Shown here in pieces: positions 1 through 64,000 of a DNA stretch of 64,000 nucleotides; within the stretch, counting starts at the first letter, position 1, and every line of letters starts with the position of its first letter. Under the pieces are notes generated by a model. It searched no databases. It had not been told where the DNA came from and saw nothing but the letters and a program-made list of their open reading frames with translations. The DNA is from Rheinheimera hassiensis (GTDB lineage: Bacteria; Pseudomonadota; Gammaproteobacteria; Enterobacterales; Alteromonadaceae): the NCBI RefSeq assembly GCF_022436675.1, contig NZ_JAKUJZ010000004.1, forward strand, positions 186,001-250,000, written 5' to 3'. A program made the position numbers and the translations under genes.

Positions 1-1329
1 GCCGATAAACGCCGGTTGTTCTGACGAATCCAGCCCGATGGCACCAGCTTGCAGCGTAAGTTGCTGCTTGTTCAGGCTAAGCCAGCTCTGGTCATATTTA
101 CGTAAGGTATTCCAGTTTAAATCCAGTGTGTTAGCGCTAAAGTCGTCACGCCATGTAAAATTGCCGGTCAGAGGCTGTTGGGTAGTTGTCGTAGCCAGGC
201 TGGCCGGGGCGGTAGGGCGGTAAGGTATAGCTTCACCAGCCGGTAAAATATGCGGCCAGCCATCCTGCCAGCTAACCGGCAATAAAAAGGTTTCACGGCC
301 GGTATTAAAATAGCGCTGTTGATAGGCGCGGCTGGCCAGGAATACTGCCCACCAGCTGCCATCGGGCAGTTGCACAAAGTCGGCATGGCCGGCGGTAGTA
401 ATAGGATCTGGCCGCTCAGGTGCCAGATCGCGCTGGGTCAGAATAGGGTTGCCGCTATAAGGTACAAAGGGTTCTGCCAGGCTGCGGCTGCGAAAAATGA
501 CCGCCGAATGCTGATCTGCCGTGCCGCCTTCAGCGCACAATAGATAATACCAGCCATCATGTTTGTACAGGTGCGGTGCTTCAATCCAGATGGGCTTAGT
601 GCTTAAGTCAACACCGCCATTAACCAACAGCCGTTGTGAATCCGCTACAATTTTTTGGTTTTGTGGGTCGTACTGCCACAGCCAGATGGCTTTATGGCCT
701 TCGTACAGTGATTCGACAGGGTCGCTATTATGGGCAATATACACCTTGCCATCGTCATCAAAGAAAATATCCGGGTCAATACCTTCCACTTCAGGTAACC
801 AGATTGGATCAGACCAGGGGCCAGCCGGATCGGTGGCAGTAAGAATAAAGTTGCCGCCTCTGTCTACTACGGTGGTGATAATATAGTAAGTGCCGTCATG
901 ATAGCGCAGCGTAGGGGCGAAAATACCGCGCGACACCTGTAAACCGGCCATTTCCATCTGCGACTGGCGTGTTAGTGCATAACCAATCAGCTGCCAGTTT
1001 ACCAGATCGCGGCTGTGCAAAATGGGCAGCCCCGGCGTGTAGGTAAAAGACGACACCGTCATATAATAGTCATCGCCATTGCGGGTAATACTGGGATCAG
1101 GAAAAAAACCCGCCAGCACCGGGTTCTGATAGGTGCCCTGCGGCAATGGTTCAGCAAACAGCGGGTCAAGCCCCTGATATTCAAACCAGTTAAATTGTGC
1201 GGCTGCTGGTGTAGATACAGTTACAGTGGTGTTGTTTGCCGCTGTATCAACAGCGGGTTGGCAGGCGCTTAAGCAAAATATCAGCCCCAGCACCGATTGT
1301 TGTAACACCGCCCGATAGTTGTTTGTCAT
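1..1329 (-). CDS. GH43 beta-xylosidase/arabinofuranosidase lipoprotein (C-terminus cut by window edge)
   Basis: The minus strand is open from an ATG at 1329 to the first base, 443 codons with no stop, so the 3' end lies outside the window. The N-terminus is a lipoprotein signal with lipobox LSAC (Cys23), so the enzyme is probably anchored to a membrane facing the periplasm or surface. A five-bladed GH43 propeller follows: catalytic base Asp78 in FFPDPS, pKa-tuning Asp185 in EGIDPDIFF, general acid Glu250 in WIEAPHLYK. From about residue 400 a second domain starts (WRDDFSANTLDLNW), like the beta-sandwich that follows the catalytic domain in many xylosidases. A GGGAG ribosome site precedes the ATG. 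It lies downstream of xylR on the same strand, but a terminator stands between them, so it probably has its own promoter. Substrate (xylosyl or arabinosyl) is inferred from context. Confidence 0.9.
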   Translation of the reverse strand, partial: MTNNYRAVLQQSVLGLIFCLSACQPAVDTAANNTTVTVSTPAAAQFNWFEYQGLDPLFAEPLPQGTYQNPVLAGFFPDPSITRNGDDYYMTVSSFTYTPGLPILHSRDLVNWQLIGYALTRQSQMEMAGLQVSRGIFAPTLRYHDGTYYIITTVVDRGGNFILTATDPAGPWSDPIWLPEVEGIDPDIFFDDDGKVYIAHNSDPVESLYEGHKAIWLWQYDPQNQKIVADSQRLLVNGGVDLSTKPIWIEAPHLYKHDGWYYLLCAEGGTADQHSAVIFRSRSLAEPFVPYSGNPILTQRDLAPERPDPITTAGHADFVQLPDGSWWAVFLASRAYQQRYFNTGRETFLLPVSWQDGWPHILPAGEAIPYRPTAPASLATTTTQQPLTGNFTWRDDFSANTLDLNWNTLRKYDQSWLSLNKQQLTLQAGAIGLDSSEQPAFIG

Positions 1330-1398
1330 TTGTAACACTCCCGCTGTCAATGCCGGGCCAGCTTGTGCGCTGGACCATTACATAAAAGGTAGTGTCAT

Positions 1399-1432
1399 TA
1401 AAAGAAAAAAGGCCATATTCATCAATGGCCTT
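1399..1432 (-). terminator. Rho-independent terminator of xylR
   Basis: A perfect 8-bp stem (AAGGCCAT/ATGGCCTT, 1409-1416 with 1425-1432) and 8-nt loop are followed on the minus strand by a T-rich run (1408-1399). It lies about 70 bases after the xylR stop and would end that transcript before the GH43 gene. Confidence 0.8.
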
Positions 1433-1501
1433 AGTGTTATGAAAATACGTCTGTGCTGTGCGTTTTTTACGCATAGCCGCTAATGGCAGCGGCGGTGCAG
1501 G

Positions 1502-2698
1502 TTAATCATTTACTGCCATGCCATTAAAGGTATCAGTGCGCTCAGTGCGATACTCTTTTGGTGTCTGGCTGAAATGGCGCTGAAAAACGGCATACATATA
1601 TTGTAATGACGGGTAGCCGCACATTTTGGCAATTTCAGTGGGGTTTACCTGGGTTTCTTTCAGCATTTTGCAGGCTTTGGTCAGTTTTTGATTATGCAAT
1701 TCTGTGTGGATAGAGTGGCCACGCTCTGAGCGGAAGCGTTGTTCTAAGTTTGAGCGCGAAATACCTACAAAGTCAGTCACCTGCTCAACCTTGGCGCCAC
1801 GGGTGGCGTGGCGGCGAATGTAATGCATAGCCTGAATAACATAAGGATCGCGCAGTGCTTTAAAGTCGGTGGACTGGCGTGAAGCCACACCTACCGGTGG
1901 CACCAGAATACGCTTATTTCCCACGTCAATATTGTTCAGCTGCATATGCAGCAGCTTGGCGGCTTTGTAACCCATTTCGAAACAGCCCTGGGTTACCGAG
2001 CTTAAACTGATGCGGCTGAGGTAACGGGCAATATCATCATCGTCGATACCGATAATGGCAATATTGTCCGGTACTATAATGCCAACATGCTCGCAGGCCT
2101 GCAGTAAATGGCGGGCGCGCGAGTCGGTTACGGCAATAATGCCAATGGGTTTGGGCAGGCCCTGGATCCAGTCGGTCAGGCGGTTCATGGCATATTGCCA
2201 GGTTTCTGGCCGTGTACAGTGGCCCTGATACACCTGGCAGTCGTAGCCATCCTGTGCCGTTAGCGTGCGCACCGCATTTTCGCGCTCTTTGGCCCAGCGA
2301 TGCTGTTCATCGACAGGTACACTGTAAAACGCAAACCGGTCCAGCCCTTTGCGTTTTAAATGCTCATAGGCGCTTTGTACTAAAGCGTAGTTATCAGTAG
2401 CCACATAGGGTACTGCCGGATAATCGGCGGCATTGCTGTATGAGCCACCCACGCCGACCAGCGGTTTAACTGAGCCTGCCAGGGCGCGCTGAATATTCAT
2501 ATCATCAAAATCGGCAATAATGCCGTCGCCGCTCCATTCGTGAATATGCTCCAGCCGGCAGAGAAAATCCTCTTCCAGATACAGATCCCAATCCACTTTA
2601 GATGACTGTAAATAGTGCCCTATACCCTCAATAACCTGTCGATCGTAAACTTTGTTCGCATTAAACAACAACGTAATGCTGTGTTTGGCCTTAAACAT
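1502..2698 (-). CDS. xylR: Xylose operon regulator XylR (LacI-type sensor + AraC DNA-binding domain)
   Basis: A 398-residue protein, close to the 392 residues of E. coli XylR and of the same architecture. Residues about 1-275 form a periplasmic-binding-protein-like sugar sensor (ITLLFNANKVYDRQVIEGIG; IIGIDDDDIARYLS). Residues about 283-388 carry two AraC-type helix-turn-helix motifs (QVTDFVGISRSNLEQRF and EIAKMCGYPSLQYMYAVF). In the family, D-xylose binding lets the dimer activate xylose catabolic genes. It is divergent from xylB across a 206-bp gap containing an AACATAATT-type palindrome, so it probably controls that promoter and perhaps its own. Assignment is firm from architecture and neighbours. 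Confidence 0.95.
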   Translation of the reverse strand: MFKAKHSITLLFNANKVYDRQVIEGIGHYLQSSKVDWDLYLEEDFLCRLEHIHEWSGDGIIADFDDMNIQRALAGSVKPLVGVGGSYSNAADYPAVPYVATDNYALVQSAYEHLKRKGLDRFAFYSVPVDEQHRWAKERENAVRTLTAQDGYDCQVYQGHCTRPETWQYAMNRLTDWIQGLPKPIGIIAVTDSRARHLLQACEHVGIIVPDNIAIIGIDDDDIARYLSRISLSSVTQGCFEMGYKAAKLLHMQLNNIDVGNKRILVPPVGVASRQSTDFKALRDPYVIQAMHYIRRHATRGAKVEQVTDFVGISRSNLEQRFRSERGHSIHTELHNQKLTKACKMLKETQVNPTEIAKMCGYPSLQYMYAVFQRHFSQTPKEYRTERTDTFNGMAVND

Positions 2699-2806
2699 AT
2701 CCCCGCCCCGTCTGGTTTATCTGATTATTATTTTTGTTTTTTTATTTTTAACTAAAATAGTGCAAGCGTGTTCAATATTAGACCAACCAGCGCGGCTGGC
2801 AAACGA

Positions 2807-2846
2807 GAAAACATAATTCAGCCATTAATTATGAATTTTCGTAATT
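2807..2846 (+). promoter_or_regulatory. Putative XylR operator upstream of xylB
   Basis: AACATAATT at 2810-2818 is followed by its near-inverted copy AATTATGAA at 2827-2835, inside a larger imperfect palindrome GAAAA...TTTTC (2807-2840). It sits 60-100 bp before the xylB start, in the xylR-xylB divergent gap. The same 9-mer occurs upstream of xylA and of the sugar porter. XylR binding is inferred. Confidence 0.6.
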
Positions 2847-2904
2847 GCTGCTGGTAGCAGGCTCATCAAAGATGCATCTATCAGTGCTAACATTCGGATA
2901 ATTA

Positions 2905-4365
2905 TTGCAAATGTATATAGGCATAGACTTAGGCACATCCGGGATAAAGGTTATTTTACTTAGCAGCACCGGCAGCGTTATTGATAGCAGTAGTAGCGAG
3001 CTTTCAGTAAGCCGGCCTTATCCGTTATGGTCAGAGCAAGATCCACAACACTGGTGGGCAGGCCTGCAGCAATGCATGGCACAACTAAGCCAGCGCCAGT
3101 CGTTAGCCGGGGTAAAAGCCATCGGGCTGGCGGGGCAAATGCATGGTGCCACCATGCTGGATAGCAGCAACCAAGTGATCCGCCCGGCGATACTGTGGAA
3201 CGATGGCCGCGCTTTTGCCCAGTGCCAGCAGCTGGAGCAACAGGTGCCGCAATTGCAACAGCTTACCGGTAATCTGGCCATGCCCGGTTTTACTGCACCA
3301 AAATTGTTATGGCTGCATCAAAATGAGCCAGAGCACTTCGCCCGTGTCGCAAAAGTGTTATTGCCAAAAGATTACCTGCGCTTTTGCTTAAGCGGTGATT
3401 TTGCCTCTGATATGTCAGATTCGGCCGGTACTTTATGGCTGGATATGGCCAAGCGCGACTGGAGCGACGCCCTGCTGCAAGCCTGTGGTTTGCAGCAGGG
3501 CCAAATGCCGCAATTGTATGAAGGCAACCAGATCACTGGTACTTTACGGCCTGAACTGGCGCAGCGCTGGGGCATGGCCGAGGTGCCACTGGTTGCCGGT
3601 GGTGGTGATAACGCCGCCGGTGCTGTTGGTGCCGGTATTGTCAGTGCCGGCCAGGCAATGTTATCGCTTGGCACCTCCGGTGTGTATTTCGCGGTCAGCG
3701 ATGGTTTTATGGCGAATCCGCAGTCGGCGGTACACAGTTTTTGCCATGCATTGCCCAATAGCTGGCATTTAATGTCGGTAACCTTAAGTGCGGCCAGTTG
3801 TTTGCAGTGGTATGCCGAGCAGGTGGCGCATGCCCCTGTGGCAGAGTTGTTAGCTGAGCTGGAGCAGGGCAGCAGTGATATTACTGAACTACCACTGTTT
3901 TTACCTTATCTGTCTGGTGAGCGTACCCCGCATAATAACCCCAATGCTAAAGGCGTCTGGTTTGGTTTAAGCCACAGTACAGACCGCAAAGCGCTCACCT
4001 ACTCGGTATTAGAGGGCGTGAGCTTTGCATTGGCGCAGGGCGCCGATGCCGTGCATGCCAGCGGCCTGCAGCCGACAGATATTAACCTTATTGGCGGTGG
4101 CGCCCGCAGTGTCTATTGGCGCCAGCTACTGGCTGACATATTAAACCTGCCACTTAGCTTTCGCCAAAGCGGTGAAGTGGGGCCTGCCCTGGGCGCAGCC
4201 AGGTTGGCACGGCTGGCAATGGAGCCGGACACCGCAGTGGCTGATATTTGCCCGCAACCTGAACTGGTAAGCCGGCATCTGCCCGACAGCCAGCGCCATG
4301 CAGCGCTATTGCCGCGCTACAACAAATTCAAAGCACTATACCAGAGCCTGGCCGGACATTTTTAA
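2905..4365 (+). CDS. xylB: Xylulokinase
   Basis: A 486-residue FGGY-family sugar kinase of normal length. It phosphorylates D-xylulose to xylulose-5-phosphate with ATP in the cytoplasm. Visible family features are the N-terminal phosphate-binding loop GIDLGTSGIKV, the substrate loop GQMHGATMLD, the catalytic Asp235 in GGGDNAAGAVGAG, and the C-terminal ATP-site motif IGGGARSVYWRQLLAD. The nearest ATG (2911) is preceded by another possible start two codons upstream (2905); which is used does not change the product. It is followed 250 bp later by xylA on the same strand; a repeat element and a separate operator lie between them, so the two may be transcribed from separate promoters. Confidence 0.95.
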   Translation: MQMYIGIDLGTSGIKVILLSSTGSVIDSSSSELSVSRPYPLWSEQDPQHWWAGLQQCMAQLSQRQSLAGVKAIGLAGQMHGATMLDSSNQVIRPAILWNDGRAFAQCQQLEQQVPQLQQLTGNLAMPGFTAPKLLWLHQNEPEHFARVAKVLLPKDYLRFCLSGDFASDMSDSAGTLWLDMAKRDWSDALLQACGLQQGQMPQLYEGNQITGTLRPELAQRWGMAEVPLVAGGGDNAAGAVGAGIVSAGQAMLSLGTSGVYFAVSDGFMANPQSAVHSFCHALPNSWHLMSVTLSAASCLQWYAEQVAHAPVAELLAELEQGSSDITELPLFLPYLSGERTPHNNPNAKGVWFGLSHSTDRKALTYSVLEGVSFALAQGADAVHASGLQPTDINLIGGGARSVYWRQLLADILNLPLSFRQSGEVGPALGAARLARLAMEPDTAVADICPQPELVSRHLPDSQRHAALLPRYNKFKALYQSLAGHF

Positions 4366-4410
4366 GCTACAGCCTCTGGGCCAAAGCAATATTGCCTAAG
4401 TCATTGCTGT

Positions 4411-4511
4411 TGTAGCCAGGCGGCAAGTGGATGAGCCCCATGAGCATAGTAAACTATGTGATTGGGGCGAAGACACGCAGCCAACAACGCTACGGCTGCA
4501 ATGACGACGGC
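4411..4511. repeat. Interspersed palindromic repeat, copy 1 (longer)
   Basis: About 100 bp starting TGTAGCCAGGCGGCAAGTG, with a central hairpin CCCCA...GAGCATAG-taaa-CTATG...TGGGG, and ending in a TAC/GCTGCAATGACGACGG tail. A second, shorter copy is at 29817-29896 in the same orientation. I recall similar palindromic elements from other Alteromonadales intergenic regions, but have not searched. It separates xylB from the xylA operator. Confidence 0.65.
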
Positions 4512-4554
4512 AATTATGTTGAAAAGCACAAGATGGCTTTGAAAAAACATAATT
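4512..4554 (+). promoter_or_regulatory. Putative XylR operator upstream of xylA
   Basis: AATTATGTT (4512-4520) and its exact inverted copy AACATAATT (4546-4554) flank a 25-bp spacer containing GAAAAGCACA. The downstream copy lies in a TTTGAAAAAACATAATT context, 65 bp before the xylA GTG. XylR recognition is inferred from recurrence at the three xylose promoters. Confidence 0.6.
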
Positions 4555-4619
4555 GTGATAAGCCGCATCATTGCCCAACATTAGCCAGGCAATAAATATG
4601 CAAAACCAAGGAGAGCAGC

Positions 4620-5939
4620 GTGGCTCAGTATTTCGATCAAGTAGATAAAATCGCCTATGAAGGTGCAGATAGCACCAATCCCCTCGCATTTAAACATTAC
4701 AACGCCAGTGAAAAAATCCTCGGTAAAACCATGGCAGAACACCTGCGTATGGCGGCCTGTTACTGGCATAACTTCTGCTGGAACGGCCAGGATGTGTTTG
4801 GCCAGCCCACATTCAACCGTCCCTGGCTGGCAGCCGGTGATGCTATGCAACAAGCAAAACACAAAGCCGACGTCGCCTTTGAGTTTTTCCAAAAGTTAGG
4901 CATTCCGTATTATTGTTTTCACGACATTGACGTAGCGCCCGAAGGCAACAGTATTAAAGAGTACGTTAATAATTTTGCCGCCATGGTAGATGTGCTGGAG
5001 CAAAAGCAAGCCGAAACCGGCGTTAAGCTATTGTGGGGTACCGCAAATTTATTCAGCAACCCGCGCTATGCCGCCGGTGCTGCGTCTAACCCCGATCCTG
5101 AAGTATTCAGTTACGGCGCGACGCAGGTATTTCACGCCATGAACGCCACCAAACGTTTGGGCGGTGATAACTATGTACTGTGGGGCGGCCGTGAAGGCTA
5201 CGAAACCCTGCTTAACACAGATCTGCGCCAGGAGCGCGCCCAGCTGGGCCGTTTTATGCAAATGGTGGTAGAGCATAAGCATAAAATTGGTTTTAAAGGC
5301 ACCTTACTGATCGAGCCTAAACCGCAAGAGCCAACTAAACACCAGTACGATTATGATTCCGCAACAGTGTACGGCTTTTTAAAGCAGTATGGCCTGGAAA
5401 AAGAGTTCAGAGTCAATATCGAAGCCAACCATGCCACCCTGGCCGGCCATTCTTTCCACCATGAAGTGGCTACCGCTATTTCGCTGGGCATTTTTGGCAG
5501 TATCGATGCCAACCGCGGTGATGCGCAAAACGGCTGGGATACCGATCAGTTTCCGATCAACGTGGAAGAACTCAGCCTGGTGATGTACGAAATTTTAAAA
5601 TCGGGCGGTTTGTCTACTGGTGGCTTTAATTTTGACGCCAAGCTGCGCCGCCAAAGCCTGGATCGTTACGATCTGTTTTATGGCCATATCGGCGGCATGG
5701 ACCATCTGGCCATGGCATTAAAACGCGCCGCAACCTTGCTGGAAAAAGACTTCCTCAGCGCCGCTGTAGCCAAACGTTACGCCGGCTGGAGTAATACGCT
5801 GGGTAAAGCTATTCAGGGCGGTGAGCACAGCTTGCAATCATTGGCCGACATGGTCGCGCGTGAACAGTTAGACCCGCAAGCCGTAAGCGGCCAACAGGAA
5901 AGGTTAGAGAATCAGGTTAATTTGGTGCTGTACCGCTAG
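4620..5939 (+). CDS. xylA: Xylose isomerase
   Basis: A 439-residue class II xylose isomerase (E. coli XylA has 440). It converts D-xylose to D-xylulose in the cytoplasm using two divalent metal ions. Visible are His101 in [13 protein letters not shown], the metal-ligand segment [34 protein letters not shown] and [17 protein letters not shown]. The start is GTG at 4620 with an excellent AAGGAGAG ribosome site; no ATG fits. The gene ends 24 bp before a strong terminator, closing the unit. Product feeds XylB. Confidence 0.97.
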
Positions 5940-5962
5940 ATTTGTGCTACCCCGTTGTTATT

Positions 5963-5986
5963 GCCCGGCTTGCCGGGCTTTTTTTT
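5963..5986 (+). terminator. Rho-independent terminator of xylA
   Basis: Stem GCCCGG/CCGGGC with loop CTTG, followed by eight T residues, 24 bp after the xylA stop. Confidence 0.92.
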
Positions 5987-6181
5987 GCTTATACATTACT
6001 ACCGAAATATGTTCTCGCCGGGTTAGATGTCGAGGTGCCGGTATTTCCCACCAATTGACGCGGCTGCAGGCATCCGCTCTCTGATGAAGCTTTCACGTCT
6101 CAGCGACATTTTAGTCACAATGGCTTTGCTAACTTTGCAGCGTTCCATCAAAAAATACAGCGGACTGTTGGAGGAAAGCAT

Positions 6182-6238
6182 ATGAGCAAGCAATTAAGAC
6201 AGGTGTCGTGGTTAACTGCTGGAGGGATAGCAATATGA
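6182..6238 (+). CDS. 18-codon leader ORF resembling the receptor N-terminus (paralogue remnant or leader peptide)
   Basis: An ATG with a strong GGAGG site opens an 18-residue ORF, MSKQLRQVSWLTAGGIAI, whose TGA overlaps the ATG of the TonB receptor (ATATGA). The first 12 residues match the receptor's own start (MSRHLRQVSWLT). Residues LRQVSWLT are identical in all eight positions, while six of the eight codons differ only in silent third bases. That pattern points to an older duplicated gene start, not a recent tandem copy. It may be the truncated remnant of a second receptor gene, now acting as a translationally coupled leader. Too short for a standard gene caller; expression is unknown. Confidence 0.55.
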   Translation: MSKQLRQVSWLTAGGIAI

Positions 6239-8619
6239 GCCGGCATTTGAGACAAGTATCATGGTTGACGCTGTGGGCGCTGCTGTTTGGCTTGCCACTT
6301 TTTAGCCACGCAGCAGAGGCGCCCGGTGCGCTGACCTTTATTGTTAACGATCAAATTACTGCGCGGCCAGTCTCAGGCGTGCAGATCACGATTACGGCAC
6401 GGGAAACCAATATCACGCAAACTTTAGCAACCGACGCACAAGGTCGTGTCAATGCTTCGCAGCTCGACCCCGGTCTTTACTCGGTGAACCTGGCTAAAAG
6501 CGGGTTCACTTCAGTGTATGAGCCAAGCGTACGCGTGGTTACGCGCAAAAATATCAGGATAGCATTTGAACTTAAACAGCAACCCATTGAGGTAGTGGAG
6601 GTTAGAGCGCAGCAAGCTGATACATTTGCATCAGGTTCCAGCACCTATCTTGACAGAGAAGCGCTTCGAAGCGCTGTCGGTGGTGGTGCCGATCCGCTGC
6701 TGTCTCTGGACGGACTGCCTGGCCTGGCATCGGCCAGTGAATTCGCCAGTTTTAGCGTACGCGGCCGTGGCCCGAGAGATAATTTGATATTCGTTGATGA
6801 CTTTCCGTTTGATAAATCGGTGCACTTTGATGCGACCCTGGGTGAAGAGGAAGATGTCGGTGGTGGTGGGCGTTTCTCGATTTTCGCCCCGAACGTTATC
6901 AGCGCAGCAGAGTTCTCACCGGGCGGGTGGGGGGCGGCTTATGGTGGCCGTGCTGCCTCGCTACTCAAACTGGACGTTGCCGATGGCAATCCAAGCCCTT
7001 CCGCAAGTTTGCGCCTCGACCTTGCCGGTTATGAAGTGGGTTACGACGGCCCAGCTGGTATCACCGATGACGCCACTATGCTGGTTTCTGCCCGGCGCCT
7101 GGATTTCGGCGCTTTGTTTGAAACTATTGAAGAGCTGGACATTGGCGAGCCGGTGTTAAGAGATATCATCGTAAAGTCGGTTATACCTATCAACCAGAAC
7201 CACACCTTTGAAATTTTACTGATGGATACACACGAGGACTATAGCCGCGATGTGACGCACGTTTTCGAATCGCCCAATTTCGAAGATGCTGCGCTGCAAT
7301 ATTCTGAACAGGATAGTGATTTGTACGGTATGACATTGCGCTCATTAATTGGTGAAACAGCGGTCTGGACCAACAAGCTTTACTACCGCAACAGCGACAA
7401 GTTAAGCTCTGAGGGCGAAGCCTTTCCTGATTTGGCACCAGAGGGCTCGCCCGCGTCTGATTTTCCGCTGCGGGAGAACATTATTACCATCGGTGAAGCT
7501 GAAACGGAGATCGGCTGGCGCAGCGATTTTGAGGCAGTGAATCAATGGGGTCTGTTCAGTGCCGGTGTTCGGGTAACGCAAATTGAACTGGACTACAACA
7601 CTGTGTTAGACGGCGATTGGATCCGCTTTGTTTACGACGACGATGATTTCAGACCAGACCCACAGCGGCGTTTTATTGTGCTGACTCCGCAGAACGTTAA
7701 TTCGTCAATACGTCAGAAAGAAACCAGCTATGCTGGCTACGCAGAACAGGTTTTTCAATTCGGTGATTGGGATTTTGGCACTGGCTTACGGCTTGAACGC
7801 GATGGTTTTGCCGACGAAAGCGTCGCGGCGCCCAGGTTCAGCGTCAACTGGCAGCCGGGTAAAAAAGTGAGATATTTTGCCAGCGCTGGGCTGTTTCATC
7901 AGTCACCACGGTATTTAGAACTTGCCGCTAACGAGTCGAACAAGCTTAAAACCGAAAAAATAACCCATACCAGCGTCGGTTTAAAATATTTCCCCCACAG
8001 CAATTGGTCGGTGTTAACCGAGGCGTATTATCAAAGCCTCGACGATCTGGTGGTAGACCTTGATCGGGTAAGCGGTACCTTTGCTAATATTGGTGATGGC
8101 AGCTCGTATGGCGTCGATATTGTGGTTAACGGTACACTCTTCGAAGGCCTTTACGCCAGCGCAACCTATTCTTACAACGATGCCGTGGTCGACCGCAAAG
8201 ACGGCCGTGGTGATGTAGCCGCTGAATTCAATCGCAAGCATGTCGCAACGCTGGGCCTGACCTGGGAAATCAGCAACCGCTGGAAGGTCGCGGCGCGTTA
8301 CAAATATCTTTCCGGCCGGCCAGAAGACAACTTTATTATTCACTCAGACGTATTGGGGCCAGGACAACCGCTACGCTACTCAAAACAGATCACTGAGCGT
8401 AATGTCGGTCGCAAAGACAGTTCCGGCTTGTTGAATGTTCGGGTTGACTATCGGCGCGCATTTGGCCCGATAGATGTAACGGCTTTTCTTGATGTCATCA
8501 ACGTAACGGCTGCGTCGTCGAGCGATGACACCGAGTTTGACTACCGCCGCGGCGTTCTGGTGCAAGACGATAGCGAAGCAGAGCCGCTGATTGGCCTACG
8601 ACTGGACTACGCTTGGTAA
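6235..8619 (+). CDS. TonB-dependent outer-membrane receptor with N-terminal carboxypeptidase-regulatory-like domain
   Basis: A 794-residue precursor counted from the ATG at 6235, which has GGAGGG upstream. A signal peptide (SWLTLWALLFGLPLFSHAAEA) is followed by a CarboxypepD_reg/Cna-B-like beta domain (about 30-115), a plug (DPLLSLDGLPGLASASEFAS, VRGRGPRDNLIFVDDFPF) and a beta barrel ending in an aromatic residue (LRLDYAW). It would import a large or scarce ligand across the outer membrane using TonB energy. The ligand is unknown; nothing near it points to a metal or sugar. The response regulator follows after 47 bp and the sensor kinase after that, so it is probably co-transcribed with a two-component system. 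Confidence 0.85.
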   Translation: MSRHLRQVSWLTLWALLFGLPLFSHAAEAPGALTFIVNDQITARPVSGVQITITARETNITQTLATDAQGRVNASQLDPGLYSVNLAKSGFTSVYEPSVRVVTRKNIRIAFELKQQPIEVVEVRAQQADTFASGSSTYLDREALRSAVGGGADPLLSLDGLPGLASASEFASFSVRGRGPRDNLIFVDDFPFDKSVHFDATLGEEEDVGGGGRFSIFAPNVISAAEFSPGGWGAAYGGRAASLLKLDVADGNPSPSASLRLDLAGYEVGYDGPAGITDDATMLVSARRLDFGALFETIEELDIGEPVLRDIIVKSVIPINQNHTFEILLMDTHEDYSRDVTHVFESPNFEDAALQYSEQDSDLYGMTLRSLIGETAVWTNKLYYRNSDKLSSEGEAFPDLAPEGSPASDFPLRENIITIGEAETEIGWRSDFEAVNQWGLFSAGVRVTQIELDYNTVLDGDWIRFVYDDDDFRPDPQRRFIVLTPQNVNSSIRQKETSYAGYAEQVFQFGDWDFGTGLRLERDGFADESVAAPRFSVNWQPGKKVRYFASAGLFHQSPRYLELAANESNKLKTEKITHTSVGLKYFPHSNWSVLTEAYYQSLDDLVVDLDRVSGTFANIGDGSSYGVDIVVNGTLFEGLYASATYSYNDAVVDRKDGRGDVAAEFNRKHVATLGLTWEISNRWKVAARYKYLSGRPEDNFIIHSDVLGPGQPLRYSKQITERNVGRKDSSGLLNVRVDYRRAFGPIDVTAFLDVINVTAASSSDDTEFDYRRGVLVQDDSEAEPLIGLRLDYAW

Positions 8620-8666
8620 GGGGCTTGGCAACAGGCCTGGTAAAAACTGGTAAGAGGGAGCAGCAT

Positions 8667-9389
8667 ATGGTTCACGCGCTTGGTGCGGCGCCGGTTAGGG
8701 TGCTGATTGTCGAAGACAACCACGACATCTGCGAGAACATCGCTGCCTATCTTGAGAAGCATAGCTATGTGATGGATTTTGCCTATGACGGTATCAGCGC
8801 GATGTACCTGGCGTTGACGAATCCGTTCGACGTTATTGTACTGGACCTGAAACTGCCGGGCATGGATGGCCTGAGTTTCTGCCAAAAGCTGCGCATTGAT
8901 GCCAAATTAGAAACGCCGGTGCTTATGCTAACGGCGAGAGACACGCTTGACGATAAACTGAAGGGGTTTGCGGCGGGAGCCGACGACTATCTTGTCAAGC
9001 CATTCGCATTACAGGAGCTGCATGCAAGGTTGCAGGCACTGTACAAACGTAGTCACGGCAAAACCGACAACCTGTTAACTGTAGCTGATTTGACGATGAA
9101 CCGGTCCACGTTGCAGGTGCATCGCGCAGGAAGGCGCGTCGATCTCAACCCGGCTTGCATGAAACTATTGCAACGCTTGATGGAGCAGGCGCCGTCTGTT
9201 GTGGCGCGCGATGATCTTGAAACCTTGTTGTGGGCTGACGAGCGCCCCGATGGTGATGCGCTTCGCTCGCATATGTACAAATTGCGCCAGGCTATCGACA
9301 GGCCGTTTGATAGCCCGCTGATTCATACGGTGCATCGCATCGGCTACCGCATTGCAGAGGATGCAAAGGACGCAGAGGGTGCAGAGTGA
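8667..9389 (+). CDS. OmpR-family response regulator
   Basis: A 240-residue protein. The receiver domain (about 10-120) has the acidic pair EDN, phospho-acceptor Asp60 in VIVLDLKLPGMDG, and Lys in YLVKPF. A winged-helix output domain follows (about 130-235, ending LIHTVHRIGYRIAED). I place the start at ATG 8667, with AGAGGGAG upstream, not at the earlier in-frame start at 8613, which overlaps the receptor stop. Its stop overlaps the kinase start. It would bind DNA when phosphorylated by the downstream kinase; the receptor operon itself is a plausible target. Confidence 0.92.
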   Translation: MVHALGAAPVRVLIVEDNHDICENIAAYLEKHSYVMDFAYDGISAMYLALTNPFDVIVLDLKLPGMDGLSFCQKLRIDAKLETPVLMLTARDTLDDKLKGFAAGADDYLVKPFALQELHARLQALYKRSHGKTDNLLTVADLTMNRSTLQVHRAGRRVDLNPACMKLLQRLMEQAPSVVARDDLETLLWADERPDGDALRSHMYKLRQAIDRPFDSPLIHTVHRIGYRIAEDAKDAEGAE

Positions 9390-10639
9390 TGTACCGCCAC
9401 AGTTTACGCAAGCGTGTCGCCATTGCATTTGCGATCTGCGTTGCCGTACTCAGCATCGCCTGGGGGTTTGCCTTCTTCGGTGCGATCAGGCTCAGCGAAG
9501 ATCGTGTGCTGACGCAACAGCTGCAGGTTGCTGCCAAAAGCTATCCTGTTATGCCGGAGAACCTGCGCAGCTACGATACGGTTGCCAGCTTGCCGGAATC
9601 ACTGCGGCAGTGGGCGCAGACCAATCCCGCTGAGGGATTGTACGAATTCGAAGCCGAAGAGTTACATGTCGCGGTGCTATCTACTGAAAAACAAAAGCCA
9701 GCTACCGGCAATGAAAGGCAACATGCTTTTGTAGTATTCGATGTTGCCGGGATTGAGGCTGCATCGTCAGAGGATTGGTGGTTGCTGCTGGTTATCACCG
9801 GTGTTGTCGGTACGCTCGGTGTGCTGGGTTTCGGGCTGGGTGTGCTGGTGATGCGCAGAGCTGTCGCCCCTGTGGCGCAACTGGCCAAAGCGGTGGCCGA
9901 CATCGACATAGAACACCTGTCGACAGATGATTATAAACGCATAGCATCCAGCCGGTTTGGTGATGATGAGGTCGGTGTACTTGCCGGCACCATTGAAAAG
10001 ACGCTTGAGCGTATCAGCGCCTTTGTTGCCAGAGAGCGCTACTTTACCAGTTCAGCCAGCCATGAGCTGCGCACGCCAATCACGGTAATCACAGGCGCGC
10101 TTGAGCTGTTGGAACAAAGCGAGCTTTCAGCGACCGATGTAAAGGCGCTGGATCGGGTGCGGCGTGCCACGCTTGATATGAAAACCACCATTGAAATGTT
10201 CTTGTGCCTCGCCCGCGAAACCGACGACGGCTTGTATGGCGAGCAGTTTTTAGTTATGCCGCTGGTAAGCAACGCGATAGAACTGCAGCGCCACCTGCTA
10301 AGCCGCAAGTTGGTCGAGGTTGAAATCGCCCAACTCGCCAACCCCAGCGTCTGCGGCCATCCACAGGCTTTTGCTATTGCGGTCAATAATCTGGTACGAA
10401 ATGCGTTCGAGCACACGCTCGCAGGGCAGGGGCCGGTCACAATTCGTATTGAAGAACACGAACTGTTAGTCACCAATCAGCTGAGCAGTAACACTGATGA
10501 GCGGCACTCACCAACCGAGGCGTCGTCTCACGGCTATGGTTTGGGGCTGGGCATAGTGCAAAGGCTGTGTGAGCGCAATGGCTGGTCGTTTTCGTTGTGC
10601 GCTGATGAAAAGCGCGTAGTCGCCCGTCTTTCGTGGTGA
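9389..10639 (+). CDS. Membrane sensor histidine kinase
   Basis: A 416-residue inner-membrane kinase with two transmembrane segments (about 10-32 and 130-155) flanking a roughly 100-residue periplasmic sensor loop. A HAMP-like linker follows, then a dimerisation domain with His225 in SASHELRTPI and an ATPase domain (NNLVRNAFEH N-box; GYGLGLGIV G-box). It overlaps the response-regulator stop by one base, so the two are coupled in translation. The loop has no domain I recognise. Stimulus unknown; neighbouring TonB receptor suggests a nutrient or surface ligand. Confidence 0.92.
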   Translation: MYRHSLRKRVAIAFAICVAVLSIAWGFAFFGAIRLSEDRVLTQQLQVAAKSYPVMPENLRSYDTVASLPESLRQWAQTNPAEGLYEFEAEELHVAVLSTEKQKPATGNERQHAFVVFDVAGIEAASSEDWWLLLVITGVVGTLGVLGFGLGVLVMRRAVAPVAQLAKAVADIDIEHLSTDDYKRIASSRFGDDEVGVLAGTIEKTLERISAFVARERYFTSSASHELRTPITVITGALELLEQSELSATDVKALDRVRRATLDMKTTIEMFLCLARETDDGLYGEQFLVMPLVSNAIELQRHLLSRKLVEVEIAQLANPSVCGHPQAFAIAVNNLVRNAFEHTLAGQGPVTIRIEEHELLVTNQLSSNTDERHSPTEASSHGYGLGLGIVQRLCERNGWSFSLCADEKRVVARLSW

Positions 10640-10661
10640 AGATGCTTTTCGAACGATAGGT

Positions 10662-10719
10662 TCAGTGTCATTGATAATTCTGCTATTAACATGCCGCTAT
10701 TAGAAATCAATGACACTGA
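10662..10719. repeat. 14-bp perfect inverted repeat between convergent genes
   Basis: TCAGTGTCATTGAT (10662-10675) pairs exactly with ATCAATGACACTGA (10706-10719) around a 30-base interior that can extend the stem by TTCT/AGAA. It lies between the kinase (+) and the hypothetical gene at 10736 (-). There is no T tract, so it is a weak candidate for a bidirectional terminator; it could also be a recombination or mobile-element relic. Confidence 0.6.
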
Positions 10720-10735
10720 TCATAAATCATAACCT

Positions 10736-11509
10736 TTACCTTACACATACCGCTTCTGACTGCTCGGTAAATGGTAATGGAAACTGACATTGAGCCTTTT
10801 TGCCTCCCAGTGAAGGCTTTTCAAATGCTAAGCTGTTATTTTGCCAGGTAAAGTTTTCAACTTCTTGTCCTAAAAGAGGTAGGATGTAGTCTTCCTTGCC
10901 GGCTTTTAATCTAACGCTACAAATATGTTTTATTGTTGCAGGAGAAGCGTCAACATATAAATAGGAGTCAGTGTAATGCTCTATGGTAAAACATGGATTT
11001 ATGGTTGAATTATTAAGAATAAGACGGAATTGACCTCGTATTCCTTTGATGCTTCGAAATTCTACATGCTCAACCGATGGTGGTCTCACCACTTCAAATT
11101 CTTTCAAAATCTTTTGAACTTCAGCTTTAGATTCTTCTAAGTCTTCAGGTCCGTTTTTTAAGTCACAGCTAAGGTTCATTAATGTCAGTCCAATAACACA
11201 AACTTGAGGAGTCCAATAAGCTTCAACAAAGAAGTTTAATTGGTGATCCGCAAAATACATTCCATAAGGGTAGACCTCAGGATCGTCAGCCAAATTAATG
11301 TTTTTGGTCATCTGACAAAAGCGCACATCTTTGTTAGTTGTTAGATTTTTAATCTGGATACAAGCATCGCCATTTCTGATATAGGCGGCATATTTCGCTT
11401 GCTGATCATCCCTGGCTGCGTCTGTTGTATAAAACTTATATTGACTAATGTCTTCCGCTTGAGCGACCCCCCCGATGAATAAAAAAAGTAATACACATAT
11501 CTTTTTCAT
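10736..11509 (-). CDS. Secreted hypothetical protein
   Basis: A 257-residue protein I do not recognise. A clear Sec signal peptide (MKKICVLLFLFIGGVAQA) predicts export, and there are seven or more cysteines in the mature part. The coding DNA is visibly more AT-rich than its surroundings, suggesting horizontal transfer. One of two 132-bp direct repeats ends 18 bp upstream of its start and probably carries its promoter. It converges with the kinase gene. Confidence 0.75.
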   Translation of the reverse strand: MKKICVLLFLFIGGVAQAEDISQYKFYTTDAARDDQQAKYAAYIRNGDACIQIKNLTTNKDVRFCQMTKNINLADDPEVYPYGMYFADHQLNFFVEAYWTPQVCVIGLTLMNLSCDLKNGPEDLEESKAEVQKILKEFEVVRPPSVEHVEFRSIKGIRGQFRLILNNSTINPCFTIEHYTDSYLYVDASPATIKHICSVRLKAGKEDYILPLLGQEVENFTWQNNSLAFEKPSLGGKKAQCQFPLPFTEQSEAVCVR

Positions 11510-11527
11510 TTTATATAAACCTTATAT

Positions 11528-11659
11528 TCCTAAAACGCAGCGGCAATGACTGAACTTGTTAACAGGTTAAAAGAGTAAAGACATCGACCGTCACATTTTG
11601 GTACAACTGATGCTAATGGAATTTGTTTTTTTAGGGAACAATTAATTTACAGGCAAGAC
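11528..11659. repeat. 132-bp direct repeat, copy A
   Basis: This copy matches 12793-12924 at 130 of 132 positions by eye (one A/G and one G/T difference) in the same orientation, 1265 bp apart. It contains a near-palindrome AACTTGTTAACAGGTT. Each copy lies just upstream of a minus-strand gene, so it supplies promoter or leader DNA to both. Confidence 0.95.
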
Positions 11660-11683
11660 TTTGCGGTTGGGGACAAGGTTGCG

Positions 11684-11986
11684 CTAGCTAATATCTTCCG
11701 CAAGCGCTGTGGGTAGATTCTGCGCTCGTAAAATACGAACGATCAATACATCTTCACTGTCTTGGCGGTAATAAATTGCATGGACGCCGAACACGCTGCG
11801 GCGATACCCCGGTCTGATGCTATCGACAGCCTGATATAAATGGGGCGTATCAGCAATTTCCTGAAAACGTAGTTGCATACCCGCAGTATAGGCTTCAGCT
11901 TGCTTAACCCCGAAAGTCTGCGCTCCATAGATATAGATGTCGAAAAAATCCTGATCTGCGCTATGACTAAGCCGGTATTGTGCCAT
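11684..11986 (-). CDS. parE: ParE/RelE-superfamily toxin
   Basis: A 100-residue protein of typical ParE length. It has the RelE/ParE fold signature: N-terminal MAQYRLSHSADQDFFDIY, central PHLYQAVDSIRPGYRRSVFG, and C-terminal DVLIVRILRAQN. I place the start at ATG 11986, which overlaps the antitoxin gene by 20 bases; the longer reading from 12025 would not fit. Family members poison DNA gyrase (ParE) or cleave mRNA (RelE); the PHLY/RRSVFGVHAIYYR pattern favours ParE. The 132-bp repeats enclose it with the membrane gene next to it. Confidence 0.88.
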   Translation of the reverse strand: MAQYRLSHSADQDFFDIYIYGAQTFGVKQAEAYTAGMQLRFQEIADTPHLYQAVDSIRPGYRRSVFGVHAIYYRQDSEDVLIVRILRAQNLPTALAEDIS

Positions 11987-12230
11987 CAGCTTTAAGCCTT
12001 GCTCTTGCGGCCTGCAAAATATCATCAGCAGAACGGGGGCTTATGCCGCTTTGTTCACCTTCAATCAACGCTGCGCGTACTGCTTCAAGTTGAGCAGCTC
12101 GGGCTTGATCACGGCGGATTAAATCACGGAAATATTCACTATCGTTGGTGAAATCGCCTGTCGCAATGCGCGTTTTTACCCAGTCGCCTTGCTGCTCAGT
12201 TAAGGTAATCGTTTTTCGGACAACAGCCAT
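11967..12230 (-). CDS. parD: ParD-type antitoxin
   Basis: An 87-residue protein with an N-terminal ribbon-helix-helix domain (VRKTITLTEQQGDWVKTRIATGDFTNDSEYFRDLIRRD) and a helical C-terminal toxin-binding tail. In the family it neutralises ParE by direct binding and represses its own promoter. Its end overlaps the toxin start, the usual coupled arrangement. A symbol is given by family and pairing. Confidence 0.9.
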   Translation of the reverse strand: MAVVRKTITLTEQQGDWVKTRIATGDFTNDSEYFRDLIRRDQARAAQLEAVRAALIEGEQSGISPRSADDILQAARARLKADGTIPA

Positions 12231-12401
12231 AATTCATATTCCTCACCAATAATCATACTACTGGTGCAGTATAGCGTATGCTGTAACCAGCTGCTTAAGC
12301 CTTTTCACCTGATAATTGATCGATAGGTCATCGTCGCTTTGCCAGATGTACGGTACATTGAAAGGGGAGATTCCCGATATATGTTAGGGAAAATGACGAC
12401 C

Positions 12402-12785
12402 TCACTGCTGCTTTGGTTTTTTATGTTTTGGGTAGACGTAAAATCTGAACACTATTGCCTGTAATAATGCAGCCAGACCGAAAAATAGTGAGTAGCTTTT
12501 TAGTAAGCAAAATATGACAAATATAAGCGGCAAAACCATATAGTAAAGGTATGAGCCATTTGTATACTTGCTAGCTAACCAATGTACAGGAAACCCGATA
12601 ACCAACCAGCCGATGACAGATAGGAGTAGATAAAAACTAATATATAAAAATAAAAAAACGATTAAATCAAAAAAATCATTAACTGCAGCATGGAAGTAGT
12701 CTGTAAACAATGCTGAAAAGGCTATACCTAAACCAACATACATTGCGCTTTTTAGTACGGCACTATCCCATTCACCAAGGTTCAA
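12402..12785 (-). CDS. Small integral membrane protein, unknown function
   Basis: A 127-residue protein with about three to four hydrophobic segments (about 15-30, 38-62, 82-115) and a basic C-terminus. The likely start is TTG at 12785; an AGGAG ribosome site is formed at the junction of the 132-bp repeat (AGGAGTTTTAGTTG). I do not recognise a family. Low GC. It is the first gene downstream of repeat copy B and shares the inter-repeat segment with parDE. Confidence 0.55.
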   Translation of the reverse strand: MNLGEWDSAVLKSAMYVGLGIAFSALFTDYFHAAVNDFFDLIVFLFLYISFYLLLSVIGWLVIGFPVHWLASKYTNGSYLYYMVLPLIFVIFCLLKSYSLFFGLAALLQAIVFRFYVYPKHKKPKQQ

Positions 12786-12792
12786 CTAAAAC

Positions 12793-12924
12793 TCCTAAAA
12801 CGCAGCGGCAATGACTGAACTTGTTAACAGGTTAAAAGGGTAAAGACATCGACCTTCACATTTTGGTACAACTGATGCTAATGGAATTTGTTTTTTTAGG
12901 GAACAATTAATTTACAGGCAAGAC
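12793..12924. repeat. 132-bp direct repeat, copy B
   Basis: Partner of 11528-11659. With copy A it bounds a 1.1-kb unit of parD, parE and the small membrane gene. The ends are not complementary, so it does not fold like an integron attC or show terminal inverted repeats like a transposable element. Confidence 0.95.
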
Positions 12925-13088
12925 GCACAGAGAGTGGTCCTGCTTGCCGTACTTTTTGCTTGCGGGAAGTCAGGGCTCCATATAGCTTAATAAGCAAGCA
13001 CCATAACTGCCTGGAAAAGCCGTAATCATGGTGTGATGGCTAATAAATACTGATACTTCTGTATTATTTTCTGCGGGTTGATTGAGTT

Positions 13089-13724
13089 TTGACGCTAAAT
13101 ACGAGAGCAAGAAATACACAGGTCGGCCCGTTGCAGTTGATGAAAAAACTACAGCGTTATGCAATTTATTGCAGTCGGGCGCAGCATGAAGCTGAAGACT
13201 TACTGCAGGATGCGCTGCTTGAAGCTGTCAGGCAAGGACGAATAAATCTGAGTTTAGCGGCTAACTTGCGCTGGCTGCGGGGGGTTATTCGCCACTTGGC
13301 ACTGGAGCGGGCCCGCAGTGCTGTACGTAGCCGCCAGCGCGATACCGGCTATTATCAGTTGATGCCACAGCAAGCGGCACAACCGATCCCGCCAGATACC
13401 CTTTGGTTACAGCTTCTTCCCGCAGGGCAGCGGTTGGTAGCGCGTTTAATTATGGCCGGGCATAACCGGCAGGAGATCTGTTACCTTCTTGGATTATCTG
13501 ATGTGGCGTTAAGGCAACGGCTTAGCGCGATACGAAAGCAACTGCAGTACCGGCAGCATAATCCGCACGAGTTTTGTATGCTGAAGTTACCTTTGGCGTA
13601 TGGGCAGATCCGCCAGCGACTGTTGCCTCTGCTGGTGCAGAAAGGGAAACTGGGCAGCCATGACCCGGATGGGCATTTATTTATTATTTCACACCTCACA
13701 AAAAGCAATCTGGCGGCAACTTAG
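13089..13724 (+). CDS. Sigma-70-family (ECF-like) RNA polymerase sigma factor
   Basis: A 211-residue reading from a TTG at 13089; an ATG at 13140 is the alternative start but would clip the beginning of region 2. Region 2 is visible as LQRYAIYCSRAQHEAEDLLQDAL and NLRWLRGVIRHLALERARS. Region 4 is LPAGQRLVARLIMAGHNRQEICYLLGLSDVALRQRLSAIRKQL. A C-terminal extension of about 50 residues follows. In the family such proteins direct RNA polymerase to a small regulon, usually held by an anti-sigma factor. No anti-sigma gene is adjacent; the next gene (VOC family) starts 38 bp after its stop. Confidence 0.7.
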   Translation: MTLNTRARNTQVGPLQLMKKLQRYAIYCSRAQHEAEDLLQDALLEAVRQGRINLSLAANLRWLRGVIRHLALERARSAVRSRQRDTGYYQLMPQQAAQPIPPDTLWLQLLPAGQRLVARLIMAGHNRQEICYLLGLSDVALRQRLSAIRKQLQYRQHNPHEFCMLKLPLAYGQIRQRLLPLLVQKGKLGSHDPDGHLFIISHLTKSNLAAT

Positions 13725-13762
13725 TGTCTGGCAGTTCGCCTTTATACATAGGAAAAAAACAA

Positions 13763-14131
13763 ATGAAAACATTGCGCATAGGTGCCATCGTTTATTATGT
13801 GTCTGACATTGAGCGTACAGAAGCTTTTTACCGCGACACTATGGGGTTTGAGGTTCAGCGGATGGACGCCGACGACAAGGGCGAGCCTTGGTTGCATGCT
13901 TCTATTCCCGGAAACGTTGATTTAGTCTTTTTTAAAGGTGAAGTGAAAATCGGATCTTCACCGATTATTGTGTTTGAGCTGGCTGAAGACATTGAGCAGG
14001 TGGTCAGTAATCTGGCCGAAGCCGGGGTAACTATCGTCACGCCTGTTAGCCATGCACCGGGTGGGCTGTCAGCCGATTTCCTTGATCCAGACTGTTATAT
14101 TTTATCGGTTTATCAGGAAAGCGCTGAATAA
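13763..14131 (+). CDS. VOC-family (glyoxalase/bleomycin-resistance fold) protein
   Basis: A 122-residue protein with the paired beta-alpha-beta-beta-beta modules of the VOC fold (MKTLRIGAIVYYVSDIERTEAFYRDTMGFEV; GLSADFLDPDCYILSVYQ). Members bind a metal and act on small electrophiles or antibiotics; the substrate here is not readable. I choose the ATG at 13763 (AGGAAAA upstream) over the earlier in-frame start. A terminator follows directly. Confidence 0.85.
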   Translation: MKTLRIGAIVYYVSDIERTEAFYRDTMGFEVQRMDADDKGEPWLHASIPGNVDLVFFKGEVKIGSSPIIVFELAEDIEQVVSNLAEAGVTIVTPVSHAPGGLSADFLDPDCYILSVYQESAE

Positions 14132-14137
14132 ATGCTG

Positions 14138-14166
14138 GTGGCAGCCGTGCCTAACACGGCTGCCAC
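14138..14166 (+). terminator. Terminator hairpin after VOC gene
   Basis: Perfect 12-bp stem GTGGCAGCCGTG/CACGGCTGCCAC with a 5-base loop, 6 bp after the VOC stop. The following bases are T-rich only in part (TTAAGTTGTTGT), so efficiency is uncertain. Confidence 0.7.
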
Positions 14167-14204
14167 TTAAGTTGTTGTGCACATTGTATTGTAATTATTC
14201 AGGT

Positions 14205-14251
14205 CAGATAAAATTAAACCTGATATTTTCCGGCCATTTAATTTTTATCTG
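14205..14251. repeat. Imperfect 14/15-bp AT-rich inverted repeat
   Basis: CAGATAAAATTAAA (14205-14218) and TTTAATTTTTATCTG (14237-14251) pair with one extra base, in the gap between the VOC and ggt genes. It may be a terminator on either strand or the end of a small mobile-element relic. Confidence 0.45.
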
Positions 14252-14355
14252 CCCCGATTTGTTTTGATGTCTAAACAATTAATGTGCAACTCACGCTTGT
14301 AATGTCGAAACGCCCCACGCCATCGTTTTAATTCAGTGTTAAACGTAATCATTGC

Positions 14356-16095
14356 TTAATGAGCTGCTGCTACGCCGTCTCGTCTGGAATCAGAGCCCGC
14401 AACATAGCCTTTGTCTAATTTCATCACAGCCTGACCACCACCGAATACTAAGCCTGTGTTATTGCCATGAAAAAAACCTTGTGCTGTTGCCATAATGGGA
14501 TTTTGTGGTGCATGCCCCATCAAATACAGCTTATCGACGGTGCTTTGCGGGATTGCTTGTTCAAAACTGACGTTATTGTCTTCCCAGTGCCGAAACCGCG
14601 GCGCATCAATGGCTTGTTGTACATTCATATCAAACAGCACCATGTTAAGCAGCACTTGGACATGTGCTTGCGGCTGTTGCGGACCGCCGACAATGCCGTA
14701 ACTTAACCAGGGTTGTTGCTTACCTAGGGCATCTGCCTTGGTGACAAAACCCGGAATGATGGTATGAAATGGGCGTCTGCCAGGTGCCACTGTATTTGCT
14801 CTGTTTGGTTGTGTTGATAGTCCTACCCCGCGGTTTTGCAGTGCAAACCCGGTGCCTGGCACTACAATGCCTGAGCCGAAAGGTCCCGCTAAGCTGTTAA
14901 TAAAAGACACCATGTTGCCATCTTTATCCGCTACGCTTAAATAGGTGGTATCGCTGGTTGTTAGCGAAGGTTCAGGATCCGCGTGCGCCATCGCTTTGCT
15001 GGCATTGATGAGTGTGCGCCGCTTGCTTATCACCTGATCTGACAATAATTGCTCTGGTTTTATCTGCATAAAAGCAGGATCGCCGACAAAGTGCTCCAGG
15101 TCAGCATAGGCTAATTTTTTCGCTTCAATTAAATGATGCAGATAATCAGCCGAATTGTGCTGCATGGCGGCTAAATCATAAGGCTCTAATATCTTTAGCA
15201 TTTCTAAAGCCGCAATACCTTGGCCATTGGGTGGTAATTCCCACAAGCGATACTCTTTGAACGAAACCGACATCGGCTCTGCCCACGTCGCACTATAGTT
15301 CGCAAAATCGCTTTGCGTTAAAAACCCACCCAAATCCTGCACTCTTGCTGCAATTTTTTCTCCCAGTTCACCGCCGTACAGCACCTGTGGGCCGTGCTTT
15401 GCTATAAGCTTTAGCGTGTTGGCATAATCCGGGTTATAAAACCATTCACCTGCCTTTGGTGTTCGGGTCTGGTCAATTAAAAAGGTAGCACGGGAACCCG
15501 GGTCCCAATTGATATTGCTTTCAAATAGCCCCCATTCAATCGCTGTGGCTTCCGATACCGGAAAACCTTGTTCCGCCAATTCAATAGCCGGGGCCAGTGC
15601 TTGCGCCAAAGTAAGTGTGCCATGCGCCTCTAACAGTTTCGCCCAGCCTGATAGTGCGCCTGGCAGTGTAATAGATTGCGGGCCACCATCCGGCACCCGC
15701 CGGCGATCTTTCATTTTATCGAACGTCATCAAAGCGCCTGCATGACCGCTACCATTGATGCCAACCAGCCGCTGCTCTTGCTCCAGCCACACCATAGCAA
15801 ACATATCACCGCCAATGCCGGTCATATAGGGTTCGACCACACTAAGTACCGCCGCTGCAGTGATTGCTGCATCAATCGCATTGCCGCCATTTTTTAGCAC
15901 CGTTAAACCAGCCTGACTGGCTAAGGGTTGACTTGTTGCTACTACGCCATTGGGCGCATACACGGCCTTTTCCCGGAACTGCTCGACTGGCGAGCCAAGC
16001 CCCGCCCGAAATGAAAGACCAGCCACTATGGCAGATATCGCCACCAGCATGATTATCGCCAGCGTCCACAGTAAAAACCGTTTGATCCCGTGCAT
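14356..16095 (-). CDS. ggt: Gamma-glutamyltransferase
   Basis: A 579-residue N-terminal-nucleophile hydrolase of normal length. It cleaves the gamma-glutamyl bond of glutathione and gamma-glutamyl peptides in the periplasm. The precursor self-cleaves before the nucleophile Thr383 (SDTTYLSVADKDGNMVSF), splitting it into large and small subunits. Substrate-site motifs VVATSQPLAS and GIVGGPQQPQ are present. The N-terminus (about 8-28) is a long hydrophobic segment without a clear cleavage site, so it may be membrane-anchored. Divergent from an AraC regulator; no operon partner. Confidence 0.93.
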   Translation of the reverse strand: MHGIKRFLLWTLAIIMLVAISAIVAGLSFRAGLGSPVEQFREKAVYAPNGVVATSQPLASQAGLTVLKNGGNAIDAAITAAAVLSVVEPYMTGIGGDMFAMVWLEQEQRLVGINGSGHAGALMTFDKMKDRRRVPDGGPQSITLPGALSGWAKLLEAHGTLTLAQALAPAIELAEQGFPVSEATAIEWGLFESNINWDPGSRATFLIDQTRTPKAGEWFYNPDYANTLKLIAKHGPQVLYGGELGEKIAARVQDLGGFLTQSDFANYSATWAEPMSVSFKEYRLWELPPNGQGIAALEMLKILEPYDLAAMQHNSADYLHHLIEAKKLAYADLEHFVGDPAFMQIKPEQLLSDQVISKRRTLINASKAMAHADPEPSLTTSDTTYLSVADKDGNMVSFINSLAGPFGSGIVVPGTGFALQNRGVGLSTQPNRANTVAPGRRPFHTIIPGFVTKADALGKQQPWLSYGIVGGPQQPQAHVQVLLNMVLFDMNVQQAIDAPRFRHWEDNNVSFEQAIPQSTVDKLYLMGHAPQNPIMATAQGFFHGNNTGLVFGGGQAVMKLDKGYVAGSDSRRDGVAAAH

Positions 16096-16356
16096 ATTAT
16101 TTTATCTGCCTCTACGTTTAACCACAGTCAAATTTCTAATGTTTATTGCTTGTCGGCGCAATAAGCCGAAGACGATTTCGTGAAATTAATATTATTTTTA
16201 GTCACGATATCCAACCCAATGAATGTTCCGGGCTATAGTAGCCCGGCCAGCCAGTGCATTATTGAACGATATTGCGATTGCATGCACAAAGTCAGATAAA
16301 GTATTGAAAAAGCTTGGGCCTGGCTTGAAGTGGGTAAATTCAGGAGTATCGCAAGG

Positions 16357-17178
16357 ATGGGTAAAAACCACAGTTTGGTGAAGAGTTGGGTAAAAAGAGC
16401 TGTTGGCGAGACGGAACGAATCGAAGCGTGTTTTAGCGGGCTGGCTTATGCGCCACATAGCCATGACACTTACACCTTAGCTTTAACAACTCTTGGTGTG
16501 CAAAGCTTTAATTATCGTGGTGAACTACGCCACTCCCTTCCCGGTGAGGTGGTGATATTGCACCCTGACGAGACCCACGATGGCCAGGCTGGAACCGACA
16601 GCCCATTTGCTTATCGGGCGATAACCATTAACCCTGTCGACGTGCAAAATGTTTTGCAAGGCGCGAGTTTGCCTTTTTTGCAAGGTGGCGTGACGAGAGA
16701 TCCCCACTTTATCCGAATCGCCACGCGGCTGTTAGCAGAATTTAATCGCCCGTTGGAGACATTGGAGCAGGAGGACCTCATTTATGCTTTTGCCAGCTGT
16801 TTACAGCGGGCCACATCTAACAGTATTAAACATACTCAGGCAAACTACTTTGCTATGAAACAAGTACGTGAATACATTGACGATGTAATAACCGTCGCTT
16901 CCTCTATGCCAATCGACATCACTCTGGATGAACTGGCTGCTATTTCACAATATAGTAAGTGGCAAGTAGCTCGCGATTTTAGATCCCTCTATGGCACAAC
17001 GCCTTACCGTTACGTAATACTAAAGCGATTACAAAAAGCAAAAGCCTTAATTGAGCATGGCTTGCCACTGGTGCAAGTCGCCTTTAACAGTGGCTTTGCT
17101 GATCAAAGCCATCTGACACGACATTTTAAAAAGTGCTTTGGTACAACGCCGAAAGTGTGGGCAAAACTAAATCAATGA
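16357..17178 (+). CDS. AraC-family transcriptional regulator
   Basis: A 273-residue protein. The N-terminal cupin-like AraC-binding domain (about 15-115; APHSHDTYTLALTTLGVQSF, PGEVVILHPDETHDG) precedes two C-terminal helix-turn-helix motifs (TLDELAAISQYSKWQVARDF; QVAFNSGFADQSHLTRHFKK). I choose ATG 16357 with AGGAG upstream; a GTG at 16330 is the alternative. The ligand is unknown. It lies 260 bp divergent from ggt and converges with the sugar porter. A small ORF opens with an ATGA overlap at its stop and looks truncated. Confidence 0.85.
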   Translation: MGKNHSLVKSWVKRAVGETERIEACFSGLAYAPHSHDTYTLALTTLGVQSFNYRGELRHSLPGEVVILHPDETHDGQAGTDSPFAYRAITINPVDVQNVLQGASLPFLQGGVTRDPHFIRIATRLLAEFNRPLETLEQEDLIYAFASCLQRATSNSIKHTQANYFAMKQVREYIDDVITVASSMPIDITLDELAAISQYSKWQVARDFRSLYGTTPYRYVILKRLQKAKALIEHGLPLVQVAFNSGFADQSHLTRHFKKCFGTTPKVWAKLNQ

Positions 17179-17253
17179 AATTCGACATCGCTAAAGCAGC
17201 AGCCACAAGTGCTGCTGTAACAACAGTTGCCATTGCATCTGGTGAACACCGCT

Positions 17254-18681
17254 TTAACCCTGCATATCTTCCAGCTCGGTGCCTTTGGTTTCATGCACCA
17301 TTTTCGCGACAAAGAATATCGAACAAAATGCGCCCAGCGTATATAAACCGTAAGCACCGGCTAAACCTATGCCGCTTAGCAGCAGCGGAAAGGTCATTGT
17401 AATAAGGAAGTTACTGCTCCACTGCGCCAGGCCACTTACCGCCAGGCCAGAGCCGCGGATCTGGTTGGGGAACATCTCGCCCAGCATCACCCACATTACC
17501 GGCCCCCAGGACATATTAAAGAAAAACACATAAGCATTGGCACTAATCAGCGCCACCATACCCCAATCGCCAAGTAACAGCCGGCCGTTGGCGTCCTGAT
17601 CGGCATTGGCAAACGCCAGCACCATCAGCGCCAGCGTAATGGCCATACCAACAGAACCCCATTTCAGCAGCGGCTTGCGGCCAATTTTATCAATAACCAA
17701 CAGCGTAATAACGCAGGCGGCAATGCTTAGCGCGCCGCTGATCACGTTAATTAACAGCGCGTCTGATTCGGAAAAACCCACCGCCTGCCACAATACAGCG
17801 CCGTAATAAAACACCACATTAATACCAACTAACTGCTGGAAGGTTGCCAGGCCGATGCCAACCCAGACAATACGGCGTAATTTGCCGCTTTGCTTATCCA
17901 ATAAATCGCGTAGCTGTGGTTGATGATTACCCTCCAGCGACTGTTGGATCTCGGTTAATTTGCGCGTTGCTGCCGTGTCGCCATACAGCCGGGTTAACAC
18001 CGTTTTCGCCAGCGCCGTTTTGCCCTTTAGTACCAGAAAACGCGGGCTTTCCGGTATAAACAGCAACATCAGTAAAAACAGCACTGCCGGAATAAGCTCC
18101 ATCCAGAACATCCAGCGCCAGGCGGCAAAGTCGAGCCACAGCACAGCGGTGGACGCGCCGGCGAATTTTGCCAGCAGATAGTTGCTGATAAAGGCCATAA
18201 ACAGGCCAAAGATAATGGCAATTTGCTGCACTGTGGTGAGCATGCCGCGATAACGTGCCGGCGCCACTTCGGATATATAAGCCGGTGCCATCACCGACGC
18301 TGCACCCACGGCCAAACCGCCAAGAATACGGTAAAACACAAACTCCAGTGAGCTGTCTGCCACGCCAGAACCCCAGGCACTGATAACAAAAAACACCGCC
18401 GCTACCTGCAGTAAGGTGCGCCGGCCGCTGACATCGGCGAGGCGCCCGGCAAAAAAGGCCCCAACGGCGCAGCCCAGTAGCATGCTGGCAACATTAAAGC
18501 CGGTGCCAGCACTTTGCGAGTTAAACGCCTGCTGCAGGCCATCGACGGTACCGTTAATTACGCCGCTGTCGTAGCCAAACAAAAAGCCACCTAAGGTGGC
18601 GACTATAGTAATAAATAAAATAAAGCCGCGGTTGTCGGCTTCTGTCGCAGTGAGCGCTGCGGTGACTGAGTTAGGCTGCAA
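17254..18681 (-). CDS. Sugar-porter MFS transporter (probable D-xylose:H+ symporter)
   Basis: A 475-residue, 12-segment member of the sugar porter family. Signatures are GFLFGYDSGVINGTVDG near the start, GRLADVSGRR (loop 2-3), PESPRFLVLKGK after segment 6, QQLVGINVVFYYG in segment 7 and a C-terminal PETKGTELED-like tail (VHETKGTELED). E. coli XylE has the same layout, so D-xylose import is the likely role. I choose TTG 18681, with AGGAG eight bases upstream, over the longer in-frame start at 18714. It is divergent from GH8 across a shared gap with the AACATAATT motif. Confidence 0.85.
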   Translation of the reverse strand: MQPNSVTAALTATEADNRGFILFITIVATLGGFLFGYDSGVINGTVDGLQQAFNSQSAGTGFNVASMLLGCAVGAFFAGRLADVSGRRTLLQVAAVFFVISAWGSGVADSSLEFVFYRILGGLAVGAASVMAPAYISEVAPARYRGMLTTVQQIAIIFGLFMAFISNYLLAKFAGASTAVLWLDFAAWRWMFWMELIPAVLFLLMLLFIPESPRFLVLKGKTALAKTVLTRLYGDTAATRKLTEIQQSLEGNHQPQLRDLLDKQSGKLRRIVWVGIGLATFQQLVGINVVFYYGAVLWQAVGFSESDALLINVISGALSIAACVITLLVIDKIGRKPLLKWGSVGMAITLALMVLAFANADQDANGRLLLGDWGMVALISANAYVFFFNMSWGPVMWVMLGEMFPNQIRGSGLAVSGLAQWSSNFLITMTFPLLLSGIGLAGAYGLYTLGAFCSIFFVAKMVHETKGTELEDMQG

Positions 18682-18750
18682 AATAGTGACTCCTGTTATT
18701 GTAGTTATCTGCAAGCAGCATAAAGTTTAATCTGCACTTAAGCAGTGTGC

Positions 18751-18800
18751 TTGTTAAAAAACATAATTCTTTCAGTACATTTCGTTAATCCGCTAAGCGG
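18751..18800. promoter_or_regulatory. Putative XylR operator in the sugar porter/GH8 divergent gap
   Basis: AACATAATT at 18760-18768, preceded by GTTAAAA and followed by CTTTCAGTACATTTC, between two divergent xylan/xylose genes. It matches the motif upstream of xylB and xylA. It could act on both the porter and the GH8-led operon. Confidence 0.55.
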
Positions 18801-18851
18801 CCTTGCATTGTATGGTAAGGTCAGATTGTCATTATAGAAGTAGCAATATCC

Positions 18852-20201
18852 ATGATGCCTGCAGCAAAAATACTGCCGTTAACTAAGCCGCTGATGCTGG
18901 CCTGCAGCCTTTTTTTGTTATCGGTGCTATCGGTATTGCCGGGCTGTACGGCTAACCGGCAGGCAGTGAATGGTGAGGCAAAGCAGCCAGAGCAGGGCAG
19001 TGCTGTTAGTGGCCGTTACGCTAACTTATTTGCTCAGCAGGGTCATAGCCAACAGGCCATTAATGACAAAATTAACCAGGCTTTTAACCAGCTGTTTTAT
19101 GGCGCACCAGATAGCCAGGCGCTGTACTTTGCTGATGGCAGTAACGCTCAGGGTGCCAAGGCGTATATTGCAGATATTAATAACAATGATGTGCGCTCTG
19201 AGGGCATGTCGTACGGCATGATGATAGCGGTACAGCTGAATAAGCAGGCCGAATTTAATGCGCTGTGGAACTGGGCTGTCAGCCATATGTACCATAGCGA
19301 CCCGGCGCATCCGGCCTACGGCTACTTTGCCTGGTCTGTAGGTACCGACGGAGTGGCGCTGGATGAGATGCCTGCGCCCGATGGTGAAGAATATTTTGCC
19401 ACGGCGTTATATTTTGCCTCAGTGCGCTGGGGCGACGGTACCGGTATTTACCAGTACAAGGCCAAGGCCGATGAATTGCTGCAGCATATGCGCCATCGCA
19501 ACATTATTACCGGCCAGACCCAGCGCGGCAACCAGACCGCCACTAACCTGTTTCATCCCGAGCACGCCATGGTGCGCTTTACACCCGATTTAGCCAATGC
19601 CGACCATACCGATTCCTCATACCATTTACCGGCCTTTTATGAAGTGTGGGCCAGAATGGGGCCAGAAGCCGACCGGGCATTCTGGCAAAAGGCCGCGCAG
19701 GTTAGCCGTGACTATTTCAGCAAGGCGGCTCATTCAACCACCGGCCTGACACCGGACTATGGCAATTTTGATGGCAGCCCCTGGGCTGCATCGTGGCGGC
19801 CCGAGTCGGCCGATTTTCGCTTTGATGCCTGGCGCACAGCGATGAACTGGTCCTTTGACTGGAGCTGGTGGCGCAAGGACGCCAGAGCGATAGAGCTAAG
19901 CAACCGGCTGCAGGCGTTTTTTGTCAGTGAAGGCTTAAGCAGTTACAGCAGCCAGTACAGCCTGGACGGCAAAAAGCTGGATAACGCTCAGCAAAGTGGC
20001 TTGGTGGCAATGAACGCCGTGGCCAGCCTGGCGGCTACAGGGCCGGATGCCGGTAAATTTGTGCAGGCCCTGTGGCAGCTGCCGGTGCCAGAAGGTCATT
20101 ACCGTTACTATGATGGCATGTTGTATATGCTGGCATTGTTGCATGTAAGCGGGCAGTTTCAGGCCTGGTTGCCGGCACAACAAACAGATATAACAGAATA
20201 A
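18852..20201 (+). CDS. GH8 lipoprotein, probable reducing-end xylose-releasing exo-oligoxylanase
   Basis: A 449-residue protein with a lipoprotein signal (lipobox LPGC, Cys32). A glycoside hydrolase family 8 (alpha/alpha)6 barrel follows. General acid Glu117 lies in NNDVRSEGMSYGMM and a candidate base Asp325 in FRFDAWRTAMNW; Asp177 (PAPDGEEYFATA) is a conserved substrate-binding acid. Bacillus Rex (EC 3.2.1.156), which trims xylose from the reducing end of xylo-oligosaccharides, has the same motifs. Cellulase or chitosanase activity cannot be excluded from sequence, but the operon of xylosidases favours Rex. Confidence 0.82.
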   Translation: MMPAAKILPLTKPLMLACSLFLLSVLSVLPGCTANRQAVNGEAKQPEQGSAVSGRYANLFAQQGHSQQAINDKINQAFNQLFYGAPDSQALYFADGSNAQGAKAYIADINNNDVRSEGMSYGMMIAVQLNKQAEFNALWNWAVSHMYHSDPAHPAYGYFAWSVGTDGVALDEMPAPDGEEYFATALYFASVRWGDGTGIYQYKAKADELLQHMRHRNIITGQTQRGNQTATNLFHPEHAMVRFTPDLANADHTDSSYHLPAFYEVWARMGPEADRAFWQKAAQVSRDYFSKAAHSTTGLTPDYGNFDGSPWAASWRPESADFRFDAWRTAMNWSFDWSWWRKDARAIELSNRLQAFFVSEGLSSYSSQYSLDGKKLDNAQQSGLVAMNAVASLAATGPDAGKFVQALWQLPVPEGHYRYYDGMLYMLALLHVSGQFQAWLPAQQTDITE

Positions 20202-20230
20202 AAACAACGATAATCAACAGGCAGACAAAG

Positions 20231-21748
20231 ATGCAAACAGCTAGCCCAGGTGCTACGGCAAAACTCAGCACGACAGAAAAACTCAGTGTGACGGAAAAAA
20301 TTGGCTATAGCCTCGGCGATCTGGCGGCTAATCTGATCTTTCAGACACTGATGACCTTTCTGGCTTTTTTCTATACCGACGTTTATCAGATCCCGGCTGG
20401 CTCGGCGGCGGCGATTATCTTTTTCGGCGGTGTCATTGGCGCCTGCTTTAACCCGGTGATGGGCCTGATTGCCGACCGCACGCAAACCCGCTGGGGTAAG
20501 TTCAGGCCCTGGATCTTATGGACAGCCGTGCCCTTTGGCGTTATTGCGTTGCTGGCGTTCAGCACGCCCGATTTTAGCCCGCAGGGTAAAATTATTTATG
20601 CTTTTACTACTTATGTGTTGCTGGTGCTGGTGTATTCGGCCAATAACCTGCCGTATTCGGCATTAAGCGGCGTACTTACCGGCAATATGGCCGAACGTAA
20701 CAGCCTGTCGGCCTACCGCTTTGTGGCGGTAATGGTGGCGCAGTTTATTATTCAGGCGTTGTTGCTGCCGCTGGTGCTGATCCTCGGTGATGGCGATAAA
20801 GCGGTGGGCTTTGAAAACACCATGACACTGTTTGCCTGTGTGGGTATCGCTTTTTTTCTGATCACCTTTATTACCACCAAAGAGCGGGTGCTTACCCTTA
20901 GTAGCGGTGCCTCCAGTATTCGTGATGACTTAGGCGATCTGGTACACAACAAGCCCTGGTTTATTCTGCTGTTGTTAACAGTGCTGGTGTTTATTACGCT
21001 GGCGCTAAAAGGCGGCATGTATATTTTTTACTTTGAGCACTATCTTAGCGAAGCCCATATCGCCGGTTTTCTCGATGACATCGGCTTTAACCGCTTTATT
21101 GCCGGGCTTAATGCCATGCTTACCGACATGGGTTTAAACGAGTTTCTCTGGCCTAAAGATGCACCTACCTCCGGTTTTAGCCTGTTTAATGCCGGTGGCA
21201 TTATTTGCATGATCATTGGCATTAGCTTTGCCAAGCCACTGGCCGACAGGTTTGGCAAGCGCGATGTGTTTGCTGTGGCGCTGTTTATTTCTACGCTGTT
21301 TATTTTGCTGTTTTACCTGCTGCCGCCCGACGCCATTGGCCTGGTGTTTTTATCGCAGCTGCTGCACGGCTTTTTTTACGGCATTACTATTCCGCTGCTG
21401 TGGGCCATGATTGCCGACGTGGCCGATTATTCCGAGTGGAAAAACCACCGCCGCGCCACGGCCATTATTTTTTCAGCGATGATTTTTGGCCTCAAACTGG
21501 GGCTAAGCATTGGCGGCGCTCTGGTGGCCGGTATTCTGGCGCACTATGGCTATGACGCCCTGTTAGCCACCCAGGCAGAAGACACCATCAACGGCATTAA
21601 ATTGTCGGTCAGTTTATATGCTGCGCTGCCGTTTTTACTCGGCGTGGCCTGCATGTTTGTTTATGAAATTAATAAACATAAAGAAATTCAGATTGAACAA
21701 GAGCTAAACCAGCGGCGCGCTGCGGCCGGTTTGCTGCAGGGGGAATAA
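20231..21748 (+). CDS. GPH-family sugar:cation symporter (probable xyloside transporter)
   Basis: A 505-residue, 12-segment inner-membrane protein of the glycoside-pentoside-hexuronide family: KIGYSLGDLAANLIFQT, GLIADRTQTRWGKFRPW (loop 2-3) and ADVADYSEWKNHRRA. Members such as XynP/XylP and MelB move oligosaccharides with Na+ or H+. It lies 30 bp after GH8 and its stop is 4 bp before the cytoplasmic GH43, so the two probably form an uptake-and-cleavage pair for short xylo-oligosaccharides. Substrate is inferred from context. Confidence 0.85.
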   Translation: MQTASPGATAKLSTTEKLSVTEKIGYSLGDLAANLIFQTLMTFLAFFYTDVYQIPAGSAAAIIFFGGVIGACFNPVMGLIADRTQTRWGKFRPWILWTAVPFGVIALLAFSTPDFSPQGKIIYAFTTYVLLVLVYSANNLPYSALSGVLTGNMAERNSLSAYRFVAVMVAQFIIQALLLPLVLILGDGDKAVGFENTMTLFACVGIAFFLITFITTKERVLTLSSGASSIRDDLGDLVHNKPWFILLLLTVLVFITLALKGGMYIFYFEHYLSEAHIAGFLDDIGFNRFIAGLNAMLTDMGLNEFLWPKDAPTSGFSLFNAGGIICMIIGISFAKPLADRFGKRDVFAVALFISTLFILLFYLLPPDAIGLVFLSQLLHGFFYGITIPLLWAMIADVADYSEWKNHRRATAIIFSAMIFGLKLGLSIGGALVAGILAHYGYDALLATQAEDTINGIKLSVSLYAALPFLLGVACMFVYEINKHKEIQIEQELNQRRAAAGLLQGE

Positions 21749-21752
21749 CGCA

Positions 21753-22757
21753 ATGTCAGACACCGATTATAAAGCATTAAAAGCCAAAGCAATTTCGCAG
21801 CCACTGGTAGAGCATATTTACACTGCCGACCCGTCTGCGCATGTGTTTGATGGCCGTATTTATATTTACCCGTCGCATGACATTGATGCCGGCATCCCGT
21901 TTAACGATAACGGCGATCATTTTGCTATGCAGGATTACCACGTGCTGTCGCTGGACGGCCCGGATGCCCTTGCTGTGGATCACGGCGTAGCGCTGCATAT
22001 TAACGACGTACCCTGGGCACAAAGGCAAATGTGGGCGCCGGATGCGGCAAAAAAAGGCGATAAATATTATTTTTATTTTCCGGCGAAAAAAGCCGATGGC
22101 CGCTTTCAGCTGGGTGTTGCTACCGGTGAGAGCCCAGCCGGGCCTTTTACGGCACAACCGCAACCAATACAGGGCAGTTACTCGATAGACCCGGCCGTGT
22201 TTGCCGATGATGACGGCAGCTATTATCTGTACTTTGGCGGCATCTGGGGCGGCCAGTTACAGCATTACCGCAATAACCATTATGATGCGCAATATGCCGA
22301 GCCGGCTGCCGATCAACCGGCACTGGGGCCCAAAGTGGCCAGGCTAACAGAGGATATGCTTGAATTTGCCGAAGCGCCGCGCGAAATTTTAATCCTGGAC
22401 GAACACGGCCAGCCCTTACTGGCCGGTGATACTGAGCGGCGTTTTTTTGAAGCGTCCTGGCTGCATAAATATAACGGTAAATACTACTTTTCTTATTCTA
22501 CCGGCGATACGCACTTTCTTTGCTACGCCACCGGCGACAATCCCTACGGCCCCTTTACTTATCAGGGCCGCATTCTGGAACCGGTAATCGGCTGGACTAC
22601 CCATCATTCTATCTGCGAATTTAACGGTAAATGGTATCTGTTTTACCACGACTCGGTGCTGTCTGAAGGGGTAACCCATTTGCGCTCGGTAAAAATGGCT
22701 GAACTGCAGCATGACGCCCAGGGCCGGATCCGTACCTTAACACCGTACCGCGACTAA
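21753..22757 (+). CDS. Cytoplasmic GH43 beta-xylosidase/arabinofuranosidase
   Basis: A 334-residue, signal-less GH43 enzyme. Catalytic base Asp26 (TADPSAHVF), modulating acid in YSIDPAVFADDDG, and general acid Glu233 (RRFFEASWLHK) are in the expected order, and it lacks the C-terminal sandwich of larger xylosidases. Lack of a signal places it in the cytoplasm, where it would split oligosaccharides delivered by the symporter just upstream (4-bp gap) into xylose or arabinose. Confidence 0.9.
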   Translation: MSDTDYKALKAKAISQPLVEHIYTADPSAHVFDGRIYIYPSHDIDAGIPFNDNGDHFAMQDYHVLSLDGPDALAVDHGVALHINDVPWAQRQMWAPDAAKKGDKYYFYFPAKKADGRFQLGVATGESPAGPFTAQPQPIQGSYSIDPAVFADDDGSYYLYFGGIWGGQLQHYRNNHYDAQYAEPAADQPALGPKVARLTEDMLEFAEAPREILILDEHGQPLLAGDTERRFFEASWLHKYNGKYYFSYSTGDTHFLCYATGDNPYGPFTYQGRILEPVIGWTTHHSICEFNGKWYLFYHDSVLSEGVTHLRSVKMAELQHDAQGRIRTLTPYRD

Positions 22758-22771
22758 ACAGGAGGCACCGC

Positions 22772-25243
22772 ATGGCCAGGCAACTGCTTGTAGCATTATT
22801 AGGGGTTAGCGCAGTATTTGCTGTGTTAGCGCAACAGCCTTATCAAAACGCCAGCCTGAGCACCGAGCAACGGTTAGACGATTTACTGGCGCGGATGACG
22901 CTGGAAGAAAAAGTCGCCCAGCTGCAAACGGTGTGGCAACAGCGCCGGGGTATGGAAAACCAGCAACAGCAGTTTTTAGCCGACAAAGCGGCCCAAATTA
23001 TCCCGCTTGGTATTGGCCATATTGGCCGGCCGAGCGAATTTAAAACACCACAGCAAACGGCAGAATTTAACAACGCACTGCAGCGCTGGCTAAAGGAAAA
23101 TACCCGGCTGGGTATTCCGGCGCTGATGCACGAAGAAGCACTGCACGGCTATGCCGCCTTTGATGCCACCAGCTTTCCGCAGGCAATAGCACTGGCCAGC
23201 AGCTGGTCGCCAGACGATATGCATGATGTATATGCACTGGCTGCCCGCGAGATGCGCGCTACCGGGGCACACTGGGCCTTAACGCCCATTCTGGATATTG
23301 CCCGCGACCCGCGCTGGGGCCGGATTGAAGAAACCATGGGCGAAGATCCGTACCTGATGTCGGCCATGGGGGTTGCAGCGGTACAAGGCTTTCAGGGCAA
23401 AAGCGGTAAAACCGGCCAGTTTGCGCCAGATAAAGTTGTCGCCACATTAAAGCATCTTACCGGCCATGGGCAGCCGCAGGCCGGGTTAAATATTGCCCCG
23501 GCACATATAGCCCCGCGTGAGCTGCATGAGGTGTTTTTACCGCCGTTTGAAGCAGCAGTAAAGCTGGCACATGCCGCCAGTATCATGGCGTCGTACAATG
23601 AAATTGATGGTATTCCGTCGCATGTTAACCGCGCCTTATTGCAAGACATAGTGCGCAAAGAATGGGGTTTTAACGGCGTTATTGTCAGCGATTATTTTGC
23701 CATTGAAGAGCTTGGCAGCCGCCATAATTTGTACGACACCGAGGCCGCAGCAGCCAAGGCCGCTTTGCTGGCCGGGGTGGATATGGAAACTCCGGATCCG
23801 AAAACCTTCCCGCATTTAACGGCGCTGGTGCAAAGTGGTCAGTTAGACGAAAGCGCGATAGACACCGCAGTGCGCCGCGTGCTGGCGCTGAAATTCCGCC
23901 TTGGCTTGTTCGATAACCCCTATGTTGATGCCAGCCAGGCCAATGCCATTGTAGGGGCCGCTACCGATCGCGACTTTGCCCTGCAGGTGGCCGAAAAATC
24001 GATGGTGTTGCTAAAAAATAACGGCATCTTGCCGCTAAACGCAGCAAAAATTAGTAAGCTGGCTGTTATTGGCCCGCATGCCGATGAAGTATTGCTGGGC
24101 GGTTACAGCAGTATTCCGCGCCAGACGGTAAGTATATATCAGGGCTTAAAACAAAAACTGCAGGGCAAAGCGCAAGTGCAGTTTGCCCGCGGTACGGTTC
24201 TTACAAAACAGCTGAGTAAGTCATTAACAGAGGCAGCGCAGGAAGAGAATCAGGCTTTTATTATCTCAGATATCCGCCAGCGTAGCCAGACAGCCGGCAC
24301 GTTTTCTATGCAACGCTGGAACTACGATCCTATAGCGCTGGCAACCGATAACGACCGCAAAGGCTTGCTGGACGAAGCCATAGCACTGGCCAAAACCGCC
24401 GATGCGGTGGTGCTGGTGTTAGGTGAAAACGAAGGCTTATCGCGCGAAGCCTGGGCCGAAAGCCATTTGGGCGACCGCACCAGTTTAGAACTGGTAGGTA
24501 ACCAGCTGCAATTGGCGCAGGCAGTTCTGGCTACCGGCAAACCGGTGGTGCTGCTGCTGACTAATGGCCGGCCGCTGGCACTTGGCGAGTTGGCAGAAAC
24601 AGCACCGGCAATTATTGAAGCCTGGTATCTGGGGCAGGAAACCGGCACGGCTATCGCCAATGTGCTGTTTGGCGATGTTAACCCATCTGGTAAGTTGCCG
24701 CTGACATTCCCGCGCAGTGCCGGCCATATTCCCAGCTATTACAACCATAAAGCCTCTGCCAAGCGCGGCTATTTATTTGACGACATGAGCCCGCTATACC
24801 CCTTTGGCCATGGCTTAAGCTATACCAGTTTTACCTACAGCGATTTGCAAATTGACGCCAGCGGCGCCCGCGCCAACGGTGAAGTGCAGATCAGCCTGAC
24901 CGTGCAAAACAGCGGCCAGCGCCAGGGTACTGAAGTGGTGCAGTTGTATATTAATGACCCGCTGGCCAGTGTCACCCGGCCGGTACAGCAGTTAACCGGC
25001 TTTAAGCGGGTGCCGCTGCAACCCGGCGAGCAGGCCACACTGAGCTTTACCGTACCGGTTAACTTGCTGGCATTTTTTGACCAGGACATGCGCTGGGTAG
25101 TGGAACCGGGCGAAATCCGTCTGATGTTGGGCAGCTCATCGGCAGACATCCGCTTAAAAGGCAGTTTTGTTATCAAAGGTGAAGTGACAGAAGTAGCTAA
25201 CAATAAGGCGTATCTGAGCCAGGCCGTGATCAGCAATAAATAA
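22772..25243 (+). CDS. GH3 beta-xylosidase/beta-glucosidase, exported
   Basis: An 823-residue family 3 glycoside hydrolase with a Sec signal (MARQLLVALLGVSAVFAVLA). It has a TIM-barrel domain with nucleophile Asp307 (GVIVSDYFAIEEL), an (alpha/beta)6 sandwich (SMVLLKNNGILPL; VLVLGENEGLSREA) and a C-terminal fibronectin III-like domain. It starts 14 bp after the GH43 stop with an AGGAGG site. Beta-xylosidase is inferred from the operon; sequence alone fits beta-glucosidase as well. Confidence 0.9.
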   Translation: MARQLLVALLGVSAVFAVLAQQPYQNASLSTEQRLDDLLARMTLEEKVAQLQTVWQQRRGMENQQQQFLADKAAQIIPLGIGHIGRPSEFKTPQQTAEFNNALQRWLKENTRLGIPALMHEEALHGYAAFDATSFPQAIALASSWSPDDMHDVYALAAREMRATGAHWALTPILDIARDPRWGRIEETMGEDPYLMSAMGVAAVQGFQGKSGKTGQFAPDKVVATLKHLTGHGQPQAGLNIAPAHIAPRELHEVFLPPFEAAVKLAHAASIMASYNEIDGIPSHVNRALLQDIVRKEWGFNGVIVSDYFAIEELGSRHNLYDTEAAAAKAALLAGVDMETPDPKTFPHLTALVQSGQLDESAIDTAVRRVLALKFRLGLFDNPYVDASQANAIVGAATDRDFALQVAEKSMVLLKNNGILPLNAAKISKLAVIGPHADEVLLGGYSSIPRQTVSIYQGLKQKLQGKAQVQFARGTVLTKQLSKSLTEAAQEENQAFIISDIRQRSQTAGTFSMQRWNYDPIALATDNDRKGLLDEAIALAKTADAVVLVLGENEGLSREAWAESHLGDRTSLELVGNQLQLAQAVLATGKPVVLLLTNGRPLALGELAETAPAIIEAWYLGQETGTAIANVLFGDVNPSGKLPLTFPRSAGHIPSYYNHKASAKRGYLFDDMSPLYPFGHGLSYTSFTYSDLQIDASGARANGEVQISLTVQNSGQRQGTEVVQLYINDPLASVTRPVQQLTGFKRVPLQPGEQATLSFTVPVNLLAFFDQDMRWVVEPGEIRLMLGSSSADIRLKGSFVIKGEVTEVANNKAYLSQAVISNK

Positions 25244-25292
25244 CCGCGGTGGGCATATCACAACATTACTAACCGCACTGGCGGGAGGAATT

Positions 25293-27866
25293 ATGCAACA
25301 AAGCAAGCAATATCACGGCAGCGGCCAGCTATCGGCCATGCTGACACTGGCATTAGCCTGCAGTTTGGCGCTGATTGGTTGTGCGGGACAGGCGCCAGAT
25401 GGCAGCAGCCAGGGTGCAGAAAAACCGCTGATCCAGCCACAAAACTGGCCACTGCAAAGCGCGCCGATTGCACGCAAACAGCAGATAGAAGGCAAAATTA
25501 ACGCTTTGCTCAGCCAGATGACGCCAGAGCAGAAAGTCGGCCAGATTATTCAGGCTGATATTGCCTCGGTTACACCACAGCAGGTGCGGGATTATTATCT
25601 GGGCTCGGTGCTAAATGGTGGCAACTCGGCACCGGGGCGCGATAACCGTGTTGGTGCGGCGGCCTGGTTGCAACTGGCCGATGCCTTCTGGCAGGCCAGT
25701 ACCGATACCAGCGATGGCAGGCCTTATATTCCGCTGATTTGGGGTACCGATGCCGTACACGGCCACAGCAATGTAAAAGGCGCGACCATTTTTCCGCATA
25801 ATATTGGCCTAGGCGCAATGCGCGAACCCCAGCTACTGCATGCTATCGGCCGTGCTACCGCTGTTGAAATGCAGGTAACCGGGCTGGACTGGACCTTTGC
25901 GCCAACCATCGCGGTAGCGCGTGACGACCGCTGGGGCCGCACTTATGAATCGTACAGCGAAGACCCGGCGTTGGTCGCCAGCTATGCGCCGCATATTCTG
26001 CAGGGTATTCAGGGTATGCCGGGCGCTGCAGACTTTTTGCGTGGTGAGCATATGCTGGCTACGGTTAAACATTTTCTCGGCGATGGCGGTACCGTAGGCG
26101 GCAAAGATCAAGGCGACAATATTGATACTGAAGCCGGCCTGCGCGATATACATGCCCCCCCTTACTACAGCGCCGTTAAGGCTGGTGCGCGTGTGGTGAT
26201 GGCGTCTTACAACAGCTGGCATGGCGATAAAATGCATGGCTTTGCCCCTATGCTGACCGACGTACTGGTAAACCGCATGGGCTTTGATGGTTTTGTAGTA
26301 GGCGACTGGAACGGCCATGGCCAGATAAGCGGTTGTACACCAACAGATTGTGCAGCTTCGGTTATTGCCGGGCTGGATATGTATATGGCGCCGGACAGCT
26401 GGCAGGCACTGTATGCCAATACGCTTGCGCAGGTAAAAGACGGCCGTCTGCCGATGGCACGGCTGGACGAGGCTGTACTGCGCATACTGCGCATTAAGGC
26501 AGAAATGGGCTTATTTGAGCAGGTAAAACCCTCTGAGCGGCCACTGGCCGGGCGTTATGAACTGCTGGGCAATACACAGCACCGGGCGCTGGCACGTGAG
26601 GCTGCGCGTAAATCACTGGTATTGCTTAAAAATAATCAACAGCTGTTACCGTTAAGCATCACAGGCCGGGTACTGGTAGCGGGCGATGGTGCCGATAATA
26701 TTGGTAAGCAAAGCGGCGGCTGGACATTAAGCTGGCAGGGCTCGGGTAATGCCAACAGCGATTTTCCTCATGGCGAGTCTGTTTATGCCGGTATCCTGCA
26801 AACGGTTACCGCCGGGGGCGGTAGTGTTGAGCTAAGCGAAAACGGCCGTTACAGCCAGCGCCCTGACGTCGCCATAGTGGTATTTGGTGAAGAGCCTTAT
26901 GCCGAGTTTATTGGCGATCGCAGCCATCTGGCGTTTGATGACAACCGCGGGCTGCAAATTTTGACCCAACTAAAAAGCCAGGGTATTCCCACCGTGGCGG
27001 TGTTTTTATCCGGCCGGCCATTGTGGGTAAACCCTGAGCTGAATCAGTCTGATGCTTTTGTCGCAGCGTTTTTACCCGGCAGCGAAGGCGGGGCGGTGGC
27101 CGATGTGCTGTTCCGCTCGCCGGGCGGTACGGTACGGCATGATTTTCAGGGCAAATTGTCATTCTCCTGGCCGGATAACGCCAAAGGCGAGCCGCTTAAC
27201 GTGGGCGATGCGGGCTACAACCCGCTGTTTGCCTATGGTTACGGTTTGCAGTACAGCGACAACACAACAGTTGGCCAACTACATGAGAATGCCGGTATCA
27301 GCGCTGATCAAATGCTCAATGCCAGCCGTTATTTGCACGCCGGCAAAGCCGTAACACCCTGGCAGTTGCAGTTACTCGATCAGGGCCAGATCACGCGGGT
27401 AACAGACGCACTGCATACCTCAGCCCGTGGCGCATTAACGGCCACAGCCACAGACCGGTTACAGCAGGAAGACTCGGTTACGCTCAGCTTTGTGCAACCT
27501 GGCACAGTGCTGCTAACCCATGCCGACGGTGTGGTGCTGGATTTAGCCCGTCAGTCTAACGGCGATATGGCGCTGGAGCTGGAATATCAGGTGCTGGCAC
27601 TGGGCAACAGCAACGCCACGCTTGGCATGCAATGCGGCGACAACTGCAGTGCCAATATTGATATCAGCGGCCAGCTGGCGCAAATGCAGGGTAAGGGCTG
27701 GCAGAGTATGAAAATTGCGCTGCGCTGCTTTAGCGAAGCCGACAGCACTTTTGATATCAGCAAAGTTACCCGGCCGATGGTGCTGCAAGGTGGCGCTGGC
27801 CTGGTATTGCAACTGGCCAATGTGCGGCTGGCGCAAAACGAAGGCAACGCCACATGCGGCAACTAA
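25293..27866 (+). CDS. GH3 lipoprotein, probable exo-beta-glucanase/beta-glucosidase
   Basis: An 857-residue GH3 enzyme with a lipoprotein signal (ALIGC, Cys30 region). The barrel has nucleophile Asp338 (GFVVGDWNGHG); ATVKHFLGDGGT and SYSEDPALVASYAPH are typical of the ExoP type of marine gammaproteobacteria. A non-catalytic C-terminal beta domain (about residues 690-855, with a Cys pair in MQCGDNCSAN) follows. GGREEN-type GGAGG ribosome site. It may act on mixed hemicellulose side chains; the operon suggests xylan use. The last 13 bases overlap the next gene. Confidence 0.88.
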   Translation: MQQSKQYHGSGQLSAMLTLALACSLALIGCAGQAPDGSSQGAEKPLIQPQNWPLQSAPIARKQQIEGKINALLSQMTPEQKVGQIIQADIASVTPQQVRDYYLGSVLNGGNSAPGRDNRVGAAAWLQLADAFWQASTDTSDGRPYIPLIWGTDAVHGHSNVKGATIFPHNIGLGAMREPQLLHAIGRATAVEMQVTGLDWTFAPTIAVARDDRWGRTYESYSEDPALVASYAPHILQGIQGMPGAADFLRGEHMLATVKHFLGDGGTVGGKDQGDNIDTEAGLRDIHAPPYYSAVKAGARVVMASYNSWHGDKMHGFAPMLTDVLVNRMGFDGFVVGDWNGHGQISGCTPTDCAASVIAGLDMYMAPDSWQALYANTLAQVKDGRLPMARLDEAVLRILRIKAEMGLFEQVKPSERPLAGRYELLGNTQHRALAREAARKSLVLLKNNQQLLPLSITGRVLVAGDGADNIGKQSGGWTLSWQGSGNANSDFPHGESVYAGILQTVTAGGGSVELSENGRYSQRPDVAIVVFGEEPYAEFIGDRSHLAFDDNRGLQILTQLKSQGIPTVAVFLSGRPLWVNPELNQSDAFVAAFLPGSEGGAVADVLFRSPGGTVRHDFQGKLSFSWPDNAKGEPLNVGDAGYNPLFAYGYGLQYSDNTTVGQLHENAGISADQMLNASRYLHAGKAVTPWQLQLLDQGQITRVTDALHTSARGALTATATDRLQQEDSVTLSFVQPGTVLLTHADGVVLDLARQSNGDMALELEYQVLALGNSNATLGMQCGDNCSANIDISGQLAQMQGKGWQSMKIALRCFSEADSTFDISKVTRPMVLQGGAGLVLQLANVRLAQNEGNATCGN

Positions 27867-29809
27867 AGCCCGGCAGCAGTGTTGCAGTGCTCAGGCAAGC
27901 CAGTTTGTGTATTGCACTGCTGCTTAGCCCGCTGGCAACTGCCGATGTCAGCCTGCCAAAACTGATTAGCGATGGTATGGTGCTGCAACGCGATACGGCT
28001 ATTACACTGTGGGGCTGGGCCGGCGCGGATGAAACTGTTGAAGTGCGCTTTAATGGCAAAGCCGTGGGGCAGGCAAAGCCTGCCAACGGCCGCTGGCAGC
28101 TTAAGCTGCCAGCGCAAGCTGCCGGTGGGCCCTATCAGCTGAGCTTTCATGGCCATAACCAGATCACGCTGCAGGACATTTATTTTGGTGATGTCTGGGT
28201 GGCGTCGGGCCAGTCTAATATGGAAATGGAGATGGCGCGCCTGGCCGAAGCCTATCCGCAGGATTTAACCGGCGCCAGCTATCCGTTAATCCGCCAGTTT
28301 AAAGTACCGCAACATTACAACTTTAAAACGCCGCAGCAGGATTTTAGTAGCGGCCAGTGGGTTGCCGCCAGCCCGGACACTATTGCCGAGTTTTCTGCGC
28401 TGGCATTTTATTTTGCCCGCGAGTTGTTTGAGCATTCTGTTGCAGCAGATGACGGCGTCGCCATCGGCATTTTAAATAATGCGCTGGGTGGCTCGCCGGT
28501 TGAAGCCTGGATGAGCGAGCAGGCGCTGCAGCCATTTCCTGATGCGCTGGCTGAAGCTATCCGCTTTCGCGATGATAAGCTGATCCAGGCGGTTACTGAG
28601 GCCGACAAGGCAAAAAATGCCAAGTGGTATGGCGATTTACAGCAGCGAGATGCGGGCTTAACCAGCAAAACACCCTGGTATAGCACCGCGTTGGACGACA
28701 GCAACTGGGCCAGTTTTAGCGTGCCGGGTTTTCGGCCTGAACCCTTTACCGGTGTCTGGTGGTTGCGTAAAACGGTGCAGCTAACTGCCAAACAGGCGGC
28801 CGAGGCCAATACCTTGCGGCTTGGTTCTATCGTCGATGCCGATGAGGTGTATATCAATGGCACCTTGGTGGGCAACACCACCTATCAGTACCCGCCGCGC
28901 CGTTATGCCATACCTGAAAACCTGCTTAAAGCCGGTAACAACCTGCTGGCAGTGCGTATTACCGCCACCAATGGCAAAACCGGCTTAATGCCAGATAAGC
29001 CTTATTGGCTCGGCACAGATAACAGCCAGCTGGATTTAGCCGGGCCGTGGAAAATGCAAAGCTCAGCCAAAGCAGAGCAGTTACCCGGTGATACCTTTAT
29101 CCGCTGGAAACCGCTGGGCTTATTTAACGGCTTAACCGCGCCATTAACCTATCTGCCGGTTAAAGGCGTGATCTGGTATCAGGGTGAATCTAATGTTGGC
29201 CAGTATGCGCAGTATCAGCCGCGTTTTACCGCGATGATCCGCGATTGGCGGGCAAAATGGGCGCAAAACAGCGGCCAGCAACAGCCGTTGCCGTTTTTAT
29301 TTGTCCAGCTGGCCAATTATCTGGAAAAAACACCAGAGCCGACCGACAGCCACTGGGCCGGTTTACGCGAAGCGCAGCGCCAGAGTTTAACAGAAGCCAA
29401 TACCGCTATGGTGGTGGCAATTGATGTTGGCGAATGGAACGATATTCATCCGGTAGATAAAAAAACCTTAGCAGAGCGGCTGGCTTTAGCAGCACGAGCG
29501 GTGGCGCTGGGCGAAGATGTGCCGTATCAGGGGCCGCAGTTGTTGTCGGTACAGGCGCAGGGCAATAAATTATTGCTCAGCTTTGATCAGCAACTGGTAC
29601 TAAAACCCGGCCAGAGCTTTGCTATCGCTGGCAGCGACGGCAAGTATCGCTGGGCGCAGGTAAAGCTACAGGGTAAACAAGTAGTGCTGTCGCATGCTGA
29701 TATTAAAGCGCCGCTAACCGTGCGTTACGCCTGGGCCGATAACCCGGATGCGGTGCTGTATAACCAGGCAGGCTTACCGGCATCGCCCTTTGTTTACCAG
29801 CCAAAGTGA
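27854..29809 (+). CDS. Sialate-O-acetylesterase-family carbohydrate esterase (probable acetylxylan esterase)
   Basis: A 651-residue protein with a signal peptide (about residues 10-30). Its SASA/SGNH-hydrolase domain has catalytic Ser121 in VWVASGQSNMEMEM, the GESN block IWYQGESNVGQYAQY, and DIHPVDKKTLAERLA holding the Asp-His pair. A beta-galactosidase-like jelly roll interrupts it (about 270-380). It would remove O-acetyl groups from carbohydrate; in this operon acetylated xylan is the likely substrate. It overlaps the GH3 gene by 13 bases and ends the operon. Confidence 0.8.
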   Translation: MRQLKPGSSVAVLRQASLCIALLLSPLATADVSLPKLISDGMVLQRDTAITLWGWAGADETVEVRFNGKAVGQAKPANGRWQLKLPAQAAGGPYQLSFHGHNQITLQDIYFGDVWVASGQSNMEMEMARLAEAYPQDLTGASYPLIRQFKVPQHYNFKTPQQDFSSGQWVAASPDTIAEFSALAFYFARELFEHSVAADDGVAIGILNNALGGSPVEAWMSEQALQPFPDALAEAIRFRDDKLIQAVTEADKAKNAKWYGDLQQRDAGLTSKTPWYSTALDDSNWASFSVPGFRPEPFTGVWWLRKTVQLTAKQAAEANTLRLGSIVDADEVYINGTLVGNTTYQYPPRRYAIPENLLKAGNNLLAVRITATNGKTGLMPDKPYWLGTDNSQLDLAGPWKMQSSAKAEQLPGDTFIRWKPLGLFNGLTAPLTYLPVKGVIWYQGESNVGQYAQYQPRFTAMIRDWRAKWAQNSGQQQPLPFLFVQLANYLEKTPEPTDSHWAGLREAQRQSLTEANTAMVVAIDVGEWNDIHPVDKKTLAERLALAARAVALGEDVPYQGPQLLSVQAQGNKLLLSFDQQLVLKPGQSFAIAGSDGKYRWAQVKLQGKQVVLSHADIKAPLTVRYAWADNPDAVLYNQAGLPASPFVYQPK

Positions 29810-29816
29810 TTGCAGC

Positions 29817-29896
29817 TGTAGCAAGGCGACAAGTGAGCGAAACCCCAGGAGCATAGCCCGCCTATGTGAATGGGGTGAGGAAGCGCGAATGGTCGT
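29817..29896. repeat. Interspersed palindromic repeat, copy 2 (shorter)
   Basis: Starts TGTAGCAAGGCGACAAGTG and contains the CCCCAGGAGCATAG...CTATGTGAATGGGG hairpin of copy 1 (4411-4511), but lacks its tail. It lies directly after the esterase operon. Confidence 0.65.
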
Positions 29897-29963
29897 TTGT
29901 TATCTGATAGTCTGACCATGTGCTACAATGTCTGACATTGCAACACACTTTGGAGTAGTTATC

Positions 29964-30248
29964 ATGAAAAGCGAAATGCTTAGCACACGCATAGATCATG
30001 ACACAAAAGTCGCATTTACCAGCATTTGTGATGATGTCGGGCTAAGCCCATCTCAGGCACTTAAGCTATTTGCGCGTGCTGTTATCAATCATGGCGGTAT
30101 ACCTTTTGAGATTAAAGCACGCCAACCAAATGAAACCACTGCAGCTGCAATTCAAGAACTGGCAGCAGGTAAAGGTCAGCAAAGTAAATCTGTTGATGCA
30201 ATGTTAGATGAGTTAACCGAAGGCAAAGTACAAAGTGCTTACCCTTGA
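29964..30248 (+). CDS. RelB/DinJ-type antitoxin
   Basis: A 94-residue protein with a ribbon-helix-helix N-terminus (MLSTRIDHDTKVAFTSICDDVGLSPSQALKLF) and DinJ-like GIPFEIKARQPNETT. I choose ATG 29964 with GGAG upstream; the longer reading starting 29928 is less likely. It overlaps its toxin by 14 bases. It would bind and inhibit the YafQ-type toxin and repress the pair's promoter. Confidence 0.9.
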   Translation: MKSEMLSTRIDHDTKVAFTSICDDVGLSPSQALKLFARAVINHGGIPFEIKARQPNETTAAAIQELAAGKGQQSKSVDAMLDELTEGKVQSAYP

Positions 30249-30504
30249 GTATTCAACTCAGTTTAAAAAAGATTTCAAAAAAATTGCTAAGATGCCTATT
30301 CCCGACATTCTGGAAGTTGGGAATATCATCTCTCAGCTGCAGCGCGGCGAAGCACTCGCCGCAAAGAATGTTGATCATCCCCTTAGTGGAAACTGGCTTG
30401 GTTTTAGAGATTGCCATATCAAGCCAGACCTCATTCTAATTTACAGAATTGCTAATAACACCCTGCAACTTGCCCGAATTGGTTCTCACAGCGAAATTTT
30501 CTAG
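30235..30504 (+). CDS. YafQ-type mRNA interferase toxin
   Basis: An 89-residue RelE-superfamily toxin. HPLSGNWLGFRDCHIKPDLILIY and LARIGSHSEIF match the YafQ signature, including the His/Asp residues used for ribosome-dependent mRNA cleavage. The start is GTG 30235 inside the antitoxin end. The pair closes the xylan region on its right side and sits beside the cassette-like minus-strand genes. Confidence 0.92.
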   Translation: MLTLEYSTQFKKDFKKIAKMPIPDILEVGNIISQLQRGEALAAKNVDHPLSGNWLGFRDCHIKPDLILIYRIANNTLQLARIGSHSEIF

Positions 30505-30545
30505 TTACACCAAAGATCACATAATGGCCCCACTGCCTTGAATTG

Positions 30546-30890
30546 TTACGTGGCAGTAGAGAAGTACTGAAAAGCAGTAACAGCAAGTGATACGATTGCC
30601 ACTATAAGCGATAGCGTTGCTATAACGTTTGACCAAAATGCTCTGCGTGTTGCTTTAAGAGTCTCTCTCTTTGCAATATCCGCATCAGCTCTTGCTTCTT
30701 TGGCTATTTCATTAGCCTCATGTAAAAGTGCTTCTTGCTTCGCCGCTATCTCTGCTGTCCTAACTGATGCTAATTGACTTTCGCGCTCTTGACGAACACT
30801 CTCTTTACCAAAGTTTTCTGCGATAAACAGTGATTCCCGAGCTGAGGCCATAATACCTTCGTAATCATCGCTCACAGTTGATTTCCCCAT
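30546..30890 (-). CDS. Hypothetical protein: coiled coil plus C-terminal membrane anchor
   Basis: A 114-residue protein. Residues about 20-80 are charged heptad-like helix (ESVRQERESQLASVRTAE; EANEIAKEARADADI), and residues 86-108 form one transmembrane segment (NVIATLSLIVAIVSLAVTAF). The ATG at 30890 is preferred over a TTG just before it. I recognise no family. It is the last of three minus-strand genes separated by attC-like junctions. Confidence 0.6.
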   Translation of the reverse strand: MGKSTVSDDYEGIMASARESLFIAENFGKESVRQERESQLASVRTAEIAAKQEALLHEANEIAKEARADADIAKRETLKATRRAFWSNVIATLSLIVAIVSLAVTAFQYFSTAT

Positions 30891-30976
30891 CAATAATTAC
30901 ACTTAACGCCCGGCCACAAACGCGAGCAACTTGTTGCGAGTCAAACGCCCAAAGGGTGCGTTTTTGATAGCGATTA
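30891..30976 (-). other. attC-like cassette junction 1
   Basis: On the minus strand the stretch ends in GGGCGTTAAGTG, where GTTAAGT fits the integron R' consensus GTTRRRY, and contains GCAACAAGTTGC and AAACGC/GCGTTT hairpins. It lies between the stop of the 159-residue gene and the start of the 114-residue gene. The left core (RYYYAAC) is not clear, so it is a candidate only. Confidence 0.35.
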
Positions 30977-31456
30977 CTATAAGCCACCACCTGCGACCTC
31001 AGGATAATGCTTTACCCATTGATCGGGGTTGCCTGTCTTTTTATACCACTCGATCGTAGCCCTAAACATTTCGATACCGACCTTAATGGGGATCTCGGTA
31101 AGGCCACCGCGTGCATCCGGCTCATAAGGGTAACGAGCCTTTACAAACAAATCATCATATTGTTTAAACCAATAATCATGATTGTGAAAGCCTAACTCGC
31201 GATAGATTTCAGGGTCAATTTCCTTTGCAATCTTGGTGAGCAGATGTTGTCTCTTACCATTGTATTGTTCACCTACAGTTCCTTTTCGCAGGTTATCGGC
31301 TGGCTCTGCAGTAAAGCTTTTAAGGATAATCTCTATTGCGATGGCTGCGTTAACCATCGCTACCCCGCAAAGATTTGGTTGCCCCCACAGCACAGCAGCT
31401 GCGCGTAGATATTCTGATGCTGATTCAAGCATGTAAGGAGACTGATTTTTACTCAT
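30977..31456 (-). CDS. HEPN-domain-like protein
   Basis: A 159-residue alpha-helical protein. The order (AAAVLWGQPNLCGVAMVNAAIAIEIILKS, then HLLTKIAKEI, then VKARYPYE) is typical of HEPN proteins, which bind nucleotides or act as RNases and often partner a nucleotidyltransferase. No such partner is present. The start is taken at ATG 31456, with GGAA upstream, just inside an attC-like junction. Function unproved. Confidence 0.5.
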   Translation of the reverse strand: MSKNQSPYMLESASEYLRAAAVLWGQPNLCGVAMVNAAIAIEIILKSFTAEPADNLRKGTVGEQYNGKRQHLLTKIAKEIDPEIYRELGFHNHDYWFKQYDDLFVKARYPYEPDARGGLTEIPIKVGIEMFRATIEWYKKTGNPDQWVKHYPEVAGGGL

Positions 31457-31464
31457 AACTTTTC

Positions 31465-31525
31465 CGTGGCTATAACGCTTCAATCAGCCGCCGTGTTAGC
31501 GGCCGGCTGCATTGATTTTAAGTGC
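31465..31525 (-). other. attC-like cassette junction 2
   Basis: The minus strand reads TCAATGCAGCCGGCCG-CTAACA-CGGCGGCTGATTGAAGCGTTATAG. This is an imperfect hairpin (TCAAT/ATTGA, CAGCCG/CGGCTG, with an unpaired G) ending in an AAGCGTTATAG core. Bulged stems like this are typical of integron attC sites. The stop codon of the upstream gene (TAA) lies in the loop. Confidence 0.45.
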
Positions 31526-32485
31526 TTTGTTTTCAGCCAAGTACCACTCAACTGCAGCTTTTACGCTCTCCGGGTACCATGTACCAATTCTTGGATCCAT
31601 AATACTGTTTGCTCCCAAAGACACTTCTTCTTCAGGCGCTCTAGTTAAGTATTCGTTTAGAAAAATAACGGCATTTTCTGAGGGGAACTCATTTAAAAGT
31701 AAAACAGCCATAACCCTCGCCATCCCGTCTTTATCGTCAGATGCGACAAACGATAAAAGTTCACCTTCCTTATTCGAGTAATTGCTAGCAGCAAGGGCTC
31801 TCACCGCACCAGCTTGAACATGAAAAAAATCTGAATCCAAAAACGGTCTGAGTACATCAATTGAATTTGGTATTTTTGCTAAATAAGATGTTTCAAGGGC
31901 TGCGTGCTGACTAAAAAAACGGTCCACATCTTCATCAGAAGCACTTTCTGATAAAACCCCCACTGGGATCTTTAGAGTCTTTTTGACCAACGCCACAGCG
32001 TGGGCTTGGCATTCCAAACCATGTAGGTAATTAAATATGCATGTCTGGAGTATTTCATATTCTTGAGGATCAGATTTTGCACCATGCACACTATGCCTAT
32101 AGGTAGCATGCACGCTACCATCTTCGAGAATTGTCGCAATACCAGACATAGGAGTTGCCACTGCGTAGCGATCTCCTTCTTTTTTAAGAAATGCATATAC
32201 CCTTTGTCCCTTTGAATATTCAAAAGGGTGGTCATCGAGATCTGAAGGATTGGACGTCCGATCAAACAAATAATATTGTGATACTTCAATCTCTTTATCG
32301 GCATTTTCACCTGCTAAATGCTTGATAAGATTTAGATTAACAGAGAATCCTGAATTACCTACAATCTCATACAGGCCAAAAGTATCGGAACCGGCTACAA
32401 CTTCTTTATGCCAAGGCTCATCCCAAGTATGAGAAAATATTTTGAAACTAATCATCAAAAAAATTAAAGCTAAAGTCGATTTCAA
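31496..32485 (-). CDS. Exported hypothetical protein with HEAT-like C-terminal helices
   Basis: A 329-residue protein. I choose TTG 32485, which has GGGAG seven bases upstream and gives a signal peptide (MKSTLALIFLMISFKIFS) directly; the longer open frame to 32560 would bury it. The C-terminal half (about 230-310; HVQAGAVRALAASNYSNKEG, MARVMAVLLLNEFPSENAV) looks like HEAT repeats. No catalytic motif is visible. It sits between attC-like junctions 2 and 3. Confidence 0.6.
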   Translation of the reverse strand: MKSTLALIFLMISFKIFSHTWDEPWHKEVVAGSDTFGLYEIVGNSGFSVNLNLIKHLAGENADKEIEVSQYYLFDRTSNPSDLDDHPFEYSKGQRVYAFLKKEGDRYAVATPMSGIATILEDGSVHATYRHSVHGAKSDPQEYEILQTCIFNYLHGLECQAHAVALVKKTLKIPVGVLSESASDEDVDRFFSQHAALETSYLAKIPNSIDVLRPFLDSDFFHVQAGAVRALAASNYSNKEGELLSFVASDDKDGMARVMAVLLLNEFPSENAVIFLNEYLTRAPEEEVSLGANSIMDPRIGTWYPESVKAAVEWYLAENKALKINAAGR

Positions 32486-32499
32486 ATATATTCTCCCTG

Positions 32500-32552
32500 T
32501 GCACTTAACGCTTATTCGGCGGGTCGACCCGCAGTTAAACACGGGTTTATCT
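32500..32552 (-). other. attC-like cassette junction 3
   Basis: On the minus strand, GTTTAAC (fits RYYYAAC) and GTTAAGT (fits GTTRRRY) can pair through two G-U wobbles and flank the perfect palindrome GCGGGTCGACCCGC. It is followed by the ribosome site of the 329-residue gene. Shorter than most known attC sites. Confidence 0.4.
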
Positions 32553-32676
32553 GTGTTCATTTAATGTACAGAACACTACACCGCTTATTTAAAACTTACA
32601 ACAACTTGCAGGTACAGCTGATATTTGTGCTGCCGCCGAATACGAGTTAAGCCGTCTGACAAGGCATAGGTAGTGT

Positions 32677-33387
32677 TTAGCCAGGCTCTGGCTGCAGGTC
32701 GATAAAGCTGCTAATGGTTAACCGGCCTTTTGCAGGATCAGCAGACAGGTTGGCATCGGCTGGAATAGAGCCGCTGTGCAACGCATGGCGGCGGTAAATA
32801 ATCAGCCGGTTAAATACACCTTGCTGCGCGCCAATTTGCTCAAACAGCGCGGTGTCGCCATTGATATAGCCAGCATCGGCAGCGGGAATATTCGGGCCGC
32901 CGTTTTCTGCCTCCATTGAGCGGAAATAGGTTGTGGTACGGCCGTTATCAATAGTCTCGAAGCCGGTTTTACGGTGGCGGTAAAACGCAGTGCCGCCCTG
33001 ATCGCCGTGAAATAAATAGTGCACTGCCGCCAGGGCGTGTTTTTCGGTGGTGTCAAAATGCGGAATACGTTGCAGTAGCTTTAACTGTGCCGGTGGCGTG
33101 GTTACCAGCGAATAATGGCAAATTGAAAAGTGCAAACTGCCGGCAGGCAGGGCAAAAACGTCTTGCAATACCGGTGTCAGGCTTTGCAGCAACACTTGCT
33201 GATACGCTTGCGGCACAGGCGCGCGTACGCCGGGGTAGTAGGGCGAGTTGGCGACAAAGTGCTGCTGGCAGGCATCGGCCAGTAACCGCTCTGGTTCGGC
33301 GATAAAGTTATCGACAATCAGCAGTGGTGACTGCTCGTTACCCGGGTGCTGCACAGTAAGCTGCATAGCAGGATGCTGGCTTAGCAT
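32677..33387 (-). CDS. DUF6445-like protein of the halogenase locus
   Basis: A 236-residue cytoplasmic protein resembling the 2OG-oxygenase-like DUF6445 proteins that accompany tryptophan-halogenase-like genes. HFDTTEKHALAAVHYLF and YRRHALHSGSI contain His/Asp spacing that could form a metal facial triad. It starts 5 bp after the halogenase stop, the last gene of a five-gene minus-strand run. Its reaction is unknown. Confidence 0.6.
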   Translation of the reverse strand: MLSQHPAMQLTVQHPGNEQSPLLIVDNFIAEPERLLADACQQHFVANSPYYPGVRAPVPQAYQQVLLQSLTPVLQDVFALPAGSLHFSICHYSLVTTPPAQLKLLQRIPHFDTTEKHALAAVHYLFHGDQGGTAFYRHRKTGFETIDNGRTTTYFRSMEAENGGPNIPAADAGYINGDTALFEQIGAQQGVFNRLIIYRRHALHSGSIPADANLSADPAKGRLTISSFIDLQPEPG

Positions 33388-33392
33388 GGTGT

Positions 33393-34877
33393 TTAATCCT
33401 CTGCTGGGCAGTAATGACGTATAAAGTCGCTGTGTTGCGGCAGTTTGTCAACCGCGCGGGTTATCGTGTCACGAATTTGCTGCAGATGCCCCTGTAAATC
33501 CTTTGGTGGCAGGCCTGCCACCAACTGATGATAACTTTGCGGTTGTAACCGCTGCCCCAGCATGACATGGCTCCAGGATTCTAGCCGGAACATCTCATCG
33601 CCGGTTTGAAAGGCATGAGCACTTTCGCGGAACAGCTCTATACGGTGCGCCAGCGAGTCCGGGATCGTCATAGTGCGGCAATAGTTCCAGAACGGGCTGT
33701 CGTTACGTTCGGTCTGGTGATAATGCAGAATAATAAAATCGCGGATTTTCTCCACTTCAGTAATAGATTGCTGGTTATATTCATCGGTTAACGCCGGTGT
33801 AACGCCGTTAAAAGGAAACAGCCGCAGTAAGCGGATAATGCCGCTCATAAACAGGAAAATACTGGTCGATTCCAGTGGTTCAATAAAACCGCTGGATAAA
33901 CCAATCGCAACACAGTTTTTATGCCACAGCTTTTTACGCCGGCCGGTTTGATAGCTTAGTATCCGCGGTTCCATGGTTGCCGGGCTTTCCAGGTTATTCA
34001 GCAAACGTTGCCTGGCTTGCTCGTCGGATAAATAATCGCTGGCATACACCAGGCCATTACCAACCCGGTGTTGCAATGGAATACGCCATTGCCAGCCGCT
34101 ATCATGCGCCATGGCGCGGGTATAAGGTGGGATAGTGGCGCCCGGCTTAGTTTGTACTACTACCGCTTTGTTGCACGGTAACCAGTGATCCCAGCGCTCG
34201 TAACCGGTTTTTAATGTTTGTTCAATTAGCAAGGCGCGAAAGCCGGTACAGTCGATAAACAAATCGCCGCTAACTTCCTGGCCAGACTCCAGCACCAAAG
34301 CGCGGATATCGCCGTTAACATGCTGCTGCACCTGGGCAATTTTGCCTTCAATGCGCACTGCGCCTAACTCTTCGCTAAAGCGGCGTAAAAAGCGGGCATA
34401 ACGACCCGCATCCAGATGGTAGGCATAGTTAATACTGGATTGCTCAGTTTTAGCAAACTTATGCTGTTTGGCTGCCTGTAACTCGTAACAATAGTCGCCA
34501 AAAGGTGCGGCTATGCCCTGGTTTAAACCGTGTAAATAATAGTGCTGAAAATCGGTCAGAAAGCTGCCTTTGCCGGTGACACCAAAGGGATGGAAATAAT
34601 GGTCGCCCTGTTGGCCCCAGTTTTCAAACGAGATAGCCAGTTTAAAGGTGGCATCGGTAGCCTGCATAAACTCCTGCTCGTTTATACCGAGCAAATTATG
34701 AAACAGCTGTACCGGTGGCACGGTAGATTCGCCCACGCCGACAGTACCTATTTCTTCTGACTCTATCAGCACTACATCAATTAAGCCTTTTAGCCGTTTT
34801 GACAGGGCGGCTGCAGCTACCCAACCGGCGGTGCCACCACCGGCTATCACCACTTTTTTAACGGTATTGTGTTGCAT
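33393..34877 (-). CDS. Flavin-dependent halogenase (tryptophan 7-halogenase family)
   Basis: A 494-residue protein with the family's key features: FAD-binding VVIAGGGTAGWVAA near the N-terminus, the WxWxIP motif in SGWQWRIPLQHR, the catalytic Lys in ATFKLAISFENW, and Glu in FIEPLESTSIFLF. The family halogenates aromatic substrates with FADH2, O2 and chloride or bromide. Members from similar TonB-receptor loci have been reported to prefer bromide and act on indoles. The native substrate is unknown. It starts 31 bp after the cupin stop. Confidence 0.85.
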   Translation of the reverse strand: MQHNTVKKVVIAGGGTAGWVAAAALSKRLKGLIDVVLIESEEIGTVGVGESTVPPVQLFHNLLGINEQEFMQATDATFKLAISFENWGQQGDHYFHPFGVTGKGSFLTDFQHYYLHGLNQGIAAPFGDYCYELQAAKQHKFAKTEQSSINYAYHLDAGRYARFLRRFSEELGAVRIEGKIAQVQQHVNGDIRALVLESGQEVSGDLFIDCTGFRALLIEQTLKTGYERWDHWLPCNKAVVVQTKPGATIPPYTRAMAHDSGWQWRIPLQHRVGNGLVYASDYLSDEQARQRLLNNLESPATMEPRILSYQTGRRKKLWHKNCVAIGLSSGFIEPLESTSIFLFMSGIIRLLRLFPFNGVTPALTDEYNQQSITEVEKIRDFIILHYHQTERNDSPFWNYCRTMTIPDSLAHRIELFRESAHAFQTGDEMFRLESWSHVMLGQRLQPQSYHQLVAGLPPKDLQGHLQQIRDTITRAVDKLPQHSDFIRHYCPAED

Positions 34878-34908
34878 GGTCTGCTCCCTGTGATTTTTAT
34901 AATATTTT

Positions 34909-35943
34909 TTAGCGATTTAACCGGTTTAGCAGCATGGCTCTGAGTTGGCGCGCCTGCATTTCATCCAGCTCGCCCAGTACACCGCGGGCAGCTTCAGGCA
35001 AATGTTGCCCTGCTTGTTTGGGGTCATCAAAAACATAGTGATTTAACAGCGCCTGCCAGGCGCGGCGTTCATGCTCGGGCTTATCGCGCAGGCACAAAAG
35101 GGCGTGATACAGCAGGTTCATACCCGAGCCGGTGTAGCGCGGCGCGGTGCTCCACCAGTAGTTGATCAGGATATTAAAACTGCCCGGCGCTTCTACCTGA
35201 TGCCACCACATGCTGGGTAAATATAAGGCATCGCCGGGTTCTAACTCGGCTATCTGGCCGGCAGCTACGGCAGCGGGGAACTTAGGAAAACGCTGTAAAT
35301 CCGGCTTGCTAAAGTCGACCATACTGATGGCCTGGCCGCCCGGCGTCGGTTCCAGTGGCCCCGGATACAAATTGCTGACTTGCTCTGGCGGAAATAACGT
35401 AAAACGGCGTTTACCCAACACGCAGCACGCCAGATTTTCTGAGACATCATAGTGGCAGGCCGCCAACGAGCGGTTGCCCAGCCAGATACTGACGCGGTCT
35501 GGCTCTGTGGCATAGCCCGGCTCTGCTTTGGGTAACTGCATATCGTGTTGATCGGGCAGGGTAGGGAAATGGCTTTGCAACAGGTTAGATGCAATGTAAA
35601 CAGACGGTGGTTGCGCTTGCTCCTGCCAGGCCAGGATATGCTGCAATACCTCATCTACCCGCCCCATCCGGGTTTGATAATTTAGTTTGCTGTCGCTGTC
35701 ATCATAAAAATAGCGGCCATTCAGGCCGGGCTCGCCGTAATACACCTGCGTGGGTTTGCCGTTGTAGTGGCTGTTAAGGTAATCGGCCACTAAGGCCGGG
35801 TTTTGCTGCCCCAGTTGCACCATAGGCCAGTGTTTTACCAGACCTTTTAGCACCACCGGTTGTTTGGCATTGACGATTTCTGCCGGTAAAACACCGCTTT
35901 GGCAGGTGTCAACAATAGGGCAACGGCGGCTAATATTCAGCAT
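34909..35943 (-). CDS. JmjC-like cupin (putative Fe(II)/2OG oxygenase)
   Basis: A 344-residue protein with a cupin_8/JmjC fold. Metal ligands are in CHYDVSENLACCVLG (HxD) and YLPSMWWHQVEAPG (His), with Lys in GKRRFTLFPPEQ. Family members hydroxylate proteins or small molecules. It starts 10 bp after the SapC gene stop, so it is part of the same operon. Confidence 0.82.
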   Translation of the reverse strand: MLNISRRCPIVDTCQSGVLPAEIVNAKQPVVLKGLVKHWPMVQLGQQNPALVADYLNSHYNGKPTQVYYGEPGLNGRYFYDDSDSKLNYQTRMGRVDEVLQHILAWQEQAQPPSVYIASNLLQSHFPTLPDQHDMQLPKAEPGYATEPDRVSIWLGNRSLAACHYDVSENLACCVLGKRRFTLFPPEQVSNLYPGPLEPTPGGQAISMVDFSKPDLQRFPKFPAAVAAGQIAELEPGDALYLPSMWWHQVEAPGSFNILINYWWSTAPRYTGSGMNLLYHALLCLRDKPEHERRAWQALLNHYVFDDPKQAGQHLPEAARGVLGELDEMQARQLRAMLLNRLNR

Positions 35944-35953
35944 AGCGCCGTGC

Positions 35954-36721
35954 TCATAGCGGTTTATCGCTTACCGTGGCAGTTGGCGCCTGGCTCAGAT
36001 GATTTTTGCGCTCAATTAAGCTGCGGATATTACTCATCGAGTTAACGATGGCATACGCCAGTTGTAAAAAACCAGCCTGATGCAGTTGCTCTAACTGTGC
36101 ACCCCGTAGCGCGGCCAGACGGGCAGTGTTAATACAGTAATTGCCGGTCAGGCGGTATTTTTCGCCATTGTTAAGGCTAAACTCAATATTGACCGGCTCT
36201 ATCAGCTCCAGTTCGGTGAAAGCAGCGAACATCGCCGGTGCTGTAGCCAAGCCCTGATGAATCGCCTGCAGCCGGGCTGAAATATGCTCCAGATAAGGGC
36301 TGTTGCCGCCTTGCGGTAAAAACAGTTGTTGGCCGTATTGCTCACTGATTTTCGGGTGATCCATATCAATATGCACTACCGGGTTCGGTGCGTCGTCCGG
36401 GTCGTCACTCTGGCGCTGAAAACCAATCAAAAACGGGCCTTTTTCAATACTGGCCGGAATATAACGCGCGTCCCAGCCCGACGGCTGCTGGCTATTCAGG
36501 TATAAATTTTCATCTGCAGCAAAGCCTAACAAAGCGATGGCCTGATACTGATTATCAGCAGCGTCACGGCGCAGCAAAATGGGGTACTCTTTTTGCAGTT
36601 CGGTAAATTCGGTAGGAAACACCAGCGTGCTGGCAATATTGTCGCCGTATTCTGCGCTAAAGCGGTGCAGTACGCGGGTGTGCTGGTGGTTAATATTGTT
36701 TAACAGTGTATGTCGGGGCAT
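35954..36721 (-). CDS. SapC-family protein
   Basis: A 255-residue protein of the SapC family (named for a Campylobacter S-layer gene), found in many TonB-receptor/halogenase loci. Start at ATG 36721 is preferred because AGGA lies upstream and similar proteins begin here; a longer frame to 36832 exists. Conserved patches are FPTEFTELQKEYPILLRRD, GWDARYIPASIEKGPFLIGF and FSLNNGEKYRLTGNYCIN. No enzymatic motif is evident. Role in the locus is unknown. Confidence 0.8.
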   Translation of the reverse strand: MPRHTLLNNINHQHTRVLHRFSAEYGDNIASTLVFPTEFTELQKEYPILLRRDAADNQYQAIALLGFAADENLYLNSQQPSGWDARYIPASIEKGPFLIGFQRQSDDPDDAPNPVVHIDMDHPKISEQYGQQLFLPQGGNSPYLEHISARLQAIHQGLATAPAMFAAFTELELIEPVNIEFSLNNGEKYRLTGNYCINTARLAALRGAQLEQLHQAGFLQLAYAIVNSMSNIRSLIERKNHLSQAPTATVSDKPL

Positions 36722-36850
36722 TTTTACATCCTGTGTCTGCTGTGTAGCAAATAACTCCCGTCGGTCAGGAAAAGCCGCTGCAATAGCGGCCTGGTTATTA
36801 ATGTACAACCGATACCGGATTCCCGCCAGCACCGCTGGCGGGATCAGTGG

Positions 36851-39800
36851 CTAGAAGTCGTAACGTACACCAATCTGATAGCGTGGCCCCAGATCAGTCA
36901 GATACCACAACATGGCTTCATTCCTGGCATGAGAGCGGCTGTTTTCGCCGGTCAGGTTTAGTGCTTCGGCAAATACAGTCAGTTGCTCGTTAATGTCGTA
37001 GCTGACATTAACATCGATTTGCCAGTAGGCTTCTTCATACCTGGGGTTATTTGAGCCACCTTTGTTTACTTCAGCCAGATATTTATCACGCCAGTTCCAG
37101 GCAATACGTGCTTGCCAGCTGTCTTTTTCATAAATACCAATCAGGTTGGCGGTATCACTAAGGCCTACCAGCGCAAACTGCGACTCGTTCGGGTCAGCGT
37201 TGTTGTTAAAGCCAACGTCACCGCGCACTATGGTGTAGTTAGCTTGCACACCAAAACCGCTTTCACCAAAGAAATGCTGGATAGCAAATTCAGCACCGTA
37301 TATTTTTGCTGCGCGGTTGTTATCCGGCGTACTGGTACGGAAGATTACTTCAGGATCTTCATCGGTAGCGCGTAAGTCAAAGCCTGGGTTACTGGCCAAA
37401 AAGTCGATTTGCTCTTGCGCACCGGTAAATTGCGGGTTAGCGCCATATCTGGCAATCATATCCGGATGGTTTCGGAACTCAGTAAATGCCATCATGGCGA
37501 ACAAATAAGTATCGTCCAGCGGGAAGCCAGCATCGCGCACCGCCTGCGCTGCCGCTAAAGCACGCGGGCCACCGGTAACATCACGAATACCCTCCAGTGG
37601 CTGATCTATCTGACGGCTGCCGATAAAGTTAATCACGTTTTTCTGGAATACACCGGCCGACATATAACTGAACGGGTTGTAGTACCACTCCAGTGATAAG
37701 TCAAAGTTACTGGATTCCAGCGGCAACAGGGCCGGGTTAGCTCCATTGGCAGTAGGCTGGGCACCCAACAGCGTAGAGCCACCACCGCCGCCAAAGTTAG
37801 ACGCCGATACCCCCAGGCTGCCCAAACCGGCACGGGCTATGGTTTTGCTGTACGAGAAGCGGCTAACAAGGTCATCTGTCAGGTTCAGGGTAACGTCCAG
37901 GCTGGGTAGCAGGAAGTCGTATTCATTTTCTGCTGAAACCGGCTCTGGCGGTACGGTAGAGTCGACATAGGCAACGATGTCGTTATTATCTTCCCAGCTA
38001 AAATACACCTCGCTAATCAGTGAAGTGGATTCCGATTCGGTTTTCTCATAACGCAAACCGGTTAATATATCAAACGGCATACCACCCAGTTCACCGCCTA
38101 ACGCTACCTGAAAGTACACGGCTGTGGTGTCTTCTTTAACGATATTGTCATACGACAGCGCACTTTCAACAGTGGTAGGCTTGTTGGGATATAAGTCTAA
38201 AGCAGCAGTGTATAGTGCACGCGGGTCGCCAATAAAGCCATAACCACCAGAGCGCGGGCTGTAGTCGTCAAACTCGCCGGATAAGTCGAACGGTTGAATT
38301 AAATCGCCAAACTCGCCGGGGTTGCCTACGTTCCAGTTGCCCAGCGCGATATTGTTACCGGCTGTCTGGATAGAGCGTGACTCCATGTTGCGTATTTCTA
38401 CGCCAAAATCAAAACGGCCATCGTCCAGCTCGTACATACCATCTAGTTTAAGCTGTTTAATTTTGCTTTCCTGGCTGGCGTTACGAATACGGGCAATAGA
38501 TGAGCCGACATCACCGGCATCGACCACGCCATTGGCGTTGGCGCCTTTGTCCGGCAAGGTGTCGTCATACACGTTTTGATAAGTGGGTAAATCGGCACCG
38601 AAGAACCATTCACGCGAGGTAACAATAGGCGCGCCTAAACCCACGGCCAGTTCGCCGGAGTTGCGTGGCCCCGTGCCGCGGCTGAACATTTCAGAACTGT
38701 GGGCATCCAGCATCAGGGTTAGTGCATCATTAACCTGATATTCCAGGTTTAAACCGGCAGATTTCAGCGTATTGGTTTGCTCGCGCCATTGTTGCTCATA
38801 ACCTTCATCTACGGCGCTGGCATAGGTTTCCTGAATATAAGACGGTGTTTTCACTAAATTATTGTCGAACTCTACCACCTTAGTATTGCTACCGGTTTGC
38901 ATCCAGTTACCCACTTCGCCACGGTGCTCAACCAGGTTGTTCTCGGCAAAGGTATAATCGGCCGTCGCGGTAAAGTTGTCGACAGGCCTGAATTGCAGAG
39001 TCAGCTGGGCATTGTCGCGCTTGCGCTGAGTATTGGAAAACGCATAGCGGATATCATTCGGCCGGGCATATAGCTGACCTTGTTCTGGTGCATTGACTAC
39101 GTTGGTGAGCTCGTTATTCCAGGTACGATCGGCATCGACGGTATCATCCCAGTAATCTACCTGCCAGTCGTTAACGGTGGCACCGGTATAACCGGAATCA
39201 CGCTGCTGGTGGCTGGCCGAAATGCTGACACCGAATTTGCCGTTATCCAGCACATGGCTGAAAATACCGGACACTTCCGGTGTTATATCGTCACCGGTGC
39301 GGTTAGTAGTGTCGTGCGCTGCTTTAACACCCACACTGGCCACGGTTTCGCTGGTATCCAGCGGCCGGGCGGTTTTAACATTAAGTGTGGCACCAATGCC
39401 GCCGGTAGCAATATTGGCTTTACCGGTTTTATACACTTCTACTGCGCGGATACTTTCTGATGCCAGGTTAGAGAAATCAAAAGCCCGGGCGCTACCGCCT
39501 CGGGTGGTGCCGTCAGCACCTGAGCCTGCACCATAAGTGGTGGCCGAGGGCATGGTGCGGCCATTTAGGGTAACCATGTTATTGTCGCCGCCAAAGCCGC
39601 GTACTGTGACTTCAGCGCCTTCACCATTGGTACGGCTTATCGATACACCGGTAATACGCTGCAGTGATTCTGCCAGGTTGGTGTCGGGAAACTTACCGAT
39701 ATCTTCAGCAGAAATGGCATCTACCACACCCATTGAAGTACGTTTAATATCAGCGGCTTCCTGCATGCTTGACCGCACACCCCGTACTTGAATTATTTCA

Positions 39801-39931
39801 ACGTCTGCCGGTGTTACCGTATCGGTCTGTGGGGCTTGTTGTGCGTATAACGGCATGCCCGCGGTACTGCCAAGCAGCAATGACATAGCTTTTGCCAATG
39901 CTGTCCGACTAAATTTTTTCCTGTTTTCCAT
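36851..39931 (-). CDS. TonB-dependent receptor of the carbohydrate/halogenase-locus type
   Basis: A 1026-residue precursor from ATG 39931 (GAGGGG upstream); a farther start to 39967 is possible. A signal peptide (KAMSLLLGSTAGMPLYAQQ) precedes the plug (VEIIQVRGVRSSMQEAADIK; DIGKFPDTNLAESLQRITGV) and a large beta barrel ending YQIGVRYDF. Size and plug sequence resemble the receptors that import plant-polymer oligosaccharides in Xanthomonas, Caulobacter and related marine bacteria. Being 7 kb from the xylan operon suggests xylo-oligosaccharide uptake, but the ligand is unproved. It leads the SapC-cupin-halogenase-DUF6445 run. Confidence 0.9.
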   Translation of the reverse strand: MENRKKFSRTALAKAMSLLLGSTAGMPLYAQQAPQTDTVTPADVEIIQVRGVRSSMQEAADIKRTSMGVVDAISAEDIGKFPDTNLAESLQRITGVSISRTNGEGAEVTVRGFGGDNNMVTLNGRTMPSATTYGAGSGADGTTRGGSARAFDFSNLASESIRAVEVYKTGKANIATGGIGATLNVKTARPLDTSETVASVGVKAAHDTTNRTGDDITPEVSGIFSHVLDNGKFGVSISASHQQRDSGYTGATVNDWQVDYWDDTVDADRTWNNELTNVVNAPEQGQLYARPNDIRYAFSNTQRKRDNAQLTLQFRPVDNFTATADYTFAENNLVEHRGEVGNWMQTGSNTKVVEFDNNLVKTPSYIQETYASAVDEGYEQQWREQTNTLKSAGLNLEYQVNDALTLMLDAHSSEMFSRGTGPRNSGELAVGLGAPIVTSREWFFGADLPTYQNVYDDTLPDKGANANGVVDAGDVGSSIARIRNASQESKIKQLKLDGMYELDDGRFDFGVEIRNMESRSIQTAGNNIALGNWNVGNPGEFGDLIQPFDLSGEFDDYSPRSGGYGFIGDPRALYTAALDLYPNKPTTVESALSYDNIVKEDTTAVYFQVALGGELGGMPFDILTGLRYEKTESESTSLISEVYFSWEDNNDIVAYVDSTVPPEPVSAENEYDFLLPSLDVTLNLTDDLVSRFSYSKTIARAGLGSLGVSASNFGGGGGSTLLGAQPTANGANPALLPLESSNFDLSLEWYYNPFSYMSAGVFQKNVINFIGSRQIDQPLEGIRDVTGGPRALAAAQAVRDAGFPLDDTYLFAMMAFTEFRNHPDMIARYGANPQFTGAQEQIDFLASNPGFDLRATDEDPEVIFRTSTPDNNRAAKIYGAEFAIQHFFGESGFGVQANYTIVRGDVGFNNNADPNESQFALVGLSDTANLIGIYEKDSWQARIAWNWRDKYLAEVNKGGSNNPRYEEAYWQIDVNVSYDINEQLTVFAEALNLTGENSRSHARNEAMLWYLTDLGPRYQIGVRYDF

Positions 39932-40388
39932 TTTATCTACATCCCCTCGTGATTTGTTATAAGTCATTCAAATCAAACAATAGGGCAGTGACGCTGTGAT
40001 TTACTTCAGGTGTCAGCAACTGCCAGCATGTTCATTTGTGCAGGCGCTGACCTAGCGGCTTCCTGCACATCCATGCCGAATAGCCAACCCCCGACAATCA
40101 TTGTAGTAATCTTGTCACTTCGGGGAAGTTGTCAAAATGCGTTACCTTCTTGCTTTTTTTATTATGTGCTGCAAATGCAAAGTAAAAACGCTGTGGCTGG
40201 GCTGTGTTTTACTGCTTTGGCGGGTGATTTTTTACTGCTTATATTTCAAAAAGATATAGAAGATTCTTATTTGCTATTTTAAAGTTATCAATTGCCCGGC
40301 GTAAGATAGCGCTGTCGACTGCTGCGAGCGCAATACAACACAGTCTGAGCGGCCAAACATTGCAGCAATAGAACAGGGTGAACAGGTT
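39932..40388. other. 457-bp divergent promoter region
   Basis: Between the TonB receptor (-) and cysA (+). It is AT-rich near 40155-40280 and should hold both promoters. I see no clear operator, RNA gene or ORF. A CysB site for the sulfate genes is expected by family knowledge but not recognisable by eye. Confidence 0.5.
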
Positions 40389-41453
40389 ATGAGTATCAGT
40401 ATTGAGCAGGTAAATAAACGCTTTGGCGACTTTGTCGCAGTAGACAACGTTAACCTGAGTATCAACACCGGCGAATTAACGGCACTGCTGGGACCGTCTG
40501 GTTCGGGTAAAACTACCTTGCTGCGCATTATTGCCGGGCTGGAGCAAGCCGACAGCGGCCGTATTCAGTTTAATAATGAAGACATTACCGGCCAGCATGT
40601 GTCTGAACGCGGCGTGGGCTTTGTGTTTCAGCATTATGCGCTGTTTAAGCATATGACCGTATTTGAAAATGTCGCCTATGGCTTAACGGTAAAACCGAAA
40701 AAGTTTCGCCCTTCTAAGGCCGAAATTGCGAAAAAAGTGAATAAATTACTGCAGCTGGTACAACTGGACTGGACGGCCGGTCGTTACCCGGCACAGTTAT
40801 CCGGTGGTCAGCGCCAGCGTATCGCACTGGCAAGGGCGCTTGCGGTAGAGCCCAAAGTGCTGCTGCTGGACGAACCCTTCGGTGCGCTCGATGCCAAAGT
40901 GCGGGCCGAACTGCGCCGCTGGTTACGCCGCTTGCACGATGAAATTCATGTAACCAGCGTGTTTGTTACCCACGATCAGGAAGAAGCACTGGAAGTAGCC
41001 GACCGCATAGTAGTCATGAACAAAGGCGCCATTGAGCAAGACGGCACGCCAGAGCAGGTTTACGACCACCCGGCCAACCCTTTCGTGTATGAGTTTCTTG
41101 GCAATGTAAATTTATTTCATGCCAGGGTGAAGCAGGGCCAAACCACCATTGGCAATGTGCAGCTGGCCTCGCCGGAGCATATCAATGGTGACGAGCAAGA
41201 CGGCTTTGCTTATGTGCGGCCGCACGAAATAGAGGTATTTAAAGCGCCGGTAAGCGACGGGCTAAAAGTAAAATTGGATCTGGTGACCATTGTTGGGCCG
41301 GTGGCGCGGCTGGAAGTACTAACCGATACTGAGCAGCAGCTTATTCATATTGAATTACCGAAAGAGCAATTTAAACAGCTGGCGCTGGCGCAGGGCGATA
41401 TTGCCTGGATCCAGCCCCGTTACAGCAAAGTCTTCCTTGGCGAAGGCATTTAA
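40389..41453 (+). CDS. cysA: Sulfate/thiosulfate ABC transporter ATP-binding protein
   Basis: A 354-residue ABC ATPase (E. coli CysA has 365). Walker [10 protein letters not shown], signature LSGGQRQR, Walker [15 protein letters not shown] and His-loop [12 protein letters not shown] are all present, with a C-terminal TOBE/OB regulatory domain (RPHEIEVF). It drives sulfate and thiosulfate import with the following three genes. Its stop is 17 bp before sbp. Gene order A-P-T-W differs from the E. coli cysPUWA order. Confidence 0.93.
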
Positions 41454-41470
41454 TTTACAGGACTATACCT

Positions 41471-42475
41471 ATGCACACTTCAAAAAAACTGGCGTTGCTG
41501 TTATTTGCTGCCTTGCTGAGCACACCGCTGGCAGCAAAAGAGTTATTAAACAGCAGCTATGATATTGCCCGTGAATTATTTGCTGAAATTAACCCGTTGT
41601 TTGTTGCCCACTGGCAGCAGCAAACCGGTGAAACCTTAACGATTAACCAGTCGCACGGTGGCTCGTCGCGCCAGGCGCAGGCTATTTTGCAGGGGCTGCG
41701 TGCCGACGTGGTAACCTTTAACCAAAGCACCGACATTGATGTGCTGCACCAGCGCGGTAATTTGCTGCCAGCAAACTGGCGTGAACGCTTAGCCAATAAC
41801 GCCTCACCTTATTACTCTACCATGGCATTTCTGGTACGTAAGGGTAACCCAAAGCAAATTAACAGCTGGCAAGATTTGGCTAAACCCGGTGTTGGCCTGG
41901 TATTTCCTAACCCAAAAACGTCGGGCAACGCGCGTTACACTTATTTAGGTGCTTACGGTGATGCTCTGCAGCGTTTTGACAATGACGATGCCAAAGCACG
42001 CAACTGGGTAAAAACGTTTTTAGCCAACGTAGTGGTATTTGACACCGGTGGCCGCGGCGCTACTACTTCGTTTGTTGACCGCGAGCTGGGCGATGTGTTG
42101 ATCACCTTTGAGTCGGAAGTAAACGGCATTATTAAACAGTACCCAGAGCACCAGTTTGAACGGGTAGTGCCACCAACCAATGTGCTGGCCGAGTTTCCGG
42201 TAGCCTGGATTGACCGCAACATCCAACGCAACGGCAGCGAAAAACAAGCTAAAGCTTACCTGGAGTTTTTATACAGCAACGCGGCGCAGCAGGTACTGGC
42301 GCGCCACTTTTACCGGGTGCACGATGTTGAAGTGGTTGCAGCTACTGCCGCGCAGTTTCCGGTAACTAAACTGTTTAAAGTAGAAGATCTGTTCAGCAGC
42401 TGGGATGCCGTGCAAAGTAAACATTTTGCCAGCGGCGGTGTGCTGGACCAATTGCTGGCCGAGGGTAAACGCTAA
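41471..42475 (+). CDS. sbp: Sulfate-binding periplasmic protein
   Basis: A 334-residue precursor with a Sec signal ([18 protein letters not shown]). The mature chain matches sulfate/thiosulfate-binding proteins: [53 protein letters not shown]. It captures sulfate in the periplasm for the ABC complex. Whether it is Sbp or CysP cannot be settled by eye. Confidence 0.9.
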
Positions 42476-42477
42476 GC

Positions 42478-43323
42478 ATGAACTGGTATCGTAGTTTTAG
42501 CAGTAAACGTGTGCTGCCGGGCTTTGGTATCAGCCTTGGCAGCAGCTTGTTTTTTATCAGCCTGGTTATTTTACTGCCCATTACCGGGCTAATAGTGCAA
42601 ACGGCAGAACTCAGCTGGGCGCAGTACTGGGCTATTATTTCTGATCCGCGGGTAGTGGCTACCTACAAAGTAACACTGTCTGCAGCCTTGGTAGCCAGTG
42701 CTTTTAATTTGTTTTTTGGCTTATTAATGGCCTGGATCTTAACCCGTTACCGTTTTCCCGGCCGCATTTTGCTGGACGGCCTGATGGATTTACCCTTTGC
42801 CTTGCCAACAGCAGTAGCTGGCTTAACGCTGGCGGCGGTGTTTTCTACCCAGGGTTGGTTTGGCCAGTATCTGGCATTGTGGGATATAAAAGTGTCTTAC
42901 ACCTGGCTGGGTATAGTGCTGGCGATGATTTTTACCAGTGTGCCTTTTGTGGTGCGCTCGGTGCAGCCGGTGCTGGAAGAATTTGGCCCGGAATACGAAG
43001 AAGCCTCTGCTACCCTGGGCGCCAGCCCGTGGCAAACGTTTTTCCGCATTATTTTGCCGGAAATAAAACCGGCACTGCTTACCGGCACGGCACTGTCGTT
43101 TACCCGCAGCCTGGGTGAATTTGGCGCGGTTATTTTTATTGCCGGTAATTTGCCATGGCAAACCGAAGTGACCTCGCTGATGATTTTTGTCCGGCTGCAG
43201 GAATTCGATTACGCCGGTGCCAGTGCTATTGCCAGCGTGGTACTACTGGCGTCGTTAATACTGCTGTTTATTATTAATGGCATTCAGCAGCGTTATCAGC
43301 ACATTACCGGAGGCGTCAAATGA
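42478..43323 (+). CDS. cysT: Sulfate ABC transporter permease CysT/CysU
   Basis: A 281-residue permease with six membrane segments. The EAA motif is EEASATLGASPWQTFFRIILP, which docks the ATPase. It starts 2 bp after the binding-protein stop and overlaps the partner permease by 4 bp, so both are made together. DLPFALPTAVAGLTLA is typical of CysT. Confidence 0.92.
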   Translation: MNWYRSFSSKRVLPGFGISLGSSLFFISLVILLPITGLIVQTAELSWAQYWAIISDPRVVATYKVTLSAALVASAFNLFFGLLMAWILTRYRFPGRILLDGLMDLPFALPTAVAGLTLAAVFSTQGWFGQYLALWDIKVSYTWLGIVLAMIFTSVPFVVRSVQPVLEEFGPEYEEASATLGASPWQTFFRIILPEIKPALLTGTALSFTRSLGEFGAVIFIAGNLPWQTEVTSLMIFVRLQEFDYAGASAIASVVLLASLILLFIINGIQQRYQHITGGVK

Positions 43324-44147
43324 GCCAAACCGCGCTTAACAGCTCACGGCGCTGGGTCCGGCCGCTATTAATCAGCCTTGGTGTGGTGTTAACGCTGTTG
43401 TTGTTAGTGGTGCCGCTGGTGTTTATTTTTGTCGCGGCGTTTTCTGCCGGTGTCGGCGGTGTATGGCAAAACCTGACCGATCCCGACATGCTGCATGCCA
43501 TTGGTTTAACCTTGCTGGTGGCGGGCTTAACGGTGCCGATCAATTTGATTTTCGGCACCCTGATCGCCTGGTGTGTTACCCGCTTTAGTTTTCCCGGCCG
43601 GCGCTTATTGCTAACGCTGATTGATATTCCGTTTGCTGTATCTCCGGTGGTGGCTGGTTTGCTGTATTTACTGTTGTATGGCAGCAACGGCCCTTTTGCC
43701 AACCTGTTGGATCAGCACGATATACAGCTGATGTTTGCCTGGCCAGGCCTGGTAATGGTAACGGTATTTTTGTCTTGCCCCTTTGTGGTACGCGAACTGG
43801 TGCCGCTGATGTCGACACTGGGCACCGAGCAGGAAGAAGCGGCCGTATTGCTGGGCGCCAGTGGCTGGCAGGTGTTTTGGCATATTACCTTGCCCAATAT
43901 CCGCTGGGCACTGTTATATGGCGTGATTTTAACCAACGCCCGTGCGGTGGGCGAATTTGGCGCGGTGTCTGTGGTGTCGGGCACTATTCGTAGTCAAACC
44001 AATACATTGCCACTGCATATTGAACTGTTGCAGCAAGACTACAACACCGCCGGTGCCTTTATTGCTGCGGCCCTGCTAACCCTTATTGCTATTGCCACTT
44101 TAGTGGTAAAAGCGTTTTTACAGTGGAAACTGGCACGGCAGCACTAA
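43320..44147 (+). CDS. cysW: Sulfate ABC transporter permease CysW
   Basis: A 275-residue, six-segment permease. Its EAA motif, EEAAVLLGASGWQVFWHITLP, and DIPFAVSPVVAGLLYLLLYG fit CysW. It overlaps cysT by an ATGA. With CysT it forms the membrane channel. It converges with metR, with no clear terminator between them. Confidence 0.92.
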   Translation: MSQTALNSSRRWVRPLLISLGVVLTLLLLVVPLVFIFVAAFSAGVGGVWQNLTDPDMLHAIGLTLLVAGLTVPINLIFGTLIAWCVTRFSFPGRRLLLTLIDIPFAVSPVVAGLLYLLLYGSNGPFANLLDQHDIQLMFAWPGLVMVTVFLSCPFVVRELVPLMSTLGTEQEEAAVLLGASGWQVFWHITLPNIRWALLYGVILTNARAVGEFGAVSVVSGTIRSQTNTLPLHIELLQQDYNTAGAFIAAALLTLIAIATLVVKAFLQWKLARQH

Positions 44148-44170
44148 GCTGCCATTTATCTGAGCGCTGT

Positions 44171-45076
44171 TTAAACCGGTGCAGATAAGGCCGCACCGCT
44201 GCTTTTGGCCAGGGTAATAAAAGTTTGAATATGCTTATTCAGTTTCTCCTGTTTACGGTAACCAACATAAATATGTTTATGAATACCGCTGCTGCCTAAA
44301 CGAATAACCTTAACCGGCAGGTTTTGGGCGTATTCCAGCGCCAGCCATTTGGGCATAGCAGCCACACCGCGGTTAGCCGCCACCATTTGTAGAATAATGT
44401 CAGTGGCTTCCAGTGTTTTATGTAATTTGGGCATGCACTGTGCTGGCAGTAAAAACTGCTGAAAAATATCCAGCCGTGCCGTTTCTACCGGGTAGGTTAG
44501 CAATACCTGATCACTTAGCTGTGCCGGGGCCAGCTGGCTTAAACCACTCAGTTTGCTGTGCTGGCTTACCACCAGCACCAGCTCGTACGGAAACACCGGT
44601 TCAAACACTATGCTTTCTTTGTTGATTGGGTCGGGTGTTATCAGTAAATCTATATCGTAGTTAAACAACGCCGCCATACCGCCAAACTGAAAGCGCTGTT
44701 TTACGTCGATATCTACCCCCGGCGATTGCGCCAAAAACGGTTGCACCACCTTTAACAGCCACTGGTAGCAAGGGTGGCATTCCATACCTACTCCCAGGCT
44801 GCCTTTTTCGTTATCGGCAAACTGGCGCAGCGTATCGTCTATGCGTTGAAACTGGGGCAACAAGCGGTTGGCTTGTTCTAACAGGTAGTTACCAGCTTCG
44901 GTTAAACGGATATTACGGCCATCCTTCAGCCACAAATTGATATTGCCCTGCCGCTCCAGCTTTTTCATGGTATGGCTTAGTGCTGACTGGGTCAGATTCA
45001 GGCTGCTGGCTGCTGCTGTTAGCGAGCCCTGGCGGGCGATTTCGCGCAAAATACTCAGGTGAATTTTTTCAATCAT
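44171..45076 (-). CDS. metR: LysR-family regulator, MetR type
   Basis: A 301-residue LysR-type regulator. N-terminal helix-turn-helix GSLTAAASSLNLTQSALSHTMKKLE and the effector domain ECHPCYQWLLKVVQPF match MetR, which senses homocysteine and controls methionine genes; YPVETARLDIFQQFLLPA is also MetR-like. The upstream gap holds TGATTAATATTCA (45100-45112), one base from the MetR box TGAA-N5-TTCA, suggesting autoregulation. It is convergent with the sulfate transporter, which may be only a positional link. Confidence 0.82.
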   Translation of the reverse strand: MIEKIHLSILREIARQGSLTAAASSLNLTQSALSHTMKKLERQGNINLWLKDGRNIRLTEAGNYLLEQANRLLPQFQRIDDTLRQFADNEKGSLGVGMECHPCYQWLLKVVQPFLAQSPGVDIDVKQRFQFGGMAALFNYDIDLLITPDPINKESIVFEPVFPYELVLVVSQHSKLSGLSQLAPAQLSDQVLLTYPVETARLDIFQQFLLPAQCMPKLHKTLEATDIILQMVAANRGVAAMPKWLALEYAQNLPVKVIRLGSSGIHKHIYVGYRKQEKLNKHIQTFITLAKSSGAALSAPV

Positions 45077-45099
45077 GCTGCTACCTTGGCTACTATGTA

Positions 45100-45112
45100 T
45101 GATTAATATTCA
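45100..45112. promoter_or_regulatory. Candidate MetR box
   Basis: TGAT-N5-TTCA in an AT-rich stretch 24-36 bp upstream of metR; consensus is TGAA-N5-TTCA. Function inferred. Confidence 0.35.
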
Positions 45113-45321
45113 TTTATAAGTAGAAATATAACATTTTTAATCATGTGTCTAATACCTCACGTTTTATTAGTTTTTAGACTAAAGTTGTTTAGTTAAAAAA
45201 GTTGCTTGATTAAAAAATGCTCAACATCAGCGCACTTTAACAGCTCAGCAGTGTTAGCTCGGGTGTCATTGATTGTGATTACAAACCCTGACTCAGTTAA
45301 TCTCAGCACGGAGCGTCTGCT

Positions 45322-46908
45322 ATGGCCACAAATTCACAGCATCCTTATCATCCGATCATCTATGTCCGCGGCTTTGCCGCCACTCAGGGCGAGATTGAGG
45401 AAACCGTTGCCGACCCTTATATGGGCTTTAATATTGGTTCAACTAAGTCGCGCGTAGCCTGGACCGGTGACGTCAAACGCTTCTACTTCGAGTCGCCACT
45501 GGTGCGCCTGATGAGTGATCACAAGTATGAAGATGTATTTGTCGACGGCGACGATCTGGTAGCGGCTGAGCGCAATAATCACCCGGTGCCGTATCGCAGT
45601 ATCATTATTTACCGCTACTACGACGAGGCGTCTAAAGATTTCGGCACGGGTGAAACGCCACCGATTGAGCACTTTGCCAAAGGGCTGGATCAGCTTATTC
45701 TGCGCTTGCGCGATAAAGTGTGTGCCAATAAAGCAAACAATATGACACCGGCAGACTTTCGCGTGCATCTGGTGGCGCATTCTATGGGCGGATTGGTGTG
45801 TCGTGCTTTCCTGCAAAATACCAAGCTGGGTTCGGCAGCCGCGCGCGCGGCGGTAGATAAGGTTTTTACCTATGCCACGCCCCATAATGGTATTGATATG
45901 CGTATTGTACGCAACATACCTGGCTGGCTTTCATTCGGTGATGTTAACAACTTTAACCGCGAGAAGATGGCGGCATACCTTGATGTACCCAAGGGCGATG
46001 ACGTAAGCCTGGTAAAAAACTTTCCCCCTGAGCGGATCTTCAACCTTGTTGGCACCAACCCGCGTGACTACAACGTAGCGGGTGGTATTTCGGCCTGGGC
46101 GGCAGGTGACGCCAGTGATGGGCTGGTGCGCATTGAAAATGCCACTACCCATGGGCCGGACTTTGATGGTAAGGATGCCGCCTCACCACGCGCTTTTGTG
46201 CACCGCAGCCACTCCGGGCACTATGGCATTGTAAACTCTGAAGAAGGGTATCAGAACCTCACCCGTTTTCTGTTTGGCACCCTGCGTGTCGATGGCATTC
46301 TGGATGTTGACGACATCACTTTACCGATGGAAGTGCAAAAAGCCTTAAAAGATGGCAAAACGGTGCGGGCCTCATACCAGTTTGAAATTGCCGCCAGTGT
46401 GCGCGGTTGTCAGTGGCAGATGACCCGGCGCGAGGTGCGTGAAAACTCTGCTATCTTTCGCAGCTATGGTCAGCTTTTTCCCGGCAGGGACGGTACTGAA
46501 CGCACACCGGACCGCAGCATGAGCCCACACCTGTTTTCCGTATTTCTCGACCCGAAAAAGAGTGTGAAAGCATCGAAATCTGTTAGCTTTGCCTTCGATT
46601 TAAAAGTGCTGGTACCCGATTACGAAGTAGACGGTGTGCTGTTTATGAAACGGCATTATGAGGGCGGTTTTATCTTCCGTCAGTTAATTCTGGTTGAAGC
46701 TTTCCCTGATGAAAAAGCGCTGGGGGGCTGGCGGGTTAAATATGGTTATCAGGATATCAACCCCGGTAAACCCGGCGTAGACGCAGACGTGCGTTTGTTG
46801 GCCAGTGGCGATGCGAGCCAGGGTTTTGTGTTCAATATTCCAATTGAGCAGAAAACCCGTCCTGGCTTGCGGGGCGCATTACGCATAGAAGCCAGGCCCT
46901 GGTCATAA
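45322..46908 (+). CDS. Alpha/beta-hydrolase, lipase/esterase-like
   Basis: A 528-residue protein without a signal peptide. Residues about 10-260 form a lipase-type hydrolase: nucleophile elbow LVAHSMGGLV, oxyanion region HPIIYVRGFAAT, Asp in GDASDGLVRIENA and His in HRSHSGHYGI. Residues about 330-528 form a second beta-rich domain of unknown type. It may act on lipids or acyl esters in the cytoplasm or after non-classical export. GGAG ribosome site; a hairpin follows the stop. Confidence 0.75.
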   Translation: MATNSQHPYHPIIYVRGFAATQGEIEETVADPYMGFNIGSTKSRVAWTGDVKRFYFESPLVRLMSDHKYEDVFVDGDDLVAAERNNHPVPYRSIIIYRYYDEASKDFGTGETPPIEHFAKGLDQLILRLRDKVCANKANNMTPADFRVHLVAHSMGGLVCRAFLQNTKLGSAAARAAVDKVFTYATPHNGIDMRIVRNIPGWLSFGDVNNFNREKMAAYLDVPKGDDVSLVKNFPPERIFNLVGTNPRDYNVAGGISAWAAGDASDGLVRIENATTHGPDFDGKDAASPRAFVHRSHSGHYGIVNSEEGYQNLTRFLFGTLRVDGILDVDDITLPMEVQKALKDGKTVRASYQFEIAASVRGCQWQMTRREVRENSAIFRSYGQLFPGRDGTERTPDRSMSPHLFSVFLDPKKSVKASKSVSFAFDLKVLVPDYEVDGVLFMKRHYEGGFIFRQLILVEAFPDEKALGGWRVKYGYQDINPGKPGVDADVRLLASGDASQGFVFNIPIEQKTRPGLRGALRIEARPWS

Positions 46909-46957
46909 AAGGTAAAGCAGGTTGTTCTAATGTTTGTCCATTTGAAAAATGCCTATA

Positions 46958-47002
46958 GCACCAGAGTTGGCCGCTTTAAATTGAAAAAGCTAGGCCTGGT
47001 GC
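46958..47002 (+). terminator. Possible terminator hairpin after the lipase-like gene
   Basis: GCACCAG (46958-46964) pairs with CTGGTGC (46996-47002), with inner GGCC/GGCC and GCTTT/AAAGC pairs, about 50 bp after the stop. No strong T tract; alternative is a structured leader. Confidence 0.35.
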
Positions 47003-47076
47003 ATAAACCCTGGGTATCATGTGAGTAGCATTTATGCCGATCTCCTGCGGCCTACCAAGCATATGAACCAAACCTC

Positions 47077-47439
47077 ATGAACATAATTGAAGAGACATTG
47101 AAACTACATAGCCAGGCATGGCGCGACCACAGCCAATTTACTGAGTGCCTGGAAAAAGCGGCCAGGTTACTGCAGCAGGCCTATGAGTCTGGTGCAGTCG
47201 ATTCTCTGGTTGTAAATAATTATGCGGCCGTGCTGTTAGATCTGCACCGGGATGCAGAAGCACGTGAATTATTGCAGGCGCATTCGCCAGAATTCTCAGA
47301 GTTTTGCTCAAATTATGCTATTGCAATTGCAAAGTCAGCTTACGATATTTCGCTAATTCGCCATTGGAACCAAGCTGCATCAAGGCTGCCGAAGCAACAA
47401 GGCGCTATTGTCGCCTACATGGATTGGCAGTCGCTTTAG
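47077..47439 (+). CDS. Small hypothetical protein
   Basis: A 120-residue helical protein (AARLLQQAYESGAVDSLVVNNYAAVLLDLHRDAEARELLQ), resembling a TPR-like helical repeat. No signal peptide, no known motif. It precedes an SMR-pump remnant. AACATAATT at its start is coding sequence, not an operator. Confidence 0.5.
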   Translation: MNIIEETLKLHSQAWRDHSQFTECLEKAARLLQQAYESGAVDSLVVNNYAAVLLDLHRDAEARELLQAHSPEFSEFCSNYAIAIAKSAYDISLIRHWNQAASRLPKQQGAIVAYMDWQSL

Positions 47440-47466
47440 TAAATTATTTTACTGTGAGGTGTATAA

Positions 47467-47565
47467 ATGAAGCACTGGCTGTTTCTGGCTATAGCCATTC
47501 TTGCTGAAGTGGTCGTGACTGTAAGTTTAAAAGCCCGCGCGGGTTTTACCAATTTTTGGCCATAA
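47467..47565 (+). pseudogene. Truncated small multidrug resistance (EmrE/SMR) pump gene
   Basis: A 32-codon frame from ATG 47467 reads MKHWLFLAIAILAEVVVTVS then LKARAGFTNFWP and stops. It matches the first third of SMR pumps, including the essential Glu14 in AILAEV and GFTxxWP, but the family needs about 105 residues. The rest of the gene is missing; the next gene starts 29 bp later. It is a remnant and not functional. Confidence 0.8.
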
Positions 47566-47593
47566 ATATTTATCTGAGAAGCTAATCGAATTT

Positions 47594-47800
47594 ATGAAAA
47601 AGTCAGATTTCCCCAAAGAAACCGAGTTTTACATTAAAGAATTTGACGTGCCCTTGGCCTATATCCCTAGCAAGGGCTGGTTCAATTACTTTGGTGGAAA
47701 ATCCACCCCCTACAATGTTAAGGGGCTGAAGCCCGGCAACAGTTGGTTTGCCGATTCTTTCGCTGAATGGTTTGAAATCGTTGATAAGTCGTCAAAATAG
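47594..47800 (+). CDS. Small hypothetical protein (68 aa)
   Basis: A short charged and aromatic protein (DVPLAYIPSKGWFNYFGGKS; FADSFAEWFEIVDKSSK), no signal, no recognised family. It overlaps an alternative long start of the following peptidase gene, so the short peptidase start is preferred. It could be a real small gene or a spurious frame. Confidence 0.4.
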   Translation: MKKSDFPKETEFYIKEFDVPLAYIPSKGWFNYFGGKSTPYNVKGLKPGNSWFADSFAEWFEIVDKSSK

Positions 47801-47840
47801 TGCGCGTAACCCACTGTACCCGCGGCGCAGGCTTTTTAGT

Positions 47841-48512
47841 ATGAGATACGTTTTTCTTTTTAGCGTAACGTTATCTGGGTCAGCCTGGGCGACTGACAGT
47901 ATTTGCTATGGCACAACAGCAGATGGGCGTCTGGAACATGGCGTGGCACTGCCTGCCAGCGGCGCTAATTTTGTCGCTTATAGTGAAATCGCAATGTTGG
48001 CGGGGCGTACCTTTGTGCATTCAGAGGTAAAAGAAATTGTAACGGCTGCTTACCACACTTTGGCGAAAGAGCGGCCGGACACTGTGTATAAATATGCGGA
48101 AACCGGCTTTAAAGACGGCGGCCAGTTTAAGCCGCATAAAACCCATCGTAATGGCCTGTCGGTCGATTTTATGACACCGGTAAAAAATAAGCGGAGCGAG
48201 TCGGTTCATTTACCAACCTACCCATGGAACAGATTTGGTTACGATATAGAATTTGATAACAATGGCCAGTATGGCGACTTTAGCATTGACTACGACGCGC
48301 TGGCGGCGCATATCGTGGCACTTGATAAAGCTGCTAAAGCACGAGGCCATACAATATGGCGGGTAATATTTGACCCGCAATTACAACCCGGCCTGTTTGA
48401 GACTCAGTATGGCGCTTATATAAAAGCTAACCTTGAGTTGTCGAAAAAGCGCTCTTGGGTAAGGCATGATGAACACTATCATGTTGATTTTATTGTGACA
48501 TGCGCTAAATAG
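47841..48512 (+). CDS. Exported M74-like peptidase (MepA-type)
   Basis: A 223-residue protein from ATG 47841. A signal peptide (MRYVFLFSVTLSGSAWA) leads to a domain with HRNGLSVDF (HxxxxxxxD) and C-terminal HDEHYHVDF (HxxHxH), the zinc-ligand pattern of penicillin-insensitive murein endopeptidases. E. coli MepA is about 274 residues; this one is shorter. It would cut peptidoglycan cross-links in the periplasm, or a similar D-Ala bond. Confidence 0.7.
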   Translation: MRYVFLFSVTLSGSAWATDSICYGTTADGRLEHGVALPASGANFVAYSEIAMLAGRTFVHSEVKEIVTAAYHTLAKERPDTVYKYAETGFKDGGQFKPHKTHRNGLSVDFMTPVKNKRSESVHLPTYPWNRFGYDIEFDNNGQYGDFSIDYDALAAHIVALDKAAKARGHTIWRVIFDPQLQPGLFETQYGAYIKANLELSKKRSWVRHDEHYHVDFIVTCAK

Positions 48513-48676
48513 TGGGCATGTTTTTATCTTACTATCACGCCTTTAACGTTAGGCGAAGCCCATCGCCGATGAACACAGAACTGCTTTGCGTGCTGGCTAT
48601 GCTGCTGTCATATTATTTGGGCATACTTTGCCGGTCAGATTGACAGTCATATTCACCAAAGCAGGATAACTTAATT

Positions 48677-50032
48677 ATGCCACAGCCCTTATCTTCTGCG
48701 GCCACAGCCGTTAGCCTGCGCGAAGCATTTAGCTACTGGCTGAAGCTGGGCTTTATCAGCTTTGGTGGCCCGGCTGGGCAGTTGGGTATGATGCAACAGG
48801 AGCTGGTAGAAAAACGCCGCTGGATCTCCCAAGCGCGCTTTTTACATGCACTAAACTACTGCATGTTGCTGCCGGGGCCGGAGGCACAGCAGTTGGCCAC
48901 CTATATTGGCTGGTTATTACACGGTGCTAAAGGCGCTTTAATCGCTGGCCTGCTGTTTATTTTGCCGTCGTTTTTTATCTTAAGCCTGCTGGCCTGGCTG
49001 TATCTGGCGCATGGCGATGTACCCTTAGTGCAAGGCATATTGTATGGCGTAAAACCGGCGGTTACCGCCATAGTACTGTTTGCCGCCTGGCGTATCGGTA
49101 AAAAAACCTTACATACTACTGCCCTTAAACTACTGGCGCTGGCAGCGCTTATTGCTATTGCGCTGTTTAAGCTGCCGTTCCCGTATATCGTGGTTGCTGC
49201 GGCGCTTATTGGCCTGCTGCTGATGCGCTGGTGGCCTGCGCAGCTTAACGTATTACCGGCAGCGCATGGCGGTGCTATAGCCGGTGCTGCGGCAGATGCT
49301 GCGATAATAAACGACAATACCGTATTACCAAAGTGGCAGCTATTTAGCTGGCGCAAGTTTGTGTTGGGTGTTGCTTTGGGGCTGGGGATCTGGGCTGTAT
49401 CACTTTGCGTACTGGTGGTGTTGTATGGCTGGCATAGCCCGCAAGTGCAGTTGGGCTGGTTTTTTACCAAGGCAGCGCTGCTAACCTTTGGTGGTGCTTA
49501 TGCGGTATTACCCTATGTGTATCAAGGCGCGGTAGAGCATTACAGCTGGCTGACGGCCCTACAAATGATAGACGCGCTGGCGCTGGGTGAAAGCACCCCC
49601 GGCCCTCTGATTATGGTGGTGGCCTTTGTCGGCTTTATCGCTGGCTGGACAGAGCAACTGTGCGGGCCAAATATGCTGCCACTGGCCGGTATGCTGGCAG
49701 CTGCCATTGTCACCTTCTTTACGTTTTTGCCGTCATTCCTGTTTATTTTAGTCGGCGCACCGCTGGTAGAGAGCAGCCGTAAACAAGCTGCCTTTACCGC
49801 TCCACTTACCGCCATTACGGCGGCAGTGGTAGGGGTGATTGTTAATCTGGCGCTGTTTTTTGGCTACCATGTGCTATTGCCGCAAGGGCTAAGCGGCAGT
49901 ATCGACTGGTTTGCCTTACTGCTGGGTACCACCGCTGGTGTGGCGTTATTTCACTACAACCAGAGCATAATGCGGGTGCTGGCATGTTCGGCTGTGTTGG
50001 GTGTGGTTGCGTTTCAACTAATAGCCATCTGA
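48677..50032 (+). CDS. chrA: ChrA-family chromate transporter
   Basis: A 451-residue membrane protein with two homologous halves (KLGFISFGGPAGQLGMMQQELVEKRRWIS and FTKAALLTFGGAYAVLPY), the hallmark of long-chain ChrA. LNYCMLLPGPEAQQLATYIG and ALALGESTPGPLIMVVAFVG are the paired pore motifs. Family members expel chromate, a toxic sulfate analogue that enters by the sulfate system. The sulfate ABC transporter lies 4.5 kb upstream. Confidence 0.92.
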   Translation: MPQPLSSAATAVSLREAFSYWLKLGFISFGGPAGQLGMMQQELVEKRRWISQARFLHALNYCMLLPGPEAQQLATYIGWLLHGAKGALIAGLLFILPSFFILSLLAWLYLAHGDVPLVQGILYGVKPAVTAIVLFAAWRIGKKTLHTTALKLLALAALIAIALFKLPFPYIVVAAALIGLLLMRWWPAQLNVLPAAHGGAIAGAAADAAIINDNTVLPKWQLFSWRKFVLGVALGLGIWAVSLCVLVVLYGWHSPQVQLGWFFTKAALLTFGGAYAVLPYVYQGAVEHYSWLTALQMIDALALGESTPGPLIMVVAFVGFIAGWTEQLCGPNMLPLAGMLAAAIVTFFTFLPSFLFILVGAPLVESSRKQAAFTAPLTAITAAVVGVIVNLALFFGYHVLLPQGLSGSIDWFALLLGTTAGVALFHYNQSIMRVLACSAVLGVVAFQLIAI

Positions 50033-50164
50033 GCTTCTGGCTAGCTATATATCCAAGTGGCCGGTTATTTCTGTTTTATATAACTAATAGTTATCAAATC
50101 CTTCGGCGCCTGTCATTACAGGCATAGAATGCGCACATTGAACAACCCGCAATGTGAGCGCAAT

Positions 50165-51187
50165 ATGACGTTACAACTTCCGGTGCTGGATTTAGCTTTG
50201 TGGCGGGCTGGCGGTGAGCTACGCCGCCAGTTTCTGACGCAGCTGGGCGAGGCTGCACGCGATGTCGGCTTTTTTTATCTGACCGGCCACGGTATCGTAC
50301 AAACGCAGCAGCAGGCAATTTTACAACTGGCTGCAGAATTTTTTGCTTTGCCACAAGCAGACAAAGATGCCGTGCAGATGGTAAATTCGCCGCATTTTCG
50401 TGGTTATACCCGCTTAGGTGGCGAGTTAACGCTGGGTAAGGCTGATCAGCGCGAGCAGTTTGACATTATGGCCGAGCATAGCGCGCCGTTACTGCAAAAA
50501 GATGAACCGGCCTGGTGGCGTTTATATGGCCCGAACCAGTGGCCTGCGGCGTTACCGGCTATGCAACCGGCGTTACTACAATGGCAGGATCAGTTAACCG
50601 ATCTTACCGTAACCCTGCTGCGTGCCTTTGCGCTGGTACTGCAGCAAAGCGAGGACGCCTTTGACAGCACTATTAAAGATGGCCCTTACCGCCATATGAA
50701 ATTGATCCGTTATCCGGGGCGCAATGCCCCTGAGCAGGAGCAAGGGGTAGGCGCGCATAAAGACCCGGGTTATTTAACCCTGGTATTGCAGGATGGCCAG
50801 AGCGGCCTTGAAGTGTTAACTGAAAAAGGCTGGTTAAGCGCAGTACCGCTGCCTGGCGCCTTTGTGGTGAATATAGGGGAACTGCTGGAACTGGCGTCAA
50901 ATGGTTACCTGCGTGCAACCTATCATCGCGTGGTTAGCCCACCTGCCGGTGTTGAGCGTCTGTCATGCGCCTTTTTTATGGCCGCGCAGTTGGATGCCAC
51001 AGTGCCGTTGCTGCCATTGCCGCAAGAGTTGGCATTGCAAGCCAAAGGCCCGGCCAGCGATCCGCTTAACCCGCTATTTTATCAGGTGGGGCAAAATGTA
51101 TTAAAAGGCCGTTTGCGTTCACACCCTGATGTGGCGCAAGCGCATTATTCGACTATTACCGGTTTAGATAAAAAGACCGCTGTTTAA
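50165..51187 (+). CDS. 2-oxoglutarate-Fe(II) oxygenase, isopenicillin N synthase family
   Basis: A 340-residue protein from ATG 50165. The DIOX_N domain (LPVLDLALWRAGGELRRQFL; DVGFFYLTGHGI) and the core with iron ligands HxD (GAHKDPGYLTLVLQDG) and His plus the 2OG-binding RxS (HRVVSPPAGVERLSCAFF) are intact. It would hydroxylate or otherwise oxidise a small molecule. The PLP lyase starts 12 bp after its stop, so the two probably form an operon. Confidence 0.85.
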   Translation: MTLQLPVLDLALWRAGGELRRQFLTQLGEAARDVGFFYLTGHGIVQTQQQAILQLAAEFFALPQADKDAVQMVNSPHFRGYTRLGGELTLGKADQREQFDIMAEHSAPLLQKDEPAWWRLYGPNQWPAALPAMQPALLQWQDQLTDLTVTLLRAFALVLQQSEDAFDSTIKDGPYRHMKLIRYPGRNAPEQEQGVGAHKDPGYLTLVLQDGQSGLEVLTEKGWLSAVPLPGAFVVNIGELLELASNGYLRATYHRVVSPPAGVERLSCAFFMAAQLDATVPLLPLPQELALQAKGPASDPLNPLFYQVGQNVLKGRLRSHPDVAQAHYSTITGLDKKTAV

Positions 51188-51199
51188 CGGACATTATTA

Positions 51200-52357
51200 A
51201 TGAAATTTAAAACTCAATTGCTACACAGTGGTGCCGGTGCCGACACACAAACTGGCGCTTTAACCACGCCAATTTACCAAAGCAGTACTTTTACTTATGG
51301 CACTGCGGCAGACGGCAAAGCCCGTTTTGCCGGGGAGCAAAGCGGCTTTATTTACAGCCGCATGGGTAACCCGACAGTGCAGGCGTTAGAGCAACAACTG
51401 GCAGCGCTGGAAGGTGCCGGCGAAGCTCTTGTAGTGGCCAGTGGTATGGCAGCAGTAAGCAGTATTTTTTATGCGCTGGTAAGTGCCGGTGATGAAGTCG
51501 CCTTTATTGACCCGGTATACGGTGGCACCGCAGCATTTTTAATTAATACCCTCAGCCGGGCCGGTATTAAAGTAAGCCGTTACCTCAGTGCTGACGACTT
51601 AGTGGCCAATATTAGCCCCGGCACCAAGCTGGTGTTGTTTGAGCCAATAACCAACCCTAACCTGAAAGTCAGTGATTATCGCAAAGTTAAAGCTGCTGCT
51701 GCTAAAACCGGTGCCATTACCGTGTGCGACAATACCTTTTTAACGCCGTACTTATTTAAACCGCTTGCGCATGGCATTGATTTAGTAATGCACAGTGGTA
51801 CCAAATACTTAAGTGGCCACGGCGATATTATTGCCGGCGTGGTAGCTGGCCGCTCAGAGCTGATGCAACAGGTGCGCACGATAGCGCTAAAACACATTGG
51901 CGCACCGATAGGCCCGCAGGAAGCTTATTTACTGCAGCGCGGCCTGCGCACGCTGGCATTGCGGATGGATGCGCACTTAGCCGGTGCGGCAAAAGTAGCA
52001 GAGTTTTTAGCGCAGCACCCGTTGGTGGCTAAGGTGATTTATCCCGGTTTAACCAGCGACGCCGGTTATGCGGTACTGGCTGAAACAGTGGGCGCCTTTG
52101 GCGGTATGGTTAGTATTGAGCTGACGGGTGGTTTTGCCCGCGCGGCCAGGTTTTTAGACCAATTACAGTTGTTTACCCAGGCGGTAAGCCTGGGCGATTT
52201 AGAAAGCCTGGCCTGTCATCCTGCCAGCACCACCCATGCTGCTATGGATGCTTCAAGCCGCTTAGCTGCAGGGGTTACCGATGACTTAATCCGCCTGAGT
52301 ATTGGTGTCGAAGATCCGGACGATCTGATCGCTGATTTGCAGCAGGCACTGACATAG
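51200..52357 (+). CDS. PLP-dependent trans-sulfuration-type lyase (cystathionine/methionine gamma-lyase family)
   Basis: A 385-residue enzyme of the Cys/Met metabolism PLP family. IYSRMGNPTVQALEQQLAALEG, CDNTFLTPYLFKPLAHG and the PLP Lys in MHSGTKYLSGHGDIIAG are present. It may be cystathionine gamma-lyase, gamma-synthase or methionine gamma-lyase; sequence does not settle it. It follows the oxygenase, which could supply or process its sulfur-containing substrate. Confidence 0.85.
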   Translation: MKFKTQLLHSGAGADTQTGALTTPIYQSSTFTYGTAADGKARFAGEQSGFIYSRMGNPTVQALEQQLAALEGAGEALVVASGMAAVSSIFYALVSAGDEVAFIDPVYGGTAAFLINTLSRAGIKVSRYLSADDLVANISPGTKLVLFEPITNPNLKVSDYRKVKAAAAKTGAITVCDNTFLTPYLFKPLAHGIDLVMHSGTKYLSGHGDIIAGVVAGRSELMQQVRTIALKHIGAPIGPQEAYLLQRGLRTLALRMDAHLAGAAKVAEFLAQHPLVAKVIYPGLTSDAGYAVLAETVGAFGGMVSIELTGGFARAARFLDQLQLFTQAVSLGDLESLACHPASTTHAAMDASSRLAAGVTDDLIRLSIGVEDPDDLIADLQQALT

Positions 52358-52370
52358 ATTTAGCGACATT

Positions 52371-52565
52371 CTGTTGTTTAATGATCTGGGTTGCCAGTTT
52401 TTGTGCCTGGCTCCTCAGCTCAGTTACAGCGGTGCTTTCCCATAACTCACCGCGTAAATTACTACCCTGCGTAAATAACGCAGGTTGCAACCGACCGTTG
52501 CGATTTAGCACCTTGAAACCGCCCAAATCAGCAGTAATACCTAATTGAAACTTATATAACGGCAG
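52371..52565 (-). pseudogene. C-terminal fragment of a COG4529-like FAD/NAD(P)-binding protein
   Basis: The minus-strand reading includes RNGRLQPALFTQGSNLRGEL and WESTAVTELRSQAQKLATQI, which resembles the last section of COG4529 flavoproteins (normally about 450 or more residues). No FAD-binding N-terminus, start codon with a ribosome site or upstream body remains. It lies in the 255-bp gap between the lyase and the SARP-hydrolase gene, antisense to the former. Confidence 0.6.
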
Positions 52566-52612
52566 CAGTACCACTTGGAATCACGTATTTCATGATAGAT
52601 GCCCTGTGTTAT

Positions 52613-54010
52613 TTACTGATGCCGGGCCATAAAGTCGCGGATGGCATCAACGAAGGCTTTTGATGCCGGCTCGCGGCCCAATAGCAAATGGCCGTTGCTT
52701 TCAAGGCCAACAAACTCGGCATTCGGAATAGCTGCGGCGATATCGCGGCCTACGCTGATGGGGATGCGCTGGTCGCCCATGGCATGAATTACTAAAGTAG
52801 GCACTTTCACTTGCGCCAGACGGTGGCGCACGTCGATGTCGGCAAACACCGATAAAAACCGTACTGCGTTTTCGGCTGAGGTGGTTAAGCGCTGAAAGTC
52901 ATTAAACCAGTTGAATTCAGCTTCGTTGGCATCGGGCATAAAGGTTGAAGAAAATATCTGCCGATATGCCGGGTTATCTGTACCCCAGCCGACAGCTGTT
53001 AGTGTCATCACCGCTTCGCGCTCTTTGGTTAAAGCCTCTGTAGCACCAATACGCCAGCCGGCGGCGTAGCCACCAAACAGAATAAGATGTGACACTTTTT
53101 CCGGATAACGAATAGCATACTCGATAGATACCGCCGCGCCTTGTGATATACCCAGCAGAGCAAATTTATCCAGCTTGTTAGCGCGTACCACTGTTTCCAG
53201 ATCGGTTACAAAGGCGTCAAATGAAATATCCGCTACGTCCCAGTCCGATAAACCATTGCCGCGCTCATCGTAGCGGACAAAATGATGATCTGCCGCCAAA
53301 TCCCGAAACAGTGGGCTCCAGATTGGCGCCCCCCAATCATGCTCCAAATGGCTGAGCCAATTAGCGGCTTTGACAATGGTAGGGCCTTTGCCTACCGAGG
53401 CATAAGCAATACGGACACCATCATGCGCGGTACAAAACTGTACTTTTTGTCGCGCGAGTAACTCCCGGCTGGCGGGTGGCTCTATGGTATGCAAGTTATC
53501 CGGGCTGCTCAGCGTGGTATGCGAGGCTAAACGGGCTTGCAACTTGCCGGTGAGTTGCTGTAGCTCATTACGCTCTGCCGTTAACCAATCTTGAAACAGG
53601 CTCTGATCGGGTAAATCCAGCCCCTGTAAAAAAGGCTGCTGGCTTTGTTGCAGCAGGCTTTCCAGTTCCGCAATGGATAAATCGTTACGCTGGCTGTCGG
53701 CTTTTAGCTGGTGCAGGTCAATACTGATGTCGCTACTGACCAGCGATACCCGTTCGCGATCTGCTTGCAGCCTTTCTGTGTCAGCGTCATTCACCAGCGG
53801 GCGGATCTTACTTAGTGACCAGCGTAATGCGCCTTTAGGGTCATTCGGGATTTCCCAGAACACTTCACATAACCTGTCGCGGCGGTGTGGCCGGGCAGTA
53901 AATGCCAGATACGCCAACAGGGCGCGGCTACGTTTCGAAGCTGGCAGCCGAACAAGCAGGTTATTGTGGAAAACCTGCAGCTCACCCAGCATTCTTATCG
54001 AAATTTGCAC
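52613..54010 (-). CDS. SARP-like winged-helix/BTAD regulator fused to an alpha/beta-hydrolase
   Basis: A 465-residue fusion. Residues about 1-90 are an OmpR/SARP-type winged helix (ISIRMLGELQVFHNNLLVRL; SRALLAYLAFTARPHRRDRL; ALRWSLSKIRPLV). Residues about 95-165 are a short BTAD-like helical region. Residues about 190-465 are a complete alpha/beta-hydrolase with nucleophile Ser289 (LLGISQGAAVS), Asp413 (HAMGDQRIP) and His441 (ESNGHLLL). It would bind DNA and either hydrolyse or sense a small ester or lactone; hydrolase folds serve as hormone receptors in plants. Divergent from the lipoprotein operon across a 392-bp gap with operator-like repeats. Confidence 0.85.
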   Translation of the reverse strand: MQISIRMLGELQVFHNNLLVRLPASKRSRALLAYLAFTARPHRRDRLCEVFWEIPNDPKGALRWSLSKIRPLVNDADTERLQADRERVSLVSSDISIDLHQLKADSQRNDLSIAELESLLQQSQQPFLQGLDLPDQSLFQDWLTAERNELQQLTGKLQARLASHTTLSSPDNLHTIEPPASRELLARQKVQFCTAHDGVRIAYASVGKGPTIVKAANWLSHLEHDWGAPIWSPLFRDLAADHHFVRYDERGNGLSDWDVADISFDAFVTDLETVVRANKLDKFALLGISQGAAVSIEYAIRYPEKVSHLILFGGYAAGWRIGATEALTKEREAVMTLTAVGWGTDNPAYRQIFSSTFMPDANEAEFNWFNDFQRLTTSAENAVRFLSVFADIDVRHRLAQVKVPTLVIHAMGDQRIPISVGRDIAAAIPNAEFVGLESNGHLLLGREPASKAFVDAIRDFMARHQ

Positions 54011-54175
54011 AACACGTTACCTGACAGTTATTAATTTAATATTGCATAATCTTATGCTGTCTATTCTTTTAGAACATAGCCATTGCAAGACTATATTGCT
54101 AAGTAAACCAGCCCATGTGCCGCAGGGTGTTGTGACATGCTGCTATTTCAGGCAGTTTGTTATATTAGGTTCTTT

Positions 54176-54212
54176 TAAAATACTTATGCATTTATACGGC
54201 ATAAGTATTTTA
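54176..54212. promoter_or_regulatory. 14-bp perfect palindrome (candidate operator)
   Basis: TAAAATACTTATGC (54176-54189) pairs exactly with GCATAAGTATTTTA (54199-54212) around a 9-base loop, between the divergent SARP-hydrolase and lipoprotein genes. It fits a dimer-binding site; a terminator is unlikely as no transcript should end there. Confidence 0.5.
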
Positions 54213-54318
54213 TTTCAGTTTTAATGTGCAAATTGTGCAACGGGAATGCTCTAAAATCAACAACTCAAGTTGAATCTGCATTAACAACTCAGAAATAACA
54301 CGCCTTAATACTGGAAAA

Positions 54319-54354
54319 ACCACGCTTAATACCACGCTGGCTACCACGGTAGCT
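54319..54354 (+). promoter_or_regulatory. Three tandem 12-bp direct repeats upstream of the lipoprotein operon
   Basis: ACCACGCTTAAT, ACCACGCTGGCT and ACCACGGTAGCT follow one another at exact 12-bp spacing, sharing ACCACG(C/G)T. They end 48 bp before the ATG at 54403. Tandem repeats near one helical turn apart are typical targets of SARP-type activators. A further pair, AACAACTCA (54259-54267 and 54283-54291), lies upstream. Binding is inferred. Confidence 0.6.
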
Positions 54355-54402
54355 GGCTAGACTACCGGTTGGTTTGATTTTTTTGTTAGGGAAGATTTTG
54401 TT

Positions 54403-56352
54403 ATGTTAACCATAAGAACACCTCTATTGGCGTTAGTGCTACTGACAACCTTAACCGCTTGTGGTGGCGGTGGCAGCAGTGCCCCTGTAACCGAAGAGCC
54501 GGTTGCCGTTGATTTTGATATCGAAATGTCTGATTTTTCAATGGATTTTGATACAAGCCAGGCCTTTGCGCTTAATCACCGGATCCCGGTTTCATTTACC
54601 ATTCGCGGCACTGACGCCAGCATAACGGAAGTGACCAATATTCCGGTTAGTTTTAGTTTTGTCGAGAAAAACCCGGCCAACCCGGCGGCGCCGATCGTAT
54701 GTAGCTCTAATGCTATTGATGTAGAGTTACCGGCTGGTGGTGCGCCGGTAGTGGTGGCAAACGAGTTTATCTGGCCTGTCAGCGAATGCCAAATCCTGGC
54801 CGAAGCCGGACGCGAAGTAGAACTGCAAGTTGGTTTTTTCCGCGATGAAGAAGAGCTTAAAGGTAACGTAACGGCTAACTTACCTACCCTGACATTGCGC
54901 GAAGGCGGCACAGATGTAGAGTACGAATTAACTACTGAATCGTCAGTAGCCTTGCTGACTATCACCGAAGAAGGGGAATCGCCAACGCCGGTGTTGTCGG
55001 TACAGTCCGGTTTTGTGTTCAATGGTGCCGACCCTTATTTTTCTAAAATTGATGCCGCTGAAATTCCGGCAGATTTAGAGGTGGTTGACGCTGAAACAGG
55101 CCTTAGCATCCAACAAGAGCTAACCTACGGCATGACCGAAGAGCAATTAAATCAATTAGGCAAATTGCCGGCGTCGGTTACGCTGACTTATGTATTAATT
55201 CCTGAAAGTGCGCCGGGTATCATCTTGCCGTTAATGATTGGCCAGGAAGATGGCAGCACGGTAGCATCATACAGTTTTAATGAAATTCAACCGGGCATTG
55301 CTGATGAGGTTACCCACGACCTGTATCTGGAAAGCGCGGATCTTGCTGCAGTACAAGACGGAGACCTGGCAAACGAAACGCACTATATTTTGCGTGGCTG
55401 TGTGGTAACCAGTTTCTCTCAGAATGGTAACGACGGCGATCTTGCTAACGACTGTAAAGATGTGGACATTAACTTAGAGCGTGAAAGTGCGACCGCCGTT
55501 ACTGCGGCAAGTAATACGGCCTTTAAAAAGAACCAAAAGCGCAACGCCGGTAACTCCCGCATTGCCATTGAATCTGAAATGGATGTCGACAACACCCTAA
55601 GCCGCAACGGTATTTTAAGCCGTGCCACCGGCGAAGTTGCACTACGCGGCAATATTGGCAAAAGCTTTGATTTTACAATTGCTGAAGCCATCGCTGAAGC
55701 CATAGTAACGAAAGATAAGTCGTCCTATTTTCATCAAATTAAAGCCTTCAACAAAGTGGTGGCCGGTGATACCAAAGAAGGCAAAGAACACCTGAAACTG
55801 AAGAATGAATTCAAGCAGGACAAAGCGCAGGAAGTGGCCGGTTTAGGTTTTGGTTTTGGCCCTGTGCGGCTGGGTTTTAAAATCAGCGCAGGCGGCCGGG
55901 TGGGTATTGATGTTGACGATGACATGGACCTGCTGACCGATCTGCCAGAGTGCCAACTATTGCTGGTATCTACAGAAGCGGTTAACACTTGCGGTTACCT
56001 AACCCGTACCGTGGCGCCAAACTTCAGCTTTACCGGCCGTATCTTTGGTGGCCTGGATTTACGCATTGTTAAAGCCGGAGTGGATGCCAATCTGCGCTTT
56101 TTGGAAAATAAATTTCCATTAACCGGGGTATTAAGTTTTGGCCTGACCGACGACAACCGTATTTTAGTGCGCGGTGATGTTACGCTAGACCATACTCTGC
56201 AAACGATCAGCGGCAAAGTTAAGCTGGTTGGGACCATTAAAGTACTTCGTTTTCGTCGCAGCAAATCCGTTACGCTGGTCAGTTTCTCGTCTAAACCTGT
56301 TACGCAAAACCTGTTAACACGCAGTACCGGAGGCACGCTGGAATTACTGTAG
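54403..56352 (+). CDS. Large lipoprotein of unknown function
   Basis: A 649-residue protein with lipobox LTAC (Cys20) then GGGGSS, so it is lipid-anchored, probably in the outer membrane. The first half is acidic and beta-rich (LTLREGGTDVEYELTTESSV). Residues about 500-640 include a beta-rich segment with alternating glycine (GLGFGFGPVRLGFKISAGGR; SFTGRIFGGLDLRIVKAGVD). No family recognised. First gene of a run with the HEAT and metzincin genes (36 bp to the next). Confidence 0.75.
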   Translation: MLTIRTPLLALVLLTTLTACGGGGSSAPVTEEPVAVDFDIEMSDFSMDFDTSQAFALNHRIPVSFTIRGTDASITEVTNIPVSFSFVEKNPANPAAPIVCSSNAIDVELPAGGAPVVVANEFIWPVSECQILAEAGREVELQVGFFRDEEELKGNVTANLPTLTLREGGTDVEYELTTESSVALLTITEEGESPTPVLSVQSGFVFNGADPYFSKIDAAEIPADLEVVDAETGLSIQQELTYGMTEEQLNQLGKLPASVTLTYVLIPESAPGIILPLMIGQEDGSTVASYSFNEIQPGIADEVTHDLYLESADLAAVQDGDLANETHYILRGCVVTSFSQNGNDGDLANDCKDVDINLERESATAVTAASNTAFKKNQKRNAGNSRIAIESEMDVDNTLSRNGILSRATGEVALRGNIGKSFDFTIAEAIAEAIVTKDKSSYFHQIKAFNKVVAGDTKEGKEHLKLKNEFKQDKAQEVAGLGFGFGPVRLGFKISAGGRVGIDVDDDMDLLTDLPECQLLLVSTEAVNTCGYLTRTVAPNFSFTGRIFGGLDLRIVKAGVDANLRFLENKFPLTGVLSFGLTDDNRILVRGDVTLDHTLQTISGKVKLVGTIKVLRFRRSKSVTLVSFSSKPVTQNLLTRSTGGTLELL

Positions 56353-56388
56353 GGCAAGGCCGCGGTGTTAAACAGAAGAGATTAGAAC

Positions 56389-58173
56389 ATGACTGGTTTG
56401 AAGATTAGAAAAATATTGGTGTTAGCCACTGCGGCTGCCGCTGTGGTGGGGATTATAGCTTTCAACTCATGGGAGAACTCTGGCCCGGCGCAGGCTGACT
56501 TGGCCGCAAGCGCGCCGCAGGCGGCAAGTTGCCACCTGAGCGTGGGCCAAACTGCGGCGTTCCGCTTTAGCTCAACGGTTACGGCAGAGGGGCAAAGCGA
56601 TACGTTTGAGGGTGTGATGAGCTGGCAGGTTGAAGCGCTTAACGCCGGTGTTGCGCGGGTGCGGGCAAGTTTCAGCAAGGTGAGCCTCAGCCAGGATATG
56701 ACGTTAGCGGCAGAGCGTGCGGCATCACCGCAAGGCTTGCCGTTCTTTCTGCAAGTGGACAGCAACTGCGCCATTAGCGGTACAGCCTTTGCACCACAAT
56801 GGCAGCCGAAAAGCCGCTTGTTGGTGGCCACCCAACTGGATAATTTCACCTTTTTGCTGCCGCAAGCAGGTGCAACGCAATGGCAGAGTGCTGCGTTAGA
56901 CGGGCTGGGCGATTACACCGCGCACTTTAGTTTGCTTAGCCAGGCACCGCTGCAAATTCAGCGGCAAAAAACAGATCATCTGATACGCGGTGCCGCCGAC
57001 AGTTTTGGTATTAAAATTTCGCTGCAGAAATCGCAAGCCACTGCCATGTTTAACCCGGCACAACCACTATGGTGGCAAGCTATCAGCGGTGAAGAAATTG
57101 TTAGCTTGCAGGTTGCTGGTCAGCCGGAAGTGATTATGCAACAACGCTTTTCATTGCAACGCGATGATCAACTGTTTGCTGCCATTCCACAAACCGATTG
57201 GGCGTTGGCGGAAAAATCCGTCCCTTATGATTTAGCACCGGAATTTGACGAGTTTATAACGCAGCAGCAAAGTTATACTGAAGCTTATACTGACTTTGTC
57301 AGTGCTATCACAGACTCGCCGCCACGTTATTTTGATGCGGCCCTTGAAATGGCGGCCTGGTTAAAAAAACACCCGGAAGATGTCGACTTGTTAGTGGCAG
57401 AGCTGCGCGGGCAGATGGCTGATGATGCCCGGCCGACAGCGTTTTTAGCTCTGCAGTTATCTGGCCTGAATAACGCCCGCGAAGCGCTGTCAGACATGGT
57501 GTTTGACGCTACGATGAGCCAGGGAGACCAATCCAGAGCCGCTTCCGCCCTGGCTGATCTTGGCACGCCCCGGCAGGATGTCGCCGAGCTGCTGCTTGCG
57601 CGCGCGGCGGTCAAAGATATTGCCGGTAATGCCAGCCTGTTGGGCGCAGGCAGCATGGTTGACCGCTCAGATGACCCTGCTTTACGCCAGTACATTATGC
57701 AATCGCTGCAACAGCAGCTTGTCAGCACCGCTGACCAAAGTGAACGGCTAATCTTAATTGACAGCATGGGTAATACCGGTGATGCCGCCTTTGTCGATGT
57801 ATTAAGCCAGGAGCTTAGCGCGCAGTCGACTGCAACCCGTCGCCGGGCTGCTGATGCCATATCACGCTTACCGGCGGAGCAGGCCCGACCTGCGTTGTTG
57901 GATGCGCTGGTGCTGGAAAGCGATCCGCAGGTGAGCACGGCATTAATCGATGCATTAAAACATGCCGGTGCTACCTCGCCGGAGCTGGTGGATGTGCTGG
58001 AAAAACGCATCAACTCGTCAGATGCCAATCAACGTGCCGCTACCATCGAATTACTGGGCAGCCAACAAACTGAAAGGGCACAGCAACTGCTAATTGCGCA
58101 ATATAAACGCGAAACCGATGCCCAGCTTAAAATGCAGATTGGCCGCTATGTGCCAGCCAGGGCGCTAAGATGA
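56389..58173 (+). CDS. Secreted or anchored HEAT-repeat protein
   Basis: A 594-residue protein with an N-terminal hydrophobic segment (about 8-26) acting as signal or anchor. A beta-rich region (about 45-280) precedes HEAT-like helical pairs (about 300-590; ARPTAFLALQLSGLNNAREA; DQSRAASALADLGTPRQDV). Beta domain plus HEAT superhelix loosely recalls large lipid-transfer proteins, but this is only impression. Its stop overlaps the metzincin start (ATGA). Confidence 0.7.
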   Translation: MTGLKIRKILVLATAAAAVVGIIAFNSWENSGPAQADLAASAPQAASCHLSVGQTAAFRFSSTVTAEGQSDTFEGVMSWQVEALNAGVARVRASFSKVSLSQDMTLAAERAASPQGLPFFLQVDSNCAISGTAFAPQWQPKSRLLVATQLDNFTFLLPQAGATQWQSAALDGLGDYTAHFSLLSQAPLQIQRQKTDHLIRGAADSFGIKISLQKSQATAMFNPAQPLWWQAISGEEIVSLQVAGQPEVIMQQRFSLQRDDQLFAAIPQTDWALAEKSVPYDLAPEFDEFITQQQSYTEAYTDFVSAITDSPPRYFDAALEMAAWLKKHPEDVDLLVAELRGQMADDARPTAFLALQLSGLNNAREALSDMVFDATMSQGDQSRAASALADLGTPRQDVAELLLARAAVKDIAGNASLLGAGSMVDRSDDPALRQYIMQSLQQQLVSTADQSERLILIDSMGNTGDAAFVDVLSQELSAQSTATRRRAADAISRLPAEQARPALLDALVLESDPQVSTALIDALKHAGATSPELVDVLEKRINSSDANQRAATIELLGSQQTERAQQLLIAQYKRETDAQLKMQIGRYVPARALR

Positions 58174-59198
58174 AACCGTCATCAGCGTTCTTGTGCGCAG
58201 CTATCGCAGCCGTTGTTGCCGGCTGCAATAGCGAACACGCCAGTGAGCCAGTGCTGTGGACACCGCTGGCGTCGGTCTCGGTAGATAGCGGGTCGGGTAA
58301 CACGTCTGCCGTAGCAGTACCGTTGGATAACTTGCGCCGCGCTCTTCGGGTCAGCGCTCAGCCGCAAGGCTGCTTGCGGGTATCTTCTGCTACTAGTGTT
58401 ACCGGTGAGGAGCTGATTGCCAACCCGGCAGCGGCTGTTGGTAACAGCTGGCGCACCACTAAATTGCATCAAGCTGGTTTATTGGTGTTAGAAGGCGTAG
58501 CCGCAGAGCTAACCCATATTAGCTTTGCAGCTGTGCCGTGCGATACTGCTGCTACCGGTATGCTGCCAACCAGCGTTAGGGTTGAATCACGCTTATCCGA
58601 ACTGCCCACTAATCCGGGGCTGAAACTACGGCTTGTGTTGAGCCAAGCGATAAGCGCTGAGTTAGATGCGGAATTATTGGCACAGTTGATCGGTTTTGAA
58701 TTGCAGCTGGACATCGCCATCACAGGCGTAGAGGTTATTGCTGATACCGATCTGATTATGCAAAGTCAGGCTGATTTCTCAACGTTAGCCGCTATATTGG
58801 CATCACTACCGGCAAAAGCGGAAGACAGTCTTGATCTGGTTATAGGGCCCTGTCTGCTACAGCAAACGCCGTTTGGCCGACAACAGTTAGCTGGCTTTAC
58901 ACCGCGAATTCCCGGTGGCGCAGGACCCGCCGACGGCGTTTTTGTGGCCCGCACTAATTGTGGCTTTGCCGGGTCATTACCCGACACTGTTAACGAAATA
59001 GCGCGCTTAGCGGCACATGAAATCGGCCATTATCTCGGGTTGGCGCACCCGGAAGAACTTGATGGCAGTAAAGATGACTTAGCCAGCACAACTACTCAAA
59101 ATCTAATGCATCGCGTTCCGTTAGCCGCCACTGCTACCGGGCTTACCTCCGAGCAGCGCTCGCGGATACTGGCACACCCTTTCGTTTCAGAGCTGTAG
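58170..59198 (+). CDS. Metzincin-like zinc metalloprotease lipoprotein
   Basis: A 342-residue protein with lipobox VAGC (Cys19). Zinc motif HEIGHYLGLAH gives His283, Glu284, His287 and His293, and a Met-turn NLMHR with Met313 follows after 20 residues, the metzincin hallmark. The N-terminal 250 residues are unlike known proteases. It overlaps the HEAT gene by 4 bp and ends the operon, converging with the DUF1445 gene. Possible substrates are the neighbouring surface proteins or external proteins. Confidence 0.8.
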   Translation: MKPSSAFLCAAIAAVVAGCNSEHASEPVLWTPLASVSVDSGSGNTSAVAVPLDNLRRALRVSAQPQGCLRVSSATSVTGEELIANPAAAVGNSWRTTKLHQAGLLVLEGVAAELTHISFAAVPCDTAATGMLPTSVRVESRLSELPTNPGLKLRLVLSQAISAELDAELLAQLIGFELQLDIAITGVEVIADTDLIMQSQADFSTLAAILASLPAKAEDSLDLVIGPCLLQQTPFGRQQLAGFTPRIPGGAGPADGVFVARTNCGFAGSLPDTVNEIARLAAHEIGHYLGLAHPEELDGSKDDLASTTTQNLMHRVPLAATATGLTSEQRSRILAHPFVSEL

Positions 59199-59208
59199 TT
59201 TGCTTTAG

Positions 59209-59994
59209 TTAAAACACCGACAATTTACTGTTAGCTAAATCGGTTACCAGCATATGGCCGGGGCTGTGGGTAATACAAAAATCCACTTTAGCATTGACTA
59301 TGGCAACTTGCGGCGTGACGCCGCAGGCCCAGAATACCGGTACTTCGCCGGGCTTTATTGTTACCGCATCGCCAAAATCCGGTTTATTGATATCAGCAAT
59401 GCCAATGGCGGCAGGGTCGCCAAAATGCACCGGTGCGCCGTGTACCTGCGGAAAACGCGAGCAAATCTGGATCGCGCGTATTGCATCGGCCGGTTTCATC
59501 GGCCGCATACTTACCACCATACCGCCGTGAAATACCCCGGCTGGCGTGCAGGCGATGTTGGTACGGTACATCGGCACGTTTACTTTCTCCGTGATATTAC
59601 GGATTTCCAGGCCATCAGCCAATAACGACTCTTCAAACGAGAACGAGCAACCAATTAAAAAGGTGACTAAATCATCACGCCACACATCACGCACATCGGT
59701 TACTTCATCTATTAGCTGGCCGTTGCGGAAAATGCGGTAACGGGGTAAATCGCTGCGTATATCCAGATCTTTAGCCAAAGAGGGCATATCAATCGCGCCA
59801 GCTGTTGCCGCCATGCCTAAAAGCGGGCAGGGCTTGGGGTTAAAGTGGCAAAACTGCAGAAAATCGGCGGCGTACTGTTTGGGTAATATCGCCATATTGG
59901 CCTGGACAAAACCCGGTGCAAAACCCGAAGTATTGCCGCTAAAGGCACCACTGCGACACTGCTGGCGTAACTGGTAAGGGGTTAGAGCTGTCAT
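59209..59994 (-). CDS. DUF1445/putative hydro-lyase family protein
   Basis: A 261-residue cytoplasmic protein of the DUF1445 (UPF0317) family, related to D-glutamate cyclase. [48 protein letters not shown] and [12 protein letters not shown] match the family. Its reaction is not established here. It stands alone, converging with the metzincin gene. Confidence 0.85.
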
Positions 59995-60098
59995 TCGAAT
60001 GTCCTTTGGCGAAATACCGCTGTTATATTGCTCAGCACAGCATGTACCGTCCAGCGCAATACGGCAGGGTGCAGTAATTTATAGCCAGTTTTGTTATC

Positions 60099-62183
60099 TC
60101 AGGCATTACCATAAATTTCTTTATTGGCCAGCCAGCGTTTGATTAGCGCCAGGCTGGCGGGGCGGTTGTGTTGCCATAACTGCGTGGCCAGTTGTTGTGC
60201 CTGTGGCAGTAAGTCGGCGTCGCGGCTTAGATCGGCAATTTTAAACTGTAAAATACCCGTTTGGCGGGTGCCGAGCAGTTCGCCGGGGCCGCGAATTTCC
60301 AGATCACGCTGGGCAATAACAAAGCCGTCGTTAGAATCGCGCAGTACGCCAAGCCGCGATTGCGCGGTGCGTGACAGCGGCGCATGGTACAGCAACACAC
60401 AGTGCGAGGCGGTGCTGCCACGGCCTACGCGACCGCGTAATTGATGCAGCTGAGCTAACCCCAGCCGCTCGGGGTTTTCAATAATCATTAAACTGGCGTT
60501 GGGTACATCTACGCCTACTTCAATTACCGTGGTGGCCACCAACAGGTCTAATTCGCCACTGCTGAATTGCTGCATTACGGCTTGTTTTTCGGCAGCTTTT
60601 AGCCGGCCATGTATCAGGCCGATTTTCAGTTGCGGTAAGGCTTGCTGCAAGTTCAGCATGGTGTCTTCAGCCGCCTGGCACTGCAGGGTTTCAGATTCTT
60701 CAATTAGGGTGCATACCCAGTACGCCTGACGTTGCTCGCTTTGCACGGCACTTCGCACCCGTTCGATAATATCGTCGCGTCGCGTATCTGGTATCGCCAC
60801 TGTTGTTACCGGTGTGCGGCCGGGCGGCAGCTCATCAATTATAGAGGTGTCTAAATCGGCATAAGCCGTCATCGCCAGCGTGCGCGGTATGGGTGTGGCG
60901 GTCATGACCAACTGATGCGGATACTTACCTTCGATCCCGCCTTTTTCACGCAGCGCCAAACGCTGGTGCACACCAAAGCGGTGTTGCTCATCGATAATAA
61001 TCAGCGTTAAGACATTAAATTCTACCTGTTGCTGAAACAGCGCATGGGTACCCACCACCATTTGTGCGCTGCCGTCAGCTATTGCCGCCAGTGTGGTTTG
61101 CCGTGCTTTACCCTTGGTTTTACCGCCGAGCCAGGCCACGCTGATACCCAAAGGTTCAAACCAGCGGGCAAAGTTAACCGCGTGTTGCTCGGCCAGCAAT
61201 TCGGTTGGCGCCATTAACGCCACCTGATAACCATTACCTATCGCTGTCAGGGCAGCTAATGCTGCCACCAGCGTTTTACCTGAACCAACATCGCCCTGTA
61301 CCAGCCGCAGCATTGGCAGGGTTTGGCTTAAATCATGACGTATTTCATCGGTTACCCGCTGCTGGGCTTTAGTAGGTGAAAACGGCAGTGCGGCTAAAAA
61401 ACGCTGCTGCAGGCTGTTGTCAATATGCAGCGCTATGGCCTGTTGTTGCTGGCTTTGGCTACGCAGCTTGTGCATGCTCAGTTGCTGCGCCACTAACTCT
61501 TCAATAATCAGCCGTTGCTGCGCGGGGTGTTTAGCCAGTTCCAGCAATTGCAGGCTGGCGTCTGGTGGTGGCCGGTGCAGATAAGTCAAAGCTTCAGTCA
61601 GTGACCACGGCTGGCGCAGCATGGCGGCCGGCAGATATTCATCTGGCTGGCTGCGCTGTAAATACTGCAGCGCGGCATCGGTAAGGCTGCGCCAGGTTGC
61701 CTGGCGTAAGCCTTCAGTAGTGGGATAAATGGGGGTTAGGGTTTCGCTTACTTCGGTTAGTAATTCGTCGTTGTGAACACGGTATTCCGGGTGCAGCATT
61801 TCCAGCCCGCGCGGGCCGCGTTTGGCTTCACCAAAACAGCGTATTAACACGCCTGGGGTAATGGCATTTTTCTGGGCGGCACTAAAGTGAAAAAAGCGCA
61901 GGGTAAGAAAGCCGCTGCCGTCTTTAATTTTTATCAGCCAGCTGCGCCTTTTACCCATTTGTATTTCACTGCTGGTAACCTCGCCCAGCACCGTGCCGTG
62001 CATTAACGGCATTAAATCGGCGATGGCATAAATACGGGTGCGGTCTTCATAGCGTAGCGGCAGATGAAATAAAATATCCTGCACGCTTTGTATACCGAGT
62101 TTTTTCAACCGCTCGGCTACTTTGGCACCTACACCTTTGATGGCAGAAACAGGTTGGCTGGCAACAGAATCGGCTGACGTCAT
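60099..62183 (-). CDS. recG: ATP-dependent DNA helicase RecG
   Basis: A 694-residue superfamily 2 helicase (E. coli RecG has 693). It has an N-terminal wedge/OB domain (GVGAKVAERLKKLGI; RFFHFSAAQKN), Walker A LVQGDVGSGKTLVA, DEQH box, GTHALFQ, QLVMTATPIPRT and LRGRVGRG. It remodels stalled replication forks and Holliday junctions. It overlaps the upstream SBP-protein stop by one base, so it is in the spoT operon. Confidence 0.97.
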   Translation of the reverse strand: MTSADSVASQPVSAIKGVGAKVAERLKKLGIQSVQDILFHLPLRYEDRTRIYAIADLMPLMHGTVLGEVTSSEIQMGKRRSWLIKIKDGSGFLTLRFFHFSAAQKNAITPGVLIRCFGEAKRGPRGLEMLHPEYRVHNDELLTEVSETLTPIYPTTEGLRQATWRSLTDAALQYLQRSQPDEYLPAAMLRQPWSLTEALTYLHRPPPDASLQLLELAKHPAQQRLIIEELVAQQLSMHKLRSQSQQQQAIALHIDNSLQQRFLAALPFSPTKAQQRVTDEIRHDLSQTLPMLRLVQGDVGSGKTLVAALAALTAIGNGYQVALMAPTELLAEQHAVNFARWFEPLGISVAWLGGKTKGKARQTTLAAIADGSAQMVVGTHALFQQQVEFNVLTLIIIDEQHRFGVHQRLALREKGGIEGKYPHQLVMTATPIPRTLAMTAYADLDTSIIDELPPGRTPVTTVAIPDTRRDDIIERVRSAVQSEQRQAYWVCTLIEESETLQCQAAEDTMLNLQQALPQLKIGLIHGRLKAAEKQAVMQQFSSGELDLLVATTVIEVGVDVPNASLMIIENPERLGLAQLHQLRGRVGRGSTASHCVLLYHAPLSRTAQSRLGVLRDSNDGFVIAQRDLEIRGPGELLGTRQTGILQFKIADLSRDADLLPQAQQLATQLWQHNRPASLALIKRWLANKEIYGNA

Positions 62184-63007
62184 CAGGGCTGTGTATTCAA
62201 CTGGGGGGCAGGTCTGGTTGGCGCAGCATATAAACGCTCTACCGTGCCGTCGTTTAACATTGTGGCCAGATGTTGGCGCAGTATAGGTTCCATTGCTGCA
62301 TAAGGGCTTAGCCGTGACAAGCCAACATGAATAAAGCCAGACTGGCCGCGGCTGAAGTCGATACCCGCATTACGGAATTTATTATGGTAACTGCTGACAC
62401 CGTTAATAGCTTCAGATGTACTGACGGTAGGTGCGACTAAGCCATCTACCCGGCCCCGTATGACCATTTCCAGCCCGGCTTCAATTGAGTCTACTTCAAC
62501 AATCTGACGTTGTTTTTGCTTTAGTAATGCCATTAGCGCCGGAGAATAAATATAGCCGCGGATACTCACCAGTGTTAGTTGCTGTAACTGTGCTTCGGTT
62601 TCTACCTGACGCCTGTCATCCTGGCGGACAAACAGGCTTTCCGGCACTGTTTTATTGTAGGGTAAGAGGTGCATGATGCCGTCACGCTCGGCACTGAATT
62701 TCAGGTTAGACATTAAATCTACTTTGCCTTCTGCCATCAGCCGCAGGCAGCGGGCTACCGGTGTCTGTGGTGTAAAAACCAGTTTAAAGCCTGCACGGCG
62801 GGCTAGCTCCTGCATTAAATCAACCGACGGGCCGTAAGGTGTGGTGACATCTTCATAATGATGAAAGCGGGAAAAGTGATCCAGACACCAAAGCAGCTGC
62901 GGTTCGCTTTCGCCCGGTAGTGGCTCCTCTGCCTGCACTGTTGCAGTTGCCAGCCAACTGGCCAGCATAACGGTAGCAGTAAGGCACAGCAGACGGGCTT
63001 TAGTCAT
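62183..63007 (-). CDS. Periplasmic solute-binding protein (SBP_bac_3-like)
   Basis: A 274-residue protein with a Sec signal (LLCLTATVMLASWLATATVQA). It shows the SBP_bac_3 pattern: GPSVDLMQELARRAGFKLVF, ARCLRLMAEGKVDLMSN, LVSIRGYIYSPALMALL. No permease or ATPase is adjacent, so it may be a stand-alone sensor or an enzyme-like variant. Lies between ridA and recG, where E. coli has trmH. Confidence 0.75.
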   Translation of the reverse strand: MTKARLLCLTATVMLASWLATATVQAEEPLPGESEPQLLWCLDHFSRFHHYEDVTTPYGPSVDLMQELARRAGFKLVFTPQTPVARCLRLMAEGKVDLMSNLKFSAERDGIMHLLPYNKTVPESLFVRQDDRRQVETEAQLQQLTLVSIRGYIYSPALMALLKQKQRQIVEVDSIEAGLEMVIRGRVDGLVAPTVSTSEAINGVSSYHNKFRNAGIDFSRGQSGFIHVGLSRLSPYAAMEPILRQHLATMLNDGTVERLYAAPTRPAPQLNTQP

Positions 63008-63014
63008 TGTCGGC

Positions 63015-63407
63015 CTAATGCGTAGAGGGTACTTCCATCACGCCATCTATTTCAATTTGGCTGGCGCGTGGCAGGGCCGATACCTGTACGGCGGCGCGGG
63101 CCGGGTAAGGTTCAGCAAAGTACTGGCTCATAATTTCATTTACCGTGGCAAACTGGCCAAGATCAGTAAGGAATATGTTTACCTTTACCATGTCGTTCAG
63201 GCTGCCGCCGGCGGCGTCACATACCGCTGCCAGATTTTTAAATACCTGATGGGTTTGCTCGGCAAAGTTCTCTGATACCAACTGCATAGTGGCCGGTACT
63301 AAAGGGATCTGGCCGGATAAATATACTGTAGTTCCAATTTTTACCGCCTGGCTGTAAGTGCCAATGGCGGCGGGGGCATCGCTGGTACGGATAATCACTT
63401 TAGACAT
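63015..63407 (-). CDS. ridA: RidA (reactive enamine/imine deaminase)
   Basis: A 130-residue RidA-family protein. [30 protein letters not shown] is its fingerprint, with the active-site Arg in [14 protein letters not shown]. It hydrolyses reactive 2-aminoacrylate formed by PLP enzymes, a plausible help to the lyase at 51.2 kb though they are far apart. It follows spoT by a few bases on the same strand. Confidence 0.95.
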
Positions 63408-63412
63408 GCTGT

Positions 63413-64000
63413 TTATTTCCTTCTGTAAACTTTTTGTACGTCTGGCATCACGCGGATTTTGCGCATTACATTAGCCAGATGCACCCTGTCATGTACGGAC
63501 AGCGTAATTTTAATTACGTATTCACCGGTGTCGCGATCGTCGGTGGCTAAATCCTGAATATTGGAGCCTTGCGAGGCAATCAGGGTGGTAAGTTTAGCCA
63601 ACACGCCCTGACGGTTAACAATAAACACGCGGATATCGCACAGGAACTGTTTATCGCCGGTTTTGTCCCAGCGTACCGGGAAAAACTTACCTGGCTCTTT
63701 GTCCCAGCCTTTAATATTACGGCAGTCGGCCCGGTGTACGTTCAGGCCTTTGCCTGGCGTGGCGTTAGCGACAATGTCGTCGCCCGGTATCGGCCGGCAG
63801 CATTTGCCGAATGTCAGTAACATGCCTTCAGAGCCAATAATAAAGGCTTTGCTTTTCGGCATCGGGCCATTGTTGTCTTTACTGCTGGATTCATCAGAGT
63901 CAAATTCACCCAGCAAACGTCGCGCTACGGCGATGGCCAGCTGATTGCCCAGGCCAATTTCACTGCAAAGCTCGTCTAGCGATTTTTGTTTGGTGTTTTG
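63413..64000 (-). CDS. spoT: Bifunctional (p)ppGpp synthetase/hydrolase SpoT, C-terminal part
   Basis: The frame is open from the stop at 63413 to the window edge, so the start and catalytic domains are outside. The visible part covers the zinc-finger-like region ([25 protein letters not shown]) and the C-terminal ACT domain ([20 protein letters not shown]), which sense starvation. It heads the minus-strand spoT-ridA-SBP-recG operon. Confidence 0.95.

Follow-up and report, generated by a model that had tools for sequence, protein, structure and literature searches.

A SARP-type regulator fused to an alpha/beta-hydrolase and its predicted operator before a divergent lipoprotein operon in Rheinheimera hassiensis

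The 64,000-nucleotide stretch of Rheinheimera hassiensis DNA analysed here (the window) carries, on its minus strand at 52613..54010, a gene with a GTG start that encodes a putative SARP-type activator fused to an alpha/beta-hydrolase, 465 residues in all. An initial annotation, made from the sequence alone, had described this reading frame as a single protein joining a winged-helix domain to a hydrolase, and the same fusion is intact in 12/12 related loci (L005-L016), which rules out an assembly or frame artefact as its source. The gene faces three plus-strand genes that we propose as its targets. The first (54403..56352) encodes a 649-residue lipoprotein with no Pfam family and a lipobox, LTAC, assigned by eye. 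The second (56389..58173) encodes a 594-residue HEAT-repeat protein with an export signal, also assigned by eye, and the third (58170..59198) a 342-residue lipoprotein in which the zinc motif HEIGHYLGLAH was recognized by eye and the Pfam metzincin matches fall below the cut-off.

A full-chain structure prediction had been suggested as a check on the fusion. We obtained an AlphaFold2 model from a 15-row alignment of the window protein and relatives from L005-L016; its mean pLDDT is 84 and its pTM is 0.60, a value that makes the mutual placement of the two protein halves unreliable. The predicted secondary structure fits a winged helix followed by a helical stub, a disordered linker and a lidded hydrolase. 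By DSSP of the model and the profile matches to EmbR and AfsR given below, the winged helix (residues ~1-97) and a shortened BTAD (to residue ~164) are encoded at 53519..54010 on the minus strand, with the recognition helix at residues 58-73. The linker (residues 167-187; 53450..53512, minus strand) has pLDDT under 50, and relatives carry three further TPR-like helices there. The hydrolase domain (residues 190-465; 52616..53443, minus strand) is defined by Pfam, model and alignment; it contains S289, D413 and H441, and the model places four lid helices within residues 325-391. Pfam Abhydrolase_1 matches residues 230-444 (E 7.8e-22), and no Pfam domain is found in the N-terminal half of the window protein, even at E<=1. 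Since the best 50 of 1924 and best 50 of 1862 Foldseek matches were all hydrolases, these matches are uninformative on the N-terminal half.

With a profile built from 17 relatives, EmbR (2fez) is found at E 0.0016-0.0019, and the match to AfsR (8hvr) is weak (E 0.14). In the profile-AfsR alignment, with residues counted by hand at a chain offset of 20, the AfsR contacts W74, P79, R87, S91 and R94 reported in the compared passages of PMC10936776 correspond to W52, P55, R63, S67 and R70 of the window protein. R92 and T88, described in those passages as the base-reading residues, are replaced by K68 and W64, and the K95 position is P71, which is variable among the fusions. Given that contact residues are kept but base readers are swapped, the N-terminal domain looks functional, with its own sequence preference. 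The EmbR profile, the AfsR residues and the secondary structure of the model thus agree on an OmpR-type winged helix with SARP DNA-contact residues, and the loss of DNA-binding residues that the initial annotation had named as counter-evidence is not seen in the window protein.

The SARP half of the original SARP/BTAD label is borne out by these matches and contacts, and its BTAD half only in part. Some loci carry a tandem paralogue upstream of the main regulator copy; in the main copies of Rheinheimera, ~64 residues of the BTAD are absent. They are equivalent to residues 169-219 of the Shewanella relative, which form three TPR-like helices in its model (169-182, 187-199 and 203-219). Main copies outside Rheinheimera among L005-L016 all keep this stretch. 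The Pfam BTAD model has no match in the window protein, matches relatives L023 and L024 weakly and below the cut-off, and matches none of seven others; a SARP (L107) that is 35% alike to L010 across the N-terminal half passes the cut-off. The shortened BTAD and the lack of a Pfam N-terminal domain could point to an ordinary enzyme whose incidental N-terminal domain no longer binds DNA. We regard this as very improbable, because W52, R63, W64, S67, K68 and R70 are invariant in 21/21 aligned fusions, the window included (beyond these 21, S67 is His in two Rhizobium copies, L075 and L076, and Ala in L044), and because of the repeat array and promoter geometry described below.

A winged helix followed by a BTAD, which is shortened in the window protein, is common to the fusion protein and the SARPs AfsR, EmbR, ActII-ORF4 and PimR. 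The compared passages of a SARP review name small, medium, large and LAL types, whose C-termini are nothing, NB-ARC, NB-ARC/TPR or LAL (PMC10972967); the window protein has a hydrolase instead. The only mention of 'beta hydrolase' in that review stands in a reference title, and among the matches listed no open-access title or abstract opening describes a SARP-hydrolase fusion, a scope that leaves most subscription journals outside. Unlike the four SARPs named, the fusion protein occurs in Gammaproteobacteria and beyond, and no antibiotic genes are found among the scanned neighbours of the regulator.

The gap at 54.01-54.40 kb, guessed in the initial annotation to be the binding region, contains a conserved predicted operator. 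Three direct repeats of CGTGGTA with a 12-bp period lie at 54318..54348 and read CGTGGTAGCCAGCGTGGTATTAAGCGTGGTT on the minus strand. Against a pattern of three CGTGGTA units with 12-bp steps, this array matches 20/21 positions, a value equalled by 0/500 dinucleotide shuffles. A degenerate fourth repeat, CGTGTTA (CGTGGT in L005), is placed 22 bp from the third at 54296..54302 on the minus strand. The succession of 12, 12 and then 22 bp is found in the window, L005, L006, L007 (one of two arrays) and L013, and L008 has steps of 12, 12 and 12. Gap arrays in L005, L006 (two), L007 (two), L008 and L013 score 18-20, and those of L014 and L012 score 17 and 16, all equalled by 0/500 shuffles; the L011 array is weak (14, matched by 17/500 shuffles), and the gaps adjoining the regulator in L009, L010, L015 and L016 score at chance level. 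A scan at >=16/21 over 13 sequences (the window and L005-L016), whose base-shuffled control gave 1 match in 1,000,570 positions, located arrays before an S-methyltransferase gene in L010, L011, L012 and L014; it also placed a pair of identical arrays, each scoring 20/21, before two large-protein genes in Luteolibacter (L016). L009 and L015 have none at this threshold across the whole stretch. Neither of the matches at window 8612 and L012 12582 corresponds to a target, and both were rejected as target sites. Overall, the operator is well supported as a predicted site, and with the retained AfsR contacts it agrees with the earlier proposal that the regulator acts on DNA and is linked to the operon that it faces.

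On the target-gene strand the arrays end in CACG (TACG or AACG in some), and in the window a -10-like hexamer for the divergent operon, TAGACT (54358..54363, plus strand), begins 9 nt after the operator. An NAnnnT hexamer starts 9 nt past the array in 18/19 arrays near relatives (TAnnnT in 13/19), and every other offset from 0 to 29 gives such a hexamer in at most 5/19. The 18 consist of L076 and 17/17 from the window and L005-L016; the one exception, L072, deviates at position 6. The 19 do not include L073 and L074, which score 16/21 like L076 and have no hexamer, so that keeping L076 while dropping them flatters the count, which is 18/21 with all included. These two weak arrays were rejected as targets, that of L073 lying 549 bp from a gene. 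The 9-nt rule was noticed first and tested afterwards, with the offset scan as control, and the arrays are not independent: they form nine lineage/target groups, of which eight fit the spacing.

Tandem direct repeats at a fixed short distance upstream of the -10 are also the arrangement in the SARP promoters described in the compared passages (PMC10936776, PMC5930380). There the 3' repeat is 8 bp from the -10 (PMC10936776), against 9 nt here from CACG, a figure that depends on the chosen repeat end. Published SARP repeats step by 11 or 22 bp (PMC10936776), and for PimR a doublet of 10 bp has been described (PMC5930380; PMC10972967). The 12-bp step at the fusion loci departs from the 11- or 22-bp rule and is absent from the SARP literature passages compared; we therefore call the array 'SARP-like'. 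As predicted features, the CGTGGTA array at 12-bp period and the 9-nt hexamer spacing in the facing gap are new here.

In the 4.7-Mb genome of the window strain, the exact double repeat is confined to one site, the regulator-operon gap; with 0-1 mismatch, two overlapping matches fall at the gap and one more at C60:131960. The array was rejected as a genome-wide motif, as at 2 mismatches the reversed control gave 49+54 matches in this genome against 21+19 for the real motif. In a set of 60 related genomes, that of the window strain among them, four (G000, G017, G024, G027) carry the regulator at E<=1e-20. All four have the array (0-2 mismatches) at the regulator gap, and 2/56 others have one 2-mismatch match each. 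To judge from equal identities, G017, G024 and G027 probably represent the strains of L006, L005 and L007, so this presence/absence pattern is not independent of the gap scores.

Seven further SARP-hydrolase loci were found (L070-L076): L070, L071 and L075 have no array, and L073, L074 and L076 have weak ones (16/21), with the hexamer only in that of L076. A degenerate array with <=1 mismatch is present in 23/398 Pseudomonadota genomes and in 5/6 SARP-hydrolase genomes among the 398. The correlation over these genomes is weaker than it seemed at first: of the six, G111 and G225 have the array adjoining a different, TPR-type SARP, G182 has two arrays and no SARP in the retrieved stretch, and G390 has no array. 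We examined 14 stretches from 13 of the 23 array-bearing genomes. Seven contain no SARP match, and the arrays there look like chance. In L106-L110 the array is directly upstream of a SARP gene and in L115 it overlaps the SARP start; in L113 it lies ~0.6 kb beyond the SARP 3' end, and a 3-mismatch array stands upstream of that gene. The SARPs at the L106-L110 and L115 arrays (CGTGGNA) have TolB/TPR-type C-termini, not a hydrolase, and none of these six arrays has the 9-nt hexamer, which is present at both L113 arrays. It thus seems that the 12-bp array is a feature of a broader SARP clade that includes the hydrolase fusions; given the six arrays lacking the hexamer, the 9-nt promoter spacing is established, as a sequence pattern, only for the hydrolase fusions.

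Full-length relatives come from Rheinheimera, Shewanella, Pseudoalteromonas, Teredinibacter, Woeseiaceae, an Acidobacteriota MAG and Luteolibacter. L010, L011, L012 and L014 are MAGs with OFTM isolate names, and the phylum of L010 (Acidobacteriota) depends on binning. The lipoprotein/HEAT/metzincin operon noted at first sight stays with the regulator in three genera, Rheinheimera (window, L005, L006, L007), Shewanella (L013) and Pseudoalteromonas (L008), while the genes flanking this unit vary between genera. In the window, a 2OG-Fe(II) oxygenase and a Cys/Met-metabolism PLP enzyme (50129-52357) lie between a chromate transporter and the regulator; the pair is missing from the otherwise similar L005 stretch. 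The HEAT protein was found at E<=1e-15 in the own genome only among 299 searched, besides loci L005-L016. It was considered as lipovitellin-like (Pfam Vitellogenin_N, E 8e-4, below the cut-off), an idea that we dropped, with no lipovitellin among its solved-structure matches.

Elsewhere the partner genes are different. L011, L012 and L014 have a TPR protein and a homocysteine S-methyltransferase, and L010 has the same two in another order. The two large proteins of L016 have TSP3 matches, the second below the cut-off; L009 has an amylase/pullulanase as neighbour, and the neighbours of L015 have nothing in common with the rest. In two Rheinheimera loci an HDOD gene (L006:5308-6153, L007:5289-6134; Pfam for the L006 copy) stands between regulators and operon with its own array copy upstream, as if captured into the regulon. 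The target gene thus switches by lineage while the array stays near the regulator, the switched targets being the HDOD gene, the TPR/S-methyltransferase pair, the Luteolibacter large proteins and, in Rhizobium, a separate hydrolase.

We then consider the hydrolase module. The window protein has the Abhydrolase_1 fold, a GxSxG nucleophile elbow and a Ser-Asp-His triad; as first proposed, Ser289, Asp413 and His441 align with the nucleophile, the acid and the His of the family. The triad is kept in 38/44 aligned module members, near-copies included, and is intact in 22/23 SARP-type copies. The six exceptions are one SARP fusion (G), two LuxR fusions (C), two winged-helix fusions (A; L with the His also lost) and one cyclase fusion (E for D). 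Alpha/beta-hydrolases usually have an HG oxyanion dipeptide after strand 3. This dipeptide is found in 0/44 module members, the window protein having A216-N217-W218, and His221 is invariant in 44/44.

Searching 398 Pseudomonadota genomes at E<=1e-40, with a maximum of four candidates scored per genome and hence no census, gave 28 places matching the hydrolase, the window included. In-frame stops interrupt one of them (L035), which leaves 27 readable matches. Each of these is fused, to a SARP (7), an OmpR-type winged helix (11), a LuxR-type domain (7) or a class III cyclase (2), so that the separate, unlinked homologues that would have told against the earlier proposal do not appear at this threshold; the weaker hydrolases of the window genome, alike at 33% or less, stand outside this count. 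On the module tree the outputs cluster, with 5 changes against a mean of 18.9 for shuffled labels, and the two cyclase fusions are placed in the same tree as the SARP fusions. SARP fusion takes 3 changes on the best tree, and 1 may suffice, so that it may have arisen once.

These data bear on whether the module senses a metabolite or consumes it. The closest sequence matches of the hydrolase are esterases and enol-lactonases. Together with the triad in 22/23 SARP-type copies and the Rhizobium plasmid on which the array-linked gene is a second hydrolase, this is what would be expected of a signal-degrading regulator, in which the enzyme mainly destroys (or makes) a metabolite, the SARP half senses otherwise or is held until the substrate is gone, and target genes track substrate depletion. 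That account is unlikely, however: fusion of all 27 readable matches to DNA-binding or cyclase domains argues for sensing, the nucleophile is lost or changed in several fused copies (G in a Shewanella paralogue; A, L and C elsewhere), and the usual oxyanion dipeptide is missing in 44/44 module members.

Known signalling hydrolases offer partial parallels. The initial annotation pointed to plant hormone perception by alpha/beta-hydrolases. The plant strigolactone and karrikin receptors D14 and KAI2 share with the window hydrolase the fold, lid helices and Ser-Asp-His triad, but the parallel does not extend to sequence: D14 scores only E 1.8e-6, and ordinary bacterial esterases score higher. D14 acts via an F-box protein, whereas the window hydrolase is joined to a DNA-binding domain. 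LipJ/Rv1900c hydrolase-adenylyl cyclases also combine a related hydrolase with a signalling output (NCBIfam match E 1.1e-18), but the window protein reaches 67 bits against a cut-off of 800 for the LipJ model, and with no cyclase domain match in it, its output would be DNA binding rather than a cyclic nucleotide. RsbQ-PAS, of Bacillus sigma-B control, likewise uses an alpha/beta-hydrolase as cytoplasmic input to diverse outputs, those named in the compared passages being a phosphatase, a histidine kinase and a diguanylate cyclase (PMC3183031). According to the same passages, RsbQ triad substitutions give a null phenotype, so that the active site is required, and both product delivery and pocket occupancy have been proposed (PMC3183031). 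By analogy, these two models would apply to the fusion protein too. RsbQ is a separate protein touching its PAS domain in that account, while the window hydrolase shares a chain with its DNA-binding domain. The two hydrolases are only modestly alike in sequence (E 5.6e-10), and no PAS-domain signalling gene lies beside the regulator, whose direct neighbours are the PLP enzyme and the lipoprotein operon.

Tandem paralogues upstream of the main copy are found in Shewanella profunda (L013) and in two Rheinheimera loci (L006, L007). Like the Rheinheimera main copies, they lack the ~64-residue helical stretch. In the Shewanella paralogue (L013:6497-7906) Gly replaces the nucleophile Ser, and the Rheinheimera paralogues have GISNS in place of GISQG. 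Because these paralogues have lost Ser289 or the GxSxG glycine, the sequences suggest that turnover is not always required. Fused copies without a nucleophile would also fit a hydrolase that is a scaffold, serving only to oligomerise or shield the SARP half; such a protein would take no small-molecule input and would be controlled by its level or by a partner protein. A scaffold has no need of an active site, however, and in the main copies of L005-L016 (three phyla, one via a MAG) S289, D413, H441 and many surrounding residues are invariant, which makes this explanation improbable.

The window and L005 have a single regulator copy. At its start (blocks -20 and +10) the window gene is 86-90% identical to the L006/L007 paralogue and 40-66% to the main copy, and from nucleotides ~70 to 220 it is 83-96% identical to the main copy; upstream of the gene most blocks are nearer the paralogue, except -110 and -80 (20-33% to the paralogue). 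This mosaic fits a deletion between tandem copies, by which the window gene would have acquired the start of the first copy and the body of the second.

Our best reading, to which we assign a probability of about 60%, is that the protein is a one-component regulator that activates the divergent lipoprotein/HEAT/metzincin operon and uses its hydrolase as a receptor. It would have the build of a 'large' SARP with an alpha/beta-hydrolase in place of the usual NB-ARC/TPR sensor. Protomers would be arranged along the CGTGGTA repeats, which occupy the place expected for the -35 of the divergent promoter, and, by analogy with AfsR, might recruit RNA polymerase to the operon, with activation rather than repression as the proposed outcome. 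The pocket under the four-helix lid may bind a small molecule from the cytoplasm. Going by the fold and by the esterases and enol-lactonases that match best, this ligand would probably be an ester, a lactone or a related acyl compound. Occupancy of the pocket would free or align the SARP half, and slow hydrolysis may end the signal. We infer hydrolase control of the SARP half because AfsR is inhibited by its own C-terminal domains, according to the passages compared (PMC10936776). Paralogues that lack the nucleophile argue for occupancy sensing, and the triads kept in main copies argue for a role of turnover.

A more tentative extension is that the hydrolase is a portable receptor module, a one-chain counterpart of RsbQ-PAS and D14 serving at least four outputs. 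Turnover would then act as a timer, and the catalytically damaged tandem partner of Shewanella and Rheinheimera might compete or cooperate with the active copy on the same repeats. The SARPs known so far are mostly actinobacterial antibiotic activators with ATPase/TPR C-terminal sensors; here is a clade mostly in Proteobacteria, with a hydrolase as likely sensor, whose sequences are enough to propose an operator, a promoter geometry and a target operon. Whether a bacterial alpha/beta-hydrolase can be a true receptor, and whether hydrolysis starts or stops the signal, thereby becomes testable, with the array plus -10 as a ready reporter for ligand hunting.

The long leader of the regulator gene has further features. 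No Rfam family reaches its cut-off in the gap, where the single match is far below it. A perfect 14-bp inverted repeat, TAAAATACTTATGC/GCATAAGTATTTTA, lies in the leader at window 54176-54212; by eye, it is nearly the same in L005 and imperfect in L006, L007 and L013, and it is possibly a second regulatory site or a leader hairpin. A second direct-repeat pair, ATCAACAACTCA / ATTAACAACTCA, 24 bp apart, lies at window 54256-54291, and beside it a candidate regulator promoter, TTGATT-17-CACAAT, can be recognized by eye, also in L005-L007.
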